A DNA stretch of 64,000 nt. It comes from Pseudohaliea rubra DSM 19751. GTDB lineage: Bacteria > Pseudomonadota > Gammaproteobacteria > Pseudomonadales > Halieaceae. This document shows, piece after piece, positions 1-64,000 of the stretch (its first letter is position 1; every line of letters starts with the position of its first letter). Below the pieces are notes generated by a model that was not told where the DNA came from, searched no databases, and worked only from the letters and a program-made list of their open reading frames with translations. The DNA lies in assembly GCF_000764025.1 (NCBI RefSeq), contig NZ_KN234745.1:124001-188000 (forward strand), given 5' to 3'. The position numbers and the translations under genes were made by a program.

Positions 1-657
1 CGGCTGGTCGGAGAAGGTATCCTGGAGCTTGCCCGGCGCGACGCCGAGCGCCTCTACGTGGGCAAGCGCCGGTCCGAGCACAGCGTGCCCCAGGACGAGA
101 TCAACCGCACCCTTGTGGAACTTGCCCGCCAGGGCAAGTGTGTTGTGCGCCTGAAAGGCGGCGATCCCTTTGTGTTCGGTCGCGGCGGCGAGGAAATGGA
201 TGAACTGGCCCGGGCGGGCATACCGTTTCAGATCGTACCCGGTATCACGGCCGCCAACGCCGCCGCCTGTTATGCAGGTATCCCCCTCACGCACCGGGAT
301 TACGCTCAGTCGGTCCGCTTCGTTACCGGGCATACCCGGGACGGCCAGCTCCGGCACCAGTGGGAAGACTTCCAGTCACCGACGGAAACGCTGGTGTTCT
401 ATATGGGGCTGGTGGGCCTGCCGATCATCTGTGAGCAACTCGTGGCCCACGGCCGCGACCCCGCTACGCCGGTGGCGCTGGTGGAGAAAGCAAGCACGGC
501 GGAACAGCGGGTCATTACCGGAACGCTGGGCACTATGAAGGCCATCGTGGCGCTGGAGAAACCCGAGCCGCCTACGCTGATCATCGTCGGCGATGTGGTC
601 CGTCTGGCGGCGGAGCTGGGCTGGTACAGCAAGGTAGAGGGCCGGCCGGTCCACTGA
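1..657 (+). CDS. cysG: Uroporphyrinogen-III C-methyltransferase / siroheme synthase, 3' part
   Basis: The frame is open from the first base ([16 protein letters not shown]), so the start lies outside the window; 218 codons are visible. The motifs [17 protein letters not shown] and [21 protein letters not shown], followed by VTGHT, are those of the SAM-dependent uroporphyrinogen-III methyltransferase domain. This enzyme adds two methyl groups to uroporphyrinogen III to give precorrin-2, the precursor of siroheme. It could be a stand-alone CobA/SumT or the C-terminal half of the CysG fusion; the missing N-terminus decides this. Siroheme is the cofactor of the sulfite reductase encoded at 49.9 kb. 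The frame ends 19 bases from the convergent prc stop. Confidence 0.93.
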
Positions 658-676
658 GGGATCGGCGGCGCGGCGC

Positions 677-2770
677 CTAGTCTTTTTCGGGGCTGCGGAT
701 GGCGTAGGCCTGCTTGCGCATAAGCAGTGCATCAACGAGGATATTGCCGGCCTCGTCAAGCAGCACATCTTCGGCTTCCTCGCCATCCTCCGTGTCACCG
801 GCTTCCGCCAGCGTCTCCTCATCATCCGGCTCTTCATCGAAGGACGTGAGCGGCTCCTCGCCCAGGGCTTCGCGGCGCTTGTTCTCGATCGCCAGGGCCC
901 GGGCCTTGCGCGCCTCGCGCTCCGCGCGGCGCGTTTCCTCGTTCAGGGAGACCACCTTGATATCGTCATTCTCGTCGGCCAGTGCGACCCGATCCACCAG
1001 AAAGTTGAAGTCCGGGTCTCCCGCGCTGCGCTCCTGGAAGAGGGCGGAGAGCTCCGGTATGAGTTGATCAAGGTCGCCGTAGCGCCGGTGGCGCACCGGG
1101 TTGATCTGGTCCCAGGACAGCGCGTGCTCGAGGGCGCTCTCGCCAATGTCCTCGGGATCGTAAAGAGACGGGAACGTAATGTCCGGAACGACACCGCGGT
1201 GTTGCGTGCTATCGCCGGAGATGCGATAGAATTTGCTCTCGGTAATCTTGAGTTGCCCTTCCGTCAGCGGTACCAGCGTCTGCACCGTGCCTTTGCCGAA
1301 CGAGCGATCCCCGACGATGATTCCGCGCTCGTAGTCCTGGATCGCGCCGGCGAAGATCTCGCTGGCCGAAGCGCTCAGGCGGTTGATGAGTACCACAAGG
1401 GGGCCGTCGTAGTAGCTCGAGCGCAAGCGCTTACCGTCCCGCCAGACGCGCCGGGAGGAGTGGCGGATCTGCACCGTGGGGCCGTACTCGATAAACAGGC
1501 CCGTGAGCTCATTGGCCTCCTGCAGGGAGCCGCCGCCGTTGTTGCGCAGGTCGACCACGATGCCTTCGACGCCTTCAGCCTCCAGCTCGCCGAGGAGTCG
1601 CCGCACGTCGCGCGTCGTGCTCTTGTAGTTGTCGTCGCCCCGGCGCATGGCCTCGAAGTCGATGTAAAAGGCGGGAATGCTGATGACCCCGACCTTGATG
1701 GTGCTGTCCTCGCCGGCGGGCACTTCCAGCACGCGACTCTGGGCCGACTGCTCCTCGAGCTTCACGGTGTTGCGCACAATCTGGATTTCCTTGTGCACCT
1801 CCGTGGAGGGCGCATCGGCCGGAATCACGCTCAGCCGCACGGTGCTGCCCTTGGGGCCGCGGATCAGGTCGACAACCTCGTCCAGGCGCCAGCCGATAAC
1901 GTCGACCAGCGCTCCGCTGTCGCCCTGGCCCACCGCGATGATTCGATCGGCCGGCTTGAGCTCGCCCTGCTTGTCGGCGGGACCGGCGGCGACCAGTCGC
2001 GATACCTTGGTGTACTCATCCTCGAGCTGCAACACGGCGCCGATACCCTCGAGGGACAGGCTCATATTGATGTCGAAGTTTTCCTTTCGCCGCGGCGAGA
2101 AGTAGTTTGTGTGCGGATCATAGAGCTCGGTCAGCGCATTGGCGTAGACCTGGAACACGTCCTGGGCGTTGTACTGGCGGACCCGGGTAAGCTGGGTACG
2201 GTAGCGTTTGAGGAGGGTGTCGACGATATCGTCTTCATCTTTGTCGGCCAGGCGCAGACTCAGCGCCTGGTTCTTCAGGTGTTTGCGCCAGCGCTCGTCC
2301 AGCGCTGCCTCGTCGGCAGCCCAGTCGCGCAGCTCGGGATCAATCGCGTAGGTCTCGTCGCGGCTGAAGTCCATGGCCGAGTGCAGCTCCGGAAGGGACT
2401 CAACCACCCCTTCGAGGCGGGTAGTCAAACGTTCCTCGAAGCGGTTGAAGATCTCGAAGCCCGCATCGAGGCGGCCCCGGGGGAGGGCATCGTCCATGAG
2501 ATAGCGGTACTGCTCGAAGGCCTCGATATCATCCCGGGTGAAGTACATCCTGCCGCCGTCGAGACTGTCGATGTAGTTGTCGAGGTGCGAGGAGGACACT
2601 TCATCGTCGTACTCGAGCTTGGCGTAGTGGCGCTCCTCGAGCTGCTCCACCAGTTCGGCTGCAGTCTCGGACTGGGAATCCGTGTACCACAGTTTCGCCG
2701 CGACGGGGGCGGTGGCAAGGAGGGCGGCAAGGGCCAGCCCCGTTCGGAGCCAGGAACGATTCGCTGACAT
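677..2770 (-). CDS. prc: Tail-specific carboxy-terminal protease Prc/Tsp (S41)
   Basis: Periplasmic processing protease that degrades proteins with apolar C-termini and trims cell-wall enzymes. The chosen start (MSANRSW) gives 697 residues and an immediate signal peptide with core LALAALLATAPVAA; an in-frame start 40 codons upstream only adds low-complexity sequence. Domains in order: a helical N-terminal domain, a PDZ domain (GIGAVLQLEDEYTKVSRLV), and an S41 core with VDLRNNGGGSLQEA, the catalytic serine in SASASEIFAGA and the catalytic lysine in GDRSFGKGTVQ. The C-terminal third matches the DUF3340 part of gammaproteobacterial Prc and ends in an acidic tail. The length is close to E. coli Prc (about 680). 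Confidence 0.95.
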   Translation of the reverse strand: MSANRSWLRTGLALAALLATAPVAAKLWYTDSQSETAAELVEQLEERHYAKLEYDDEVSSSHLDNYIDSLDGGRMYFTRDDIEAFEQYRYLMDDALPRGRLDAGFEIFNRFEERLTTRLEGVVESLPELHSAMDFSRDETYAIDPELRDWAADEAALDERWRKHLKNQALSLRLADKDEDDIVDTLLKRYRTQLTRVRQYNAQDVFQVYANALTELYDPHTNYFSPRRKENFDINMSLSLEGIGAVLQLEDEYTKVSRLVAAGPADKQGELKPADRIIAVGQGDSGALVDVIGWRLDEVVDLIRGPKGSTVRLSVIPADAPSTEVHKEIQIVRNTVKLEEQSAQSRVLEVPAGEDSTIKVGVISIPAFYIDFEAMRRGDDNYKSTTRDVRRLLGELEAEGVEGIVVDLRNNGGGSLQEANELTGLFIEYGPTVQIRHSSRRVWRDGKRLRSSYYDGPLVVLINRLSASASEIFAGAIQDYERGIIVGDRSFGKGTVQTLVPLTEGQLKITESKFYRISGDSTQHRGVVPDITFPSLYDPEDIGESALEHALSWDQINPVRHRRYGDLDQLIPELSALFQERSAGDPDFNFLVDRVALADENDDIKVVSLNEETRRAEREARKARALAIENKRREALGEEPLTSFDEEPDDEETLAEAGDTEDGEEAEDVLLDEAGNILVDALLMRKQAYAIRSPEKD

Positions 2771-2830
2771 GCGGTTGCCTGTTACCCGGGTATTCACGCC
2801 AGTGTAGCGGGATGCCCCCAGGTGGGAAAG

Positions 2831-2853
2831 CCTGCGGGGGCCATCGCCGCAGG
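2831..2853 (-). terminator. Hairpin directly after the SIMPL gene
   Basis: CCTGCGG and CCGCAGG form a 7-bp stem around a 9-base loop, starting 2 bases after the minus-strand stop of the SIMPL gene. No T-tract follows on the minus strand, so intrinsic termination is doubtful; it may be an mRNA 3'-end or processing structure. Confidence 0.25.
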
Positions 2854-2855
2854 GC

Positions 2856-3578
2856 TCACTCACCGGGGAGAACCAGATCGAAGACGGCATTCACCCGGCT
2901 TTCGAAGACGATGTCCCCGGTAACATAGCTTTCAGAGGCCGGTGTTGCTTCGGCGCTGCGCAGCATCATGTGACTCGCCACGGGGCGGGGCCCGGGATCA
3001 ACCCGCTGCGCGTCCAGGGAGCGCACGGGGCCGACGGTGACGCCAAGGCTGCCGGCGAGGGCGCTGGCATTGGCGCGAGCGTCCCGGGCCGCTGCTGCGA
3101 GCGCATCCCGACGAAGCTGCGCCTCGTTGCTGTGGCCAAGGGCCGGCGGTGTTATCTCGTTGGCCCCCGCATCGGCGGCGTCCTCGATGAGCACGCCCAG
3201 GCGGGTCAGATCTGCCAGGCGCACAGCGATGTTCCGCTGCACCAGGTAGCCCTGCAATACCCGCTCTTCCCGCGCCTTGTCCCAGCGGTATTCCGGTCTC
3301 AGCGTTACCCCCGGGGCGCTGATGTCACTGTCGGGGATGCCCAGCTTGTCGAGGTGGGCGAGCACCGCCGCGGTACGGGCGTTGACGTCTTCCCGGGCCG
3401 TGGCGAGATCCGGCGAGCGCGCCTGCACGCCGAGGCCGATGCGGGCCTCGTCCGGTGCGGCGCTGACGCGGCCCTCACCGTGAACGCTGAGGGCCCGGGG
3501 CCGCGCGTTGTCTTCTGCCGTGGCGGCGGCGGGCAGGAGCAGGGCGGCGGCCAGGGCCATGGGGATAAAGGTGCGCAT
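2856..3578 (-). CDS. SIMPL-domain (DUF541) exported protein
   Basis: A 240-residue exported protein. The signal peptide is MRTFIPMALAAALLLPAAAT with AEDN at the likely cleavage region. The rest matches the SIMPL/DUF541 family: LSVHGEGRVSAAPDEARIGL at the start of the mature part, the GIPDSDISAPGVTLRPEY region, and a C-terminal IVFESRVNAVFDL strand. The family forms oligomeric periplasmic or outer-membrane-associated assemblies; a general biochemical role is not established. GGAGAG lies just upstream of the ATG. The DUF6702 gene ends 23 bases upstream on the same strand, so the M1 peptidase, DUF6702 and SIMPL genes may be co-transcribed as a block of exported proteins. Confidence 0.88.
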   Translation of the reverse strand: MRTFIPMALAAALLLPAAATAEDNARPRALSVHGEGRVSAAPDEARIGLGVQARSPDLATAREDVNARTAAVLAHLDKLGIPDSDISAPGVTLRPEYRWDKAREERVLQGYLVQRNIAVRLADLTRLGVLIEDAADAGANEITPPALGHSNEAQLRRDALAAAARDARANASALAGSLGVTVGPVRSLDAQRVDPGPRPVASHMMLRSAEATPASESYVTGDIVFESRVNAVFDLVLPGE

Positions 3579-3601
3579 CGATCGCTCTCCTGGGGCGGGT
3601 A

Positions 3602-4135
3602 CTACCTATGGACCGGCAGTGGCTGCGAGGGTTCCCGGGCAGTGAAGACAAGCACCGGGGCTTCCGGCGCCCAGAGCGAGCGTACCCGATTGGACTGCGC
3701 CTCGGCGACATCGAACAGCAGGGTGTTCGACAGCATCAGGGGCGCCGCGGCGCGGGATACCGGCAGGGTGAAGTACAGCCAGGTCTCGTCGTACGCGATT
3801 TCGAGGCCCAGGAACGCCACCGGAGCGGGTTCGGCGCCGTCGGCACTGATTTCGAAGTGGCGGTCGAGATAGGCCTCCATAAGCGCTACCGGCGGACTGG
3901 CAGGGTCAAGGAGCACGGGCCCCCCGGCTTCCCGGGACAGGGCGGTTTCCAGGTCTTCGGGGATCACCCGCAGGGCGACCTGCAGCTGATCACCGGCCGC
4001 GCTCCAGGAGAGCTCCGCGTAGCTGGCGTGGAAGGGGTGTGCCAAGGCGCCGCCCGCGAAGGTGAGGGCGGACAGCAACACGAGTGCAAGACGGGCCGCG
4101 GCCGGGGCCGCCCTCAGCGGATGGGCTGAGACCAT
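3602..4135 (-). CDS. DUF6702-family exported protein
   Basis: A 177-residue protein with a signal peptide (hydrophobic core LALVLLSALTFAGGALA). The mature part begins HPFHASYAELSWS, the feature by which I recognise the DUF6702 family: secreted proteins of unknown function with an early His-Pro-x-His and an immunoglobulin-like fold expected. The ATG is preceded by GAGG and overlaps the 3' end of the M1 peptidase gene by 22 bases, which suggests translational coupling and a shared envelope role. No catalytic motif is evident. Confidence 0.7.
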   Translation of the reverse strand: MVSAHPLRAAPAAARLALVLLSALTFAGGALAHPFHASYAELSWSAAGDQLQVALRVIPEDLETALSREAGGPVLLDPASPPVALMEAYLDRHFEISADGAEPAPVAFLGLEIAYDETWLYFTLPVSRAAAPLMLSNTLLFDVAEAQSNRVRSLWAPEAPVLVFTAREPSQPLPVHR

Positions 4136-6495
4136 GTTTCCTCATCGTCCCGGCGCATCGGATTCGGCTCCTCGCTTTCCTTGAAAAGCCGGAAGCGGCT
4201 CGGTACTACCTTGCGCGGCCAGGCGTTGTTGGCGGGCTGCGTGTCAGCGGTACTGCGGTAGGGGTCGAACTCGATGCCGGTGATTTCCCTGTCCGTAATG
4301 AAGAGCTTCCTCGCCCGGTCTGCATTGCGTCGCCACACCTCCGCGGGCACGGTGAGTTCTTCCACGGTGCCATCGGCGTAGCTGACGCGCAGCGGCAGAG
4401 GCGTGACCAGGCCGCCGAGATTGTCGAAGGTCACAACGTAGAAGTGCTCTGCGGTATCGAGGAGTGCGCGTTCACGCTCTGTGAGCCGATCCAGGGCCTT
4501 TTCATACTGTGCGTAGTCCCAGGGCGTTACCCGGTATTCGTCGCTCTCGTTGTAGAAATCCCGGAGCCCGGGCTCCTCGCCCAGCAGCCGCTCCAGGGTG
4601 ACGTTGCGCTGCTCGCTGAGGGAAGGCTCCTCGGCCGCCTCCCGGGAGGCTTCCCAGGCCTTTTCCCGCTCGGGGTTCAGGCTGTCCACGCGGAAAAGCT
4701 CCACCTGGCTCAACGCCACGTCCACGTGGCCCGTGCCGTAGAACCAGCCGCGCCAGAACCAGTCGAGATCCGTGGCCGAGGCATCCTCCATGGTGCGGAA
4801 GAAATCTGCCGGCGTCGGCCGACGGAACTTCCAGCGCTCGGCATACTGGCGGAAGGCGTGATCGAAAAGCTCCCGGCCCATGATGCTCTCGCGCAAAATA
4901 TTCAGCGCCGTGGCCGGCTTGCCGTAGGCGTTGTTGCCGAACTGGTGAATGGACTCGGAGTTGGTCATGATCGGCACCTGCTGGGCGCTGGCCATGTACT
5001 CGGTCATCTTCGCCGGCTCGCCGCGGCGGGACGGGTAGCCTTCCTCCCAGGCCTGCTCGGTGAGGAACTGCAGGAAGGTGTTCAGGCCCTCGTCCATCCA
5101 GGTCCACTGGCGCTCGTCCGAATTCACCACCATCGGGAAGTAGTTGTGGCCCACCTCGTGGATGATCACGGAGATCAGCCCGTATTTGCTCCGCTCCCAG
5201 GTCTTGTCGCCGGCTTTCTGGGCTACATCCCAGTAGGTGCGATCTTTATAAGGTCGCGGCTTGTTGAAGCTGATCATCGGGTACTCCATGCCACCGACAG
5301 GGCCATTCACGGAGATGGCCACCGGATACGGGTACTCGAAGGTGTAGCGGGAGTAGACGTCGATGGTATGGGCGATGGCTGCGGTGGAGTACTGGCTCCA
5401 GAGCGGCTCGGCCTCGTTCGGGTAGAAGGACATGGCCAGCACATCGCGTTCGCCGGCGCGGGCGCGGCGGGCGTCCCAGATGAACTTGCGCGAGCTGGCG
5501 AAGGCGAAATCACGCACGTTCTCGGCGCGGAAGCGCCAGGTGCGTGTACCGGAATCCGCCTCGCGGGCATTGGCGGCGGCTTCCTCCGGTGTGACGACGA
5601 AGATCAGCTCATCGCTGGTCCGAGCCTTGCGGAAGCGGGCCAGCTGCTCTTCTGTCAGTACCGCTTCGGCATTCTGCAGCTCGCCCGTAGCCGCGACTAC
5701 GTGGTCTGCCGGCACCGTGATGGCCACATCGTAATCGCCCAGCTCCAGGGTGAACTCGCCCCGGCCCAGGAACTGCTTGTGCTGCCAGCCGGCATAGTCC
5801 GTGTAGGCTGCCATGCGCGGAAACCACTGGGCGATCTCGTAGAGATAGTTGCCGTCCTCCGGGAAATACTCGTAGCCGCCCCGGGCGCTCACTACGGTGG
5901 CATCGATGATGTTGTGGGACCAGGCGACGGAAAAGCTCAGGCTGTCGCCGGCGGCCAGAGGCTCGGCGAGGTCAATGCGCATCATGGTGCGATTGACGGT
6001 ATAGGGCAGGGGGTCACCATCTGCACCGGTGACCGCCTCGATGCTGACGCCACCTTCGAAGCGCCGGCGCTCCAGCAGCGAGGCGAGGGCCCCGTAGGAT
6101 AGCTGGCTGAAGTCCGGGGCGGTCCGGGTCAGCATGTCGTCGGAGCCGCGGCGGAAGCGGTTCTGGTCCAGCTGCAGCCACAGGTAGGGGAGATCATGGG
6201 GGCTCTCGTTGTGGTAGGTGATGGTCTCCCGCCCCTCGATGCGCTGTGCCTTGTCGTCGAGGGTGACCTCGATGCGGTAGTCCGCCCGCTGCTGCCAGTA
6301 GCCTGGCCCCGGCGCGCCGGTTGCCAGGCGCGTATCCGTCGGTGTGGCGAGGAGGTAATCGAGCTGGGCAAAGGCGTCTGCGCCGCTGCGCGCCGCAGGG
6401 TCGCCGGCGGCGCTGGCAAGGCCGCCAAAGCCGGCAAAGCCGGCAAAGCACATTAAAACCGTGGCGGAATAGGCAGGAAAGAACTTATAGATCAT
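4114..6495 (-). CDS. M1-family zinc metallopeptidase, exported
   Basis: Aminopeptidase-type M1 enzyme of 793 residues. The zinc site is HEVGH at residues 446-450 followed by the third ligand Glu469 in WTWMDEG (HExxH-x18-E). The exopeptidase GGMEY motif, which is GAMEN in typical M1 enzymes, sits upstream as VGGMEYPMISF. The N-terminal saddle domain has the DDKAQRIEGRETITYHN pattern. An N-terminal hydrophobic segment (TVLMCFAGFAGFGGLASAAG) indicates export. The start chosen is MIYKFF; an in-frame ATG 12 codons upstream (6531) is also possible and neither has a strong ribosome site. The 3' end overlaps the DUF6702 gene. Loss of the GAMEN asparagine suggests altered N-terminus recognition, so the substrate is unknown. 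Confidence 0.88.
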   Translation of the reverse strand: MIYKFFPAYSATVLMCFAGFAGFGGLASAAGDPAARSGADAFAQLDYLLATPTDTRLATGAPGPGYWQQRADYRIEVTLDDKAQRIEGRETITYHNESPHDLPYLWLQLDQNRFRRGSDDMLTRTAPDFSQLSYGALASLLERRRFEGGVSIEAVTGADGDPLPYTVNRTMMRIDLAEPLAAGDSLSFSVAWSHNIIDATVVSARGGYEYFPEDGNYLYEIAQWFPRMAAYTDYAGWQHKQFLGRGEFTLELGDYDVAITVPADHVVAATGELQNAEAVLTEEQLARFRKARTSDELIFVVTPEEAAANAREADSGTRTWRFRAENVRDFAFASSRKFIWDARRARAGERDVLAMSFYPNEAEPLWSQYSTAAIAHTIDVYSRYTFEYPYPVAISVNGPVGGMEYPMISFNKPRPYKDRTYWDVAQKAGDKTWERSKYGLISVIIHEVGHNYFPMVVNSDERQWTWMDEGLNTFLQFLTEQAWEEGYPSRRGEPAKMTEYMASAQQVPIMTNSESIHQFGNNAYGKPATALNILRESIMGRELFDHAFRQYAERWKFRRPTPADFFRTMEDASATDLDWFWRGWFYGTGHVDVALSQVELFRVDSLNPEREKAWEASREAAEEPSLSEQRNVTLERLLGEEPGLRDFYNESDEYRVTPWDYAQYEKALDRLTERERALLDTAEHFYVVTFDNLGGLVTPLPLRVSYADGTVEELTVPAEVWRRNADRARKLFITDREITGIEFDPYRSTADTQPANNAWPRKVVPSRFRLFKESEEPNPMRRDDEETWSQPIR
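6421..6447 (-). repeat. Three 9-bp repeats inside the M1 signal peptide
   Basis: Tandem GCCGGCAAA units (first copy GCCGCCAAA) encode the repeated Phe-Ala-Gly / Phe-Gly-Gly of the signal peptide hydrophobic core. Copy-number change would stay in frame and only lengthen or shorten the core. Confidence 0.75.
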
Positions 6496-6545
6496 GGGCT
6501 TGGCGAACACTCTGAAGGGGCGGAGGCACATAGGGAAAGGCGGTG

Positions 6546-6551
6546 ATTATA
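6546..6551 (-). promoter_or_regulatory. Possible -10 element for the M1 peptidase operon
   Basis: A perfect TATAAT on the minus strand lies about 50 bases upstream of the M1 peptidase start, within the 212-base divergent gap between it and the sulfatase gene. No good -35 hexamer is visible at 16-18 bases, so the call is weak. I see no clear promoter for the plus-strand sulfatase in this gap. Confidence 0.35.
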
Positions 6552-6707
6552 GCGTCCGGCTCCCGCTCGCGATAGCGTTGGCTTTGTTAACCGCCAGCCT
6601 GTAAGAGGAGCGCAGCTGCCTATCCTTCGACCTTTGCGCCGCTCCCGCGCTTGTCCACCGGGGGCCGCTATGCGACGCTTGAGGCACCGACTGCGCCGGA
6701 CGGCACA

Positions 6708-8357
6708 ATGAAAATAAGAATACTGGTCGCGACCTTCGGGCTGCTGGTGATCGCCGGCGTGCTTGGCTGGACTTTCCGGATAGACCTGCTCCTGGCGATC
6801 GCGGAGCGGCGGGCCGCAGCCGATGAGGTCGCGCCCGCCCAGTCCGTAGCCTGGCAGAAGGCTGCGCCCCAGCCCCGCGACGGCCGGCCCAATATCGTGT
6901 TCATCCTCCTCGATGATCTCGGGATCAACGACTTGTCCACCTTCGGCGGTGGCGTGGCCGGTGGTCGGGTCCAGACGCCACATATCGACCGGCTCGCCGC
7001 CGAGGGCGCGGTATTCCGCCAGGCCTATGCCGGCACCGCGAGTTGCGCGCCTTCCCGCGCCATGCTGCTCACGGGCCGCTACCCCACGCGCACGGGCTTT
7101 GAGTTCACCCCCACGCCCGATGGCATGGGACGCGCCGTGAGCATGATCGCCAACAGCACAGACAGCGGCCTGCCGCCGGTGCGCTACGACCGGGAGGCCG
7201 CGGACCGGCAGCCCCCCTACGAGGCCATGGGGCTGCCGTCGTCGGAGGTCACCCTCGCCGAGGTCCTGAAGGCAAGCGGCTACTACACGGCGCACATCGG
7301 CAAGTGGCACCTGGGACGAAGCACCGGTTCGCGCCCGACGGATCAGGGCTTCGACGACAGCCTGCTTATGGCCAGCGGCCTGTTCCTGCCCGAAGACCAC
7401 CCCGATGTGGTCAATGCCCGACTGCCCTTCGACCCCGTCGATCGTTTCCTCTGGGCGCGTATGCGCTTTGCCGCCAGCTTCAACAACGGTCCCTGGTTCG
7501 AGCCGGGTGGTTACCTGACGGACTACTGGACCGACGAGGCCGTGAGCATCATTCGCGAGCACCGCGACGAACCGTTCTTTCTCTATCTGGCGCACTGGGG
7601 CGTGCATACGCCGCTGCAGGCGACGCGCAGCGACTACGACGCGGTCGGCACTATCCAGCCGCACCGGCTGCGCGTATATGCAGCCATGGTCCGCGCGCTC
7701 GATCGCAGTGTCGGCCGCATCCTCGCGGTCCTTGATGAAGAAGGGCTCGCCGAGGACACGCTGGTTGTTCTCTCCAGTGATAACGGCGGTGCCGGCTACC
7801 TGGGACTCGCGGAGATCAACGCGCCCTACCGGGGCTGGAAGCTGACCCTCTACGAGGGCGGGCTGCGCGTGCCCCTGTTCCTGCGCTGGCCGGGCAGGGT
7901 GCCCGCCGGTACGGTGGTGGAGCCGCCTGTAGCACACATTGACCTCCTGCCAACGCTGGCTGCTGCCGCAGGGGCGCCGCTGCCCACCGACCGGATTATC
8001 GATGGCCGCGACCTGCTGCCGATCGCCTCGGGCGCAAGCACCGAGGAGCCCCACGAGGCGCTTTACTGGCACAGCGCTCACTACGCCGCGGTGCGGCGCG
8101 GGGACTGGAAGCTGCAGCGCAGTGAGCGGCCGGCTTTCCGGCGTCTCTACGATCTGGTGACGGATCCTACCGAGGAGGTGAACGTTGCCGCCGACCACCC
8201 GCTTATCACCAGCGAACTCGACGCACTCCTCGACGCGCACCTTGCCGACCGGCGGCCACCGCTTTATCTGCCGACGCTCGAGGCCCCGGTGGCGCTCGAC
8301 AAGACCCTCGCTGAACCGGTGAGTGCAGCCGACAGCATCGTGTACTGGCCGAACTGA
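6708..8357 (+). CDS. Formylglycine-dependent sulfatase (membrane-anchored N-terminus)
   Basis: A 549-residue alkaline-phosphatase-superfamily sulfatase that hydrolyses sulfate esters. The start MKIRILV leads into one hydrophobic segment (LVATFGLLVIAGVLGWTF), a signal anchor or signal peptide. Motifs: the metal-binding IVFILLDDLGIND; the formylglycine signature CAPSRAMLLTGRYPTRTG, with Cys113 as the residue to be oxidised; a second signature HIGKWHLG; and the late metal site SSDNGG. Activity requires an external formylglycine-generating enzyme, which is not in this window. Three bases separate it from the following MBL-fold gene, so the two are co-transcribed. The substrate (aryl or carbohydrate sulfate) cannot be read from sequence. 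Confidence 0.92.
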   Translation: MKIRILVATFGLLVIAGVLGWTFRIDLLLAIAERRAAADEVAPAQSVAWQKAAPQPRDGRPNIVFILLDDLGINDLSTFGGGVAGGRVQTPHIDRLAAEGAVFRQAYAGTASCAPSRAMLLTGRYPTRTGFEFTPTPDGMGRAVSMIANSTDSGLPPVRYDREAADRQPPYEAMGLPSSEVTLAEVLKASGYYTAHIGKWHLGRSTGSRPTDQGFDDSLLMASGLFLPEDHPDVVNARLPFDPVDRFLWARMRFAASFNNGPWFEPGGYLTDYWTDEAVSIIREHRDEPFFLYLAHWGVHTPLQATRSDYDAVGTIQPHRLRVYAAMVRALDRSVGRILAVLDEEGLAEDTLVVLSSDNGGAGYLGLAEINAPYRGWKLTLYEGGLRVPLFLRWPGRVPAGTVVEPPVAHIDLLPTLAAAAGAPLPTDRIIDGRDLLPIASGASTEEPHEALYWHSAHYAAVRRGDWKLQRSERPAFRRLYDLVTDPTEEVNVAADHPLITSELDALLDAHLADRRPPLYLPTLEAPVALDKTLAEPVSAADSIVYWPN

Positions 8358-8360
8358 CCC

Positions 8361-9452
8361 GTGCGCCCGCAACGCCGCCTCCTGCTCGCTGCTGTCCTCC
8401 TGCTGGTCCTGGCGCTGGTGCTGTTGCTCGCCTTGCGCCGGCCGATCGGTGAGGCGCTCTTTGAACGCGCCGCGTCAGCGCGGATCGCCGCTGCGGCCGC
8501 GAGCACCGCGCCGGTCGACGGCTTACAGGTTTATCTGTGCGGCAGCGGCTCACCGATGCCCGACGCGGCGCGCGCCGGTCCCTGTGTGGGCATCCTCGCC
8601 GGCCCACATCGGCTGGTTATTGACGCTGGCGCCGGCGGGCCGCGCAAGCTGGCGGCCATGGGCTTTCCCGCCGGGGGACTCGACCAGGTCTTTCTTACGC
8701 ACCTGCATTCGGACCACATCGACAGCCTCGGCGAGCTGGTGCTGGTGGACTGGGTCGGCGGAGAGGGAAGGGCGGCGCCGCTGCCGGTTGCCGGCCCTCC
8801 GGGGGTTGAGGCCGTCGTTGATGGTTTCAACCTGGCGTACCGCGCAGACCGTGACTACCGTCTCGCTCATCACGGCGAGGCCATAGCCAATCCGGAGGGC
8901 TACGGCGCGGAGGCCCGGGTGCTTACACCGCCGGGGTCGCGCGCGGGCGCTGTGCCCGTTTACCAGCGCGGGGAGCTCACGGTCAGTGTTTTCCTGGTAG
9001 ACCACGCTCCAGTGGCACCGGCCTTCGGCTACCGGGTGACGTACCGGGACCGTATTGCGGTGATCAGCGGCGATACGGTCTACAGCGATAATCTCGTGCG
9101 CGCTGCCCGTGGCGCGGACCTGCTCCTCCACGAGGCCCTCGCGCCGGCGATGGTGAAAACGCTGCGCGACGCACTATCCCGGGAGGGCATCGGCAACACC
9201 GCGCGCATCATGCACGACATCCTCGACTACCACGCCTCACCGTCGGACGCCGCCCGCGCCGCGGCGGCTGCGGGGGTAGACGCGCTCGTGCTCTACCACC
9301 TGGTACCGCCGCTGCCCGGGGGCTATCTTTCCCACGCCTTCCTCGGCGATGCGCGGGCCCACTTCGATGGGCCGCTACGGGTAGCTGTTGATGGCCTGCG
9401 CGTGACGCTGCCCGCAAGCAGCGATGCTATCGTATTCGAGGAGTTACTTTGA
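8361..9452 (+). CDS. MBL-fold metallo-hydrolase, membrane-anchored
   Basis: A 363-residue protein starting at GTG, 3 bases after the sulfatase stop. A strong N-terminal hydrophobic segment (LLLAAVLLLVLALVLLLAL) anchors or exports it. The metallo-beta-lactamase zinc motif is FLTHLHSDHIDSLGE, with later ligands in VISGDTVYSD and the C-terminal LYHLVPP. The layout (HxHxDH plus the long insert before GDT) resembles RNase Z-like and AtsA-type MBL arylsulfatases. Export and pairing with a sulfatase favour a periplasmic ester or sulfate-ester hydrolase over tRNA processing; this is inference. The stop overlaps the convergent second sulfatase gene by 9 bases. Confidence 0.85.
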   Translation: MRPQRRLLLAAVLLLVLALVLLLALRRPIGEALFERAASARIAAAAASTAPVDGLQVYLCGSGSPMPDAARAGPCVGILAGPHRLVIDAGAGGPRKLAAMGFPAGGLDQVFLTHLHSDHIDSLGELVLVDWVGGEGRAAPLPVAGPPGVEAVVDGFNLAYRADRDYRLAHHGEAIANPEGYGAEARVLTPPGSRAGAVPVYQRGELTVSVFLVDHAPVAPAFGYRVTYRDRIAVISGDTVYSDNLVRAARGADLLLHEALAPAMVKTLRDALSREGIGNTARIMHDILDYHASPSDAARAAAAAGVDALVLYHLVPPLPGGYLSHAFLGDARAHFDGPLRVAVDGLRVTLPASSDAIVFEELL

Positions 9453-11243
9453 GCGGCGCTGGCGGCCCAGGAGCACAGCGGCTGCGATAAGCAGTAGCGC
9501 CGCGACCGCGCCCAACCGGGGGGCGTAGGCGGCGAGCATGCGTTCCGTCGCGTTGCGGTCGAGCTGCATCGGCGAGGAATAGCCCGCGGGCATGGGCTGT
9601 ACCCCGACGTGACCCGCGTAGCGGGCATAGGCCGCGGCGAGTTCGTCACGCAGCGCCGGGCGGGCCCCGGCGAGGTCGCGCGTTTCCCCCGGGTCCTTCG
9701 CCAGGTCATAGAGCTGCCAGTGTCCGTCGCCCCAGGGCGGCAGGTTGCGAACCAGCTTCCAGCGTCCGCGATAAAGCGCGGCGTTCCCCGCCACTTCGAG
9801 CCCAACGGCCTCGTCGAGACCGTACACGCGGTCTGCTTCACCGCGGAGAACCGGCAGCAGGCTGCGTCCGTCCATAGCCGACAGGGCCTCATCGAGCCCC
9901 GCAAGCTCAAGCAGGGTCGGCGCGATGTCCGTCGCCAGCGTGAAGGCTTCTGTGACTTTCGGCGCGGTCTCGCTGGCGCCGGCAATCACGAGGGGCACGC
10001 GCACGCCACCCTCCGCGGTGGTGAATTTGTAGCGATCCAGGGGCGAGGCCGCTGCGGCGGCCCAGCCGGGCCCGATAAACGCATAGCTGTCCGGCCCGCC
10101 GATCTTCGCCGCGTCGAGGCGATACCCCCGGGAGGCCAGCCAAAGGCGCATGCGCCAGTCGTCGTCGGCCCGGGTCGGCTCCGGGCCGTTGTCCGAAACA
10201 ATCACAAACACGGTGTTTTCCGCGAGGTCGCGCTGGCGCAGGGCGTCGATGAAGCGGCCCAGCTCATGGTCCATGGCCGTCATCATCCCGGCGTTTGCTG
10301 CCATGCGCGCAGCCCACAGCTGCTGCTCCTCGTCCGTAAGGCCGTCCCAGGCGGGCACGGCCGGGGGGAGGGGCGCCGTGGGCGCATCGCGGGGGATAAG
10401 GCCTGCGGCCCGGGCGCGCTCGGCCCGCTCGGCCCGCAGTACCTCCCAGCCCCGCCGATAGCGTTCGCGATAGGGATCGATGAAGGCAGCCGGCGCCTGC
10501 ACCGGGATATGGATAGCCTGGAAGGCCAGGTAAGCGAAGAAGGGCTGCTCCGCCGGCGTAGCATCGAGGTAATCGACCATCTGGTTGACGATGAAACGCG
10601 AGGAGTAGAAGTCTGGCGGCAGCGTCGCCGGCTCGCCGTCCTCAAACCAGGGCGCGCTGTCGTAGTAGGGCATGTAAGGCGCCTGCGTCCAGTTGTCCGC
10701 GCCGGAGGCGTCGAGGGCAAAGGACCGGTCGAAGCCATGGGCGTCGGGCAGGTCGCCGTCGCCGTGGCCCAGATGCCACTTGCCGGTCATCAACGTACGG
10801 TAGCCGGCGCCGCGCAGCTGCGTGGCCACGGTCTGCACCCCGTCGGCCAGGCGCATGCCGTAGCCCGGGGCGTCAGCCTGCTCCGGCGGTAGAATCTCGG
10901 GGATGGATGCTATCCCGGTGCGGTGACTGTCGAGGCCGGTCAGGAGCATGGCCCGGGAAGGCGCACAGAGGGGCGAGGTCCGGTATTGGGTGAAGCGCGT
11001 GCCGCGGCGCGCCAGGGCGTCGATGGTCGGGGTGGCGATCTCGCCGCCGTAGGCCCCGACGTCCAGGAGGCCGGCGTCGTCGATCACGACCAGGACCAGA
11101 TTGGGGGGCTGCGCCACCGCCGGCATTAGCGGGAGAAGCAGCAGGGCCAGGAGGGCGCCCCGGGCGCGCAGGCAGCGCGCCCGCAGGGCACTCGCGGGAA
11201 AACAGCGCGGCCGCCGGGGGCGGGCCGCGCTGCAGCATGACAT
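9444..11243 (-). CDS. Formylglycine-dependent sulfatase with C-terminal membrane anchor
   Basis: A 599-residue sulfatase from the start MSCCSAARP; the frame is open 89 codons further upstream but that stretch is antisense to the SDR gene. The signal peptide core is ALLALLLLPLMPAVA. Motifs: LVLVVIDDAGLLDVG (metal site), CAPSRAMLLTGLDSHRTG (Cys93 is the formylglycine precursor), MTGKWHLGHGDGDLPDAHGFD, and VIVSDNGPEP. The C-terminus has a hydrophobic helix (LGAVAALLLIAAAVLLG) followed by RQRRSK, a typical stop-transfer anchor, so the enzyme is probably tethered to the inner membrane facing the periplasm. The start lies 8 bases after the SDR stop, suggesting an operon. It differs in architecture from the other sulfatase 1 kb away. 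Confidence 0.92.
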   Translation of the reverse strand: MSCCSAARPRRPRCFPASALRARCLRARGALLALLLLPLMPAVAQPPNLVLVVIDDAGLLDVGAYGGEIATPTIDALARRGTRFTQYRTSPLCAPSRAMLLTGLDSHRTGIASIPEILPPEQADAPGYGMRLADGVQTVATQLRGAGYRTLMTGKWHLGHGDGDLPDAHGFDRSFALDASGADNWTQAPYMPYYDSAPWFEDGEPATLPPDFYSSRFIVNQMVDYLDATPAEQPFFAYLAFQAIHIPVQAPAAFIDPYRERYRRGWEVLRAERAERARAAGLIPRDAPTAPLPPAVPAWDGLTDEEQQLWAARMAANAGMMTAMDHELGRFIDALRQRDLAENTVFVIVSDNGPEPTRADDDWRMRLWLASRGYRLDAAKIGGPDSYAFIGPGWAAAAASPLDRYKFTTAEGGVRVPLVIAGASETAPKVTEAFTLATDIAPTLLELAGLDEALSAMDGRSLLPVLRGEADRVYGLDEAVGLEVAGNAALYRGRWKLVRNLPPWGDGHWQLYDLAKDPGETRDLAGARPALRDELAAAYARYAGHVGVQPMPAGYSSPMQLDRNATERMLAAYAPRLGAVAALLLIAAAVLLGRQRRSK

Positions 11244-11251
11244 GGCGACCG

Positions 11252-12016
11252 CTAGGCCGAGTAGCCGCCGTCCACGGGGACGGACTGGCCGCTGATGTAA
11301 CCGGCATTCTCGGAGGCGAGGAACGCAACGGTGTCGAACAGTTCCTCCGGGGCGCCGGGGCGTCCGAGGGCGACCTGCCTGGTCCACTGGTCCAGGATGC
11401 CGCCGGGGGGCGAGTCGATTTCCTGGGACAGGCCGATGGCAATAAGGCCGACGGCGACGCAGTTCGCGCGGATGTTGTTCGGGCCTTCTTCCCGGGCTAT
11501 GGCCGTGCACAGGTGCTGCACGCCGGCCTTGGGGATGGAGGACAGGCCGTCTGTGGCGATGTAGCGGGGGATCGCCGCCGTCGTCAACGCCGTGATGGAA
11601 CCGCCGCCGCCCTCACGCAGATGCGGCACCACGGCCTTCAGCACATGGTAGAAACCTTTAACGTCGGCATCGAGGGTGTCGTAGAACACCTGCGGCTCTG
11701 CATCCATAATCGGCAGGATGTGCAGAAAGGGGCCGGTGGCAAAGATCACCGAGTGAATGCGTCCGAACTTCCCTTTCACATCACTGGCGAAGGCCTCGAC
11801 GGCAGGCAGGTCGAGCAGATCAACGCTGCCGATATGACCCTGCTGCCCGGCGTCCTCGATAGCCTTGAGGTTCTCCTCGGCGGCGTCGCGGTTCTTGTGG
11901 TAGGTAAAGGCCACGTTGGTCCCGCTCTGGGCCAGCAGACGGACAACACCACCGCCGAGGCCGCCGGAACCGCCGAATACCAGCGCCGCGCCTTCGGGGA
12001 AACGATACACACTCAT
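11252..12016 (-). CDS. SDR-family oxidoreductase lacking the catalytic tyrosine
   Basis: A 254-residue Rossmann-fold protein. The dinucleotide-binding loop is VFGGSGGLGGGVVRLLAQSG and the family C-terminus GYISGQSVPVDGGYS is intact. The active-site lysine is recognisable as Lys163 in SSIPKAGV, but the position four residues before it is Ser159 rather than Tyr, and the usual catalytic serine is Thr146. The FabI-type Tyr-x6-Lys alternative is also absent (Asp156). It may bind NAD(P) without classical reductase chemistry, or use Tyr152. AGGAG stands 6 bases before the ATG. The gene precedes the second sulfatase, and the MDR gene lies upstream on the same strand. Confidence 0.85.
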   Translation of the reverse strand: MSVYRFPEGAALVFGGSGGLGGGVVRLLAQSGTNVAFTYHKNRDAAEENLKAIEDAGQQGHIGSVDLLDLPAVEAFASDVKGKFGRIHSVIFATGPFLHILPIMDAEPQVFYDTLDADVKGFYHVLKAVVPHLREGGGGSITALTTAAIPRYIATDGLSSIPKAGVQHLCTAIAREEGPNNIRANCVAVGLIAIGLSQEIDSPPGGILDQWTRQVALGRPGAPEELFDTVAFLASENAGYISGQSVPVDGGYSA

Positions 12017-12087
12017 GAGATACTCCTAGCTGAGTTATGGGTTATGGGGCCCCGGGAGTATAACGCCAAAGCCCCGGGGTAGGCCCA

Positions 12088-12103
12088 CCTCCGGTACCGG
12101 AGG
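12088..12103. repeat. 16-bp perfect palindrome between the MDR and SDR genes
   Basis: CCTCCGGTACCGGAGG is self-complementary over 16 bases. It lies 64 bases after the MDR stop (minus strand) and 72 bases upstream of the SDR start. A TATACT on the minus strand at about 12055-12060 could be a -10 for the SDR gene, which would put the palindrome near the -35. It could be an operator or part of a transcript-end structure. Confidence 0.5.
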
Positions 12104-12167
12104 AGGCGGGCAGGATCCAGCGCCCCGATCTGCGCGAGGAACGGCACAGCGCCGGACGCGGGCAGCC

Positions 12168-13178
12168 TCAGGTAGCGAAGTCAATGACCAGCTTGCCCTG
12201 GAAGCCTCCGGCATCGAGGTCCCGCAGCGCCGCCGGGGCGTCATGGAAGGGGTAGCGGCGGGCAATGACCGGGTGCAGGCCCTTTTCGCCGACAAAGGCC
12301 AGCAGCGCCTCGAGATTAGCCCGGTGCCCGGTACCGATACCGTGAATGTTCGCGTTGCGGATAATCAGCGGGAAAACGGTCAGGTCCAGCGCCGCGCCGG
12401 CCACGTAGCCGATGACGTTCACATGCCCCCCGTGGCGTATGGCCGCCAGCGACTGGGGCAGGGTGCCTGCACCACCAATCTCGACCACCGCATCAACACC
12501 ATGGCCGGCAATACCGTAGGCGCGCTCGCCCCAGTCGGGCGTTTCCCGGTAGTTAATGGTCTCGGTCGCACCCAGGTCCCGGGCGCGGGCGAGGCGCTCG
12601 TTGCTGGAGGACAGCACGATACTGTTCGCCCCCAGCGCATGGGCCAGCTGCAGGGCTGCGGTCGCGACGCCCCCGGTGCCCTGAATGAGGACCCAGTTGC
12701 CGGCGCCGATGGCTGACTTTTCCACCAGGGCGGTCCAGGCGGTGAGGCCGGCACAGGGGAAGCAGGCGAGTTCGGCAGCGGTGAGGCCGGCTGGCGCCTT
12801 CACCAGCGCGTGCTCCGCATAGACACCGTATTCACGCAGCACGCCTGCTGTCTCCAGGCCCCCGGACACCTTGCGTTCGTCGCCCAGGGCCTCGCCCTCG
12901 AGCCAATGGGGGAAAAATCCCGGGGCAACGAGATCGCCGACGGCTACCCGGGTAACCCCCGCGCCGACGGCGGTCACGGTGCCCGCACCGTCAGAGAGAG
13001 GCACCAGCGGAAAGTCGACATGCGGGGTGAAATGGCCGGCGATGATCTGACTGTCCCTCGGGTTAACACTCGCGGCCTCGATGCGCACCAGAACCTCGCC
13101 TGGTCCCGGAACGGGTTCGGGCAGATCGTGGAGGGTGAGTTTGTCGAGACCAAAAGCAGGAAGTTGCCAGGCGCGCAT
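12168..13178 (-). CDS. Zinc-independent MDR-family oxidoreductase (quinone reductase-like)
   Basis: A 336-residue medium-chain dehydrogenase/reductase. The GroES-like N-terminal half contains ASVNPRDSQIIAG and PLSDGAGTVTAVGAGV, and the nucleotide-binding half contains VLIQGTGGVATAALQLAHALG and LGATETINY. The catalytic-zinc cysteine and the four-cysteine structural zinc lobe of true alcohol dehydrogenases are not present, which puts it with quinone-oxidoreductase-like members that use NAD(P)H. AAAGGTAC precedes the ATG. It faces the 676-base non-coding region, so any promoter for the MDR-SDR-sulfatase run should lie just above 13180. Confidence 0.85.
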   Translation of the reverse strand: MRAWQLPAFGLDKLTLHDLPEPVPGPGEVLVRIEAASVNPRDSQIIAGHFTPHVDFPLVPLSDGAGTVTAVGAGVTRVAVGDLVAPGFFPHWLEGEALGDERKVSGGLETAGVLREYGVYAEHALVKAPAGLTAAELACFPCAGLTAWTALVEKSAIGAGNWVLIQGTGGVATAALQLAHALGANSIVLSSSNERLARARDLGATETINYRETPDWGERAYGIAGHGVDAVVEIGGAGTLPQSLAAIRHGGHVNVIGYVAGAALDLTVFPLIIRNANIHGIGTGHRANLEALLAFVGEKGLHPVIARRYPFHDAPAALRDLDAGGFQGKLVIDFAT

Positions 13179-13300
13179 GGAAGTACCTTTATCATTAGCG
13201 GGTTCGCAAAGCAGGCCGGATGGCCGGCAGGGGCAGAGAGTGCCAGAGCCCGCTGCGAGGCGCTACTGGCGCGTTACTCGCTGAAGAAGTAATCGAGGGC

Positions 13301-13309
13301 TGTGGATGA
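13301..13309 (-). promoter_or_regulatory. DnaA-box-like 9-mer (one mismatch)
   Basis: TGTGGATGA on the plus strand is TCATCCACA on the minus strand, one change from the DnaA box TTATCCACA. It lies 11 bases before the AT-rich island. Confidence 0.3.
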
Positions 13310-13334
13310 CCTGGTGGTCAAATACATAATTTAA

Positions 13335-13350
13335 CATAATATATATTATG
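13335..13350. repeat. 16-bp AT-rich perfect palindrome
   Basis: CATAATATATATTATG reads the same on both strands. ACATAAT at 13334-13340 is preceded by a direct repeat of the same heptamer at 13324-13330, ten bases (one helical turn) away. This looks like a protein-binding site or a melting element and stands out sharply in the surrounding high-GC sequence. Confidence 0.75.
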
Positions 13351-13356
13351 CGCACT

Positions 13357-13365
13357 TGTGGATAA
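13357..13365 (-). promoter_or_regulatory. Perfect DnaA-box sequence
   Basis: TGTGGATAA on the plus strand is the consensus DnaA box TTATCCACA on the minus strand. It lies 6 bases after the AT-rich palindrome. A single perfect 9-mer can occur by chance; its meaning depends on the two near matches in the same orientation at 13301 and 13558. Confidence 0.4.
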
Positions 13366-13518
13366 GCGTGGCGACTGCGATGCCAGGCTGCCGGAAAGCT
13401 ATAAATCGTCTTTTTCAGTCCGCACCGTGCCGCATGCACCCCTGCATGCCCCGTTTACCCTGCTGCGCGCTTTTCTTCCTGCCCGGGCGCATGCGGCGCG
13501 CCCGACGTCAAACGGCTG

Positions 13519-13539
13519 GCCCGTGACGGCATCACGGGC
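13519..13539. other. Perfect 8-bp hairpin in non-coding region
   Basis: GCCCGTGA and TCACGGGC pair around the loop CGGCA. A second hairpin with CCGGCC/GGCCGG arms follows at 13567-13583. Neither is followed by a T-tract, so they are more likely structured RNA or binding sites than terminators. Confidence 0.5.
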
Positions 13540-13557
13540 GCCACGTCGCTCCCGGCG

Positions 13558-13566
13558 TGTGGACAA
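13558..13566 (-). promoter_or_regulatory. DnaA-box-like 9-mer (one mismatch)
   Basis: TGTGGACAA on the plus strand is TTGTCCACA on the minus strand, a well-known one-mismatch variant of the DnaA box. It has the same orientation as the boxes at 13301 and 13357. Confidence 0.3.
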
Positions 13567-13854
13567 CCGGCCGCCTGGGCCGGCGAGCACGATCCTCCTT
13601 CAACTGTACAGGCGGCGAGCGCGAGGCGCCGGCCCGTCAATCCAGCGGCACAGCAAAAAACAGTGGGGAAACAGTCACCTGGCGGCGAAAGGGAAGAAAT
13701 CTTCTAGCTTTTTTGCAACAACTTTCACAGCCGCCTCAGGCGCTGACCGCGGCATCGCGCCGTCAATAAATGTTTTATGTTAAATGTACGGGCGGCGGCA
13801 AAGCCCCCCCCTCCTGCCGCGCCTGCTATGGCCGGTAGCTCCTTGCAACGGCGC

Positions 13855-15204
13855 TCACCAGGCGAGCTTTCGATAGAGACTGCGCACGCTGATGCCTGCC
13901 GCCTGCGCTGCCTGCGTTTTACTGCCGCCGAAGTGGTCGAGAAGCCAAAGCAGGTAGCGCTGCTCTGCGCCCCGCAGGCTCAGATCTTCCGGGATAGCAT
14001 CGACGGCTGACGCCGCCTCCGCGGGGCGCCCGGCCCGATCGAACTGCGGACGCGAGGGCGTGAGAGCGCGCTCGATAACGTCCCGGTCAAGCACGTTGGT
14101 ATTGGCCAGCAGCATGGCCCGGGCAAGGATGTTGCGCAGTTCGCGGACATTTCCCGGAAAGCGGTATTCCCGGAGCCGGTCCGCAGCGGATTGGGTCAGA
14201 TGATGGTGTCTCCCCTCCCCCAGTTCCTCCAGAACGCGCCGGGCAATACCCTGCAGATCCTCGGGACGCTCCCGGAGCGGCGGCACGCGAATGGGGAAGA
14301 CATTGATGCGGTAGTAAAGGTCCTCCCGGAACAGGCCCTGCTCTACCAGCTGCCCGAGATTTTTATGGGTGGCGCAGACGAGGCGGAAGTCCGAGTGACG
14401 CACCTCGGTACTCCCCACCTGGCGATAAGTGCCTGTCTCGATCAATCGCAGGAGCTTGACCTGCAGCGATAGCGGCACGTCGCCGATTTCGTCAAGGAAC
14501 AGGGTGCCGCCGTTTGCCGCCTCCACCAGGCCGGGCTTGTGGAAGTTGGCGCCGGTGAAGGCCCCGCGGACGTGACCGAAAAGCTCGCTTTCGAACAGCG
14601 TCTCGGTCAGGCCGGCGCACTCCAGGGTGACCATGTGACGCTTTGCGCGGCGACTGTGCCGGTGAATGCCGTGGGCCGCCAGCTCCTTACCGGCGCCGGA
14701 TTCACCGGACAGGAGGACCGCAACATCGGAGGGCGCGACACGGGCTATGAGCCCCATCATCTCATTGAAGGCGGGTGAGCTTCCGGTCATGGCCAGCTCG
14801 GGCTCCCTTGCGCTTCCCGTGCGCAGAGGCCTGAGCAGCTCGATGAAGAACTCAAGCTCACCGGCCTCGTCAAAGACCGGGAGCATCTCGACGTCGACGT
14901 GCTCCTCACCCCGTGGCGTCTGATGGATATGCAGTACGCGCTCGCGGTTGCCCGAGGCCGTGGCGGCCCGCAGCGGACAGGTTTCACCAGCCTCGTCGCA
15001 GGGACGATCGTAGCCGTGGGAGACCGCGTAGCACCGGGGGTGCTCGTCGCTCTGGTCAAGTTCCCCAAACTTGTCCCGATAAAGATCGTTTGTGGCGAGG
15101 ATCTCGTAGTCCCGGCTGACAAGGATTGCCGGACTATCATAGCTGTCGAGCATCCGCGCGACGGTGGGATGAGTATCGCGGGCAATAAGGTTCATGGCTG
15201 CCAT
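13855..15204 (-). CDS. fisR: Sigma54-dependent sulfane-sulfur-responsive activator FisR
   Basis: A 449-residue enhancer-binding protein. The N-terminal sensor domain (about residues 15-120, PAS-like) carries cysteines 58, 69 and 76 in [15 protein letters not shown] and GETCPLRA. The 11/7 spacing equals that of the three redox cysteines described for FisR of Cupriavidus, which activates sulfide-oxidation genes when sulfane sulfur rises. The AAA+ domain has Walker A GESGAGKE, the sigma54-contact loop GAFTGA and Walker [12 protein letters not shown]. The C-terminus is a Fis-type helix-turn-helix ([22 protein letters not shown]). An in-frame ATG at 15195 is an alternative start. The gene is divergent from the sulfide operon, and the dyad operator sits 17 bases upstream of its start, so autoregulation is likely. 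Confidence 0.93.
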
Positions 15205-15220
15205 TTTTGTCAGAGCTTCC

Positions 15221-15243
15221 TGCCAATAGTGTCATAATTGGCA
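15221..15243. promoter_or_regulatory. Dyad operator, candidate FisR upstream activating site
   Basis: TGCCAAT and ATTGGCA form perfect 7-bp inverted arms around a 9-base spacer. The dyad lies 17 bases above the fisR start and 113 bases above the -24 element of the divergent sigma54 promoter, the normal range for enhancer-binding-protein sites. Assignment to FisR is inferred from position. Confidence 0.65.
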
Positions 15244-15355
15244 CGGTGCGGCGAGGGCTGGCGATCTCTCAGCCCCCCGGGTTTACGCCGCTTTATCTGT
15301 AAAGTTTCGTTAATTCAGGCTCTTGGCAGGCACCGAGGCAGAACCGGCGGACAAC

Positions 15356-15371
15356 TGGCACGCCTTGTGCT
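15356..15371 (+). promoter_or_regulatory. Sigma54 (-24/-12) promoter of the sulfide-oxidation operon
   Basis: TGGCACGCCTTGTGCT matches the RpoN consensus TGGCACG-N4-TTGCW except for one base in the -12 half (GTGC for TTGC). The invariant GG and GC are separated by exactly 10 bases. Transcription should start near 15382, leaving a leader of about 70 bases before the dioxygenase ATG. The neighbouring sigma54 activator gene supports the call. Confidence 0.85.
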
Positions 15372-15451
15372 CTAACTCACACAACACCGCATCGGCCGTC
15401 GGTCTGCGGACAACGCCTTATTCGACAGCGATAACGCCCGGAGAGATCACC

Positions 15452-16378
15452 ATGGAAACAGCCCAAGCCGCAAACAGTGCCCACAAGGCCCTGGTAACGC
15501 CCTTCTTCGACGAGGCGACGAACACACTCAGCTATGTCGTCCGGGACCCGGGCAGCCAGGCCTGCGCCGTAGTCGACTCCGTGCTGGACCTGGACTATGC
15601 ATCAGGGACCATCAGCTACACGAGTGCGGACCAGATCATCAGCTTCATCCGCGACAACACGCTCGAGCTTGAATGGATTCTCGAAACCCATGTCCACGCG
15701 GACCACCTCTCCGCCGCCCCGTACCTGCAACAGGAACTCGGCGGCAGGATCGCCATCGGCGACCATATCACCACCGTGCAGGAGACCTTCGGAGAAGTGT
15801 TTTCAACCGGCCAAGGTTTTGCCCGCGACGGCTCACAGTTCGATGTGCTCCTTTGCGAAGGAGACGCAATCAATATCGGCGGCCTTGCCGGCTACGCCAT
15901 GCACACCCCGGGACATACGCCTGCCTGCATGACCTATGTACTCGGTGACGCTATTTTTGTCGGCGATACGCTGTTCATGCCCGACTATGGCACGGCCCGC
16001 TGTGACTTTCCCGGCGGCGATGCAGCCACCCTCTTCCGGTCAATCCAGCGCATCCTTTCCCTGCCGGCGGACATGCGCCTCTTTGTCTGCCATGATTACC
16101 TGCCGAACGGTCGAGAGCTTGAGTTCGAGACCACCGTGGGCGCCGAGCGGCAGGACAATATTCACGTGCATGAGGGCATCTCTGAAGAGGCCTTCGTGGC
16201 CATGCGAGAGAAGCGCGACGCCACCCTGGGCATGCCGACGCTGATCCTGCCCTCGCTACAGGTCAATATGCGTGCCGGCCATATGCCACCGGCCGAGGGC
16301 GAACGCTTTTTCCTCAAGCTGCCGCTCAATGCCTTTGGCGGCCCCGATCTCGGCCGCCTCGCAGCGAAGGGAGAGTAA
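15452..16378 (+). CDS. pdo: Persulfide dioxygenase, Blh-type MBL-fold protein
   Basis: A 308-residue MBL-fold enzyme. The start METAQAAN lies about 70 bases after the predicted sigma54 start site; a longer open frame upstream runs through the promoter and is rejected. Iron and active-site motifs are ETHVHADHLSAAPYLQ, HTPGHTPACMTYVLGDA, GDTLFMPDYGTARCDFPGG and the late VCHDYLP histidine. This pattern belongs to ETHE1/Blh persulfide dioxygenases, which oxidise glutathione persulfide to sulfite and glutathione. It is the first gene of the FisR-controlled operon and is followed after 4 bases by the SQR fusion, whose product (persulfide) is its substrate. Confidence 0.93.
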   Translation: METAQAANSAHKALVTPFFDEATNTLSYVVRDPGSQACAVVDSVLDLDYASGTISYTSADQIISFIRDNTLELEWILETHVHADHLSAAPYLQQELGGRIAIGDHITTVQETFGEVFSTGQGFARDGSQFDVLLCEGDAINIGGLAGYAMHTPGHTPACMTYVLGDAIFVGDTLFMPDYGTARCDFPGGDAATLFRSIQRILSLPADMRLFVCHDYLPNGRELEFETTVGAERQDNIHVHEGISEEAFVAMREKRDATLGMPTLILPSLQVNMRAGHMPPAEGERFFLKLPLNAFGGPDLGRLAAKGE

Positions 16379-16382
16379 GGTC

Positions 16383-18080
16383 ATGAGCGTCGATATCATA
16401 AGAGTCAGTGACGAATACGCCGTCTCCGCCCAGATCAGCGCTGCCGACATCGAGGCAATTGTCGCCTCCGGGGCGAAGTCGCTGCTCTGCAGCCGACCCG
16501 ATGGCGAGGCCAATGACCAGCCGACCTTTGCGGAGCTTGAGGCCGTCGCCCGGGAAGCGGGCCTCGAGGTCGCCCACGTGCCGGTTATCTCCGGCAAGGT
16601 AAACGAAAAGAACGTGGACGATTTTCTGGCGGTGGTAGAACGGCTGGAAAAGCCCATCCACGCCTACTGTCGCACGGGCACGCGCTCGATGACCCTGTGG
16701 ACCCTTTACCAGCGCCGCCTCGGCGTGCCGGACGAGGAACTGCTCACGCGCGCCAGCGCCTGCGGTTACGATCTGTCGGAAGTCCTGGCAGCAAAGCAGA
16801 AAACCCGCGCCGCCGCAGGTCCGGGGCACCGCCGGGATCACTACGATATTGTTATCGTCGGCGCCGGTGCAGCGGGGATCGCGGTGGCTTCGAGCCTCAT
16901 GGCGCGCACTCAGGATCTGGCCATCGCCATCATCGATCCTGCCGCCGTCCACTATTATCAGCCCGGCTGGACCATGGTGGGCGCTGGCGTATTCACCCAG
17001 CAGGAAACGGTCAAGACCACAGCATCTCTTATCCCCCGCGGTGTCACCTGGATCCAGGCGGCCGTCGGCGACCTGGAGCCCGATGAGAACCGGGTGCTTC
17101 TGGAGGACGCGCGGCCGGTGTACTACGACCGGCTCATCGTCGCCCCGGGTATCAAGCTCGACTGGAACGGCATCGAGGGGCTGGTGGACACCCTCGGTGA
17201 CAACGGCGTGACCTCCAACTACCGCTTCGACCTGGCACCCTACACCTGGGAACTGGTGAGCCAACTGCGCTCGGGCCGTGCGGTCTTCACGCAACCGCCG
17301 ATGCCGATCAAGTGCGCCGGTGCGCCACAGAAAGCCGTGTACATGTCTGCAGACCACTGGAAGCGCAGCGGCTCCCTGGGGGCTATCGACATCGCCTTCT
17401 ACAACGCCGGCCAGGTGCTCTTCGGCGTCAAGGAATATGTTCCGGCGCTCATGGCCTATATGGAGGGCTACGGCGTTGACCTCAACTTCGGCAAGCGCCT
17501 GGTGCGCATCGATGGCCCGGGCCAGACGGCCTGGTTCGAGACGCAGAACGCCGACGGCGGGATCATTGAGGAAAGCACCGCTTTCGACATGATCCATGTG
17601 GTGCCGCCTCAGACAGCTCCGGATTTCGTCCGCGGCAGCCCCCTGGCCGACGAGGCCGGTTGGATCGATGTCGACCAGAACACGCTGCAGCACCGGCGCT
17701 ACGCGAATGTCTGGGGCCTCGGTGATGCCATGAACGCGCCGAATGCCAAGACGGCGGCTGCGGCACGCATGCAGGCGCCGATCGTCGCCAACAACCTGCT
17801 GCAGGATCTCGGCAAGGCCCGGGGTGTGGCCCACTACAACGGCTATGGCTCCTGCCCGCTCACCGTCGAACGCGGCAAGATCGTGCTCGCCGAGTTCGGT
17901 TACGGAGGCAAGCTGCTGCCGAGCTTCCCGCGCTGGCTCATCAACGGCGAAAAGCCTTCGCGACTGGCCTGGATCCTCAAGGAAAAAATCCTGCCGCCGG
18001 TCTACTGGAAGGCCATGCTGCGGGGCCGTGAGTGGATGGTTGAGCCCGAGCGAAGCAAGCCCGGCGCCAACGCTGCATGA
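16383..18080 (+). CDS. sqr: DUF442 phosphatase-like domain fused to type II sulfide:quinone oxidoreductase
   Basis: A 565-residue two-domain protein. Residues 1-110 match the DUF442 (beta-lactamase-hydrolase-like phosphatase) domain, with the active loop HAYCRTGTRSMTLWTLY; this Cys-x4-Arg loop could carry a persulfide. After a linker, the SQR domain begins with the FAD motif DIVIVGAGAAGIAVASSL and contains the type II signature HYYQPGWTMVGAG. Both redox cysteines known from human SQOR are present, in IKCAGAPQKAVY and GSCPLTVERGK. SQR oxidises sulfide to sulfane sulfur and passes two electrons to quinone at the inner membrane. The last 4 bases overlap the SulP start (ATGA), so the genes are translationally coupled. 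Confidence 0.93.
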   Translation: MSVDIIRVSDEYAVSAQISAADIEAIVASGAKSLLCSRPDGEANDQPTFAELEAVAREAGLEVAHVPVISGKVNEKNVDDFLAVVERLEKPIHAYCRTGTRSMTLWTLYQRRLGVPDEELLTRASACGYDLSEVLAAKQKTRAAAGPGHRRDHYDIVIVGAGAAGIAVASSLMARTQDLAIAIIDPAAVHYYQPGWTMVGAGVFTQQETVKTTASLIPRGVTWIQAAVGDLEPDENRVLLEDARPVYYDRLIVAPGIKLDWNGIEGLVDTLGDNGVTSNYRFDLAPYTWELVSQLRSGRAVFTQPPMPIKCAGAPQKAVYMSADHWKRSGSLGAIDIAFYNAGQVLFGVKEYVPALMAYMEGYGVDLNFGKRLVRIDGPGQTAWFETQNADGGIIEESTAFDMIHVVPPQTAPDFVRGSPLADEAGWIDVDQNTLQHRRYANVWGLGDAMNAPNAKTAAAARMQAPIVANNLLQDLGKARGVAHYNGYGSCPLTVERGKIVLAEFGYGGKLLPSFPRWLINGEKPSRLAWILKEKILPPVYWKAMLRGREWMVEPERSKPGANAA

Positions 18081-19798
18081 ACGGGGGGCCGGCCCGCTTT
18101 CTGCCACCCCTCCAGTGGCTGCGGGGTTACGGTGGCGCGACCCTGGCGAGCGACCTGCTGGCGGCGGTGATCGTAACGATCATGCTGATTCCGCAATCTC
18201 TCGCCTACGCGCTCCTCGCCGGACTGCCGCCGGAGATGGGCCTCTATGCGAGCATCCTGCCACTGATCGCCTACGCGCTTTTCGGCACCAGTCGCACGCT
18301 GTCCGTGGGGCCAGTGGCCGTGGCCTCGCTCATGACCGCCACGGCAGTGGGCAAGGTGGCTGAGGCGGGCACCGCCGATTACGCCAGTGCTGCGGTGGCC
18401 ATGGCCCTGATGTCCGGCCTCATGCTCGCCGCCATGGGTCTGCTGCGCTTCGGGGCCCTTGCCAACCTGCTGTCACACCCGGTGGTGTCGGGATTCATAA
18501 CCGCATCGGGGATCATTATCGCCCTGTCGCAGCTGCGCCATATCCTCGGCATCGAGGCACACGGCGAGACACTCCTGGACCTGGGGCACTCGCTGCTGGC
18601 ACACGTCGCAGCCTTCAACAGCCTCACGCTCGCCACGGGCATGGCCGCCCTCCTCTTCCTGTTCTGGGTGCGCCGGGGCCTGGCCCCGCTCCTTACCCGC
18701 GCCGGCCTCCCCGCGGCTACTGCGGGTATGGTGGCAAAGGCCGGTCCGGTGCTGATCATCGTGCTGACCACGCTGGCCAGCTATCTCGGTGGTTTCGAGG
18801 CGCAGGACGTAGCCGTCGTCGGCACGGTACCCAGCGGCCTCCCCGCCTTCAGCACGCCCGTCTTCGATGCCGAGCTGTGGTCCGAGCTCGCCGTGTCCGC
18901 CCTGCTGGTAAGCATCATCGGTTTCGTGGAATCCGTATCCGTGGGTCGGACGCTCGCCGCCAAGCGGCGCCAGACCATCGACGCAAACCAGGAGCTGCTT
19001 GCTCTGGGTGCCGCGAATATAGCCTCCGGGGTCTCGAGCGGCTTCCCGGTCACGGGGGGCTTCTCCCGGTCCGTGGTGAACTTCGATGCCGGGGCAGAGA
19101 CCCAGCTGGCCAGCGTATTCACCGCCGCGGGCATCGCGCTGGCAGCACTTTTTCTGACGCCGGTGCTTTATTTTCTACCGCAGGCCACACTCGCGGCGAC
19201 GATCATCGTTGCGGTGACTTCACTCATTGACTGGGGAACGGTTCGGCTGGCCTGGCGTTACTCGCGCTCGGACTTCATCGCGGTGACGGCGACGATCGTG
19301 GTCACCCTCGCCCTCGGCGTGGAGCTCGGCGTGCTCGCCGGTATCATCGCCTCCATCGCCCTGCACCTGCACAAGACCTCACGGCCGCACATCGCCGTGG
19401 TCGGCACCGTACCGGGCACCGAGCACTATCGGAATGTCGAGCGCCACGAGGTAGTGACCTACCCCGGAATCGTGTCCATCCGCGTCGATGAGAGCCTTTA
19501 CTTCGTCAACGCCGCCTACCTCGAGAGTGCAATCTACGCCATTGTGGCGGCGCGCCCGGAGGTGCAGCATGTTGTGCTGCAGTGTGCCGCGGTGAATGAA
19601 ATCGACCTCTCGGCTCTGGAGGCGCTGGAGAACATCGACCACCGTCTGCGTGAACGCGGTATGCAGCTTCACCTATCTGAGGTAAAAGGGCCAGTGATGG
19701 ACGGCCTGAAGCGCACGGACTTTCTCGAACACCTGAGCGGTGACGTTTTCCTCAGCCACCACCAGGCTGTGGAAGCACTGCGCGACCGCCAGGACTGA
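18077..19798 (+). CDS. SulP-family inorganic anion transporter with STAS domain
   Basis: A 573-residue permease. The hydrophobic SulP domain spans residues 1 to about 430, with the family patterns IPQSLAYALLAGLPPEMGLYAS, FGTSRTLSVGPVAVASLMT and GFPVTGGFSRSVVNFDAGA. A cytoplasmic STAS domain (about 445-570) follows, containing YFVNAAYLESAIYAIV and VVLQCAAVNEIDLSALEALE. SulP proteins move sulfate, bicarbonate or related anions. As the last gene of the sulfide-oxidation operon, with a 4-base overlap to sqr, it is probably an exporter or exchanger for the sulfite or sulfate formed. No sulfite dehydrogenase is present in the window, so the anion exported may be sulfite; this is inference. Confidence 0.92.
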   Translation: MNGGPARFLPPLQWLRGYGGATLASDLLAAVIVTIMLIPQSLAYALLAGLPPEMGLYASILPLIAYALFGTSRTLSVGPVAVASLMTATAVGKVAEAGTADYASAAVAMALMSGLMLAAMGLLRFGALANLLSHPVVSGFITASGIIIALSQLRHILGIEAHGETLLDLGHSLLAHVAAFNSLTLATGMAALLFLFWVRRGLAPLLTRAGLPAATAGMVAKAGPVLIIVLTTLASYLGGFEAQDVAVVGTVPSGLPAFSTPVFDAELWSELAVSALLVSIIGFVESVSVGRTLAAKRRQTIDANQELLALGAANIASGVSSGFPVTGGFSRSVVNFDAGAETQLASVFTAAGIALAALFLTPVLYFLPQATLAATIIVAVTSLIDWGTVRLAWRYSRSDFIAVTATIVVTLALGVELGVLAGIIASIALHLHKTSRPHIAVVGTVPGTEHYRNVERHEVVTYPGIVSIRVDESLYFVNAAYLESAIYAIVAARPEVQHVVLQCAAVNEIDLSALEALENIDHRLRERGMQLHLSEVKGPVMDGLKRTDFLEHLSGDVFLSHHQAVEALRDRQD

Positions 19799-19813
19799 CG
19801 GACAGCACCGGGC

Positions 19814-20875
19814 TCAGACCTGGCGTCGGTCGAGTCCGCGCTGCCAGAGCCTGAGGATCGCGCGGGTGACGGCAGCTTCCGCAGCGATCCCCAGCCGGTC
19901 CTGCCAGCTGCGGCGCTCTACGAAGTGTACGGCGATGAGGTCCCGATCAGTGGCCAGCGCCGTAAGCAGGGCATCCGAGGTGCTGAGTTCATCGACAAGC
20001 CCGGCTTCGAGTGCCCGGCGCCCGTACCAGATCTCGCCGGTTGCTACCGCGTCTACGTCGAGGGCCGGACGGTTCTCGCGCACGAAGAGCTTGAACAGCT
20101 CATGGGTGTCCTCGAGCTCCTGCTGGAACTTCTGCCGGCCCTTGTCGGTGTTTTCCCCGAACAGTGTCAACGTGCGTTTGTATTCGCCGGCAGTGAGCAG
20201 CTCCACATCTACCTCGTGCTTTTTCAGGAGGCGATGAAAGTTCGGCAGCTGCGCAACCACACCGATGGAGCCGAGCACTGCGAAGGGTGCCGCGACGATA
20301 CGCTCGGCAACGCAGGCCATCATGTAACCGCCACTCGCGGCGACCTTGTCGACACAGACCGTCAGCGGCATGCCGGCGTCACGCAGCCGTTGGAGCTGGC
20401 TGGCCGCCAGCCCGTAGCCATGCACAATGCCGCCGGGGCTCTCGAGGCGCAGGATCACGTCATCTCCGTCCCGGCGCGCGGCGAGTACCGCGCTCACTTC
20501 CTCCCGCAGCTGCCCGGCGGCGGTGGCGCGGAGATCGCCATCGAAGTCCAGCACGAAGCTCACCGGGCGCTCCCGGCCCCCTTCCCCGTCCCTGGAAGCC
20601 TTTTTGCGTGCTTTCGCCGCAGCCTTTTCCGCCTTGCGGCGTGCTTTGGCGGAAGCCTTGGCGGCTATCGGGTCCAGCGCCTCAGCGAGCGTCGCTGCCT
20701 GCTGACGGTAGCGCTCGTGCAGCTTGTGCACCTCAAGGTGACCGCCGCTGTCCCCTTTCTTCTGCCGCTGGGCGATCACAGCAATGCCGAGCACCAGGAG
20801 CAGCGCCGCCAGCACCACGCTGATCGCCTGGGCCAGGAACAGGCCGACCTCACTCAGGAATTCCACGTGCTGCAC
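19814..20875 (-). CDS. sohB: Inner-membrane serine peptidase SohB (S49)
   Basis: A 353-residue SppA-family protease. One N-terminal transmembrane segment (LAQAISVVLAALLLVLGIAVIA) is followed by a Lys/Ala-rich charged stretch (KASAKARRKAEKAAAKARKK) and the S49 catalytic domain. The nucleophile is the serine of VAASGGYMMACVA, and the general-base lysine is in LTAGEYKRTLTLFGENTD. The domain order and length match E. coli SohB (about 349). It is thought to cleave membrane or signal-peptide fragments. It converges on the SulP gene with a 15-base gap and ends a minus-strand run with nudC, 9 bases upstream. Confidence 0.95.
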   Translation of the reverse strand: MQHVEFLSEVGLFLAQAISVVLAALLLVLGIAVIAQRQKKGDSGGHLEVHKLHERYRQQAATLAEALDPIAAKASAKARRKAEKAAAKARKKASRDGEGGRERPVSFVLDFDGDLRATAAGQLREEVSAVLAARRDGDDVILRLESPGGIVHGYGLAASQLQRLRDAGMPLTVCVDKVAASGGYMMACVAERIVAAPFAVLGSIGVVAQLPNFHRLLKKHEVDVELLTAGEYKRTLTLFGENTDKGRQKFQQELEDTHELFKLFVRENRPALDVDAVATGEIWYGRRALEAGLVDELSTSDALLTALATDRDLIAVHFVERRSWQDRLGIAAEAAVTRAILRLWQRGLDRRQV

Positions 20876-20884
20876 TCCCCGCCG

Positions 20885-21694
20885 TCAGGCGATTTCGTCA
20901 AGGTAGGACTGGATCAGCTGACCGGCGATGGAACCGGCCGGCGGGATCGGCGGCAGGTCCCGGTAGTGGAACCAGTCGGCGTGGGCAATCTCTTCCGGCT
21001 GACAGCAAATAGCACCACTGGCGTAGCGGGCATGGAAACCCACCATGAGCTGATCGGGAAAAGGCCAGGGCTGCGAGCTGAAGTATCGCGGCGTCTCCAC
21101 TTCCACTGCGACCTCCTCACGTACTTCCCGTGCGACGCAATGTTCGAGGCTCTCGCCCGCCTCCACAAAGCCGGCGAGGGTGCTATAGAACGGGCGCCGG
21201 GTCCGTGCATTGCGCGCCAGCAGAAGATAGTCGCCGCGGGTAACGAGCACGATTACACAGGGTGAAATGCGCGGGTAGACGCTTCGGGCACAGCCGTCGC
21301 AGCGCATGGCACGTTCCCTGGCATCCAGCACCATGGGGGCGCCGCAGCGGCCGCAGAAGCGATGGTCACGCTCCCATGCCAGCAACTGAGCGGCACGGCC
21401 GGCAAGGGCAAAGAGTGGTTCGTCCACGCGCCCCAGAAGCTGATAAAGGCTGCCGCAATGGTGCTGCATGGGGTCCAGCTGAGCGGTCTCAAGCTCCACC
21501 GCAAAACATGGTCGCCCCTGCCAACGACCGATAAACTGTTCCCGGCGCACGGCCCAACCATTGAGTTCGAGCTGACGCAGACTCCACGCCGGGTTCCCGC
21601 CGCCCCGAAGCTCACTGACGAGCTGTCCTTCCTGGAAAACGAAATGTAGGGCGTCGTCCCGGTTGTCGGGCGGCGGCGCTTCGAACTCGAACAT
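20885..21694 (-). CDS. nudC: NAD+ diphosphatase / deNADding Nudix hydrolase NudC
   Basis: A 269-residue enzyme that cleaves NAD(H) to NMN(H) and AMP and removes NAD caps from RNA. The start MFEFEAP is preferred over an upstream in-frame ATG because homology begins there. The zinc ribbon is CGRCGAPM with CDGC 18 residues on. The Nudix box is GFVEAGESLEHCVAREVREEV. The NudC-specific SQPWPFP motif follows directly, here continued DQLM. The length is near E. coli NudC (257). It lies immediately upstream of sohB on the same strand. Confidence 0.95.
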   Translation of the reverse strand: MFEFEAPPPDNRDDALHFVFQEGQLVSELRGGGNPAWSLRQLELNGWAVRREQFIGRWQGRPCFAVELETAQLDPMQHHCGSLYQLLGRVDEPLFALAGRAAQLLAWERDHRFCGRCGAPMVLDARERAMRCDGCARSVYPRISPCVIVLVTRGDYLLLARNARTRRPFYSTLAGFVEAGESLEHCVAREVREEVAVEVETPRYFSSQPWPFPDQLMVGFHARYASGAICCQPEEIAHADWFHYRDLPPIPPAGSIAGQLIQSYLDEIA

Positions 21695-21814
21695 GGTTAG
21701 GCTATTCCCGGGAGAAACGGCGGCTGAGAGCCCGTCATGGTACGCAGCACGACAAGGTGGTCGCAAGGCCTGCCGGTGGCAGACCATCGTGGCCGGGGCT
21801 ATGCATGCGGGGCG

Positions 21815-23503
21815 CTAGAGATACTCCAGGAACACATAGACGACTAGCAGCAGGAGCACCCAAAGGGCGATAGTCCGCGTTGACCAGACCCGCCCCAGGA
21901 GACCCACCCGCAGCAGCAATCCCTCGGCGCCATTGACGCCGCCTGTGACCAGGCGCTGGCCGCCCTCACCAAGGGCACCGAAACCGCTGCCGGCGACCCG
22001 GCGCACGGCACCGGCAGCGGCGGGCAGCAGCCGACGGTAGCTCCACTCCACATCCAGGTTGGTGCTCGGCAGCTCCGGCGGGTAGAGCCCCTTGAGGTTG
22101 AGCCAGACAAAAGCCAGGGCTGAGAAGAAGAGCAGCTGGCTCTGGGTGAGGATGTGCGCTGCCGTATAGGGCTCGTAGTTGACCGGGAACGGCAGACGGT
22201 CATAGAGGAGCCAGGGGTAGCTGCCGATAAACAGGCACAAGGCCGCGGCCAGTCCCATGGCGACCAACATGCTCCGCGGCGCCTCTCGGCAGCGCAAGCC
22301 TGAATCATGGGCATAGAAAGCAAAATAAGGGATTTTGATTCCGGCGTGGTGGAAGACGCCGGCGGAGGCAAACAGCAGTGCCAGCCAGACGATCTCGTGG
22401 TGCGCCTCCAGCGCCGCCACCATGACCATGGACTTCGAGACGAAGCCCGAAAACAGCGGGAAGGCGGAGATGGAGGCGGCGCCGACGATACAGAAACCCG
22501 TAGTCCAGGGCATGGACTTGTACAGACCGCCGAGATCCGAGCCGTTCATGCGGCCGGTGCGCAGGAGCACGGCGCCCATGGTCATGAAGAGCAGGCCCTT
22601 GAAAATCACGTCGTTGAAGGCGTGCGCGACCGCACCGTTGATCGCAAGCTCCGTGCCGATGCCAATACCGACAACCATGAACCCCACCTGGTTGATGAGG
22701 CTGTAGGCCAGTACCCGGCGCAGGTCATTTTCGATGACCGCGAAGAAGATGGGAAACATGGCCATGGTGGCGCCGATGTATACAAGGAGCTCCGTACCGG
22801 GGAAGGCCCGCGCCAGCGCATAGACCGCGACCTTGGTCGTAAACGCCGACAAAAACACGGTGCCCGCCGGTGTCGATTCCGGGTAAGCATCGGTCAGCCA
22901 GTTGTGCAGCCCCGGGAAGCAGCATTTGATCCCGATAGCGAGAAAAATGAGCCAGGGCCCAAGGCCTTCGAGCGTCATCGCCGTGAACGTTACATCGCCG
23001 GTTTCGGCGATCACCAGCAGCGCGCCTGCCAGGAGCAGCACGCCGGAGCCGATCTGGATCACCAGGTAGCGCATGGCCGCGCCGAAAGCCCGCGCCGTAC
23101 GCCGTGCCAACACCAGGAAAACGGAGGTCAGCGCAAGCAGCTCCCAGAACACGAACAGGGTAAGCAGATCGCCGGCAAACACCGCGCCCAGGGCGCTGCC
23201 CGCATAGAGCATTGCCGCCACCTGTTGCATGCGATCGCGCAGGGTGAAGGCATAAATGAAACCGATGAACGCTGCCAGGTGGAACAGGTAGCCGAAGAGT
23301 TCACTGAGCCGGTCGAGCTGCACCAGCACCAGGGTGTGGTCGAACAGCGTCAGCGTGGCGCTGGCGCCTGCCTCCAGGCCGTAGAGATTCCACGCGCCGA
23401 TGAGCGGTATAGCGAGCGCGAGCAGCCGACGCTGGGCATCGGGCAGCAGCGCCATGAGCAGACCGCCGGCATAGAAGATGAGAAACGGCGCGACGCTATT
23501 CAT
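21815..23503 (-). CDS. Proton-conducting antiporter subunit, NuoL/MrpD-type (third copy)
   Basis: A 562-residue polytopic protein of the proton-translocating NADH-quinone oxidoreductase/Mrp family. Conserved charges are kept: Glu in LTLFVFWELLALTS, Lys in LAIGIKCCFPGLHNWLTDAYP, and Lys in FTTKVAVYALARAF. The core antiporter module ends near residue 450. The C-terminal part (LDVEWSYRRLLPAAAG onward) is a cytoplasmic or amphipathic stretch that ends in one more hydrophobic helix (IALWVLLLLVVYVFL), longer than its two paralogues in the operon. It is the last gene of the antiporter operon, and its start overlaps the 83-residue gene by 8 bases. Confidence 0.88.
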   Translation of the reverse strand: MNSVAPFLIFYAGGLLMALLPDAQRRLLALAIPLIGAWNLYGLEAGASATLTLFDHTLVLVQLDRLSELFGYLFHLAAFIGFIYAFTLRDRMQQVAAMLYAGSALGAVFAGDLLTLFVFWELLALTSVFLVLARRTARAFGAAMRYLVIQIGSGVLLLAGALLVIAETGDVTFTAMTLEGLGPWLIFLAIGIKCCFPGLHNWLTDAYPESTPAGTVFLSAFTTKVAVYALARAFPGTELLVYIGATMAMFPIFFAVIENDLRRVLAYSLINQVGFMVVGIGIGTELAINGAVAHAFNDVIFKGLLFMTMGAVLLRTGRMNGSDLGGLYKSMPWTTGFCIVGAASISAFPLFSGFVSKSMVMVAALEAHHEIVWLALLFASAGVFHHAGIKIPYFAFYAHDSGLRCREAPRSMLVAMGLAAALCLFIGSYPWLLYDRLPFPVNYEPYTAAHILTQSQLLFFSALAFVWLNLKGLYPPELPSTNLDVEWSYRRLLPAAAGAVRRVAGSGFGALGEGGQRLVTGGVNGAEGLLLRVGLLGRVWSTRTIALWVLLLLVVYVFLEYL

Positions 23504-23747
23504 CGTAGTAGTCTTCTCCGCGCATCAGCAGCTTGCGCATCTCCTTGGCCACCAGCACAAGCAGCACGCAGGCGACGAAGCCATAAAGGCAATAAAAACC
23601 CCAGAGGGCTTCCCAGGGGTGATCCACATGCCGGTGTATGACGAAATCCAGCAGCAGGCTCAGGCCACAAAGCGCATAAAGGGCGTACATGAGGCGGCGT
23701 ACGTTGCGCGGATCATCGAAGAGGTGTTTCTTTTCCGGTTCGGTCAT
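23496..23747 (-). CDS. Unrecognised 83-residue two-helix membrane protein in antiporter operon
   Basis: A small protein starting MTEPEKKHLFDDPRNVRR, chosen because the frame upstream of it is antisense-like and Cys-rich. Two hydrophobic helices are visible, LMYALYALCGLSLLLDFVI and ALWGFYCLYGFVACVLLVLVA, with a His-Arg-His-Val loop between them and a charged tail (KEMRKLLMRGEDYYDE). It lies 10 bases from the upstream antiporter subunit and overlaps the next subunit by 8 bases, so it is made with the complex. I do not recognise it as MnhA-G. It is likely an accessory or assembly subunit. Confidence 0.8.
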   Translation of the reverse strand: MTEPEKKHLFDDPRNVRRLMYALYALCGLSLLLDFVIHRHVDHPWEALWGFYCLYGFVACVLLVLVAKEMRKLLMRGEDYYDE

Positions 23748-23757
23748 GGCGCGGTCC

Positions 23758-25218
23758 TCATCCCGATGGCAGCAGGCGGGCCCACTGATAAAGCGGTTCT
23801 GCGGCGAAGAAAAGCACGAGACACAGCAGGGACGTGATGCCGATGGCAAGCAGGCTGGGCAGCGGCGCCTCGCGCACACCCCGGAACTCGTCCCCGGGCG
23901 CCGGCTCGCGGAAAAAAGCCAGCAGTGGGATCTGCAGCAGATAGATGATGTTCAGCAGCGACGACAGCATCAGCACCGCCACCGCAAGCAGTTCGCCGGC
24001 CTCCAGGGCGCCGAGCACCAGGAACCACTTGCTCCAGGCGCCGGCGAAGGGCGGCAGGCCGATAATACTGAGGGCAGCGATGGTAAAAGCGGCGAAGGTA
24101 AAAGGCATTGTGCGGCCGACGCCGCTAAGTTCGCTGACCAGCGTCTTGTGCAGCGCCGTGTAGATTGCTCCGGCGCAGAAGAAGAGCGTGATCTTGCCGG
24201 CAGCATGAGTCACGATATGCATGGTCGCACCGATGACGCCGGAGGCCGTGGCAAGGGCGGCACCCAGAACAATATAGGAAAGCTGGCTCACTGTGGAATA
24301 GGCGAGCCTCGCCTTCAGGTTATCCTTGGTCATGGCGATGAGCGATGCCAGCACAATCGTACCGCTGGCAATCCAGACCAGCCACTGCTGGGCCCCGGAT
24401 TCGGCCAGCGTTTCCACGCCAAAGATATAAATCACCACTTTGAGGATGGTAAAGACACCGGCCTTTACGACGGCTACTGCGTGCAACAGGGCGGAAACGG
24501 GCGTCGGTGCCACCATGGCCGCCGGCAGCCAGCGGTGCACGGGCATCAGCCCGGCTTTCGCCGTGCCGAAGGCAAAGCATGCAAGCAGCACGCCCAGCGC
24601 AAGCGGCCCGGTGCCATCGAGGATTCCCCCCGGGGTGAAGTCCAGAGTCCCGGCCTGAACATAGGTCCAGATAACCGCCGGCAGCAGCAGCCCGATGGAG
24701 GTGGCGAGGAGAAGGCCCAGATAGACTCGCGCGGAACGCACCGTAGCCGCATCACCTTTATGGCTGACGAGCGGATAGGTGGAGATCGTGAGGATCTCGT
24801 AGAAGATAAACAGCGTTAGCAGGTTGCCAGCGAAAGCCACGCCGAGGGCCGCAAAGATCGCGACAGCGAAGGCTATATAGAAACGGGTCTGATGCTTCTC
24901 GCCGTTACCGCGCATGTAGCCGATCGAATAAATGGAATTGACAATCCACAGCGATGACGCAAGCGCGGCGAAGAGCATTCCCAGTGGTTCCACCTGGAAT
25001 GTGATGGCAAGGCCATCAAAGAGTGTTGTCACCTCAAGCCGTGGCCGGGCGCCAGCGAGCACCGGCGGCACGAGGCTCCATACGGTAAACGCCAGCACAC
25101 CGGCTGTGGTCAGCGTGACGGTTTCACGGAGATTCGGCTTGCTGCCCGCCAGCGAGATACCGGCGGCGCCGACCAGCGGCAGCAACAGAGCGACAAGCAT
25201 CAGCGATTCGAGATTCAT
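23758..25218 (-). CDS. Proton-conducting antiporter subunit, MrpD-type (second copy)
   Basis: A 486-residue membrane protein of the MrpD/NuoN-M-L family with about 14 helices. Key residues are Glu in TLFIFYEILTISTYPLV, Lys in FGTAKAGLMPVHRWLPAA, and Lys in AVAVVKAGVFTILKVV; His in MHIVTHAAGKITLFFCAG marks the discontinuous-helix region with its lysine. It moves protons or cations across the inner membrane as part of the Mrp-like complex. The start overlaps the previous subunit by 4 bases (ATGA). It is clearly paralogous to both neighbours but distinct in sequence. Confidence 0.9.
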   Translation of the reverse strand: MNLESLMLVALLLPLVGAAGISLAGSKPNLRETVTLTTAGVLAFTVWSLVPPVLAGARPRLEVTTLFDGLAITFQVEPLGMLFAALASSLWIVNSIYSIGYMRGNGEKHQTRFYIAFAVAIFAALGVAFAGNLLTLFIFYEILTISTYPLVSHKGDAATVRSARVYLGLLLATSIGLLLPAVIWTYVQAGTLDFTPGGILDGTGPLALGVLLACFAFGTAKAGLMPVHRWLPAAMVAPTPVSALLHAVAVVKAGVFTILKVVIYIFGVETLAESGAQQWLVWIASGTIVLASLIAMTKDNLKARLAYSTVSQLSYIVLGAALATASGVIGATMHIVTHAAGKITLFFCAGAIYTALHKTLVSELSGVGRTMPFTFAAFTIAALSIIGLPPFAGAWSKWFLVLGALEAGELLAVAVLMLSSLLNIIYLLQIPLLAFFREPAPGDEFRGVREAPLPSLLAIGITSLLCLVLFFAAEPLYQWARLLPSG

Positions 25219-26705
25219 GGCGCTTCACCGAGCAGTGTCATGCTTGCGGCCCGGGCCAGGCCGAGCGGCAGGCTGCTGTCGATACCGAACCAGAGATTGG
25301 CCAGGGTCACCAGCCACAAACTGGCCAGGATCATCGGTGGCGCCTCGCAAAGCTCCGGGGCTTCCTCAGGGCGCGGTTTGAAGTAGGCCGCTTCGACCAC
25401 CTTCCACACATAGACAACAGCGAGCAGCGATGACAGGAGCAGTGCCGCGGCGAGGAAATATCCAGGCACGCCGAACTCGAGGCAGGCCTGGATGAGGTAC
25501 CACTTGGAGACAAAGCCCACGGTGAGCGGCACTCCGATCATGGAAAGACCTGCCACCACGAAGGCGGCCATGGTCAGCGGCATGGCCCGGGCGCAGCCGG
25601 CAATAGCCGGAAGCTGCACACTGCCTGTGCGATGAGCGATGCAGACCACGGCCATAAACAATGCCCCTTTGATAAGGGCATGGTTGAACAGATGGACAAT
25701 GGCGCCCGTTAGCGCCAGCGGCGTCAGCAGTGCCACGCCGAGAAGAATGTAGCCTATCTGGGCCACCGACGAGTAGCCGAGCATCCGCTTCAGGTTCCGC
25801 TCGAAAACGGCAACGGTGGAGCCGACCAGGAACGCCACCACCGCCAGGGGGATGAAGAAGGCGCTTACCTGGGCGGCGTGCTCGGCCAGGTGCGGCAGGA
25901 ACACGACGAAATCAAAGCGGATCAGCACATAGAGGGCTGCCTTGGTCGCGCAGGCGGCCAGGAACACACTTACCGCGTGCGGTGCAAAGGCATAGGCGTT
26001 GGGCATCCAGGCATGCACCGGGAACATGGCGGCCTTCAATGCCAGCCCCATGGTAATAAAGCCGGCGGCAACCAGGACCGGGCGGAGCTCAGAGACCTCT
26101 CCAATGCGCAGGGCCATGTCGGCGAGATTCAGGGTGCCGGTCATCATGTAGATGAGGCCGACCCCGATGAGGTAGAAAGTGGCGCCCAGGGTGCCGAGGA
26201 TGATGTAGCGATGGGTGGCCATGAGGGCCCGCCGGTCGGGCCCTGCGGCGATAAGCACGTAGCTGGCCAGCGACGAGATCTCGAGGAATACAAACAGGTT
26301 GAAGGCATCGCCGGTCGTGACCATGCCGCAAAGCGCGGCCAACACAAGCAGCCAGGCGGCAAAGAACAGCGGCGCCCGCTCCTCACCGATCTCCCGATCG
26401 AGGCTGGCTTTGCCGAACACCAGGGCAACGGTAGAGGCGCCGCTGATGATCAGGAGCAGGAGCACCGAAAACTGATCAATGGCCAGCTCGATGCCATAGG
26501 GCGGCTGCCAGCCGCCCACGGCGTAGCTCAGGGCCCCGTCGGTGGCCACCTGTCCCGCAAGGGCGATCGCCAGAACAAAGGTCAGGGCACTGGTCGCCGT
26601 GCTTGCGGCCCAGGGGAGCGAACGCACGCGCAGAAGCGTCACCACCGGTGCCAGCAGAAGTGGCACCACGATCTGTAGCGCCGGCAGATGGTCCTCAATG
26701 CTCAT
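25215..26705 (-). CDS. mnhD: Mrp antiporter subunit D (first copy)
   Basis: A 496-residue subunit, the closest of the three to canonical MnhD/MrpD. The patterns FNLFVFLEISSLASYVLIA (conserved Glu), GLALKAAMFPVHAWMPNAYAFAP (Lys and the PVHAW motif) and ACATKAALYVLIRFDFV (Lys) are typical of proton-conducting subunits. It directly follows mnhC with a 4-base overlap, the normal C-D order of Mrp operons. Confidence 0.92.
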   Translation of the reverse strand: MSIEDHLPALQIVVPLLLAPVVTLLRVRSLPWAASTATSALTFVLAIALAGQVATDGALSYAVGGWQPPYGIELAIDQFSVLLLLIISGASTVALVFGKASLDREIGEERAPLFFAAWLLVLAALCGMVTTGDAFNLFVFLEISSLASYVLIAAGPDRRALMATHRYIILGTLGATFYLIGVGLIYMMTGTLNLADMALRIGEVSELRPVLVAAGFITMGLALKAAMFPVHAWMPNAYAFAPHAVSVFLAACATKAALYVLIRFDFVVFLPHLAEHAAQVSAFFIPLAVVAFLVGSTVAVFERNLKRMLGYSSVAQIGYILLGVALLTPLALTGAIVHLFNHALIKGALFMAVVCIAHRTGSVQLPAIAGCARAMPLTMAAFVVAGLSMIGVPLTVGFVSKWYLIQACLEFGVPGYFLAAALLLSSLLAVVYVWKVVEAAYFKPRPEEAPELCEAPPMILASLWLVTLANLWFGIDSSLPLGLARAASMTLLGEAP

Positions 26706-27061
26706 GAGCCGACGTCCTGGGCCTTGATGTCGTCCTCTTCTACGCTGCCGTACTCCTCACGGATGCGCACAACCACCGCCAGGCCGAGGGCCGTGGTGGC
26801 AATGCCGACGACAATGGCTGTGAGAATGAGCACCTGGGGCAAGGGGTTGGAGAAGATCCGTTCCGTGTTGCCGTTGAGGAAAATCGGCGCCGTACCACCT
26901 TCGACCTTGTTCATGGAGATGTAGAGCAGGAAGACCGCGCCCTGGAAGATCGACAGACCGATGAGCTGCTTGACGAGGTTGGTCTTGGCAATCACGGCGT
27001 AAAGCCCGATAACCAGCAGCACAGCGAATACCCAGTAATTGAAGTAAGCAAGGATAGCCAT
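26702..27061 (-). CDS. mnhC: Mrp antiporter subunit C (NuoK-like)
   Basis: A 119-residue protein with three helices, related to NuoK. The features are YWVFAVLLVIGLYAVIAKTNLVKQLIGLSIFQGAVFLLY, the buried glutamate-bearing region, and VLILTAIVVGIATTALGLAVVVRIREEYG near the C-terminus. It lies between mnhB and mnhD, as in other Mrp clusters, and overlaps mnhD by 4 bases. Confidence 0.92.
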   Translation of the reverse strand: MAILAYFNYWVFAVLLVIGLYAVIAKTNLVKQLIGLSIFQGAVFLLYISMNKVEGGTAPIFLNGNTERIFSNPLPQVLILTAIVVGIATTALGLAVVVRIREEYGSVEEDDIKAQDVGS

Positions 27062-27070
27062 GATCGGATC

Positions 27071-28066
27071 TCAGCGACTGGCGCGACGGGCAAAGGCATG
27101 GAATACGGATATGAGCACGCCGGTCACGGTAATGCCGACCCCCAACTCGATGAGCAGCAGGCCCAGGTGCTGGCCCGCGGAGGGGACGGTGGCGAGCACG
27201 GAGTAGTCGAGAAAGTTACCCCCGAGCAGGACACAGGCGAGGCCAACACCCCCATAGAGGAGCGCCCCGCCGGCAACCATAAGGCGCAAAAGCCACTCCG
27301 GCAGGAGTTCACGGCCGCGATCGTCACCCTCGAGCAGTGAATAGAGAATAATTGCCGCGGCCGCTATGGCGCCCGCCTGGAACCCCCCCCCGGGGCTGTA
27401 CTCACCATGGAACTGCACGTAGAGGGCGAAGAGCATGATAAGAGGCACCATACCCCGGCCGACGATGCGGGGTATCAGATGATGACGCAGGGAGCGCTGC
27501 CGCGCGTCGAGCTCCGCGCCGGAAAGCTCTACCAGCGAATGGCGCACACCTAGAATGGACATGACCCCGATACCTGCAGTGAATACGACGAAAACCTCGC
27601 CGAGGGTATCAAAGCCCCGGAAGGAGCCGAGAACCGCAGTGACGACGTTGGGGATGTCGATGAGTGGCAGCGTATTGGCGAGGTACCAGGGCGCAACGTG
27701 CTGGTGAACGGGAGCGCTGCCATCGCCGATGTGCGGGTTCTCAAGGCTGGCGTAAAACAGCAGGCTGGCGGTGGCGAAGGAGACCCCTAGCGCCAGCCAG
27801 CGGCCGCCCGGGCTTACGGTGTGTCGCGCTTCCTCCTTGCCCGTCAGGGCCAGCGCGCCCAGGAAAAGCACTGTTGCCACCCCGGCACCGACGGCGGCCT
27901 CGGTAAGAGCGACGTCCGCGGCATCGAGGAGGAAGAAATTGACAGCCATGAGCAGGGAAAAAATCCCCGATAACATGACCGCCGCGAACAGATCCTCGCT
28001 GCGCACGATGGCCAGCGCCACAATGACCAGCAGGATAAGCAGGAACACTCCGAAGATCAGCGTCAC
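27071..28066 (-). CDS. mnhB: Fused DUF4040 (MrpA C-terminal/MbhD-like) and MnhB subunit
   Basis: A 331-residue protein starting at a GTG that overlaps the mnhG stop (GTGA); the frame above this GTG is antisense-like. The N-terminal part (about residues 1-85, TLIFGVFLLILLVIVALAIV then LTEAAVGAGVATVLFLGALALTG) matches the DUF4040 segment found at the C-terminus of MrpA or as MbhD. The C-terminal part matches MnhB (GRGMVPLIMLFALYVQFHGEYSPGGGFQAGA). This joining of MrpA-tail and MrpB replaces the large MnhA of classical operons, whose antiporter-like N-terminal part is missing here. Confidence 0.88.
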   Translation of the reverse strand: MTLIFGVFLLILLVIVALAIVRSEDLFAAVMLSGIFSLLMAVNFFLLDAADVALTEAAVGAGVATVLFLGALALTGKEEARHTVSPGGRWLALGVSFATASLLFYASLENPHIGDGSAPVHQHVAPWYLANTLPLIDIPNVVTAVLGSFRGFDTLGEVFVVFTAGIGVMSILGVRHSLVELSGAELDARQRSLRHHLIPRIVGRGMVPLIMLFALYVQFHGEYSPGGGFQAGAIAAAAIILYSLLEGDDRGRELLPEWLLRLMVAGGALLYGGVGLACVLLGGNFLDYSVLATVPSAGQHLGLLLIELGVGITVTGVLISVFHAFARRASR

Positions 28067-28410
28067 GCGTGCCCCTCCCCTTCGCTGTCCGTAGCGCCGC
28101 TTTCGTCGCTGACGACCGCGGGACGGTAGCCGGAAACAAGCGCCGCATTGCCCAGTGCGTAGGCCGCCGTCGGCGCTGTGACGGCAAGAAAAACGAGAAT
28201 CACGGCAAGCTTGAACAGGGCCAGACTCCAGCCGGCCTGCAGCGCCAGCCCCGCGAGCACCAGCAGCGGCCCCGCAGTGTCGGTGATGCTCGCCGCATGC
28301 ATGCGCGTGTACAGGTCCGGCAGACGCAGCACACCGACACCACCGACGAAGACACAAAAACCGCCCGCAGCAAGCAGGGCGAAACTGATCATGTCGATCA
28401 CGCTGGCCAT
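28063..28410 (-). CDS. mnhG: Mrp antiporter subunit G
   Basis: A 115-residue protein from MASVIDMISF, with helices FALLAAGGFCVFVGGVGVLRL and GPLLVLAGLALQAG and the family pattern LPDLYTRMHAASITDTAGPL. The upstream in-frame extension is rejected because it overlaps the mnhF gene. It starts 4 bases after the mnhF stop. Confidence 0.92.
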   Translation of the reverse strand: MASVIDMISFALLAAGGFCVFVGGVGVLRLPDLYTRMHAASITDTAGPLLVLAGLALQAGWSLALFKLAVILVFLAVTAPTAAYALGNAALVSGYRPAVVSDESGATDSEGEGHA

Positions 28411-28414
28411 GGCG

Positions 28415-28696
28415 CTAACGTCCCTGACGCTCGTAGCGCTGGCGGATTTCGCGGGATTGGAAAAACTGCAGCACGGCAAGCACCCCGATAAAGTTGATGG
28501 CCGCATAAGCGAGCGCGAGATCGAGGAAGTCCGGGCGCCCGAGCATGAAAGCCGTTACCGCCAGAAAGAGTACGGTCTTGGTCCCGAACATGTTGACGGC
28601 CAGCACCCGGTCGTAGAGTGACGGGCCCAGCAGCGCCCGCGCGAGCGCGAGAGCCATGGTGGCAATGAGTGCAAAGAGCACCGGATAGAAAATCAT
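28415..28696 (-). CDS. mnhF: Mrp antiporter subunit F
   Basis: A 93-residue three-helix protein. The pattern LLGPSLYDRVLAVNMFGTKTVLFLAV with the conserved Asp-Arg-Val of MnhF/PhaF is clear, followed by DLALAYAAINFIGVLAVLQF. It overlaps mnhE by 4 bases. Confidence 0.92.
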   Translation of the reverse strand: MIFYPVLFALIATMALALARALLGPSLYDRVLAVNMFGTKTVLFLAVTAFMLGRPDFLDLALAYAAINFIGVLAVLQFFQSREIRQRYERQGR

Positions 28697-29166
28697 GCGC
28701 TGGCCTCCAGGGCGCTTGCGCGACGATCCATCTCTCCGCTGCGCAAAGCCTCGGCACCGGCCCGCTCCAGAGCGTGCACGAGCATCGTCTCACCGTCCAC
28801 GTCCAGCGTCAGCGTCCCCGGCGTCAGGGTGATCGAATTGCCGTAGATGACTTTGCACAGCTGGGAACGCTGGGTGGCCCGGAGGCGAAAGAGCACCGGA
28901 TCCAGGGCCATGCGCGGGCTCAGGACTACCCGCATCACCTGTAGATTGGCGAGCACGACTTCCTTGAGCAGCCAGGGAAGATAGGCGAGCAGGTGCAGAG
29001 GGCGCAGCGCGGGGCCTGCATCTTCCTCCACGCGGTGCATGCGGCTGGCGAGCCAGACACAGAGCAGGCAGGACACGACGCCGAGGCCGAGCACGAGCGG
29101 CTTCATCAGTCCGGACAACAACAGCCAGACCAGAGCAAAGACAAGGAACAGGCCCAGGGCGCGCAT
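28693..29166 (-). CDS. mnhE: Mrp antiporter subunit E
   Basis: A 157-residue protein with two N-terminal helices (LGLFLVFALVWLLLSGLMKPLVLGLGVVSCLLCVW, shown here as one hydrophobic block) and a cytoplasmic domain. ITLTPGTLTLDVDGETMLVHAL is the characteristic MnhE segment. It is the first gene of the nine-gene operon mnhE-F-G-(DUF4040-B)-C-D-D'-small-D''. Confidence 0.92.
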   Translation of the reverse strand: MRALGLFLVFALVWLLLSGLMKPLVLGLGVVSCLLCVWLASRMHRVEEDAGPALRPLHLLAYLPWLLKEVVLANLQVMRVVLSPRMALDPVLFRLRATQRSQLCKVIYGNSITLTPGTLTLDVDGETMLVHALERAGAEALRSGEMDRRASALEASA

Positions 29167-29239
29167 CAGTGATCCAGCCGATCTTGCAGGGAGGGCCGCG
29201 AGTGCATGACTGAAGTGCCTCTCATCCGAAAGGGGTGCA

Positions 29240-29267
29240 ATGGTAGCGATTTTTCGCGAGGAGTCCA
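29240..29267 (-). promoter_or_regulatory. Possible sigma70 promoter of the antiporter operon
   Basis: On the minus strand TGGACT (29262-29267) and TACCAT (29240-29245) are spaced by 16 bases, each matching 4 of 6 consensus positions, about 75 bases above the mnhE start. It lies in the 145-base gap between mnhE and dnaQ, which otherwise shows nothing. Confidence 0.35.
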
Positions 29268-29311
29268 GACGTCCTGTCGCGGGAGTACCACAGAGACGCC
29301 GACGACGGGCC

Positions 29312-30025
29312 TCAGGCCCGGCGCCAGGCTACCTGGCCACCGCTGGCGTGTGCTATCACGTCAAGGGTTGCTTCATGCGCGGCAAGCTCAGCTGCGCTCG
29401 GTCCGATGACCGGCAGCCGCGGCCGGTCAGCCGGCAGCCGGCGCGGCTCGGCGCCACTGCGCTGCCCTTCCCCGCCGCGGCTCGACGCCTCGAGCTCGAA
29501 GGTCGTCTGGCCACCGGTCATGGCCAGGTAGACGTCGGCGAGAATCTCGGCATCAAGCAGAGCGCCATGCAGCTCCCGGGAAGCGTTGTCGACATCGTAG
29601 CGTTGACACAGGCTGTCGAGATTGTTGCGCTGCCCGGGATGTCTGTCCCTGGCCATAAGCAACGTGTCTACGATACGGCAGCGCGCGGCAAGCCCGGCTT
29701 CCCCGCCGTCCACGCGGCGCAGCTCGCTGTCGAGGAAACCAACATCGAAGGGCGCGTTATGTATCACCAGCTCCGCGCCCTCAATGAAGGCTAGAAAGGC
29801 CTCGGCAACGCGGGAGAAGACCGGTTTGTCGGCCAGGAATTCGTTGGTGATGCCGTGTACTTCGATGGCGCCCGGATCGACCTCCCGCTCCGGATTGACG
29901 TACTGGTGAAAATGGCGACCCGTGAGTCGGCGGTTGAGCACCTCGACGCATCCGATCTCGATCACCCGGTGACCCTGGCTCACTTCCAGCCCCGTAGTCT
30001 CCGTGTCCAGTACCACCTGTCTCAT
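29312..30025 (-). CDS. dnaQ: DNA polymerase III epsilon subunit (3'-5' exonuclease)
   Basis: A 237-residue proofreading exonuclease. The start [12 protein letters not shown] is the conserved N-terminus; an upstream in-frame ATG is antisense to rnhA. DEDDh motifs: DTETTG (Exo I), [13 protein letters not shown] (Exo II) and [15 protein letters not shown] (Exo III with catalytic His). The residues after about 180 form the short alpha-subunit-binding tail. It overlaps rnhA by 4 bases (ATGA), a pairing usual in gammaproteobacteria, though there the two genes are often divergent. Confidence 0.96.
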
Positions 30026-30468
30026 GGCGCATCCTTCTTCAACTGGTCGATACCGCGATTGGCGAGCGCGTCGGCACGCTCGTTGCCTTCGTGGCCGCTG
30101 TGGCCTTTTACCCACTCCCAATGCACCCGATGTCGCCGGGCCTCAGCGTCAAGGGCCTGCCAGAGCTCGGCGTTCTTGACGGGTTTCCTGCCCGCTGTCC
30201 GCCAGCCCCGGGCCTTCCAGGCCGGCAGCCACTCTGTGAGCCCCTTCATGACATAAGTGGAATCGGTGGTGAGGGTCACTTCGCAGGGCTCCCGCAGGGC
30301 CTTGAGCCCCTCAATTGCTGCGCGCAGCTCCATGCGGTTGTTGGTGGTGGCGGGCTCACCGCCGCAGAGCTCGAGCTCGCGGTCCCCGTAGCGCAGCAGC
30401 ACACCCCAGCCGCCGGGCCCCGGGTTGCCGCGGCAGGCCCCGTCGGTGAATAGTGCGACGCGCTTCAC
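30022..30468 (-). CDS. rnhA: Ribonuclease HI
   Basis: A 148-residue enzyme that cuts the RNA strand of RNA:DNA hybrids. All four acidic residues are visible: [17 protein letters not shown] (Asp), [10 protein letters not shown] (Glu), [10 protein letters not shown] (Asp) and the [10 protein letters not shown] segment (Asp), plus the catalytic-loop histidine in KGHSGHEGN. The size is that of E. coli RNase HI (155). Its start overlaps the methyltransferase stop by 4 bases. Confidence 0.96.
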
Positions 30469-31250
30469 GCGGCGATGTCACTGCCCTGGCGCCGAGGTTG
30501 CCGCGGCATACCCCCGGGCGATGCCGCCGGTTTCGGTACCAGGCCGATGAGGCGCCGCGGGACACCCCTGCGTTCCGCGGTCCGGCGGATATTCGGTACT
30601 TCCTTGATCGCGTGAGCGATGTACAGCGAGCCGCCGGGAAGATTCCGCCGCATCGCCCAGCCATCCAGCCTGCCCACGGTGGGGCGGAGTTTTTCGCCGC
30701 CCCAGAGCGGCAACGGGCAGATGTGGTGGAACTGCTCCAGTTCGCAGCCCACCAGATGGAGCCAGTCCGTGAGACGTCCCTGGCTGACCGGGCGCAGCGC
30801 ACGCCAGGGACCACGGCGCAAGAGCCCGCGAGCGCGCTGGGAGACGCCGAGGAGGCTGGCCGGGTTGAAACCGACGACAAGGAGGTGCCCGTGCGGGGTG
30901 AGCACGCGCTGCATCTCCCGGAGACACTGGTGCGGTGTAGCGCAGAAGTCGAGCGTGTGCAGCGCCACGACCATATCGACACTATCACTCTCCAGGGGCA
31001 GCTCGCCGCAGTGGCAGACCAGATCGACCCCGTCGGCACGTTCCTCGCCGGCAAGGATGCGGTGGTTGATGGGGCTCGGGCCGAGCAGGCTGCGGAAGGG
31101 CAAGGGGCCGAGCTGCAGCGTGTGATAGCCGAAGGCGACATCCAGGAGAGGTCGCAGCCGTTCGCGCAGCGCAGCGTAAAGAAACGCTCCGCCGTCGCGC
31201 GCGTACCAGGTTTCCAGTTGCTGGGAAATCTCGCTAAACTCGCGGGTCAT
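30465..31250 (-). CDS. Class I SAM-dependent methyltransferase of the rnhA-gloB locus
   Basis: A 261-residue protein starting [10 protein letters not shown]. It has a UbiE-like fold; motif I is degenerate ([14 protein letters not shown] rather than DxGxGxG), but the acidic [21 protein letters not shown] segment and [14 protein letters not shown] strand are typical. This gene stands between rnhA and gloB in many gammaproteobacteria; its substrate is unknown. The methyltransferase, rnhA and dnaQ are each joined by 4-base overlaps. It is divergent from gloB over an 81-base gap. Confidence 0.88.
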
Positions 31251-31331
31251 CCGGGTACCACGTGCTGGCCAGATCCAAAGGGTAGCCAGCGCGGGACACC
31301 TTTGGCAACCGCTTTCTCCGCGAGGGATCCT

Positions 31332-32102
31332 ATGACAACGCTTGAGCCCCTGCGCGCTTTTAATGACAACTACATCTGGCTTTACGACAACGGCGCCGGC
31401 AGGGGCTTCGTAGTGGACCCGGGAGATCCGGGGCCGGTGCGCGCCGCCCTCGACAGCCGCGGTCTTGTCCTGGACGCGATCCTCGTTACCCATCACCATT
31501 TTGACCACGTCGGCGGCGTCGACGCCCTGAAGGCCGAGACCGGCTGCACGGTCTACGGCCCCGACAATACCGCGCTGCCTTTCACCGATCGACGCCTCGG
31601 CGACGGCGACCGGCTCACGGTGCTCGGCCTCGCCTTCGAGGTGCTGGCCGTGCCCGGCCATACCCTGGACCACATCGCCTATTTTTCTCCGGCGCCCACA
31701 CCGGTGCTCTTTTGCGGTGATACGCTTTTCGCCGGCGGCTGCGGCAGACTCTTTGAGGGAACGCCGGCCATGATGCATGCCTCGCTGCAGCGGCTGGCGG
31801 CCCTGCCGGAGGATACCGCCGTCTACTGCGCTCACGAGTACACCGAGGCGAATCTCGCCTTTGCCAGCGCCGCCGAGCCCGGCAATGAAGCGCTGGCAAC
31901 GCGGGTCGAGCAGGTGCGCAGCCTGCGCGAACGCGACGAGCCTACGCTACCCTCCTCCCTTGCCCTGGAGCGGCGCACGAACCCCTTCCTGCGGCCCGAT
32001 GCCGAGGGCATTCTTGCCGGGCTGTGTGCGGCCGGTCAGACGCCCGCGGAAGACAGCATCGGCCGCTTCGCCCAGCTGCGCGCCTGGAAGGATAATTTCT
32101 GA
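31332..32102 (+). CDS. gloB: Hydroxyacylglutathione hydrolase (glyoxalase II)
   Basis: A 256-residue MBL-fold enzyme that hydrolyses S-D-lactoylglutathione. The start MTTLEPLRAFNDNYIW is the conserved N-terminus; the longer open frame upstream is antisense to the methyltransferase gene. The binuclear metal motif is THHHFDHVGG, with VPGHTLDHIAYF, FCGDTLFAGGCGRLFEG and the late CAHEYTEANLAFA. The C-terminal glutathione-binding basic segment (LALERRTNPFLR) is present. The mltD gene starts 2 bases after its stop. Confidence 0.95.
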   Translation: MTTLEPLRAFNDNYIWLYDNGAGRGFVVDPGDPGPVRAALDSRGLVLDAILVTHHHFDHVGGVDALKAETGCTVYGPDNTALPFTDRRLGDGDRLTVLGLAFEVLAVPGHTLDHIAYFSPAPTPVLFCGDTLFAGGCGRLFEGTPAMMHASLQRLAALPEDTAVYCAHEYTEANLAFASAAEPGNEALATRVEQVRSLRERDEPTLPSSLALERRTNPFLRPDAEGILAGLCAAGQTPAEDSIGRFAQLRAWKDNF

Positions 32103-32104
32103 CC

Positions 32105-33448
32105 ATGGCGACAGCGATCATCAGGCTCTGCCTTGGCGGCCTCGCAATCCTGCTCCTCGCTGCCTGCCAGGGAGCGGGGCCCGCAACTTCAGGCGCTGGT
32201 GCCGGGCTCGGCCCCTCCGGCGAAGGCCTGCTCGTCGCCGCGCCGGCGCCGGCGCCGGCGATACCTTCGCTGCCCCCGCCGGAAGATCTCTGGGAGCGGC
32301 TGCGGCTGGAGCTGCGCTGGTACGACATCCACAACGCTCAGGTCGCTCATGCGAGGGATCATTTTCTGTCCCAGCCCCGCTACCTTTCAGTCGTCAGTGA
32401 ACGCGCCGGCTATTACCTCTTCCACATCGTGGAGGCAGTGGAAGCCCGGGGTATGCCGGCGGAAATCGCCCTGCTACCGCTGGTGGAGAGCACCCTCAAT
32501 CCCTACGCCGTCTCACCGCAGCGCGCGGCGGGGCTCTGGCAGATCATGCCGGCCACGGCTGACTACCTCGGCATGCCCCGGGATTGGTGGTACGACGGTC
32601 GCCTGGACGTACGCGTGGCTACGGAGGTCGCCCTGGATTACCTGCAGTCCCTGCATGATCAGTTCGATGGCGACTGGCTCCTCGCGCTGGCGGCTTACAA
32701 CGCAGGCAAAGGGCGCGTCGCCCGGGCCATTGCGCGCAACGAGCGTGCTGGCAGGCCGACGGACTACTGGTCCCTTCAGCTGCCGCGGGAAACGCGCCAT
32801 TACGTGCCGAGGCTACTCGCCCTCTCCGCGATCGTGCGCTACGCAGATACCCTGGGAGCAGAGCTGTCTCCCGTGCCCAACGCCCCCGCCTTTGTTGCCG
32901 TGCCCACGGGCGGACAGATCGAGCTGCAGCGGGCCGCCCAGCTTGCTGGGGTCGAGCTGCGCACGCTGCGCGCCCTCAACCCCGGCCACCTGCGCTGGGC
33001 CAGTGCCCCGGGCCAGGACGAGCTGCTGTTACCGGTGAACCGTGCCGGGCGCTTTCGCAGCGCGGTGGCCCTGCTGGCACCGGAGGATCGCGTTTCCTGG
33101 GCCCACTACCGTATTGAGCCCGGCGACAGCCTCGTGCGTATCGCCCGGCGCTTCGACACACAGGTTGCGCTGCTGAGAGAGGTCAATAACATCGAGGGAC
33201 ACCTGATCCGTGCTGGTGCTACGCTGTTGATTCCCCGAGGCTCCGCCTGGCCCGACAGCCTGGCTCTGGCGGATGCGGCCGGCCCACGCAAGCCGCGGGG
33301 TTACCGGGTACGCCCGGGGGATTCGCTTTATCGCATCGCCAGCCGCTTCAACGTAACGGTGAACGACCTCGTGAGCTGGAACGCCCTGGATCCGGGCCAG
33401 TACCTGCAGCCCGGGCAGCAGCTGCGCCTGTTTCCTGACGGCCGCTAA
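32105..33448 (+). CDS. mltD: Membrane-bound lytic murein transglycosylase D with LysM domains
   Basis: A 447-residue lipoprotein. The signal peptide ends in the lipobox LLAAC, placing it in the envelope. A Pro-Ala linker (APAPAPAIPSLPPPED) comes before the transglycosylase domain, whose catalytic Glu is in LPLVESTLNPYAVSPQRAAGLWQIMPAT; LAAYNAGKGRVARAI follows. Two LysM peptidoglycan-binding repeats are seen at YRIEPGDSLVRIARRFDTQV and YRVRPGDSLYRIASRFNVTV. It cleaves glycan strands with 1,6-anhydro product. Its stop codon overlaps the convergent RND permease stop. Confidence 0.95.
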   Translation: MATAIIRLCLGGLAILLLAACQGAGPATSGAGAGLGPSGEGLLVAAPAPAPAIPSLPPPEDLWERLRLELRWYDIHNAQVAHARDHFLSQPRYLSVVSERAGYYLFHIVEAVEARGMPAEIALLPLVESTLNPYAVSPQRAAGLWQIMPATADYLGMPRDWWYDGRLDVRVATEVALDYLQSLHDQFDGDWLLALAAYNAGKGRVARAIARNERAGRPTDYWSLQLPRETRHYVPRLLALSAIVRYADTLGAELSPVPNAPAFVAVPTGGQIELQRAAQLAGVELRTLRALNPGHLRWASAPGQDELLLPVNRAGRFRSAVALLAPEDRVSWAHYRIEPGDSLVRIARRFDTQVALLREVNNIEGHLIRAGATLLIPRGSAWPDSLALADAAGPRKPRGYRVRPGDSLYRIASRFNVTVNDLVSWNALDPGQYLQPGQQLRLFPDGR

Positions 33449-36400
33449 GTCGCCGCACGCTGCCGAAAGAACAGCAGGTAGAGCGTGGGCACGACGAACA
33501 GCGTCAGCAGCGACGCAAAACCAAGGCCCGCCATGATGGTCACGGCCATGTTGACGAAGAAAACGTCGCCGAGCAGTGGTATCAGGCCCAGGATAGTCGT
33601 CGCTGCCGCAAGTATCACCGGCCGTAGACGGCTCACGCCGGCGTCGAGAATGCCCTCCTCCAGCCCTTTGCCCGCCGCCAGCTGCTGATCCATTTCCTCG
33701 ATCAGTACGATCGCGTTCTTGATCAGCAGGCCGATAAGCGACAGCGCCCCTAGTAAAGACATGAAATCGAAGGCGCCGTCCGCTGCCAGCAGGCCGGCGG
33801 TGATACCGACAATGGCCAGGGGTACGGTAAGCCAGATAATCAGCGGCTGGCGCACCTTGCCGAAAAGAAACACGGTAGTCAGCACCATGAACAGGATACC
33901 CGCCGGAAAGACGCTCAGCAGGCCACCCTGGGCGTTCCTGGCGTCCTCGAATTCTCCGCCCCAGCTCAGGCTGTAGCCCTGGGGCAGCTCAAGCGCTTCG
34001 ATACGCGGTCGCAGGCGCTCGAAGAGCGGGGCCGTCAGTTCGCCGACGGGGTTGCAGGAGGCGATGATTGTCTGCTGCCGGTTGCGGCCGCGGATGACGC
34101 CGTTCTCCCAGCGCGTCTCGAAACCGCTGACCACCTGCGAAATAGGCACCGAGCGGCCAAGAGCGGGGCTCCAGACCTGCAGGTCGCGGAGGCCGCCGAT
34201 GTCGGAGCGGTCGCCCCCGGTTGCCCGGATAAAAACAGGCAGCACACGGTTGCCATCGCGGAAGGTACCGGCTGCGGCACCGTCGTGGCCGTACTTGAGG
34301 GCATCGCCGAGATCTTCCCGGCTGATCCCCAGCCGCCGTGCAAGTTGCTCGCTGAACTGCGGGCGCAGCACCTTTACCGGCGAACGCCAATCATCACGGA
34401 CATCCCGGGCGTCCGGGTCGTCGCGCATAAGCTGCTTTGCCCGGTCCGCGAGACGGCGCAGCTCTACCGGATCCGGGCCCGAGAAGCGGGCTTCGATCTT
34501 GGCGTCCCGGCCGGGCCCCATGCGCAGCGGTTTGACCAGCGGGTCCAGCCAGGGCTTGTGCTCCGCCAGCATCTTCTCTAGGCGCCGCCGGAGCGGTGCC
34601 TGCTGTGCCAGCGTTTCCGTGCGCACGACGATCTGGGCATATGCGGGCGTGGATTCCTTTGCATCGTAGACCAGCGTGAACCGCTGGTGTGGCCCGCCGA
34701 CGACTGCCGCGGCCTGGGTGACCTCAGGCTGCCCGGCCAGCCAGCCGCTCACCGCTCGCGCGTCGTCCCGGGTCTGGCGGATGTCGGTGCCCTCAGGCTC
34801 CCACAGGTCGACAAACATCAGCGGCGTGCTCGACGCGGGGAAAAAGCCGGCCTTGACCTGCCCGAAACCCATGACCGCCGCAACAAACATCAGCAACACC
34901 GCACCCAGAGTCATCCGGCGGTGCTGTAGCGCCTGGCCCAGCAGCACTCTATAGCCGCGGAACAGGCGGCCCTCGTAGGCGCCGGCGTCTGCTGCCGGCA
35001 CGGTCTTCATCAGCAGGGAGAAAAGCAGCGGCGTAGAGCTGACCGCCGTGAGCCAGGACAGAGCCAGGGAAATCAGGATTACCCAGAACAGGGAGCCGGC
35101 GAACTCACCGGTATTGTCTGTGGACAAGGCGATGGGAGAGAACGCAAGAATGCCGATGGCCGTGCCGCCAAGGAGCGGTATCATGGTTTTGCCCACGGCT
35201 TCCCCCGCTGCGCTGCGCGCGCTGGCACCGGCCTGCATCCGCACCTGTATGCCCTCAGCAACAACAATCGCGTTGTCCACGAGCATACCGAGCGCAATGA
35301 CGAGGGCGCCAAGGGATACGCGCTGCAGCTCGATGCCGCCAAGATGCATGAACAGCAGCGTTCCGGCGACCGTCAGGAGCAACACCGAGCCGATGATGAT
35401 CCCCACGCGCAGGCCCATGAACAGCAGGAGCACCACGATAACGATGGCAATCGCCTGGGCGACGCTCAGCACAAAGCCGGCGACAGAGTTCTCCACCTCC
35501 GTGGGCTGGCTGTAGACGGGATCAAGGCGCATGCCGATGGGAACGCTGCCGCGCAGCGCCTCGAAGCGGGCTGCAAGCGCCCGGCCGACTTCAACGACGT
35601 TCCTGCCGGCAGCCATGGAGATGCCGATACTGAGACCGGGCTCGCCATTGACGTAGTAGAGCTTGCGCGGCACCGCCCGGTAGGCGCGGGTGATGTCTGC
35701 CACGTCCCGGAGGCGGACCAGGCGACCCTCCTCGGAACTGATCAGCGTGTTCCCCATGGCCTGCACGGAAGCGTAGGTGCCCGTGGGACTCAGGCGCAGG
35801 TACTCGTCCCCGAGGGGCATGTTCCCCGCGTCGACCACGCTGTTCTGGGCGCCGAGCACCGCAGCGATCTGCTTCGGCGAGATACCGAGTTCCCCGAGCC
35901 GGGCGCGGCTGATGTCGACATAGACCACCTCTTCCTGCACACCATCGATGGTTACCTTGCGAACACCGGGGACCAGTACAAGTTCGCGCTTGAGGGCATC
36001 GGCGGTGTCGTAAAGGTCGCGCCAGCTGTAGCCCACCCCGGTAAGCATGAGATAGACGCCGTAGACGTCACCGAAATCATCGATGACCAAGGGTTCGCCG
36101 GCCCCCGGTGGCAGTTCCCGGCGGACATCCGCAATCTTGCGCCGGAGCTCGTCGAAAATATTCGGCATTTCGGCAGCGCCGTAGCGGTCCTTGAATTCGA
36201 TGGTGATATCCGAGAGCCCTGGCCGGGACACGGACATCTTGATGCGCTTTAGTTGTGGTAGGCGCTGCAGCGCATCCTCGAGGTGATAGGTGAGTTCTTC
36301 CTGCACCTCACGGGCCGTGGCTCCGGGATAGGGCGTTAGAATCTTGGCCATCTTGATGGTAAAGGCAGGATCCTCAAGCTTGCCCATCTTGGCGAAGCCC

Positions 36401-36483
36401 CAGAACCCCCCTCCGAGCAGCACAAGCACGAGCAGCCAGGCGCTCACCTTGTTGTCGACGGACCAGGTGGCAATATTATTCAT
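33445..36483 (-). CDS. RND efflux transporter permease (HAE1-like)
   Basis: A 1012-residue inner-membrane pump. The two repeats of the RND fold are visible, with porter-domain patterns such as MAKILTPYPGATAREVQEE and FKDRYG. In TM4 the proton-relay pair reads Asp403-Asn404 (GMLVDNAIVVAEG) rather than the Asp-Asp of AcrB; the TM10 lysine is present in LIGLLIKNAIVLIEE. It partners with the adaptor gene 10 bases upstream. No TolC-type outer-membrane gene is nearby, so a channel must be borrowed. The substrate is not evident. Confidence 0.93.
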   Translation of the reverse strand: MNNIATWSVDNKVSAWLLVLVLLGGGFWGFAKMGKLEDPAFTIKMAKILTPYPGATAREVQEELTYHLEDALQRLPQLKRIKMSVSRPGLSDITIEFKDRYGAAEMPNIFDELRRKIADVRRELPPGAGEPLVIDDFGDVYGVYLMLTGVGYSWRDLYDTADALKRELVLVPGVRKVTIDGVQEEVVYVDISRARLGELGISPKQIAAVLGAQNSVVDAGNMPLGDEYLRLSPTGTYASVQAMGNTLISSEEGRLVRLRDVADITRAYRAVPRKLYYVNGEPGLSIGISMAAGRNVVEVGRALAARFEALRGSVPIGMRLDPVYSQPTEVENSVAGFVLSVAQAIAIVIVVLLLFMGLRVGIIIGSVLLLTVAGTLLFMHLGGIELQRVSLGALVIALGMLVDNAIVVAEGIQVRMQAGASARSAAGEAVGKTMIPLLGGTAIGILAFSPIALSTDNTGEFAGSLFWVILISLALSWLTAVSSTPLLFSLLMKTVPAADAGAYEGRLFRGYRVLLGQALQHRRMTLGAVLLMFVAAVMGFGQVKAGFFPASSTPLMFVDLWEPEGTDIRQTRDDARAVSGWLAGQPEVTQAAAVVGGPHQRFTLVYDAKESTPAYAQIVVRTETLAQQAPLRRRLEKMLAEHKPWLDPLVKPLRMGPGRDAKIEARFSGPDPVELRRLADRAKQLMRDDPDARDVRDDWRSPVKVLRPQFSEQLARRLGISREDLGDALKYGHDGAAAGTFRDGNRVLPVFIRATGGDRSDIGGLRDLQVWSPALGRSVPISQVVSGFETRWENGVIRGRNRQQTIIASCNPVGELTAPLFERLRPRIEALELPQGYSLSWGGEFEDARNAQGGLLSVFPAGILFMVLTTVFLFGKVRQPLIIWLTVPLAIVGITAGLLAADGAFDFMSLLGALSLIGLLIKNAIVLIEEMDQQLAAGKGLEEGILDAGVSRLRPVILAAATTILGLIPLLGDVFFVNMAVTIMAGLGFASLLTLFVVPTLYLLFFRQRAAT

Positions 36484-36493
36484 GGGCAGGGAC

Positions 36494-37633
36494 TTAACGA
36501 TCGCCCGGGCGGGGTTCTGCCTGCTCGAGCTGCGGCAGCGGTTTTACCCGCATGCCCTCGGCCAGGTAGGGAGCGCCGGCGGTGATGATTTCTTCTCCTC
36601 CCGCGAGCCCCGCCAGCACCTCGATACGGTCTTCCGCAAGGCGGCCGACTGATACCGGGCGGCCGCTGACGGTGCCCGTCGCCGGGTCGTAGAGCCAGAC
36701 CCGCGGCTCGAGCTCCGCATCGGCCTGTACCGCCGAAGCCGGCACCCAGAATGCCTGGTCGCCGCCGTAAAGCGGCGAGAAGTCCACGGCGACCTCGGCG
36801 CTCATGCCCGGCAGCACGGTGAACTCGGCCGGCGGCTCCATACTGAAGGTAACCCGGTAGGTCTGCGCCGCGGGATCGGCGCGGGTAGCCACTTCACGCA
36901 GCGTCAGCGGAAGCCGCAGGGCGGGGTGATCGTCGAAGCTGGCCCAGGCACGCACCCGCGCGGCGTCGGAACTGCGCACGTCCTCCTCAGCGTTAACCGC
37001 GGTTTCGCGACGCACGGTCCGGATGATCCCCTCGGGAAGATCGATCACCACGTCCAGCTGCCGCGAACCCTGCAGGTAGAGCACCGGCTGCTTCGCCTGG
37101 ACCTCTTCAAAGTTCTCCACCAGCCTCTGGGCAACGCGGCCTGCGAAGGGCGCCCGCAGTTCGGTGTAGGCGAGGTTGTTGCGCGCCTGCTTCAGCGCCG
37201 CCTCGGCGCTACGGAACTGCGCCTCCATGCGGTCATAGTCGAGGCGGGAGATGCTGCCGCTCTCCACGAGCTCGCTGGCGCGGCGGAAATTGCGCTCGGC
37301 ATTATCGAAGGTGGCCTGCCGGTCAGCAAGGGTCGTCTCGAAGTCCGTGGGATCAAGGCGGGCAAGAAGTACGCCCGTCTCCACCCGGTCGCCTTCGCGC
37401 ACGGGTATGTCGCGCAGCAGGCCGGCGACCCGGAAGGACAGCTCCGCCTGCTGGGTTGCCTCGACCCGGCCGGGGAAGCGCCGCAACTCGCTGCCGGCGC
37501 CCTCGGCAACGACGTTAGTGCGGACCGGGCGCACTGCGGGCTCCGCCGGTGCGCCCTCCTTGCGCTGACCGCAGGCGCTCAGCGCGAGCGTAGCCGCGAG
37601 CAGTACAAGCGGCGCACGGGGGACGAAAAGCAT
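36494..37633 (-). CDS. RND efflux periplasmic adaptor (membrane fusion lipoprotein)
   Basis: A 379-residue adaptor. The start MLFVPRAP is chosen because AAGGAG lies 8 bases upstream and a lipobox (LALSAC) follows at once; an in-frame ATG 9 codons earlier is less likely. Order of domains: lipoyl half (FRVAGLLRDIPVREGDRVETG), alpha-hairpin (about residues 90-150), second lipoyl half (LRAPFAGRVAQRLVENFEEV), beta-barrel and membrane-proximal domain (GEEIITAGAPYLAEGMRVKPL). It bridges the permease to an outer-membrane channel. Confidence 0.93.
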   Translation of the reverse strand: MLFVPRAPLVLLAATLALSACGQRKEGAPAEPAVRPVRTNVVAEGAGSELRRFPGRVEATQQAELSFRVAGLLRDIPVREGDRVETGVLLARLDPTDFETTLADRQATFDNAERNFRRASELVESGSISRLDYDRMEAQFRSAEAALKQARNNLAYTELRAPFAGRVAQRLVENFEEVQAKQPVLYLQGSRQLDVVIDLPEGIIRTVRRETAVNAEEDVRSSDAARVRAWASFDDHPALRLPLTLREVATRADPAAQTYRVTFSMEPPAEFTVLPGMSAEVAVDFSPLYGGDQAFWVPASAVQADAELEPRVWLYDPATGTVSGRPVSVGRLAEDRIEVLAGLAGGEEIITAGAPYLAEGMRVKPLPQLEQAEPRPGDR

Positions 37634-37683
37634 GGGGCGCTCCTTGGGCGCGGGAGACAATCTCAGTATAGCGGTGCCTGCCG

Positions 37684-40600
37684 TCAGGGGAAGGGCAGCA
37701 GGCGGCCGAGGGCCGTGAAGTAGAGCCCGCAGCGCACGGGTGCAGCCAGGATGGCCTCCAGCGCCTCCCGGTAGCGTGCCAGCTGTCCGCCGTGAGCCGC
37801 GGCCTCCCGGGCTTCAAAAGCCTCGGCGGTCTCCTCAGGCAGAGGGCGGCTGGTCTTGTAGTCGATGATCCAGTGCTCACCGGTCGTTCCGTCGCGGAAG
37901 TAGCGGTCGAGGACCAGCTGTCTCGGGTCCCCCGCCTCATCGAGGGCCGTGAGCGACCATTCGGTAGCGCCCTCCGGGTGCGGGGCGAGCACCCAGCGGC
38001 CTTGAGGCTCGGCAAGGGTGCGATCTACGTGGGCGATCACCTCGGCAAGGGCCCCGCTCCGGCTGCCGGCGGGCAGCCCCGCCTGTGCCAGCACCAGCGC
38101 AGCCATCTGTTGTTCGACCTCGCCGCAGCAGGCCGGCAGTGGCTCGCGGCCGGTGAGCGCCTCAAGAACCCGGTGCACCGCGGTGCCGATGCAGCGCTCC
38201 TGAAAGCCCATGAACTCCCGCGGGGTTTGCGGCCCCGGGGACTCTGGACTCGGCGCTTCCGGTGCCCCTCCGGGGATGGCGAGGCGCTCAAGGGCCAGCG
38301 GGGCCGGCCCGGAGGGCGTCGGGCCGGGCTCCACGCTATGCTCTGCGGCTCCCTCGAGTAACCGGGGCCAGAGCGCTGCCGCCAGCGCCGCTGAAGCCGG
38401 CTCCCGGTAGCTCTCCCGTTGCTCATCCCAGCGCGGGCGGACGCAAAGCACTAGCTCGCGGACCGCCCGCGTGGCGCCGACGTACAGCAGGCGGGTGGCT
38501 TCCAGGCTCCGCTTCATGGCCGCCTCCTCGCGCAGATACTGATAGAGGCTTGGTGAGCGCCGGTCACTATGGTCCTCCGCGGCAAGCAGAAAGAAGCGCT
38601 CTCCGGCCCGGGTCACATGCTCGTCCCAGGCCAGGAGCTCGCGCTCGTCGCCGCGGGTGGACGCAGCGATGTCGAGGAGCCAGACGCGGTCGAACTGCAG
38701 CCCCTTTGCCTTGTGCAGAGTCATGACCTGAACCGGTGCCCGCGGGTCCCCGGGCGCGGCGTAAAGACGGCTTACCTCGCGTTCGAGCCAGGGCACAGCC
38801 AACCCCCGGGCCTCGGCCTCGGCGCGCTCGACCAGGGTGAAGAATTGGGCTGCGGCGCTGTCGCTATCGGGGTCGTAGCAGGCCGGACCGCCGAGGCCGA
38901 GCCAGGCCGTCTCGAGCCAGCCCCGCAAGCCGCGGCGGTCCCTGGTTGCTTCAGCGCGTCCGAGAACCGCCGCGAGCGCGGCCAGACGCGCCCCACCGTC
39001 CCTGCTGAGGCCGACGGCTGCACGTTCACCGGTCAGCCAGCCGGCTACCGTTCCCGCCCCGACTGCCCGGTGCACAGCGAGCAGGTCCGCGAGGCACAGC
39101 CCGCACCAGGGGGCGCGCAGCAGGGAAAACCAGGCGAGCCGGTCATAGCGGTCCGCAAGGGCCCGGCAGAGCACCAGCAGGTCCGCAATCACCGGCCGAC
39201 TCGCCAGTGCATCCACGTCCTGAGCGGCAACGCTGACCCCGGCAGTCCGCAGCCGGGACAATACCGGCTGCAGCTGCCGGCGGGTACGACCGAGCACAGC
39301 GCATGGCTCTTCCGGTGCCTGCCGCAGGGCGGCCAGGACCCCCGCCGCGACGAAATCCGCCTCCGCGGCGGCCAGGTCGGCACCGTCCTCGCCCCGAAAG
39401 CAATGCACGGCGACGCCGCCGCTGCCCTGGCGGGTGGGCACCGCCGGCGTATAGCGGACGCGCCCGGCGACCACGTCGTCCTGCGGCGGGAACGCTGCGG
39501 CAAAGTGATCGTTGACCCATTCCACCACCGGAGCCACGGAGCGGAAATTACTCGCCAGCTGCAGCGGCACCAGGCGCAGGCCGTCGAAGCCCTCATCCCG
39601 GGCCTTCAGAAAGAGGCTGACGTTGGCATCACGGAACCCGTAGATAGACTGCATGCCGTCACCGACGACGAGCACCGTGCGCGGCGCACCGGTGTTGGCG
39701 GCGTTATGTTCTGCCCAGCCCCGGGTGAGCCGGCGCACCAGTTCGAACTGCATGTGGGAAGTGTCCTGGAATTCGTCGACCAGGATGTGCTCGATGCGGT
39801 AGTCGAGGCGCAGCGCGAGGTCCGTTGGCGTGTCGTCTTCGCCGAGGGCGTCAAGGGCGGCCAGGGCCATCTGCGAGTGGTCCACGGCCCCCCGGCGCTG
39901 GAAAACCAGAAGCAACTGCGCCACGGCCCGGGGCAGCACTCGTGCCAGGCTGAGGAGGATCGGCCAGGCGCCGGCATCGTCCGGAGAAGGCAGGATGCGC
40001 ACCCGCGCCAGCGCCTGTGCCAGTGCCCTGTCGGCGCGGGCTTCTTCCAGCCAGGCATTCATGGCCGCAACTGCCTCGACCTTGGCGCCGCCGGGGAAGC
40101 CCTGGGTCTTTGTGACCTTTTTACGCCACTCTCCCTCCCCGGTGAGCAACACTGCGGCGAGCTCGCGCCAGGCCGGGAGCGCCGCCGGCGATGGCCCCGG
40201 CATGCCCTCAAGGTCTCCACCTGCCCCCTGCGCGTGACGCCAGCCGAGGAGCGGGCCAAGCGCTGCCGCCCGGAGGCGGAAACGCTCGCTGAGATCGCCG
40301 AGCACATCGGCGGCCAGCGCGTGCAGCGCCCGGCGCAGGAACGCTTCTGATGCGGTCCCGTCCCGGTGCTCCCCCAGGTAGCTGTACCACTGATCCCGGC
40401 AGGCGAGGAGCGAGGCGAGCAGGTTCGCCAGCCGCTCCCAGTTGTTGTCGAGATGAGCCAGGAGCGCAGCGAGCGCCGGGTTTTGCTGCGGATCCCGGTC
40501 CAGGCCGCCGAGCAGCCCCTCCGCCGCCTCCCGGTAGAGTTCGCTGGCATCGTCGACGGTGCTGACGGCACCGCCCAGGGTGCTGAGGAGCGGCATCTGC

Positions 40601-40980
40601 CGGGCGAGCTCCGCGCAGAAACTGTCTATGGTGCGCACCCGCAGGCGATTGCCATTTTCGAGCAGCCCCCAGCCCGCTTCCCGGTCCCGGAACAGGGCCC
40701 GCTCGGCAAGCTCGCGGGTGCGCCGGCCGTGCTCGCTCGCGATCGGCGCCTCCGCGGCGGCCTCCAGGAGTGCGCCGAGAATCCGCTCGCGCATTTCGGC
40801 GGCCGCCTTGCGCGTAAAGGTAATGGCCAGCACCGCCTCCGGGTGCTCGACGCGGGCAAGAAGCCCGAGGAAACGCTGGATCAGCAGCTCCGTCTTGCCC
40901 GACCCCGCCGGCGCACTGACGCAGACGCTCCGGGTCGGGTCAATCGCCGCCAGGCGGGCGTCTGCATCGGCGAGGCTCAC
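37684..40980 (-). CDS. AddA-like UvrD-family helicase/nuclease
   Basis: A 1098-residue superfamily 1 helicase. Motif I is APAGSGKTELLIQRFL and motif Ia is AITFTRKAAAEMRERI; motif II appears as LVDEFQDTSHMQFEL, motif III as VGDGMQSIYGFRDAN, motif V/VI as VMTLHKAKGLQFDRVWL and LYVGATRAVRELVLC. The C-terminus carries a RecB-type nuclease motif (GEHWIIDYKTSRPLP). With the 890-residue nuclease gene, overlapping by 4 bases upstream, it forms an AddAB/AdnAB-like double-strand-break end-processing pair that could stand in for RecBCD. Distinguishing AddA from related UvrD-nuclease fusions needs a phylogeny. Confidence 0.9.
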   Translation of the reverse strand: MSLADADARLAAIDPTRSVCVSAPAGSGKTELLIQRFLGLLARVEHPEAVLAITFTRKAAAEMRERILGALLEAAAEAPIASEHGRRTRELAERALFRDREAGWGLLENGNRLRVRTIDSFCAELARQMPLLSTLGGAVSTVDDASELYREAAEGLLGGLDRDPQQNPALAALLAHLDNNWERLANLLASLLACRDQWYSYLGEHRDGTASEAFLRRALHALAADVLGDLSERFRLRAAALGPLLGWRHAQGAGGDLEGMPGPSPAALPAWRELAAVLLTGEGEWRKKVTKTQGFPGGAKVEAVAAMNAWLEEARADRALAQALARVRILPSPDDAGAWPILLSLARVLPRAVAQLLLVFQRRGAVDHSQMALAALDALGEDDTPTDLALRLDYRIEHILVDEFQDTSHMQFELVRRLTRGWAEHNAANTGAPRTVLVVGDGMQSIYGFRDANVSLFLKARDEGFDGLRLVPLQLASNFRSVAPVVEWVNDHFAAAFPPQDDVVAGRVRYTPAVPTRQGSGGVAVHCFRGEDGADLAAAEADFVAAGVLAALRQAPEEPCAVLGRTRRQLQPVLSRLRTAGVSVAAQDVDALASRPVIADLLVLCRALADRYDRLAWFSLLRAPWCGLCLADLLAVHRAVGAGTVAGWLTGERAAVGLSRDGGARLAALAAVLGRAEATRDRRGLRGWLETAWLGLGGPACYDPDSDSAAAQFFTLVERAEAEARGLAVPWLEREVSRLYAAPGDPRAPVQVMTLHKAKGLQFDRVWLLDIAASTRGDERELLAWDEHVTRAGERFFLLAAEDHSDRRSPSLYQYLREEAAMKRSLEATRLLYVGATRAVRELVLCVRPRWDEQRESYREPASAALAAALWPRLLEGAAEHSVEPGPTPSGPAPLALERLAIPGGAPEAPSPESPGPQTPREFMGFQERCIGTAVHRVLEALTGREPLPACCGEVEQQMAALVLAQAGLPAGSRSGALAEVIAHVDRTLAEPQGRWVLAPHPEGATEWSLTALDEAGDPRQLVLDRYFRDGTTGEHWIIDYKTSRPLPEETAEAFEAREAAAHGGQLARYREALEAILAAPVRCGLYFTALGRLLPFP

Positions 40981-43649
40981 TGTTGCCCCGCCGCCGCTGC
41001 GCTGTCGTCGGGCAGCGCAGCGGCAGTGCCGATGCGGCAGAGGCTGGCGAGGTCGCAGTAACGGCAGGCGCCCGGCGCCGGCTGCACGCCCGCGTCACCG
41101 GCCATGACTTCGGCGGCCAGAGTAGTGAGACGATCCTCCCAGACACTGCGGAGCGCCAGCCAGTCATCGACGGCCGGGTCGTCGGCGATGCCCGCACGAA
41201 GCTTCTTGTCGAGATCGTCAAGTCCGTCACCGACCCCCGCAGCCAGGAGGCGCAGCTGCCGTGGGCGCAGCTGCGCATAGGCGACACCGGCGAGGTCGGA
41301 GCCGCGGGCGAGACTGTAGAGCGGCAGCTGGGGACTGGTGATGCGGGTCGGGAAAATGCCGGCGAGCGAAGCACTGCCGCTCTTGTAGTCGATGACAAGC
41401 TCGCTTCCGTCGGCGAGCTTGTCTACCCGGTCCAGCTTCAGGCAGAGCTCAAGGCCGGCCAGCTTGAGCGTCACCGGGTCTTCCCGGGCGATTACGGTAA
41501 AAGGCCGGGGCCGCTCGGCCTCAAGCGCCAGCCAGGCTTCGAGGGTGTCGGCCAGACGCGTCCGCTCGAGGATCAGGCAGGCGCCGCCGACCACCTCCTG
41601 CCGGTCTTTGTGCACGGCATCCATGGCGCTCCCGGCAGCAGCTTCGCAGTGGCGGCGGCGAGCGGGTGCGGCGAGGGACAGAAGTGTTGCGCTGTCTCCG
41701 AGGACGCCCCAGAGCTGGTAAAGCGCCGCGTGCAGCAGCACGCCCCGCTCCTGAGGGGTCAGACCTGTGACCGGTTGTGCCGGCGACCTGAGCCGGAGCC
41801 GGTGGCGGGCAAAGGCACGGAACGGACAGGCCGCCTGCGCCTCGAGGAGTCCAGCGCCCCCGTGCACGCCCTCCTCGCCCACCGGCGGCGCCCGGGGGTC
41901 CTCGAGCTGTTCAAGTACCGCCTCTGCCCGGCGTGCCAGCCATGCCTCCTCTCCTGCCGTCGGCGTGGCCTCGACCGGAGGCAGCGTGCCGAGGAACGGA
42001 CTTGGCAGCAGCGGTGCCCCGTCGGCGGCTAGCGCTGTGCTCATCACCAGGGTGCCGACGGCCGCCTCATAGCGCCTCAGCAGCTGGCTGGCAAAGGCGT
42101 GTTCGCCTTCCGGCGTACACTGGGCCATCCTTGCGCGCCGCTGCAGAGACAGCGGTATCAGCGGGCTCGGTCTGGCCGGCGCCGGCCAGGCGCCCGCGTG
42201 CATCCCGGAGACCCAGAGCGCATCGAAGGCCAGCCCCGCTGCCTCAAGAGCACCGAGCACCTGGATGTCCGCGTCTGCGGTCTTGGGCTGGAACACGCGC
42301 TGGCTCAAGCACTCACGCAGAAGCTGCAGCGCTTCCGCAGCACCGAGCGCAGGTCCGAGGGCTGCACATTGCGCAAAGCTGCAAAGCGTTTCCTCCCAGA
42401 GGCCCTGTTGCTGGTATTCCAGGGAGTCCAGGCTGGGTCCGGGCCAGCCGAAGACTGCAAGGACGTCGCGAAAAAGCTCCACCCAGCCGTCGCCATCGCG
42501 ACGCCCGGGCCGCTCCGTAGCGTCGCGCAGGGCCATCAGCCGTTCACCGAGCTGTGTCTCCAGACGACCGGCGTGATGGCGCAGCAGGCCGACATCAAGT
42601 CGCCGGGCGCCGAGGGCGCGCAACCGCTCCACCAGGGTCACCATGGCCGGGAGGTCCCGATCGGGCAGTGGCACAAAGCGGGAGCGCAGAGTAGCCAGGA
42701 CCTCCGCGAGGTCCACGCTGCCCTCGAGCAGAGCCAGCAAGCCGAGAGCGTCGCGGACGAGGGGCGCCCGGTCGAGCGCCAGTCCGGCACTGTAGTTGAC
42801 GGGCAGGCGGTCGTAATTGGCGTCGATACAGCCGAAGGCGCGGCGCAGCTGGTAATCGAGGGCAGCGCGGCGCACCGGGTCAGCGTCGAGCACCACGCCG
42901 ATGCGCGCACCCGGATCCGCGGCTGCCCGCGCGGCAGCCCAGTCAGCGATAGCCCGGAGTTCGTCATGCTGCTCCGCGAAGCAGCGAAGCTCGCGCTGCG
43001 CCCGGGGCGGGCTTGACGGCGCGTCGACCAGTGGCAGGCCGAACCGTTCCAGGCATGCGAACACCAGAGGGGGGAGATCATGGCAGTCGACAAGGGTCAA
43101 AGGCACGGGTGCCGGCGCCGGATCATCGAGGAGGTCGCGCAGACAGTCCGCCGGCGTGGCGGCTCCGAGGCGGCGAAGCTCCTCCTCAAAGCGGTGCCGC
43201 CAGCGCAGAAAATGGGCGCTGTCGCCACCGAGGCGGAACTGCTGGCGCGTTGCCTCGACATCGCAATCGATCCGCCAGCGCAATAGCGCGTCCCGGGCGC
43301 GCTGTGCCAGGCGCGCGGCCTCGCCCGGCTGGAGCAGCGAAAACCCTGTGGCATCATCGCTGTCGGCGGCGATCACCCGTCGCCAGAGGTAGTGGATTGC
43401 AGCGGGCTCAAGGCAGTAGCGCAGGGGCAGGCGCCCCGCCGCCACAGCCTCCTCCCAGCGGCCGAGGAGCCAGCTCTCCACCGCCGCCACCGGGGCGGTC
43501 ACCCAGGCGCGGGCGCCGGTGGTCCGCTGGCGCTCATCCCAGGCGCGCTGAATATAGCGCGCCAGGCGGTGGTTCGCGGTAAGCACGCTGTCGCCACGCT
43601 CGAGGCAGGGCGCCAGCGGCGCCAGGTCATAAAGAAGTTTGCCGGCCAT
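40977..43649 (-). CDS. AddB-like PD-(D/E)XK nuclease, probable DNA-repair protein
   Basis: An 890-residue partner of the helicase. The N-terminus (LTANHRLARYIQRAWDE) aligns with the AddB-like region but lacks a Walker A motif, so it is probably not an active helicase. The C-terminal nuclease core is ELVIDYKSGSAS followed by QLPLYSLARG. Cysteines that could hold the AddB-type 4Fe-4S cluster are in AQAACPFRAFARH and GACRYCDLASLCRIG, flanking the nuclease. This architecture is that of the gammaproteobacterial 'probable DNA repair protein' family next to a UvrD-type helicase. It shares a 4-base ATGA overlap with the helicase gene. Confidence 0.87.
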   Translation of the reverse strand: MAGKLLYDLAPLAPCLERGDSVLTANHRLARYIQRAWDERQRTTGARAWVTAPVAAVESWLLGRWEEAVAAGRLPLRYCLEPAAIHYLWRRVIAADSDDATGFSLLQPGEAARLAQRARDALLRWRIDCDVEATRQQFRLGGDSAHFLRWRHRFEEELRRLGAATPADCLRDLLDDPAPAPVPLTLVDCHDLPPLVFACLERFGLPLVDAPSSPPRAQRELRCFAEQHDELRAIADWAAARAAADPGARIGVVLDADPVRRAALDYQLRRAFGCIDANYDRLPVNYSAGLALDRAPLVRDALGLLALLEGSVDLAEVLATLRSRFVPLPDRDLPAMVTLVERLRALGARRLDVGLLRHHAGRLETQLGERLMALRDATERPGRRDGDGWVELFRDVLAVFGWPGPSLDSLEYQQQGLWEETLCSFAQCAALGPALGAAEALQLLRECLSQRVFQPKTADADIQVLGALEAAGLAFDALWVSGMHAGAWPAPARPSPLIPLSLQRRARMAQCTPEGEHAFASQLLRRYEAAVGTLVMSTALAADGAPLLPSPFLGTLPPVEATPTAGEEAWLARRAEAVLEQLEDPRAPPVGEEGVHGGAGLLEAQAACPFRAFARHRLRLRSPAQPVTGLTPQERGVLLHAALYQLWGVLGDSATLLSLAAPARRRHCEAAAGSAMDAVHKDRQEVVGGACLILERTRLADTLEAWLALEAERPRPFTVIAREDPVTLKLAGLELCLKLDRVDKLADGSELVIDYKSGSASLAGIFPTRITSPQLPLYSLARGSDLAGVAYAQLRPRQLRLLAAGVGDGLDDLDKKLRAGIADDPAVDDWLALRSVWEDRLTTLAAEVMAGDAGVQPAPGACRYCDLASLCRIGTAAALPDDSAAAAGQQ

Positions 43650-43656
43650 GGCCTTC

Positions 43657-43686
43657 CTGTCAAAGCGGGCGCTGCTGGTCTAGAAT
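43657..43686 (+). promoter_or_regulatory. Predicted sigma70 promoter of the DAHP synthase gene
   Basis: CTGTCA (43657-43662) and TAGAAT (43681-43686) are spaced by 18 bases and match 4 of 6 and 5 of 6 consensus positions. The start site would be near 43693, giving a leader of about 45 bases. The element overlaps the 5' end region of the divergent nuclease gene. Confidence 0.5.
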
Positions 43687-43738
43687 GCTGCGCCCTCCAT
43701 TTGAGAGGGACTTTAGCAGGAAGGCGAGGAAAACCGCC

Positions 43739-44848
43739 ATGAGCGAGCGCGAACTCAAGCAGTCGGTGCACAATGTCAATGTCGCGGGCCAGAAGGTTCT
43801 CATTCCGCCGGCGGCGCTGAAGGCCGAGCTGCCCCTCGGCGAAACGGCCCTCGGGACCTTGACCCGCAGCCGCCAGGTCATCGAGGACATCCTCGACGGC
43901 CGGGACCCGCGCCTGTTCGTGGTCGTGGGACCCTGCTCCATCCACGACCCGGAGGCCGCCCGGGACTATGCGCGGCGCCTCAAGGCGCTGGCCGACGAGG
44001 TCAGCGACACGCTGTTCATCGTTATGCGGGCCTACTTCGAGAAGCCGCGGACGACCGTCGGCTGGAAGGGGTTGATCAACGACCCCTACATGGATGATAC
44101 CTTCCGCATCGAGGATGGCCTCCGCCTTGGCCGTAGACTCCTGCTGGACCTCCTCGAGCTGGGGCTGCCCACGGCGACGGAGGCCCTGGACCCGATATCA
44201 CCCCAGTACCTCCAGGATCTCATCGCGTGGTCGGCGATCGGCGCGCGGACCACCGAGTCCCAGACCCATCGGGAGATGGCCAGCGGCCTGTCCTCCGCCG
44301 TGGGCTTCAAGAACGGTACGGATGGCAGCCTCACCGTCGCCACCAACGCGCTCAAGTCCGCCGCCCGCCCCCACCGCTTCCTCGGTATCAATCATGAGGG
44401 CCGCGTCGCCGTCTACACCACCCGGGGCAATCGTTACGGGCACATCGTGCTCCGCGGCGGAAGCCAGGGGCCAAACTACGACTCGGTGCATGTGAAACTT
44501 GCCGAGACGGCCCTGGCTGAAGCGGGTCTGTCGACGAACATCATGGTGGACTGCAGCCACGCCAACTCGAACAAGCGGCCGGAGCTGCAGCCACTGGTGG
44601 TGGAAAACGTCGTCAACCAGATTCTGGAGGGTAACGCGTCCATCGTCGGCCTTATGATCGAGAGCCACCTGGAGGCCGGCAGCCAGCCTCTCGCGCCGCC
44701 GGCGGAACTGGCCTACGGCGTGTCTGTCACGGATGGCTGCATCGGCTGGAGCGAGACGGAGCAATGCCTGCGTGAGGCGCGGGCTGCGCTGCGGGGGAGA
44801 CTGCCCGGGCGCCGCCGGGGGGCGGCCGCCCCGGCCACCGATCAGTAG
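43739..44848 (+). CDS. aroG: 3-deoxy-7-phosphoheptulonate synthase (class I)
   Basis: A 369-residue enzyme joining phosphoenolpyruvate and erythrose 4-phosphate, the first step of aromatic amino-acid synthesis. Motifs: [40 protein letters not shown] (shown in part), [28 protein letters not shown] and SVTDGCIGW. These are the AroF/G/H-type metal and substrate sites. Which allosteric type it is cannot be told from motifs. The C-terminus has a short basic tail ([17 protein letters not shown]) beyond the usual end. It overlaps the convergent nfuA by 7 bases. Confidence 0.95.
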
Positions 44849-45417
44849 AAGGCCTGGCTGCGATCCGTGTGGTCGGTCACGTCGCGGACTCCAGCCAGCT
44901 GCGGTACCTGGTCCAGCAGCGTCCGCTCAACGCCGTTCTTGAGGGTTATGTCCACGGCGCTGCAGCCCTGGCAGCCACCGCCGAACTGGAGCACGGCAAA
45001 CTGGTCCCCGGTAATTTCCACCAGGCTGACCTCTCCACCATGAGCGGCGAGTGACGGGTTGATCTCGTTATAAAGGATGTAGTTGACGCGGTCCTCCAGG
45101 GGACTGTCGTCGCCCACCCGCGGCATCTTGGCGTTCGGTGCCTTGATGGTCAGCTGCCCGCCCATACGGTCCTTGGCGTAGTCCACCAGCGCGTCTTCCA
45201 GAAAGGGGACACTCCGCGGCTCGAACCAGGCGGTCAACTTGTCGAAGGCATGCTCGATATCCTCCTCGCACAGATCGCCCTGCCGGCAGTAGGCGATGCA
45301 GGTCTCCGCGCGAGGGGTGCCCGGCTGATTGATGAAGACCCTGACGCCGAGCGCATCCTCCTGCTTGGCGAGCAGTTCCGCGAGATAATCCTGGGCAGCT
45401 TCGGTGATAGTAATCAT
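44842..45417 (-). CDS. nfuA: Fe/S biogenesis protein NfuA
   Basis: A 191-residue 4Fe-4S carrier. The N-terminal degenerate A-type domain (about 1-95) has lost most cluster cysteines, and the C-terminal Nfu domain carries the CxxC in [19 protein letters not shown]. The length equals E. coli NfuA (191). It delivers clusters to apo-enzymes under iron or oxidative stress; likely clients in this window are CysI, ETF-QO and the AddB-like nuclease. Its promoter holds an IscR-like dyad. Confidence 0.96.
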
Positions 45418-45428
45418 GCTGGGCGCTT

Positions 45429-45453
45429 CTTCCTGAGTGATTTACTCAGGTAT
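45429..45453 (-). promoter_or_regulatory. IscR-like operator in the nfuA promoter
   Basis: The perfect dyad CCTGAGT-GATTT-ACTCAGG (arms 45432-45438 and 45444-45450) lies in a 25-base segment that matches about 21 positions of the E. coli type 1 IscR motif. The main difference is the symmetric swap of GACT/AGTC to GAGT/ACTC. It touches the -10 element, a position that would block transcription when bound. Confidence 0.6.
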
Positions 45454-45457
45454 TATA
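45452..45457 (-). promoter_or_regulatory. nfuA -10 element
   Basis: A perfect TATAAT on the minus strand, 34 bases upstream of the nfuA start. TTGCAC stands 19 bases upstream of it, a slightly long spacing. The IscR-like dyad overlaps its downstream edge. Confidence 0.6.
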
Positions 45458-45498
45458 GCAGCCCCGGCCGGGGCGAGTGCAAGCGCAGGTGTCCCACG

Positions 45499-45513
45499 GA
45501 AGGCGTCGCCTTC
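45499..45513. other. Small hairpin upstream of metH
   Basis: GAAGGC and GCCTTC pair around GTC, 64 bases before the metH start. TAGACT at 45517-45522 could be a -10 for metH. No cobalamin or SAM riboswitch is recognisable in the 159-base gap. Confidence 0.3.
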
Positions 45514-45576
45514 TGCTAGACTACGCCGCTTTCGACGGGTGCCTGCACACCCCTTAACAACCAGCCAGAGGTATCC

Positions 45577-49272
<3,696 letters not shown>

Positions 49273-49293
49273 CACAGGACCCTGAGGGAGCAT

Positions 49294-49575
49294 ATGCAAG
49301 ACCGCGACGACAACGCCAGCGCCACGCCGGACGGGGACGCCGGAAAAAACACGGAGTCGCCTGCGGCGCCGGAAGCGCGGAAGGGTCTAGGCGTTCTTCA
49401 GGTGGTAAGCAGCGTGTTCGCCGCGGGCCTCGGTGTGCAGAGCAGCCGTAACCGCGAGAGGGATTTCAGTCAGGGGCGCGCCGGTAGCTTTATCGTGGCG
49501 GGGCTGGCTTTCACGGCGCTGTTTATCGGCGCCGTATTGACGGTGGTGAAGCTGGTGCTCGCCGGCGCCGACTGA
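49294..49575 (+). CDS. DUF2970 small membrane protein
   Basis: A 93-residue protein with a good ribosome site (GAGGGAG) 21 bases after metH. The N-terminal 30 residues are polar and variable; the conserved part LGVLQVVSSVFAAGLGVQSS leads to one hydrophobic helix (FIVAGLAFTALFIGAVLTVV). This is the DUF2970 family of proteobacterial inner-membrane proteins, with no known function. Transcription with metH is likely. Confidence 0.85.
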   Translation: MQDRDDNASATPDGDAGKNTESPAAPEARKGLGVLQVVSSVFAAGLGVQSSRNRERDFSQGRAGSFIVAGLAFTALFIGAVLTVVKLVLAGAD

Positions 49576-49580
49576 GCGCG

Positions 49581-49697
49581 CTACCCCGGCATTCCAGAAA
49601 GCCACAGGTAGAGGCCGAAAACCGCGATGGCGATGATCGCCGTGACCGCTAGCGCGTCTGCCGCGCCGTCGCTGCTGCCGTTGTGCCGGGTTGCCAT
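49581..49697 (-). CDS. Predicted 38-residue single-helix membrane protein
   Basis: A short open frame MATRHNGSSDGAADALAV... with a hydrophobic helix (VTAIIAIAVFGLYLWLSG) and stop TAG. AGAAGGA lies about 11 bases before the ATG, and a sigma70-like promoter (49771-49798) points at it, so it looks like a real short gene in an otherwise gene-free 332-base gap. I recognise no family. The polar N-terminus followed by one helix suggests an inner-membrane micropeptide. It converges on the DUF2970 gene with a 5-base gap. Confidence 0.55.
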   Translation of the reverse strand: MATRHNGSSDGAADALAVTAIIAIAVFGLYLWLSGMPG

Positions 49698-49770
49698 GGA
49701 GTTGCAGATCCTTCTTTGTTGTTCGCCGAGCGAGGGAAGTTGCGAGCGTGCCCGGAAGCCCGAGCCGGCG

Positions 49771-49798
49771 CATTATAACAGGGCCAGCGCCTTTCCCA
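49771..49798 (-). promoter_or_regulatory. Predicted sigma70 promoter of the 38-residue gene
   Basis: On the minus strand TTGGGA, a 16-base spacer and a perfect TATAAT (plus-strand ATTATA at 49771-49776). The start site would be about 65 bases above the small ORF. The plus strand of 49698-49907 must also hold the cysI promoter, but I cannot identify it with confidence. Confidence 0.5.
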
Positions 49799-49907
49799 AG
49801 CCCCCCGGAGCCGGCGGCCTTCACGTTCTAAGCTTACGCAGAAATCGAATATCTAGCGGCGTGGTTATTCTGCTAGAGTGCGCCCGAAGCCATAGATCCT
49901 GACTCCC

Positions 49908-51578
49908 ATGTATCGCTACGACGACTACGATCAGCGCCTTGTCGACGAGCGCGTTGACCAGTTCCGTGACCAGACGGCGCGCTATCTGCGCGGCGATCTC
50001 CTCGAGGCGGAGTTCCTGCCCCTGCGGCTGCAGAACGGCCTCTACGTTCAGCGCCTGGCGCCCATGTTGCGCATCGCCGTCCCTTACGGCCTCCTTGAGG
50101 CTCGCCAGCTGCGTAAGCTTGCCTACATCACGCGCCATTACGACAAGGGCTATGCACACATCAGTACACGGCAGAACGTGCAGATCAACTGGCCGCGGGT
50201 TGAAGACGTCCCGGACATTCTCGAGGACCTTGCCAGCGTACAGATGCACGCGATCCAGACCAGCGGCAACTGCATCCGAAATACAACCACAGACCCCCTC
50301 GCCGGGGTGGCTGCCGACGAGCTCGAGGATCCACGACCGTGGTGCGAGCTCATCCGCCAATGGTCCACACTGCACCCGGAGTTCGCCTTTCTGCCGCGCA
50401 AGTTCAAGATCGCCGTGTGTGGCAGCGCCGAGGACCGGGCGGCCATCCACAGCCACGATATCGGCCTCGAAATTGTGCCCGGGCCTGCCGGTGAGAACGG
50501 CTTCCGCGTGCTTGCGGGCGGGGGCCTGGGCCGGACACCGGTGATCGGCAGCGAAATCCGTCCCTTTCTCGAGCGGCGCCATCTGCTTTCCTACCTCGAG
50601 GCAATTCTGCGCGTGTACAACCAGCACGGGCGCCGCGACAACAAGTACAAGGCGCGAATCAAGATCCTCGTCAAGGCCATGGGCGTCGAGGCCTTCACCG
50701 CAGCCGTCGAGAGCGAGTGGGAGCGCCTGCGGGACGGTCCAACGACCCTGCCCGAAGAGGAAATCGAACGCATTGCTGGTTTTTTCCGCGGACCCGCCTA
50801 TGCGGCTCTTGACCCTGCCGCGGAGGCTGCTGTGCTTGAGGCACACTGCGCCAGCGAACCGATTTTTGCCAACTGGGTGCAGCGCAACAGCCACGACCAT
50901 CAGGAACCGGGCTACCGGGCCGTTACGGTGTCTCTCAAGGCAACGGGCAACCCGCCCGGCGATGTCTCCGACGCTCAGCTCGACTGCCTTGCGGACCTCT
51001 GCGAGGCCTACAGCTTCGGCCAGCTTCGCACCACTCACCAGCAGAACATCGTGTTGGCCGATGTGCGCGAAAGCGACCTGCTTGCGCTCTGGCGGGGCCT
51101 GCAGGCCGTAGGGCTCGCCTGCCCCAATGCCGGTTATCTCACGGACATAATCTGCTGCCCCGGCGGCGACTTCTGCTCCCTCGCCAACGCCAAGTCGATT
51201 CCCGTTGCCGAGGCCATCCAGGCCCGCTTCGAGGACCTTGACTACCTCTATGACCTTGGCCCCCTCGAGCTCAACATCAGCGGCTGTATGAACGCCTGCG
51301 GCCACCATCATATCGGCCACATCGGCATCCTCGGGGTAGACAAAAAGGGCGAAGAGTTTTTTCAGGTGTCCCTCGGCGGCAGCCAGAGTAAGGAAGCGAG
51401 CCTGGGCCAGATTCTTGGCCCCTCTTTCCGCCGCGAGGACATGCCCGACGTTATCGAGACCCTGCTTCGGGTCTACCTCGACCACCGCCTGGAAGACGAG
51501 AGTTTTCTCGAGGCCCTCCGCCGCATCGGCATGCAACCCTTCAAGGACCGCGTCTATGACAACGGTAACGCCCGCTAA
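49908..51578 (+). CDS. cysI: Assimilatory sulfite reductase hemoprotein
   Basis: A 556-residue siroheme and 4Fe-4S enzyme reducing sulfite to sulfide. The N-terminal repeat has KLAYITRHYDKGYAHISTRQ and MHAIQTSGNCIRNTTTDP; the second repeat keeps FGQLRTTHQQNIVLADV. Cluster and siroheme cysteines are in IICCPGGDFCSLANAKS and LNISGCMNACGHHHIGHIG (C-x5-C and C-x3-C). It is the CysI/NirA-like form without a flavoprotein partner here. The gene is followed by DUF934 with a 23-base overlap. Cofactor supply fits the siroheme gene at the start of the window and NfuA. Confidence 0.94.
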   Translation: MYRYDDYDQRLVDERVDQFRDQTARYLRGDLLEAEFLPLRLQNGLYVQRLAPMLRIAVPYGLLEARQLRKLAYITRHYDKGYAHISTRQNVQINWPRVEDVPDILEDLASVQMHAIQTSGNCIRNTTTDPLAGVAADELEDPRPWCELIRQWSTLHPEFAFLPRKFKIAVCGSAEDRAAIHSHDIGLEIVPGPAGENGFRVLAGGGLGRTPVIGSEIRPFLERRHLLSYLEAILRVYNQHGRRDNKYKARIKILVKAMGVEAFTAAVESEWERLRDGPTTLPEEEIERIAGFFRGPAYAALDPAAEAAVLEAHCASEPIFANWVQRNSHDHQEPGYRAVTVSLKATGNPPGDVSDAQLDCLADLCEAYSFGQLRTTHQQNIVLADVRESDLLALWRGLQAVGLACPNAGYLTDIICCPGGDFCSLANAKSIPVAEAIQARFEDLDYLYDLGPLELNISGCMNACGHHHIGHIGILGVDKKGEEFFQVSLGGSQSKEASLGQILGPSFRREDMPDVIETLLRVYLDHRLEDESFLEALRRIGMQPFKDRVYDNGNAR

Positions 51579-52059
51579 CGGCTCGCCTGTGCGGGTAGCT
51601 CTCCTGCGCGACGGTGCCATCGTCGCTGACGACTGGCTGCCCCCGGCAGAGCAAAGCCCGAACGACGGCGAGGCCCGCATTCTAACCCTCACCCAGTGGC
51701 AAGGGGCCGCCTGCCCCGGCGATGCCGCCGTGCAGCTCGAAGCCGGGGATGACCTAGAGCCACTGCTCGCGGCCCTGGCAGGGCTGCCGCTGGTGGCCGT
51801 GCACTTCGCCAGCTTTACCGACGGCCGGGGCTTCTCCCTCGCCCGCAGGCTCCGGGAGGCGGGTTTTATCGGCGAGCTTCGCGCCCGGGGCCAGCTGCTT
51901 CCGGACCAGGCACAGTACCTGCAGCGCTGCGGTTTCAATGCGCTGGAATTCACAGATCCAGAGCGCCTGGCCCAGGCGCAGGAACGGCTTTCGGTGTTCA
52001 GCAACGGTTATCAGGGTGCTGCAGACCAGCCTCTGCCCTTGTTCCGGCGCCGCGCCTGA
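51556..52059 (+). CDS. DUF934 protein associated with sulfite reductase
   Basis: A 167-residue protein whose ATG lies inside the last 23 bases of cysI. The family core VAVHFASFTDGRGFSLARRLREAGFIGELRARGQLLPDQ (quoted in part: FTDGRGFSLARRLRE and LRARGQLLPDQAQYL) is typical of DUF934. Members almost always follow cysI in proteobacteria and are thought to help sulfite reduction, possibly in electron delivery or assembly; the mechanism is not known. The coupling here supports a subunit-like role. Confidence 0.88.
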   Translation: MTTVTPANGSPVRVALLRDGAIVADDWLPPAEQSPNDGEARILTLTQWQGAACPGDAAVQLEAGDDLEPLLAALAGLPLVAVHFASFTDGRGFSLARRLREAGFIGELRARGQLLPDQAQYLQRCGFNALEFTDPERLAQAQERLSVFSNGYQGAADQPLPLFRRRA

Positions 52060-52117
52060 CGTGCACCGAGCCCCACCGAGGGGCTAGACTGGCTCTTTAC
52101 GTCATGCCGGGGGCCCC

Positions 52118-53278
52118 GTGGAAGGCGCGTCCATCACCTTCTCTTTCTTCCTGATCTTTTCCGGTGCGGCAGTCTTCGCTTCGGTTGCCCTCTATACGCG
52201 GCAACCCCTGATCATCGCCTATATCGCCCTCGGCGCCTGCATCGGGCCCTACGGCCTCAGCCTGGTGCCGGACCTCAAGCTGTTATCGGACATCGGTCAC
52301 ATCGGAATCATCTTCCTGTTGTTTCTGCTTGGCCTTGATATGCAGCCCCGGGCGCTTTTCGCCACCTTGCGTAATGCCACGGTGGTGATGGTGATCAGTT
52401 CGACTCTGTTTCTCCTGGCCGGCTATGCCCTGGCCCTCCCCTTTCTGCCAACGCGCCTTGATGCGCTCGTGGTGGGGGCCGCGATGATGTTTTCATCGAC
52501 CATCATCGGCATCAAGCTGTTGCCGACCACAGTGCTGCATCACCGGCATACCGGTGAGTTGATGGTAGGGATGCTGCTGCTCCAGGACCTGCTTGCGATT
52601 GTTGTGCTCATGCTGCTCATGGGCGGCGACGGCGGCGGCAGCGCGGCCGCCCTGTCGCTGCTCAGCCTGCCGCTCCTTGGTGCCGGGGCCTGGGTCGCCG
52701 TGCGCTTCGTATTGCTGCCGCTCATCGCCCGCTTCGATCGCTTCCACGAGTACATTTTTCTGGTCGCTATCGGCTGGTGCCTGGGCGTGGCGGAAGTGGC
52801 CCAGCTCCTCGGCCTCAGTGAGGAGATCGGCGCCTTCATCGCCGGCGTAACCATTGCTACCAGCCCCATCGCCCAGTACATCGCCGGCAGCCTGCGGCCG
52901 CTTCGCGATTTCTTCCTGATCCTGTTCTTTTTCAGCGTCGGCGCCCGCTTCGACCTCGGTCAGCTGGACCGCATCCTGCTGCCGGCGCTGTTGCTGTCTG
53001 CGCTGGTGCTGGCGCTGAAGCCGGTCACTTACCGCTATCTCCTCGGCGGCATGAGCGAGAGTCGCAGCCTCGCCTGGGATCTGGGCTTCCGCCTGGGCCA
53101 GGCCAGCGAGTTCTCTCTGCTCATCGCCTATATCGCTTTTGATCGGGCGCTCATCAGCCAGGATGCCTCCCTGCTTATCCAGGCCACCACGATCCTGACA
53201 CTTCTGGCCTCGTCCTATATCGTGGTGCTCAACTACCCCACCCCGATCGCCATCTCGGACCGGCTTCGGCGGGACTAG
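52118..53278 (+). CDS. CPA2-family monovalent cation:proton antiporter
   Basis: A 386-residue membrane protein starting at GTG, with about 12-13 helices. Family patterns: FASVALYTRQPLIIAYIALG, IGIIFLLFLLGLDM, and MFSSTIIGIKLLPTTVLHHRHTGELMVGMLLLQDLLAI (in part). It resembles the membrane domain of KefB/C but ends right after the last helix, without the TrkA-N regulatory domain, so it is probably not glutathione-gated. The ion (Na+ or K+) cannot be told from sequence. Confidence 0.88.
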   Translation: MEGASITFSFFLIFSGAAVFASVALYTRQPLIIAYIALGACIGPYGLSLVPDLKLLSDIGHIGIIFLLFLLGLDMQPRALFATLRNATVVMVISSTLFLLAGYALALPFLPTRLDALVVGAAMMFSSTIIGIKLLPTTVLHHRHTGELMVGMLLLQDLLAIVVLMLLMGGDGGGSAAALSLLSLPLLGAGAWVAVRFVLLPLIARFDRFHEYIFLVAIGWCLGVAEVAQLLGLSEEIGAFIAGVTIATSPIAQYIAGSLRPLRDFFLILFFFSVGARFDLGQLDRILLPALLLSALVLALKPVTYRYLLGGMSESRSLAWDLGFRLGQASEFSLLIAYIAFDRALISQDASLLIQATTILTLLASSYIVVLNYPTPIAISDRLRRD

Positions 53279-53326
53279 GCACAGCAAGAAATCGGGTATT
53301 AAGAAGAAACCAGGCCCAGGACAAAA

Positions 53327-53349
53327 AAAGCCGGCACAGGGCCGGCTTT
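53327..53349 (-). terminator. Rho-independent terminator of etfBA
   Basis: AAAGCCGGC and GCCGGCTTT pair over 9 bp around ACAGG. On the minus strand the stem runs into seven consecutive T residues. It is 32 bases beyond the etfA stop. It may also slow plus-strand transcription from the CPA2 gene, but the T-tract there is short. Confidence 0.9.
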
Positions 53350-53381
53350 CAGGGTAGTTGCCCGGCGGGCGGGGGCAGCTG

Positions 53382-54311
53382 TCAGAGTTTGCCTTCCAGC
53401 TCCGGCAAGGCCTCAAAGAGGTCCGCCACCAGGCCGTAGTCGGCGACCTGGAAGATCGGTGCGTCCTCGTCCTTGTTGATGGCGACGATGACCTTCGAGT
53501 CCTTCATGCCTGCCAGGTGCTGGATGGCACCGGAAATGCCCACAGCAACGTAGAGGTCAGGCGCCACGATCTTGCCGGTCTGGCCAACCTGCATATCGTT
53601 CGGCACAAAGCCAGCATCCACAGCCGCCCGGGATGCGCCAATGGCCGCCCCGAGCTTGTCGGCGATACCGTCGAGAAGCTTGAAGTTATCGCCGTTCTGC
53701 ATGCCCCGGCCACCGGAGATAACCACCGGTGCCGCGGTCAGTTCCGGGCGATCAGACTGGGCCAGTTCCTCACCGACGAAGCTGGAGAGCCCGGCATCGT
53801 GCACCGCGTCCACAACCTCGATGGCGGCAGAGCCCCCCTCGGCCGCGACCGGATCGAAGGCCGTTGCCCGCACCGTGATCACCTTCTTGGCGTCGGCCGT
53901 CTGCACCGTGGCGATAACGTTGCCGGCATAGATCGGCCGCTTGAAGGTGTCCGCAGCCTCGACGGCAATGACATCGGAGATCTGCGCGACGTCCAGCAGC
54001 GCTGCCACGCGCGGCATGATGTTCTTGCCACTGGTCGTGGCGGCGGCAACAACGTTGTCGTAGCCGGCGGCAAGCTCGGCAATCAGGAGGCTGGTGTTCT
54101 CGGCAAGCGCATGCTCGTAGACGGCGTTATCGGCGACCAGAACCTTGCCGACGCCCGGCACCTTGGCGGCGGCTTCGCCTGCAGCACCGCAGCCGTTGCC
54201 GGCCACCAGCACGTCAATGTCGGCGCCAAGTGCCTGGGCGGCCGCGACGGCATTCAGGGTGGCCGGGTTGAGGGTCGCGTTGTCGTGTTCGGCTACTACC
54301 AGGGTTCCCAT
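53382..54311 (-). CDS. etfA: Electron transfer flavoprotein alpha subunit
   Basis: A 309-residue subunit that binds FAD and passes electrons from acyl-CoA and other dehydrogenases to ETF:quinone oxidoreductase. The FAD domain is clear: [49 protein letters not shown] (in part), [20 protein letters not shown] and [18 protein letters not shown]. The ATG overlaps the etfB stop by one base (TGATG). Confidence 0.97.
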
Positions 54312-55060
54312 CAGATCACCTTCGCTTCGTTCTTCAGTTTGTCCACGAGCTCGTCGACGCTTTCAACCTTGATCCCGGCCTGGCGCTCCGCCGGCGGCTC
54401 GACCTTCACCAGCGTCAGGTGCTTTGTCACCTCCACGCCGAGGTCTGCAGGGGTATAGACGTCCAGTTGCTTCTTCTTGGCCTTCATGATGTTCGGGAGC
54501 GACGCATAGCGGGGCTCGTTCAGGCGCAGATCCGTAGTGACAATGGCCGGGAGCGTGAGGCTCACCGTCTGCAGGCCACCGTCAACCTCCCGGGTCACCT
54601 GCACCCGGTCACCGTCAACCTTGACCACGGAAGCAAAGGTACCCTGGGGCATGCCGGCAAGAGCGCCCAGCATCTGTCCAGTCTGATTGTTGTCGCCATC
54701 GATCGATTGTTTGCCCAGGATGACGAGCTGCGGCTCTTCCTTCTCAACCACTCCCTTGAGGAGCTTGGCGACAACCAGCGGCTCCACGGCGCCTTCGGTC
54801 TCGACCTGGATACCCCGGTCGGCGCCGAGAGCCAGAGCCGTGCGGATCTGTTCCTGGCAGGCCTTGTCGCCGATCGAGACGGCAATGACCTCGGTCGCAA
54901 CACCGGCTTCCTTGAGGCGCACGGCTTCCTCGACCGCGATTTCGCAGAACGGGTTAATAGACATCTTGACGTTATTGAGGTCGACGTCGGATCCGTCGGC
55001 CTTGGCGCGGACCTTGACGTTATAGTCGACCACGCGCTTCACAGCGACCAAAACCTTCAT
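54311..55060 (-). CDS. etfB: Electron transfer flavoprotein beta subunit
   Basis: A 249-residue subunit beginning [18 protein letters not shown], the conserved N-terminus; an upstream in-frame ATG is rejected. Family segments include [37 protein letters not shown] and [20 protein letters not shown]. It pairs with EtfA and holds AMP. The 227-base gap upstream, shared with the divergent sulfotransferase gene, has TTGACC on the minus strand at about 55188-55193, a possible -35 without a good -10. Confidence 0.97.
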
Positions 55061-55287
55061 GAAAACTCCAGTGTCGTGTGGTTGAAAGGGGGTGGGATCA
55101 CACAGCGAACTGTCACAGCGGGACCCGGGCTGCGCCCCGGGGGGCGGAATCGGCGACACATGTTGCCGAGTTTGTGCGGGGGGGTCAATAGGAGTGTCCC
55201 GCCCGGCGGTGGCGCAAAGCGGCGGTTCGCCCGTGCCGGCGTTACCTGTAGACTAGGTGCCTTTTTCGGGCCACGGGGCGGGAAACC

Positions 55288-56424
55288 ATGCTGCAGAGCT
55301 TTCTGGTCGCCATGGCCATTTACGGTCGCTGCTACCTGCGCAGTGTTCTGCCGGGGCGGCATCCGGCGGCGCCCCTCGGCCCGCGAAGGCTCCTGTTCCT
55401 GCTTCTCTTCCCGCTCTTCCTCCTCCTGCAGCTACTGCACTGGCTGGCTCTGGCGCTGGACGAGCTGTTGTTTCCGGACTATCGCCAGCAAGCCCTTCAG
55501 CGCCCGGTCTTCATCGCAGGCATCCCGCGCAGCGGCACCACCTATCTGCACCGGCTACTCGCCAGCGGAGAGGGCTTCACCACCGTGCGCACCTGGGAGG
55601 CGCTGCTCGCCCCTGCGATCTGCCAGCGCCGGGCTCTGCGGGCCCTCGCCCGCCTGGACCGGCGGCTGGGCGCCCCTCTCGCGCGGGCCCTGGACTGGCT
55701 CATTGCCCGGGGCAGTGGCGACTTTGCCAGCGTCCACGCCGTCGGGCTCCAGGACGCGGAGGAAGACTACCTCTGCCTGCTGCCGGTGGCCGGTTGCTTT
55801 CTGCTGCTCATGGCGTTTCCCTTCGACCGGAACCTCGAGCAGCTGGGCACCCTGTCGACCCTGCCCGCACGCCGACGCCGTGCGTTGATGGCCTTCTACC
55901 ACCGCATCCTGCAGCGCCACTGCTACTGCCACCCGGGCGAGCGTTTCCTGTCGAAAAACGCGGCCTTCGCCAGCTGGCTCCCCTACCTCGCCGAACGCTA
56001 TCCGGACGCGATGTTTGTTCTTTGTGTACGCCAGCCGAGCACGGCGCTGGCCTCGCAGCTCAGCGCCCTGCGCCCGGCCCGCCGCCTCTTCGGCACGGAT
56101 CCGGATGGCACCCGGACCACAGCGCGTTTCCGGCGCCTCTACGGCGCTTTTCTGGACGATCTGGTGGCCTTTGCCGCCGCTGCCCCCGGGCGCGTAAAAA
56201 TCCTGGCGCAGCGCGACCTGCGCGCCGCACCGGCGCCGGTGGCCGCCGCCCTCGCCGACTGGCTTGGAGCACGCAGCGGAGCGCTCCCACCCGCTGAGGC
56301 GCCCGGAGGCCATCGCTACAGCCTGGCCGCCTTCCGCCTGTCGGCGGAAAGCGTGGACCGGGAGCTGGGCGCTGCCTACAGCGCTCTCCTGGCCAGCCCG
56401 GCGCGTCTGGCGATCGCGCCGTGA
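55288..56424 (+). CDS. Sulfotransferase-family protein, membrane-anchored
   Basis: A 378-residue protein. An N-terminal hydrophobic helix (LLFLLLFPLFLLLQLLHWLALAL) comes before the PAPS-binding P-loop PVFIAGIPRSGTTYLHRLL. A second cofactor contact is in MFVLCVRQPSTALASQLSAL. This places it with the large sulfotransferase group that modifies carbohydrates and lipids with sulfate from PAPS. It leads a four-gene run whose members overlap by 4, 4 and 10 bases. TAGACT at about 55249 may be its -10. The acceptor is unknown; the neighbouring genes point to a glycolipid. Confidence 0.82.
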   Translation: MLQSFLVAMAIYGRCYLRSVLPGRHPAAPLGPRRLLFLLLFPLFLLLQLLHWLALALDELLFPDYRQQALQRPVFIAGIPRSGTTYLHRLLASGEGFTTVRTWEALLAPAICQRRALRALARLDRRLGAPLARALDWLIARGSGDFASVHAVGLQDAEEDYLCLLPVAGCFLLLMAFPFDRNLEQLGTLSTLPARRRRALMAFYHRILQRHCYCHPGERFLSKNAAFASWLPYLAERYPDAMFVLCVRQPSTALASQLSALRPARRLFGTDPDGTRTTARFRRLYGAFLDDLVAFAAAAPGRVKILAQRDLRAAPAPVAAALADWLGARSGALPPAEAPGGHRYSLAAFRLSAESVDRELGAAYSALLASPARLAIAP

Positions 56425-57560
56425 GCATGCAGAGGACCACTGCCGGAGGCGATCTGCCCGGCCGTCCCCTGCGGGTAGCCTTTTTCTCCGACGCTCTGCC
56501 AGAGCGCAACGGCACGGGCGCCTATTATCACGATCTGCTTCCTCAGCTCGGCCCGCACCTGGCGGGGCTGGTCATGTTCCAGCCCAGCGCTCAGCCGCCG
56601 GGGCCGCTCCTGTCAATCCCCATGCCCGGGGACCCGAGCCAGCGCCTCGAGGCGCCGCCGCTGCGACGTACCAACCGGGCCCTGAAAGCACTGAGGCCGG
56701 ACGTAGTCGTTGTGGTCACGCCCGGTCTCTACGGCCTTCTCGGCTGCTGGTACGCACGGCGGCGGGGCCTGCCGCTGGTTGCCGCCTTCCACACAGACTT
56801 CGAGCGCCTCGCCCGCCTGTACTGGCCGCCCTTGGCGCGCTGGCTGGTCAACGTCGTCGTCGGTACTGCCAACCGTCTGATCTGCCGCCGCGCCAGGCTG
56901 GTCCTGATCAACAACACTGGACTCACGGAAGCCGTACGCGGCTATGGCGCCGGCCACGTTCAGGTCGTCGGTACCCCGCTGCCCCGGGTGTTCCTCGAAC
57001 AGCCGGGCCGGCCCATAGCCGGGCGCCTGTCCCGGGTCTGCTTTGCCGGCCGCCTGGCGCCGGAAAAAAATGTCGAGCTCGTGATCGATGCGGCCCGGGT
57101 ACTGCCCGACGTGGAGTTCGTCATCGGCGGCGAGGGCCCGCTGCGCGAAGCCCTCGAGCAGCGGGCAGCGGGGCTCGCCAATGTGCGCTTCACCGGCTGG
57201 CTCGACCGTCCGGCACTTATCGACCTCATCGACAGTGCGAGCCTGCTGCTGCTTCCATCGCGCTTCGAGACCTTCGGCTCTATCGCCCTCGAGGCCATGG
57301 CCCGGGGCCGCCCGGCGCTGGTCTCGACGGCGGCGGGGATCCACGACTGGCCCTTGTTGCGCCCCGGGCTTATACCTTTTGCGCCGGGCGACAGCCTTGC
57401 AGAGTGCCTGCATTCGCTTCAGGCTTATGGCCCGGGGCGCTGGGAAAGGATTGAGCGCCAGTGCAGGACCTCCGCGGTGATCCTTAACAACGCCACCATC
57501 GATGAGTGGCAGGGTCTCCTCCGCACAGTGGTCGCTGACAACGGCAGGGAGACGCGATGA
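56421..57560 (+). CDS. GT4-type glycosyltransferase, lipid-glycosylating type
   Basis: A 379-residue GT-B enzyme starting at GTG in a GTGA overlap with the sulfotransferase stop (an ATG follows two codons later). The N-terminal FFSDALPERNGTGAYYHDLL and the AAFHTDFERLARLYWP segment resemble the MgtA/SqdX lipid glycosyltransferases. The C-terminal nucleotide-sugar site has CFAGRLAPEKNVELVIDAA and the E-x7-E motif in FETFGSIALEAMARGRPAL. It likely adds a sugar to a membrane lipid at the cytoplasmic face. Confidence 0.87.
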   Translation: MSMQRTTAGGDLPGRPLRVAFFSDALPERNGTGAYYHDLLPQLGPHLAGLVMFQPSAQPPGPLLSIPMPGDPSQRLEAPPLRRTNRALKALRPDVVVVVTPGLYGLLGCWYARRRGLPLVAAFHTDFERLARLYWPPLARWLVNVVVGTANRLICRRARLVLINNTGLTEAVRGYGAGHVQVVGTPLPRVFLEQPGRPIAGRLSRVCFAGRLAPEKNVELVIDAARVLPDVEFVIGGEGPLREALEQRAAGLANVRFTGWLDRPALIDLIDSASLLLLPSRFETFGSIALEAMARGRPALVSTAAGIHDWPLLRPGLIPFAPGDSLAECLHSLQAYGPGRWERIERQCRTSAVILNNATIDEWQGLLRTVVADNGRETR

Positions 57561-58291
57561 AACCAACGGCCCTCGTATCCGTTCACGACGTGATGCCGGA
57601 CACTCTGCCGGCGGTGCAGGGCTGCCTCGCCCTCCTCGCCCAGTTCGGCATCAGCCGCACGGCGCTGCTGGTTGTTCCCGGCGCCGGCTGGAACGACACC
57701 GGCGTGGCGGTGCTGCGGGAGCTGGCGGGCGCCGGCCACGAGCTCGTGGCCCACGGCTGGACCCACCACACGGTGCCGCGCACCGCTTATCACCGCACGC
57801 ACGCGGCACTGCTGTCGAGGAATGTGGCCGAGCACCTGGCCCTCGACCGCGGCGGTGCCATTGCCCTTACGTACCGCTCCCGGGACTGGTTTCTAGAGCG
57901 CGATCTGCCCGCGCCACACACCTATATTCCACCAGCCTGGGCCCTGGGGCGGCTGCGGGGTAGCGCCCGGGAGGAGCAACCCTTCGCCGTTCTCGAGTCC
58001 CTCCGCGGGGTGCACCTGCGCGACGCAGCGGGAACTTTCCGCTTTGTATCCCTGCCCCTGGCTGGTTTCGAGGCGGATACGAGGCTGCGCGCCGAGTTTC
58101 TAGGCAAGTGGAACCGACTGCAGCTGCGCCAGGCGCGGCGTCGTGGCCGTCCCTTGCGCATTGCCGTGCATCCGAGAGATCCCGAGCTGTTGCTGGGCCA
58201 GCAGCTGCGGGCCGTACTGGGCCTTGGCTGGACACCGCTTACCTACGCCGCTCTGTGCCCGGTGCAGGGTGCTGTCGCGCTGTGCGCCTGA
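57557..58291 (+). CDS. Polysaccharide-deacetylase-fold (DUF2334-like) protein
   Basis: A 244-residue protein. The carbohydrate esterase 4-like metal triad is visible as His-Asp in LVSVHDVMPDT and His-x3-His in ELVAHGWTHHTVPR. There is no signal peptide, so it should act in the cytoplasm, as for enzymes that deacetylate sugar lipids or nucleotide sugars. It shares an ATGA overlap with the glycosyltransferase and overlaps the aminotransferase start by 10 bases. Together with the GT it suggests an N-deacetylated amino-sugar product. Confidence 0.78.
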   Translation: MKPTALVSVHDVMPDTLPAVQGCLALLAQFGISRTALLVVPGAGWNDTGVAVLRELAGAGHELVAHGWTHHTVPRTAYHRTHAALLSRNVAEHLALDRGGAIALTYRSRDWFLERDLPAPHTYIPPAWALGRLRGSAREEQPFAVLESLRGVHLRDAAGTFRFVSLPLAGFEADTRLRAEFLGKWNRLQLRQARRRGRPLRIAVHPRDPELLLGQQLRAVLGLGWTPLTYAALCPVQGAVALCA

Positions 58292-59544
58292 GCCGCTTCG
58301 GCGAGAAGTTCGCGGGACGCTCCGGGGTCGTGGACCTTATGAGCGACCTCGGCGAGGCGCTGCGCGCCGATCCGGAGCTGGTATTCATGGGCGGCGGCAA
58401 CCCCGCACGCGTTCCGGCAGCGGAAGAGACTTTCCGCAAGACCCTCGAGGCGCTGCTCGCCGAGCCCGGGGAGTGGCAGCGCCTGGTCGGGGCCTATCAG
58501 TCGCCCCAGGGTAACCCGTCCTTTCGTGAGGCTCTCGCCCGCTACCTCCGCGACCGTTACGGCTGGGAGGTGGGGGCGGAGCACATTGCTGTCTCCAATG
58601 GCAGCCAGTCGGCCTACTTTATCCTTTACAACCTCTTCGCCGGCGCCATGCCCGACGGCAGCCAGCGACGCATCCACCTGCCGCTGGTCCCGGAGTACAT
58701 CGGCTATGCTGATGCGGGCCTTTCAGCTGATTTTTTCTCCGCCACAGCGCCGGCCATTGAGCTGCTGCCAGACCGGCAATTCCGCTACCACGTGGCCTTT
58801 GACCAGTTGGTCATCGACGACGGCGTTGGGGCGCTGTGCGTTTCCCGACCCACCAATCCCACGGGCAACGTGCTCGGGGCTGCCGAGCTCGAGCGCCTCG
58901 GTACCCTGGCGCGCTCAGCGGACATCCCGCTGATCGTCGACGGCGCCTATGGCGACCCCTTCCCGGCGATCACGTTTACCGAAGCCGCACCCGCCTGGGA
59001 CGAGCAAACGATACTTACCCTGAGCCTGTCCAAGCTCGGACTCCCCGGGGCACGCACCGGCATCGTGATCGCCGCCGAGCCCATCGTCCGCGCCTTCGCA
59101 AGCGCCAGCACCATCATCAGCCTGGCCGCCGGCAACCTCGGGCCGGTGCTGGCGACGCGTATGCTCGAAGACGGCACCATGGACCGGGTCAGCGGCGAGC
59201 TGCTGCGTCCCTTCTACCGGGCGCGCTGCGAGGAGACCCTTGCCGGATTGCACCGGGAGCTTGAGGGCCTGCCCTGGCGCGTGCACCGGCCCGATGGTGC
59301 CTTTTTTCTCTGGCTCTGGTTCGACGACCTCCCGGTGCCTTCGCAGGAACTCTACCGGCGCCTCAAGGCGCGCGGGCTCCTGGCCATCCCGGGAGAACGG
59401 TTTTTCATCAGCCTCGATCCGGCCTGGGCTCACGCGCGCCAGTGCCTGCGCCTGTCCTACGCCCAGGACCCGGCAGTTGTCGCCCGCGGCCTGCGCCTCC
59501 TCGGGGAGGAACTGCGCGCTCTCTATGGTGCCGGGCTGAACTAG
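58282..59544 (+). CDS. avtA: Valine-pyruvate aminotransferase AvtA
   Basis: A 420-residue fold-type I PLP enzyme. The start is a GTG giving MRLSRFGEKFAGRSG, which aligns with the E. coli AvtA N-terminus (417 residues). Key parts: MGGGNPARVPAAEETF, SQSAYFILYNLFAG, SRPTNPTGNVL, IVDGAYGDPFPAI and the PLP-lysine motif LTLSLSKLGLPGARTGIV. AvtA exchanges alanine and 2-ketoisovalerate amino groups. Its position at the end of the sulfotransferase-GT-deacetylase run, with a 10-base overlap, is unusual for a housekeeping enzyme. Confidence 0.93.
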   Translation: MRLSRFGEKFAGRSGVVDLMSDLGEALRADPELVFMGGGNPARVPAAEETFRKTLEALLAEPGEWQRLVGAYQSPQGNPSFREALARYLRDRYGWEVGAEHIAVSNGSQSAYFILYNLFAGAMPDGSQRRIHLPLVPEYIGYADAGLSADFFSATAPAIELLPDRQFRYHVAFDQLVIDDGVGALCVSRPTNPTGNVLGAAELERLGTLARSADIPLIVDGAYGDPFPAITFTEAAPAWDEQTILTLSLSKLGLPGARTGIVIAAEPIVRAFASASTIISLAAGNLGPVLATRMLEDGTMDRVSGELLRPFYRARCEETLAGLHRELEGLPWRVHRPDGAFFLWLWFDDLPVPSQELYRRLKARGLLAIPGERFFISLDPAWAHARQCLRLSYAQDPAVVARGLRLLGEELRALYGAGLN

Positions 59545-59564
59545 TTTTTGGCTCCCAGCCCGCT

Positions 59565-59570
59565 TATAAT
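59565..59570 (+). promoter_or_regulatory. -10 element of the ETF-QO gene
   Basis: A perfect TATAAT 50 bases upstream of the ETF-QO ATG, in the 76-base gap after avtA. No strong -35 lies at 16-18 bases, so an activator or extended element may be needed. Confidence 0.5.
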
Positions 59571-59620
59571 CCCTTTGCTTTTCAATCTCTTATCCCCACT
59601 CCCGGAAGGACGCAGCGAAC

Positions 59621-61291
59621 ATGCAGGAGACAGCCGTGGAACGCGAGTCAATGGAATTCGATGTGGTTATCGTGGGCGCCGGGCCGGCCGGCCTCTCCGC
59701 CGCCTGCCGCATCATGCAGCTCGCCCAGGCCCATGAGCACGAACTCACGGTCTGCGTGGTGGAGAAGGGCTCGGAGGTCGGTGCACATATCCTGTCCGGT
59801 GCTGTGCTCGAGCCCCGCGCCCTCGCCGAGCTTTTCCCGGACTGGCAGGACATGGATGCCCCGATCCAGACGCAGGTGACGGAAGACAACTTCTTCTTTT
59901 ACACCAGCGCTAAGGGCGCCGTGAAGTTGCCGAACTTTCTCATTCCAAAGCCCACGCACAACGAAGGCAATTACATCGTCTCCATGGGCAATGTCTGCCG
60001 CTGGCTCGCGCAACAGGCGGAAAATCTTGGCGTTGAAGTCTACCCGGGCTTTGCCGCCGCTGAGGTTCTCTACCACGAAGACGGCCGTGTGAAAGGCATC
60101 GCTACCGGCGACATGGGCATCAGCGCCAGCGGCGAACAGAAAGACAGCTACATGCCGGGCATGGAACTCCACGCCCGCTATACGCTGTTCTGCGAGGGCT
60201 GCCGCGGTCACCTTGGCAAGCAGCTCATGGAGCGCTTCAACCTCGCCGCCGATCGCGACCCTCAGCACTATGGCATCGGCATCAAGGAGATCTGGGAAAT
60301 CCCTGCAGACCAGCATCGGGAAGGCCTTGTGGTTCACGGCCTTGGCTGGCCGCTCAAGGAAAGCGGCACCTCCGGCGGCGCGTTCATGTACCACGCCGAG
60401 AACAATCAGGTGTACCTGGGATTCATTACCGATCTGAATTACAGCAATCCGCACGTCTCGCCCTACGACGAGTTCCAGCGCTGGAAGCATCACCCGGAGA
60501 CGCTCAAGTATCTCGAAGGCGGCTCACGGCTCAGCTACGGCGCGCGAGCCATTGCCAAGGGCGGCCTCAATTCCCTGCCGCGCATGCAGTTTCCCGGCGG
60601 CCTGCTCCTGGGCTGTGACGCGGGGACCCTCAATGCCGTCAAGATCAAGGGTAATCACACGGCTATGAAGAGTGGACTGATCGCCGCCGAGGCGGTGGTC
60701 GAGGGCCTGCTTCAGGGCGACGACGCGCCCGCAGAGCTGAGCGGGTTCGAAACGAAACTCAAGGAATCCTGGCTCTACGACGAGCTTTACCGGACGCGGA
60801 ACTTCTCCGGTTTCATGCACAAGTTCGGCTTCATGGTCGGCTCGGGCATGGTCTGGCTTGACCAGAACATCTTCGGCGGCAAGCTGCCCTTCACGCTGAA
60901 CGACAGCAAGCCGGACCACGCCACCATGAAACCGGCGGACCAGTGTCCGAAGATCGACTACCCGAAGCCGGACAACGTTATCAGCTTCGACAAGCTCTCC
61001 TCGGTGTTCCTCTCCAACACCAATCACGAAGAAGACCAGCCCTGTCATCTGACGCTGAAGGACCCTGAGATCCCCATCGGGACAAACCTGCCGCTCTACC
61101 ATGAGCCCGCCCAGCGCTACTGCCCGGCCGGTGTTTACGAGGTGGTGGAAGAGGCGAACGGCGATAAGCGCTTCCAGATAAACGCGCAGAACTGCGTGCA
61201 CTGCAAGACCTGCGATATCAAGGATCCCTCGCAGAATATCGTCTGGGTCACACCGGAAGGTTTCGGCGGCCCCAACTACCCGAATATGTAG
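59621..61291 (+). CDS. etfD: Electron transfer flavoprotein:ubiquinone oxidoreductase
   Basis: A 556-residue inner-membrane enzyme taking electrons from EtfAB to quinone. The FAD motif is FDVVIVGAGPAGLSAACRI; GNYIVSMGNVCRWLAQQAE and GGLLLGCDAGTLNAVKIKG are family-typical. The C-terminal 4Fe-4S domain shows CPAGVYEV and the cysteine triad NCVHCKTCDIKDPSQNI, ending GGPNYPNM. It is 4.2 kb from etfBA, separated by the sulfotransferase operon. Confidence 0.97.
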   Translation: MQETAVERESMEFDVVIVGAGPAGLSAACRIMQLAQAHEHELTVCVVEKGSEVGAHILSGAVLEPRALAELFPDWQDMDAPIQTQVTEDNFFFYTSAKGAVKLPNFLIPKPTHNEGNYIVSMGNVCRWLAQQAENLGVEVYPGFAAAEVLYHEDGRVKGIATGDMGISASGEQKDSYMPGMELHARYTLFCEGCRGHLGKQLMERFNLAADRDPQHYGIGIKEIWEIPADQHREGLVVHGLGWPLKESGTSGGAFMYHAENNQVYLGFITDLNYSNPHVSPYDEFQRWKHHPETLKYLEGGSRLSYGARAIAKGGLNSLPRMQFPGGLLLGCDAGTLNAVKIKGNHTAMKSGLIAAEAVVEGLLQGDDAPAELSGFETKLKESWLYDELYRTRNFSGFMHKFGFMVGSGMVWLDQNIFGGKLPFTLNDSKPDHATMKPADQCPKIDYPKPDNVISFDKLSSVFLSNTNHEEDQPCHLTLKDPEIPIGTNLPLYHEPAQRYCPAGVYEVVEEANGDKRFQINAQNCVHCKTCDIKDPSQNIVWVTPEGFGGPNYPNM

Positions 61292-61318
61292 CGGCGGAGG
61301 CCACGCCCTGGCGGGGCT

Positions 61319-61855
61319 TCAGGCGAGGGGGAAACGCTGGCCTGCGCTGTAGATGACTGTTTCGCCGTCCTCATCGACCGCCAGGTTGACGAGGCGCGGC
61401 CAGGCCTTGCGGCTGAATAAAGCCGTCAAACCGTGCTCAAGGCTCACCACCGCCGCCCCCGCGGCAGCAGGCTCGGTGAACAGCGGGTGATCAGCGTCGA
61501 TGGCCACCTGGCGCCCCGTGTTGCAGGTGGCCAGCAGGGTTGCCTGGCCGGCCTCCATGACAGCCTCGACGTCTTCCACGACCAGCGGGTGCAGATCCAC
61601 GGCAATCCGCCACTTCTCTACCGGTGTCACCAGATAGTAAGCACCGTCGTTTTCCCGGCGCAGGATACTGGCAAACAGACGCACCAGCGCTTCCCGGCGG
61701 ATCGGTGTACCTTCGTGGAGCCAGCTGCCGTCTGCGAGAATGCGAATGTCGATGGTGCCGGAGAGTCGCGGGTTCCACTGCTCCAGGGGCGGCCCACCGA
61801 GCCCGCTGCGCGCCGCTTCAAGCTGGCGCTGCACGTTGTCGAGGCTGTCACTCAT
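61319..61855 (-). CDS. DUF1285 protein
   Basis: A 178-residue soluble protein from MSDSLDNVQ; GGAG stands 8 bases before this ATG, which decides it over an upstream in-frame ATG at 61906. The segments GTIDIRILADGSWLHEGTPI (20 residues) and LVTPVEKWRIAVD are the recognisable core of DUF1285, a proteobacterial family with no firm function. It converges on the ETF-QO gene with a 27-base gap. Confidence 0.85.
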   Translation of the reverse strand: MSDSLDNVQRQLEAARSGLGGPPLEQWNPRLSGTIDIRILADGSWLHEGTPIRREALVRLFASILRRENDGAYYLVTPVEKWRIAVDLHPLVVEDVEAVMEAGQATLLATCNTGRQVAIDADHPLFTEPAAAGAAVVSLEHGLTALFSRKAWPRLVNLAVDEDGETVIYSAGQRFPLA

Positions 61856-61983
61856 GCAGGGATCTCCACGATAGGGGCCGTCCCTTTCCGCCAGGTGATG
61901 TTGCATGCCTGCAGGCAGAATAGCTGCCGCAACCGGGTCTCCCGGCCGCGACGGTCTATGCTACGCGACGTGGCGACGGTGTA

Positions 61984-62001
61984 AGCGCCGCCAGGGGCGC
62001 T
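61984..62001 (-). terminator. Hairpin after ppiD
   Basis: AGCGCC and GGCGCT pair around a 6-base loop, beginning at the ppiD stop codon. Only two T residues follow on the minus strand, so termination efficiency is doubtful. Confidence 0.3.
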
Positions 62002-63881
62002 CAGTAGACCTCAACTTCCGCGCTGGCGCGTAGCGCGCCTTCGTAGGCCCCGATGATGATGCTGCCGTACTCGCCGGCGATACTCCGGCGCAGCTGATTT
62101 TCGCGTTGCGCCGGCAGGTTCTCCAGGCTCCCGGGGGTGACCCGGGTGAGTTCGACCAGAAAGATATCCCCTGCCGGACTGCTGACCAGCTCACGCACCG
62201 GCGCCTCGCCTTCAGGCGGGGGCAAGGTGAAGACCCGGCGCCCCAGGGCAGTTGGCAGCGCATTAGCCGAGCGCGTGGCGCCGAGCTCAACCTGCCATTC
62301 GTACTCCCCTGCACTGGCCAGAGCATCCAGCCTTTCCCCTCCAGCCAGTGCCGCCAGCAGCCGTTCGCCTTCTTCCAGCGCCGCGGCCCGGGCCCGCTCG
62401 GCGGCTATGCGCGTGGCGATCTCGTCGCGCACGGCATCAAGCGGCTGCCGCTCCGGCAGGTGGTGTGCGTCCGCGTGCAAGACAAGATAGCGCTGCGGGG
62501 CAAGCTCAAGTACAGGACTGTTGTGGCGCTCGACCAGTACTTCTTCGGAAAACAAGGCACTTTGCACCCGTGGATCGGCAAAGCGCCCTTCGGCGCCCTC
62601 CCGGGGTATGCCTTCCGCACGCTCTACGGTCAGCCCGAGGGCCTCCGCAGGCGCCGAAAGGTCCTCGGCATTGAAGGCGCGATCTCGCAGGTCTTCCACG
62701 ATCCGCAGCAACTCATCGCGCGCGGCACTCTCGCGCAGGCGCTGGGCGAGCTGGCCCCGCACCTCTTCGAAGCTTACCGCCTTGCCCTCCCGCCGATCGA
62801 GAATCTTGATGATGTGCGTGCCGGCGTCCGTTTCCACCGGCGCGGACACTGCATTAACGGCGAGTGCGCTGATCGCCTGCTCCATGGCGGCCGGGAAGGT
62901 ATCGCCGGCGGTGTAGCCAAGATCCCCCCCCACCGAGGCGGAGCCGATGTCATCGGACAGACGGCCGGCGACGGCGGCAAAATCCTCGTCACCCGTTGCT
63001 GCTGCCTGGGCCTCCGCGATGCGAGCCGCGTAGGCCGCATCGCTCTCGTCATCACTCTGAATGAGCAGGATGTGCGCAACGCGCGCCTCCGTGGGGACGT
63101 CGAAACTGTCGCGGGTGAGGTCGAACTCCTCGCGCAGAGTCTCCTCGCTGACGGGCTCTTCGAAGTCCTCCAGGGTAAGCTCGATGTAACTTACGTCAAC
63201 ACTCTCAGGCGTCATAAAACGCTCGGGATGGTCGTCGTACCACGCAGCAACCGCTTCAGCCTCGACGGTATCCGTTTTATCGAAGCGGTCCACGGGAATC
63301 GCCAGATAGCGCAGGTCCCTCTGCTCGCCGGCTATGCGTGCCTGCAGCGCCAGCTCCGCCGGGGTGGCAAAGTCGCTGGCGGCCAGCCCCGCGCGCAGCT
63401 GGTTGGTAACCAGGTCCTCCCGCAGGCTTTCCTTGAACAGGGCCGGCGTGAAGCCAGCGGTCGCGAGAACGCTGCGGAACAGATCCTGATCAAAGCTGCC
63501 AGCCACTTGAAACTGCTCCATGTCGCCGACAACGGCGCCGATGGTCTGTTCGGCGGTCATCAGCCCGAGGTCACCCGCCGCCTGCACAAGCAACTCCCGC
63601 TGGATCAACGTTTCGATGGCCTGGCCGGTGAGCCGGTCATCGTCGAGGAGTGACGGGTCTGCATCGTCGCCGAGCATCGACAAGAGTTGCCGGCGCTGCA
63701 GGTTGACGGTCTGCTGAACCTCGAAGGCCGTGATCGCCTCGCCGTTGACCTCGGCCACGCCGCTCTGGCCGCCACCGAGCAGAATCGACTCGATGCCGAA
63801 GAGCGCAAAGGAGACAACGATCAGGCCGATGATGACCTTGGCCAGGGTGCCCTGGATATTGGAGCGGATGTTCTGGAGCAT
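62001..63881 (-). CDS. ppiD: Periplasmic folding chaperone / peptidyl-prolyl isomerase PpiD
   Basis: A 626-residue protein with an N-terminal inner-membrane anchor (VIIGLIVVSFALFGIESILL) and a large periplasmic part. The SurA-N-like chaperone region (about 40-220) is followed by a parvulin domain (about 265-360) with ARVAHILLIQSDD, GGDLGYTAGDTFPAAME and TDAGTHIIKILDRREGKA. It helps outer-membrane and secreted proteins fold near the Sec translocon. The length is near E. coli PpiD (623). Confidence 0.95.
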   Translation of the reverse strand: MLQNIRSNIQGTLAKVIIGLIVVSFALFGIESILLGGGQSGVAEVNGEAITAFEVQQTVNLQRRQLLSMLGDDADPSLLDDDRLTGQAIETLIQRELLVQAAGDLGLMTAEQTIGAVVGDMEQFQVAGSFDQDLFRSVLATAGFTPALFKESLREDLVTNQLRAGLAASDFATPAELALQARIAGEQRDLRYLAIPVDRFDKTDTVEAEAVAAWYDDHPERFMTPESVDVSYIELTLEDFEEPVSEETLREEFDLTRDSFDVPTEARVAHILLIQSDDESDAAYAARIAEAQAAATGDEDFAAVAGRLSDDIGSASVGGDLGYTAGDTFPAAMEQAISALAVNAVSAPVETDAGTHIIKILDRREGKAVSFEEVRGQLAQRLRESAARDELLRIVEDLRDRAFNAEDLSAPAEALGLTVERAEGIPREGAEGRFADPRVQSALFSEEVLVERHNSPVLELAPQRYLVLHADAHHLPERQPLDAVRDEIATRIAAERARAAALEEGERLLAALAGGERLDALASAGEYEWQVELGATRSANALPTALGRRVFTLPPPEGEAPVRELVSSPAGDIFLVELTRVTPGSLENLPAQRENQLRRSIAGEYGSIIIGAYEGALRASAEVEVY

Positions 63882-63925
63882 GGTGAGTCGCAGTCGCGTT
63901 AGTCAGGAATGACAGTGTCGGATAC

Positions 63926-63953
63926 AAAAAGAGCGCACCCGTTGAGTGCGCTC
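63926..63953 (-). terminator. Rho-independent terminator of a gene beyond the window
   Basis: GAGCGCAC and GTGCGCTC pair over 8 bp around CCGTTGA, followed on the minus strand by five T residues. It ends a minus-strand transcript whose gene lies past 64000. By analogy with E. coli (hupB upstream of ppiD) that gene may encode HU, but no coding sequence can be read in the last 47 bases. The ppiD promoter must lie between 63882 and this hairpin, or transcription reads through. Confidence 0.8.
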
Positions 63954-64000
63954 CCTGTGCCGGAGCTACCTGGCTCGCCCCGGTGCCGGCCGTGGATCGT

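Follow-up and report, generated by a model that had tools for sequence, protein, structure and literature searches.

The fisR-pdo locus and its predicted sigma-54 promoter

In the window, by which is meant the whole 64-kb stretch of DNA analysed, fisR, on the minus strand, and pdo face each other across an intervening gap of ~250 bases (Table 1), and the adjacency of fisR to pdo and sqr is an arrangement shared by many orthologs. The Pfam models PF00158 and PF02954 score above cut-off in FisR, GAFTGA is present, and three of its cysteines, C58, C69 and C76, are identical in all 73 aligned sequences that cover them. According to reviews, three conserved cysteines enable Cupriavidus FisR to sense sulfane sulfur (PMC9774590). 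The start of the SulP gene overlaps the stop of the DUF442-SQR gene by 4 bp, and the transporter gene is probably in the same operon as pdo and the fusion gene. Sigma-54 itself is encoded by a single rpoN in the genome (one PF04552 match, E 1.9e-69). An N-terminal DUF442 (TIGR01244) sulfur-transferase domain fused to SQR is also seen in several relatives. Elsewhere near the sulfide cluster are two sulfatase/alkaline-phosphatase-like genes, at 6651-8357 and 9444-11510 of the window, translations of which were judged by eye. Known RNA elements were sought in the fisR-pdo intergenic region and none was found there.

Table 1. Genes and candidate control elements at the fisR-pdo locus (window coordinates)
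Feature	Position	Strand	Basis or remark
fisR (PAS-type sensor, AAA+ sigma-54 activator domain, Fis-type HTH)	13855-15204	-	Pfam and alignment
FisR site 1, TGCCATTTTTGTCA	15199-15212	.	Predicted; paired-site comparison; overlaps the fisR ATG (15204-15202)
FisR site 2, TGCCAATAGTGTCA	15221-15234	.	Predicted; paired-site comparison; left part of the earlier dyad
fisR -10-like hexamer position in orthologs	15226-15231	-	CACTAT in the window, TGA before it
Overlapping third TGNCA-N4-TGNCA, TGTCATAATTGGCA	15230-15243	.	Made by the right arm of the dyad; role uncertain
fisR -35 position	15249-15254	-	Window reads TCGCCG, weak; ortholog -35 profile
-24/-12 promoter, TGGCACGCCTTGTGCT	15356-15371	+	Pattern match and congener/ortholog conservation; site 2 starts 135 bp away
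pdo operon transcription start, predicted	15382	+	Computed from the -12 GC
pdo, MBL-fold persulfide dioxygenase	15452-16378	+	Domain search
DUF442 sulfur-transferase / sulfide:quinone oxidoreductase fusion	16383-18080	+	Domain search
SulP-type transporter with STAS domain	18077-19798	+	Domain search

The promoter element ahead of pdo is one mismatch from TGGCACG-N4-TTGCW, having GTGC in place of TTGC at -12, and its -24 GG and -12 GC have the standard separation, with the same T-to-G change as the single departure from TGGCAC-N5-TTGC. Four -24/-12-like matches were found in the window against 2.2 expected, which alone is within chance. The call is well supported by comparison with a congener (L086), in which 15 of the 16 bases (94%) are the same beside a spacer of 46% identity. 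The GTGCT at -12 recurs in L086, L092 and L101, and orthologs have a -24/-12 at a comparable position. For the two predicted FisR sites, identity to the congener is 79% (site 1) and 93% (site 2), so that sites and promoter are conserved islands in otherwise diverged intergenic DNA. It is this conservation that makes the place significant; the dyad described below and the -24/-12 element, each taken singly, are within chance. The proposal of the earlier, sequence-only reading that FisR and RpoN control pdo, from an enhancer by fisR and a -24/-12 before pdo, gains support from these comparisons, and the gene identities hold.

Tandem half-site pairs and the earlier dyad

The operator had been proposed to be a dyad, TGCCAAT-N9-ATTGGCA. 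Its letters and position are right: TGCCAATAGTGTCATAATTGGCA at 15221-15243 has no second exact copy either in the window or elsewhere in the 3.2-Mb genome, and a distance of 17 bases separates its start from the fisR ATG, whose A is at 15204. However, perfect inverted repeats with 7-bp arms and spacers of 0-12 number 144 in the window, 18 of them with a spacer of 9, and because such repeats are so abundant the dyad alone is not beyond chance. As an operator it appears to be a mis-parse in which site 2 is joined to an extra TGGCA half-site, the conserved unit being a pair of TGNCA-N4-TGNCA sites. The other member of the pair, site 1, was overlooked in that reading and is 22 bp from site 2, start to start. 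TGNCA-N4-TGNCA occurs exactly three times in the 64 kb, all at the fisR-pdo gap (15199, 15221 and 15230).

FisR relatives for comparison were drawn from public genomes together with 58 related genomes, the closest named relatives being Haliea/Halieaceae-type gammaproteobacteria. Among 39 fisR-pdo gaps N4 is the strongest half-site spacing, with 38 TGNCA-N4-TGNCA occurrences distributed over 26 gaps against 0.29 in shuffles. Two tandem sites, with one mismatch at most in each and start-to-start distances of 17-26 allowed, are present in 40 of 63 upstream regions of FisR relatives, where shuffles average 0.07 loci; the contributing loci span many genera of both beta- and gammaproteobacteria, with relatedness among some of them (seven Burkholderia, five Marinomonas) causing the shuffle statistics to overstate independence. 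Of the distances allowed, only 20 (n=7), 21 (n=14), 22 (n=17) and 23 (n=2) were seen. Loci of paralogous activators, 158 kb in all, have 3 single sites and 0 pairs. The 11-residue recognition helix of the window's FisR is common to most near orthologs carrying the pair. Many Pseudomonas and Burkholderia FisR relatives have SERTLYRR in place of that helix, and several relatives whose HTH helix differs, reading SERTLYR (many Pseudomonas are examples), are without the site pair. From this comparison the predicted conserved operator is tandem TGNCA-N4-TGNCA, and not TGCCAAT-N9-ATTGGCA.

That the dyad is nonetheless the operator itself, a single unit with far-apart half-sites, is very improbable. 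Its arms are perfect over 7 bp and the congener keeps the outer TGCCA and TGGCA, but there the inner ATTGGCA reads GCTGGCA and conservation ends at genus level, quite apart from the frequency of like repeats in the window. It also fares poorly in the use suggested for it, as a query for FisR targets: with one mismatch at most it has matches in 38 of the 58 related genomes, yet misses the congener and, among the matches listed, hits no fisR locus except its own, its three near-matches in its own genome all being inside open frames.

A different possibility is that the extra half-site is real and that FisR in this genus loads more protein via 15230-15243, giving a three-site, or three-half-site, enhancer. 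The number of sites would then be comparable to that of NorR, for which three enhancer sites are reported. All 5 bases of the third TGNCA (TGGCA, 15239-15243) are kept in both genus members within poorly conserved surroundings. However, it is absent from the other orthologs, so that two genomes only carry it, and the third site uses the left arm of site 2, from which it follows that both could not be filled alike simultaneously. We regard such an enhancer, and with it the NorR-like number of sites, as decidedly unlikely. Least credible of all is that the elements are due to chance or are the sites of another regulator; the chance-level frequency of dyad and promoter, singly considered, would be in keeping with it, but the tandem pairs follow FisR orthologs rather than paralogs, travel with the pdo operon and are unique in the genome.

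Occurrence of the pair in related genomes

Pattern searches find the exact site pair only once in its own 3.2-Mb genome. At two mismatches or fewer and spacings of 21 and 22, there are two further matches elsewhere, both inside open frames, and the overlapping third site of the fisR locus is also returned. Strict pairs occur in 8 of the 58 relatives, one in each, and all 8 are accompanied by a -24/-12 at 91-135 bp; 6 are at fisR and the two others, in genomes G003 and G016, are not beside it. More broadly, in 32 loci with a pair the -24/-12-like element is 88-135 bp from site 2, with 15 of the 32 at 117-123, and the distance from site 2 to -24 is 134-135 in the window, the congener and two other loci. 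That these distances are helically phased is suggestive only, p being ~0.015 in a crude test with author-chosen bins. The spacer between sites and promoter has no good IHF site, its best matches having 2 mismatches.

In G003 (L127:3831-3988) the pair, with a -24/-12 122 bp away, is at the head of cydA-cydB-pdo-DUF442/SQR-sulP-osmC, with fisR last. Judged from this order, the predicted control element has moved with the pdo operon where fisR is not divergent, and the cluster would tie cytochrome bd oxidase to FisR. The pair in G016 (L128:4009-4290) is syntenic with a second pair in G023 (L163:2904-3359), both having a promoter at 120-121 bp. The one in G023 has one mismatch and precedes a gene for a 76-aa DUF2970 protein. 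In G016 no DUF2970 frame follows, and a terminator-like hairpin is found ~95-110 bases beyond the predicted start; a short RNA ending at the hairpin is possible. The remaining pairs with -24/-12 that are recovered among the 58 relatives at one mismatch or fewer are all at fisR loci. As a query for FisR targets the predicted pair of TGNCA-N4-TGNCA sites, ideally with a -24/-12 about 90-135 bp away, is better than the dyad.

Two loci have other arrangements. In Pseudoalteromonas xiamenensis (NZ_CP099918.1, L165) the divergent partners of a FisR-like gene are cydP and cydB rather than pdo, and a single TGCCACTTATGACA site is near the start of that FisR-like gene. The genus Cupriavidus, in which FisR was reportedly first described, is represented by the fisR-pdo gap of Cupriavidus metallidurans (NC_007974.2, L164), where a TGCCA-rich array, TGCCAAGTTCTGCCAACACTGCCAAGTTGGCA, is present and the repeats include TGCCAACACTGCCA.

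Proposed activation, possible self-limitation and known systems

In the explanation of the locus that we consider highly probable, FisR is a sigma-54 activator and three-cysteine sulfane sulfur sensor that would bind two tandem 14-bp sites, two helical turns apart. On build-up of sulfide or persulfide, we infer, the assembled AAA+ ring would contact RNA polymerase-sigma-54 at the -24/-12 via DNA looping, and the ensuing promoter opening would permit transcription of pdo, the DUF442-SQR fusion gene and probably sulP. These sites also extend across the start codon and leader of fisR, and in many orthologs across what is likely its sigma-70 -10 region, so that bound FisR would be expected to limit its own synthesis. 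Points that tell against this explanation are the GTGC at -12, the distance from site 2 to -24, which at 135 bp falls outside the frequent 117-123 class, the lack of a good IHF site in the spacer, the weakness of the fisR sigma-70 promoter in the window and the congener, and the FisR relatives that are without the pair.

The proposed limit on FisR synthesis calls for separate consideration. Read in the direction of fisR, every TGNCA-N4-TGNCA has TGN-CANNNN at its centre, like an extended -10. Being built into the site pattern, such a -10-like match is no proof, and the -35 provides an independent test. In 28 orthologs -35-likeness peaks at a spacer of 16-18 from the centre of site 2 (e.g. TTGCCA, TTGACT, TTTACA); the mean at the peak is 1.93 bits against a profile mean of -0.39, and 0 of 2000 randomly shifted sets match it, with the weights being the author's general-knowledge values and kinship of the orthologs inflating the statistic. 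A -35-like box at fixed spacing in orthologs is supporting evidence for predicted fisR autorepression. In the window itself no sigma-70 consensus match for a fisR promoter was found, and the -35 position is poor both there (TCGCCG) and in the congener (TCGCGG).

A rival reading is that the sites serve activation only and that fisR is not regulated through their overlapping its start region. The lack of an identifiable fisR promoter in this genus is in its favor, as is the greater distance of the sites from the fisR start in Burkholderia and Pseudomonas relatives, but near orthologs have the sites at an almost constant place across the start and leader of fisR, and the fixed spacing of the -35-like box also argues against it. 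We consider it rather unlikely. The suggestion in the sequence-only reading that one place both activates the operon and represses fisR is plausible, given site 1 on the start codon and the ortholog -35 box; the location stands, and the dyad as the site does not. A broader reading is that the FisR operator is the core of the fisR promoter too, with TGN-CANNNT inside the site serving as an extended -10 that FisR on site 2 would plug directly, forming a self-limiting local sulfide switch which relatives redeploy to cytochrome bd, a DUF2970 membrane protein and possibly a small RNA. We propose it tentatively, as quite possible if short of probable; its self-limiting, local aspect rests on a single paired target per genome being the rule.

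Control of pdo-sqr by FisR and sigma-54 was already known, and what is new is a better-defined predicted operator. The accessible open papers give no FisR binding site. The FisR-sigma54-pdo/sqr system of Cupriavidus pinatubonensis JMP134 is reportedly the one dealt with by Li et al. in 2017. The study of Acinetobacter baumannii FisR cites Li et al. 2017 for Cupriavidus FisR, reports experiments in which FisR activates pdo-sqr, with a sigma-54 promoter predicted there, and, on a term search of its text, gives no FisR binding site (Walsh et al. 2020, PMC7315123). A divergent fisR beside pdo and sqr is common to A. baumannii and the window, and a PAS/AAA+/HTH-type activator with a predicted sigma-54 promoter is common to these and Cupriavidus. 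A. baumannii FisR is reported to be without the cysteines, unlike the present FisR, which shares three conserved ones with that of Cupriavidus; the window's operon differs from both in carrying a DUF442-SQR fusion and SulP, and here comparison across loci gives a predicted operator, two TGNCA-N4-TGNCA sites in tandem.

Cytochrome bd oxidase is reported to be refractory to sulfide, and the highly specific paired-site query already leads from persulfide removal to that oxidase and to an unstudied membrane protein. With such a query FisR regulons may become readable in sequenced bacteria; a misleading dyad is corrected, and the idea of an activator that represses itself from the same place is made directly testable.

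For negative feedback of this type there are parallels among sigma-54 activators. The pspF gene is divergent from pspA, and PspF, which PspA holds in check, has no sensor domain, whereas FisR has its own sulfur-sensing domain. Negative self-regulation is reported for E. coli PspF (PMC7229158), as is proposed for FisR. In Desulfovibrio vulgaris DVU2106 sites overlap the sigma-70 promoter of its own gene to give a negative loop, and sigma-54 promoters, as of orp, are activated (PMC3897727). The overlap with the own promoter is as proposed here, where it is deduced from orthologs; the regulator and palindromes are different, and for DVU2106-orp IHF has been shown. Half-site letters similar to the present ones (GTCA/TGAC) are found in the GTCA-N6-TGAC motif of FlrA/FleQ-type sigma-54 activators, which has N6 rather than N4 and belongs to a flagellar regulon (PMC4641369).
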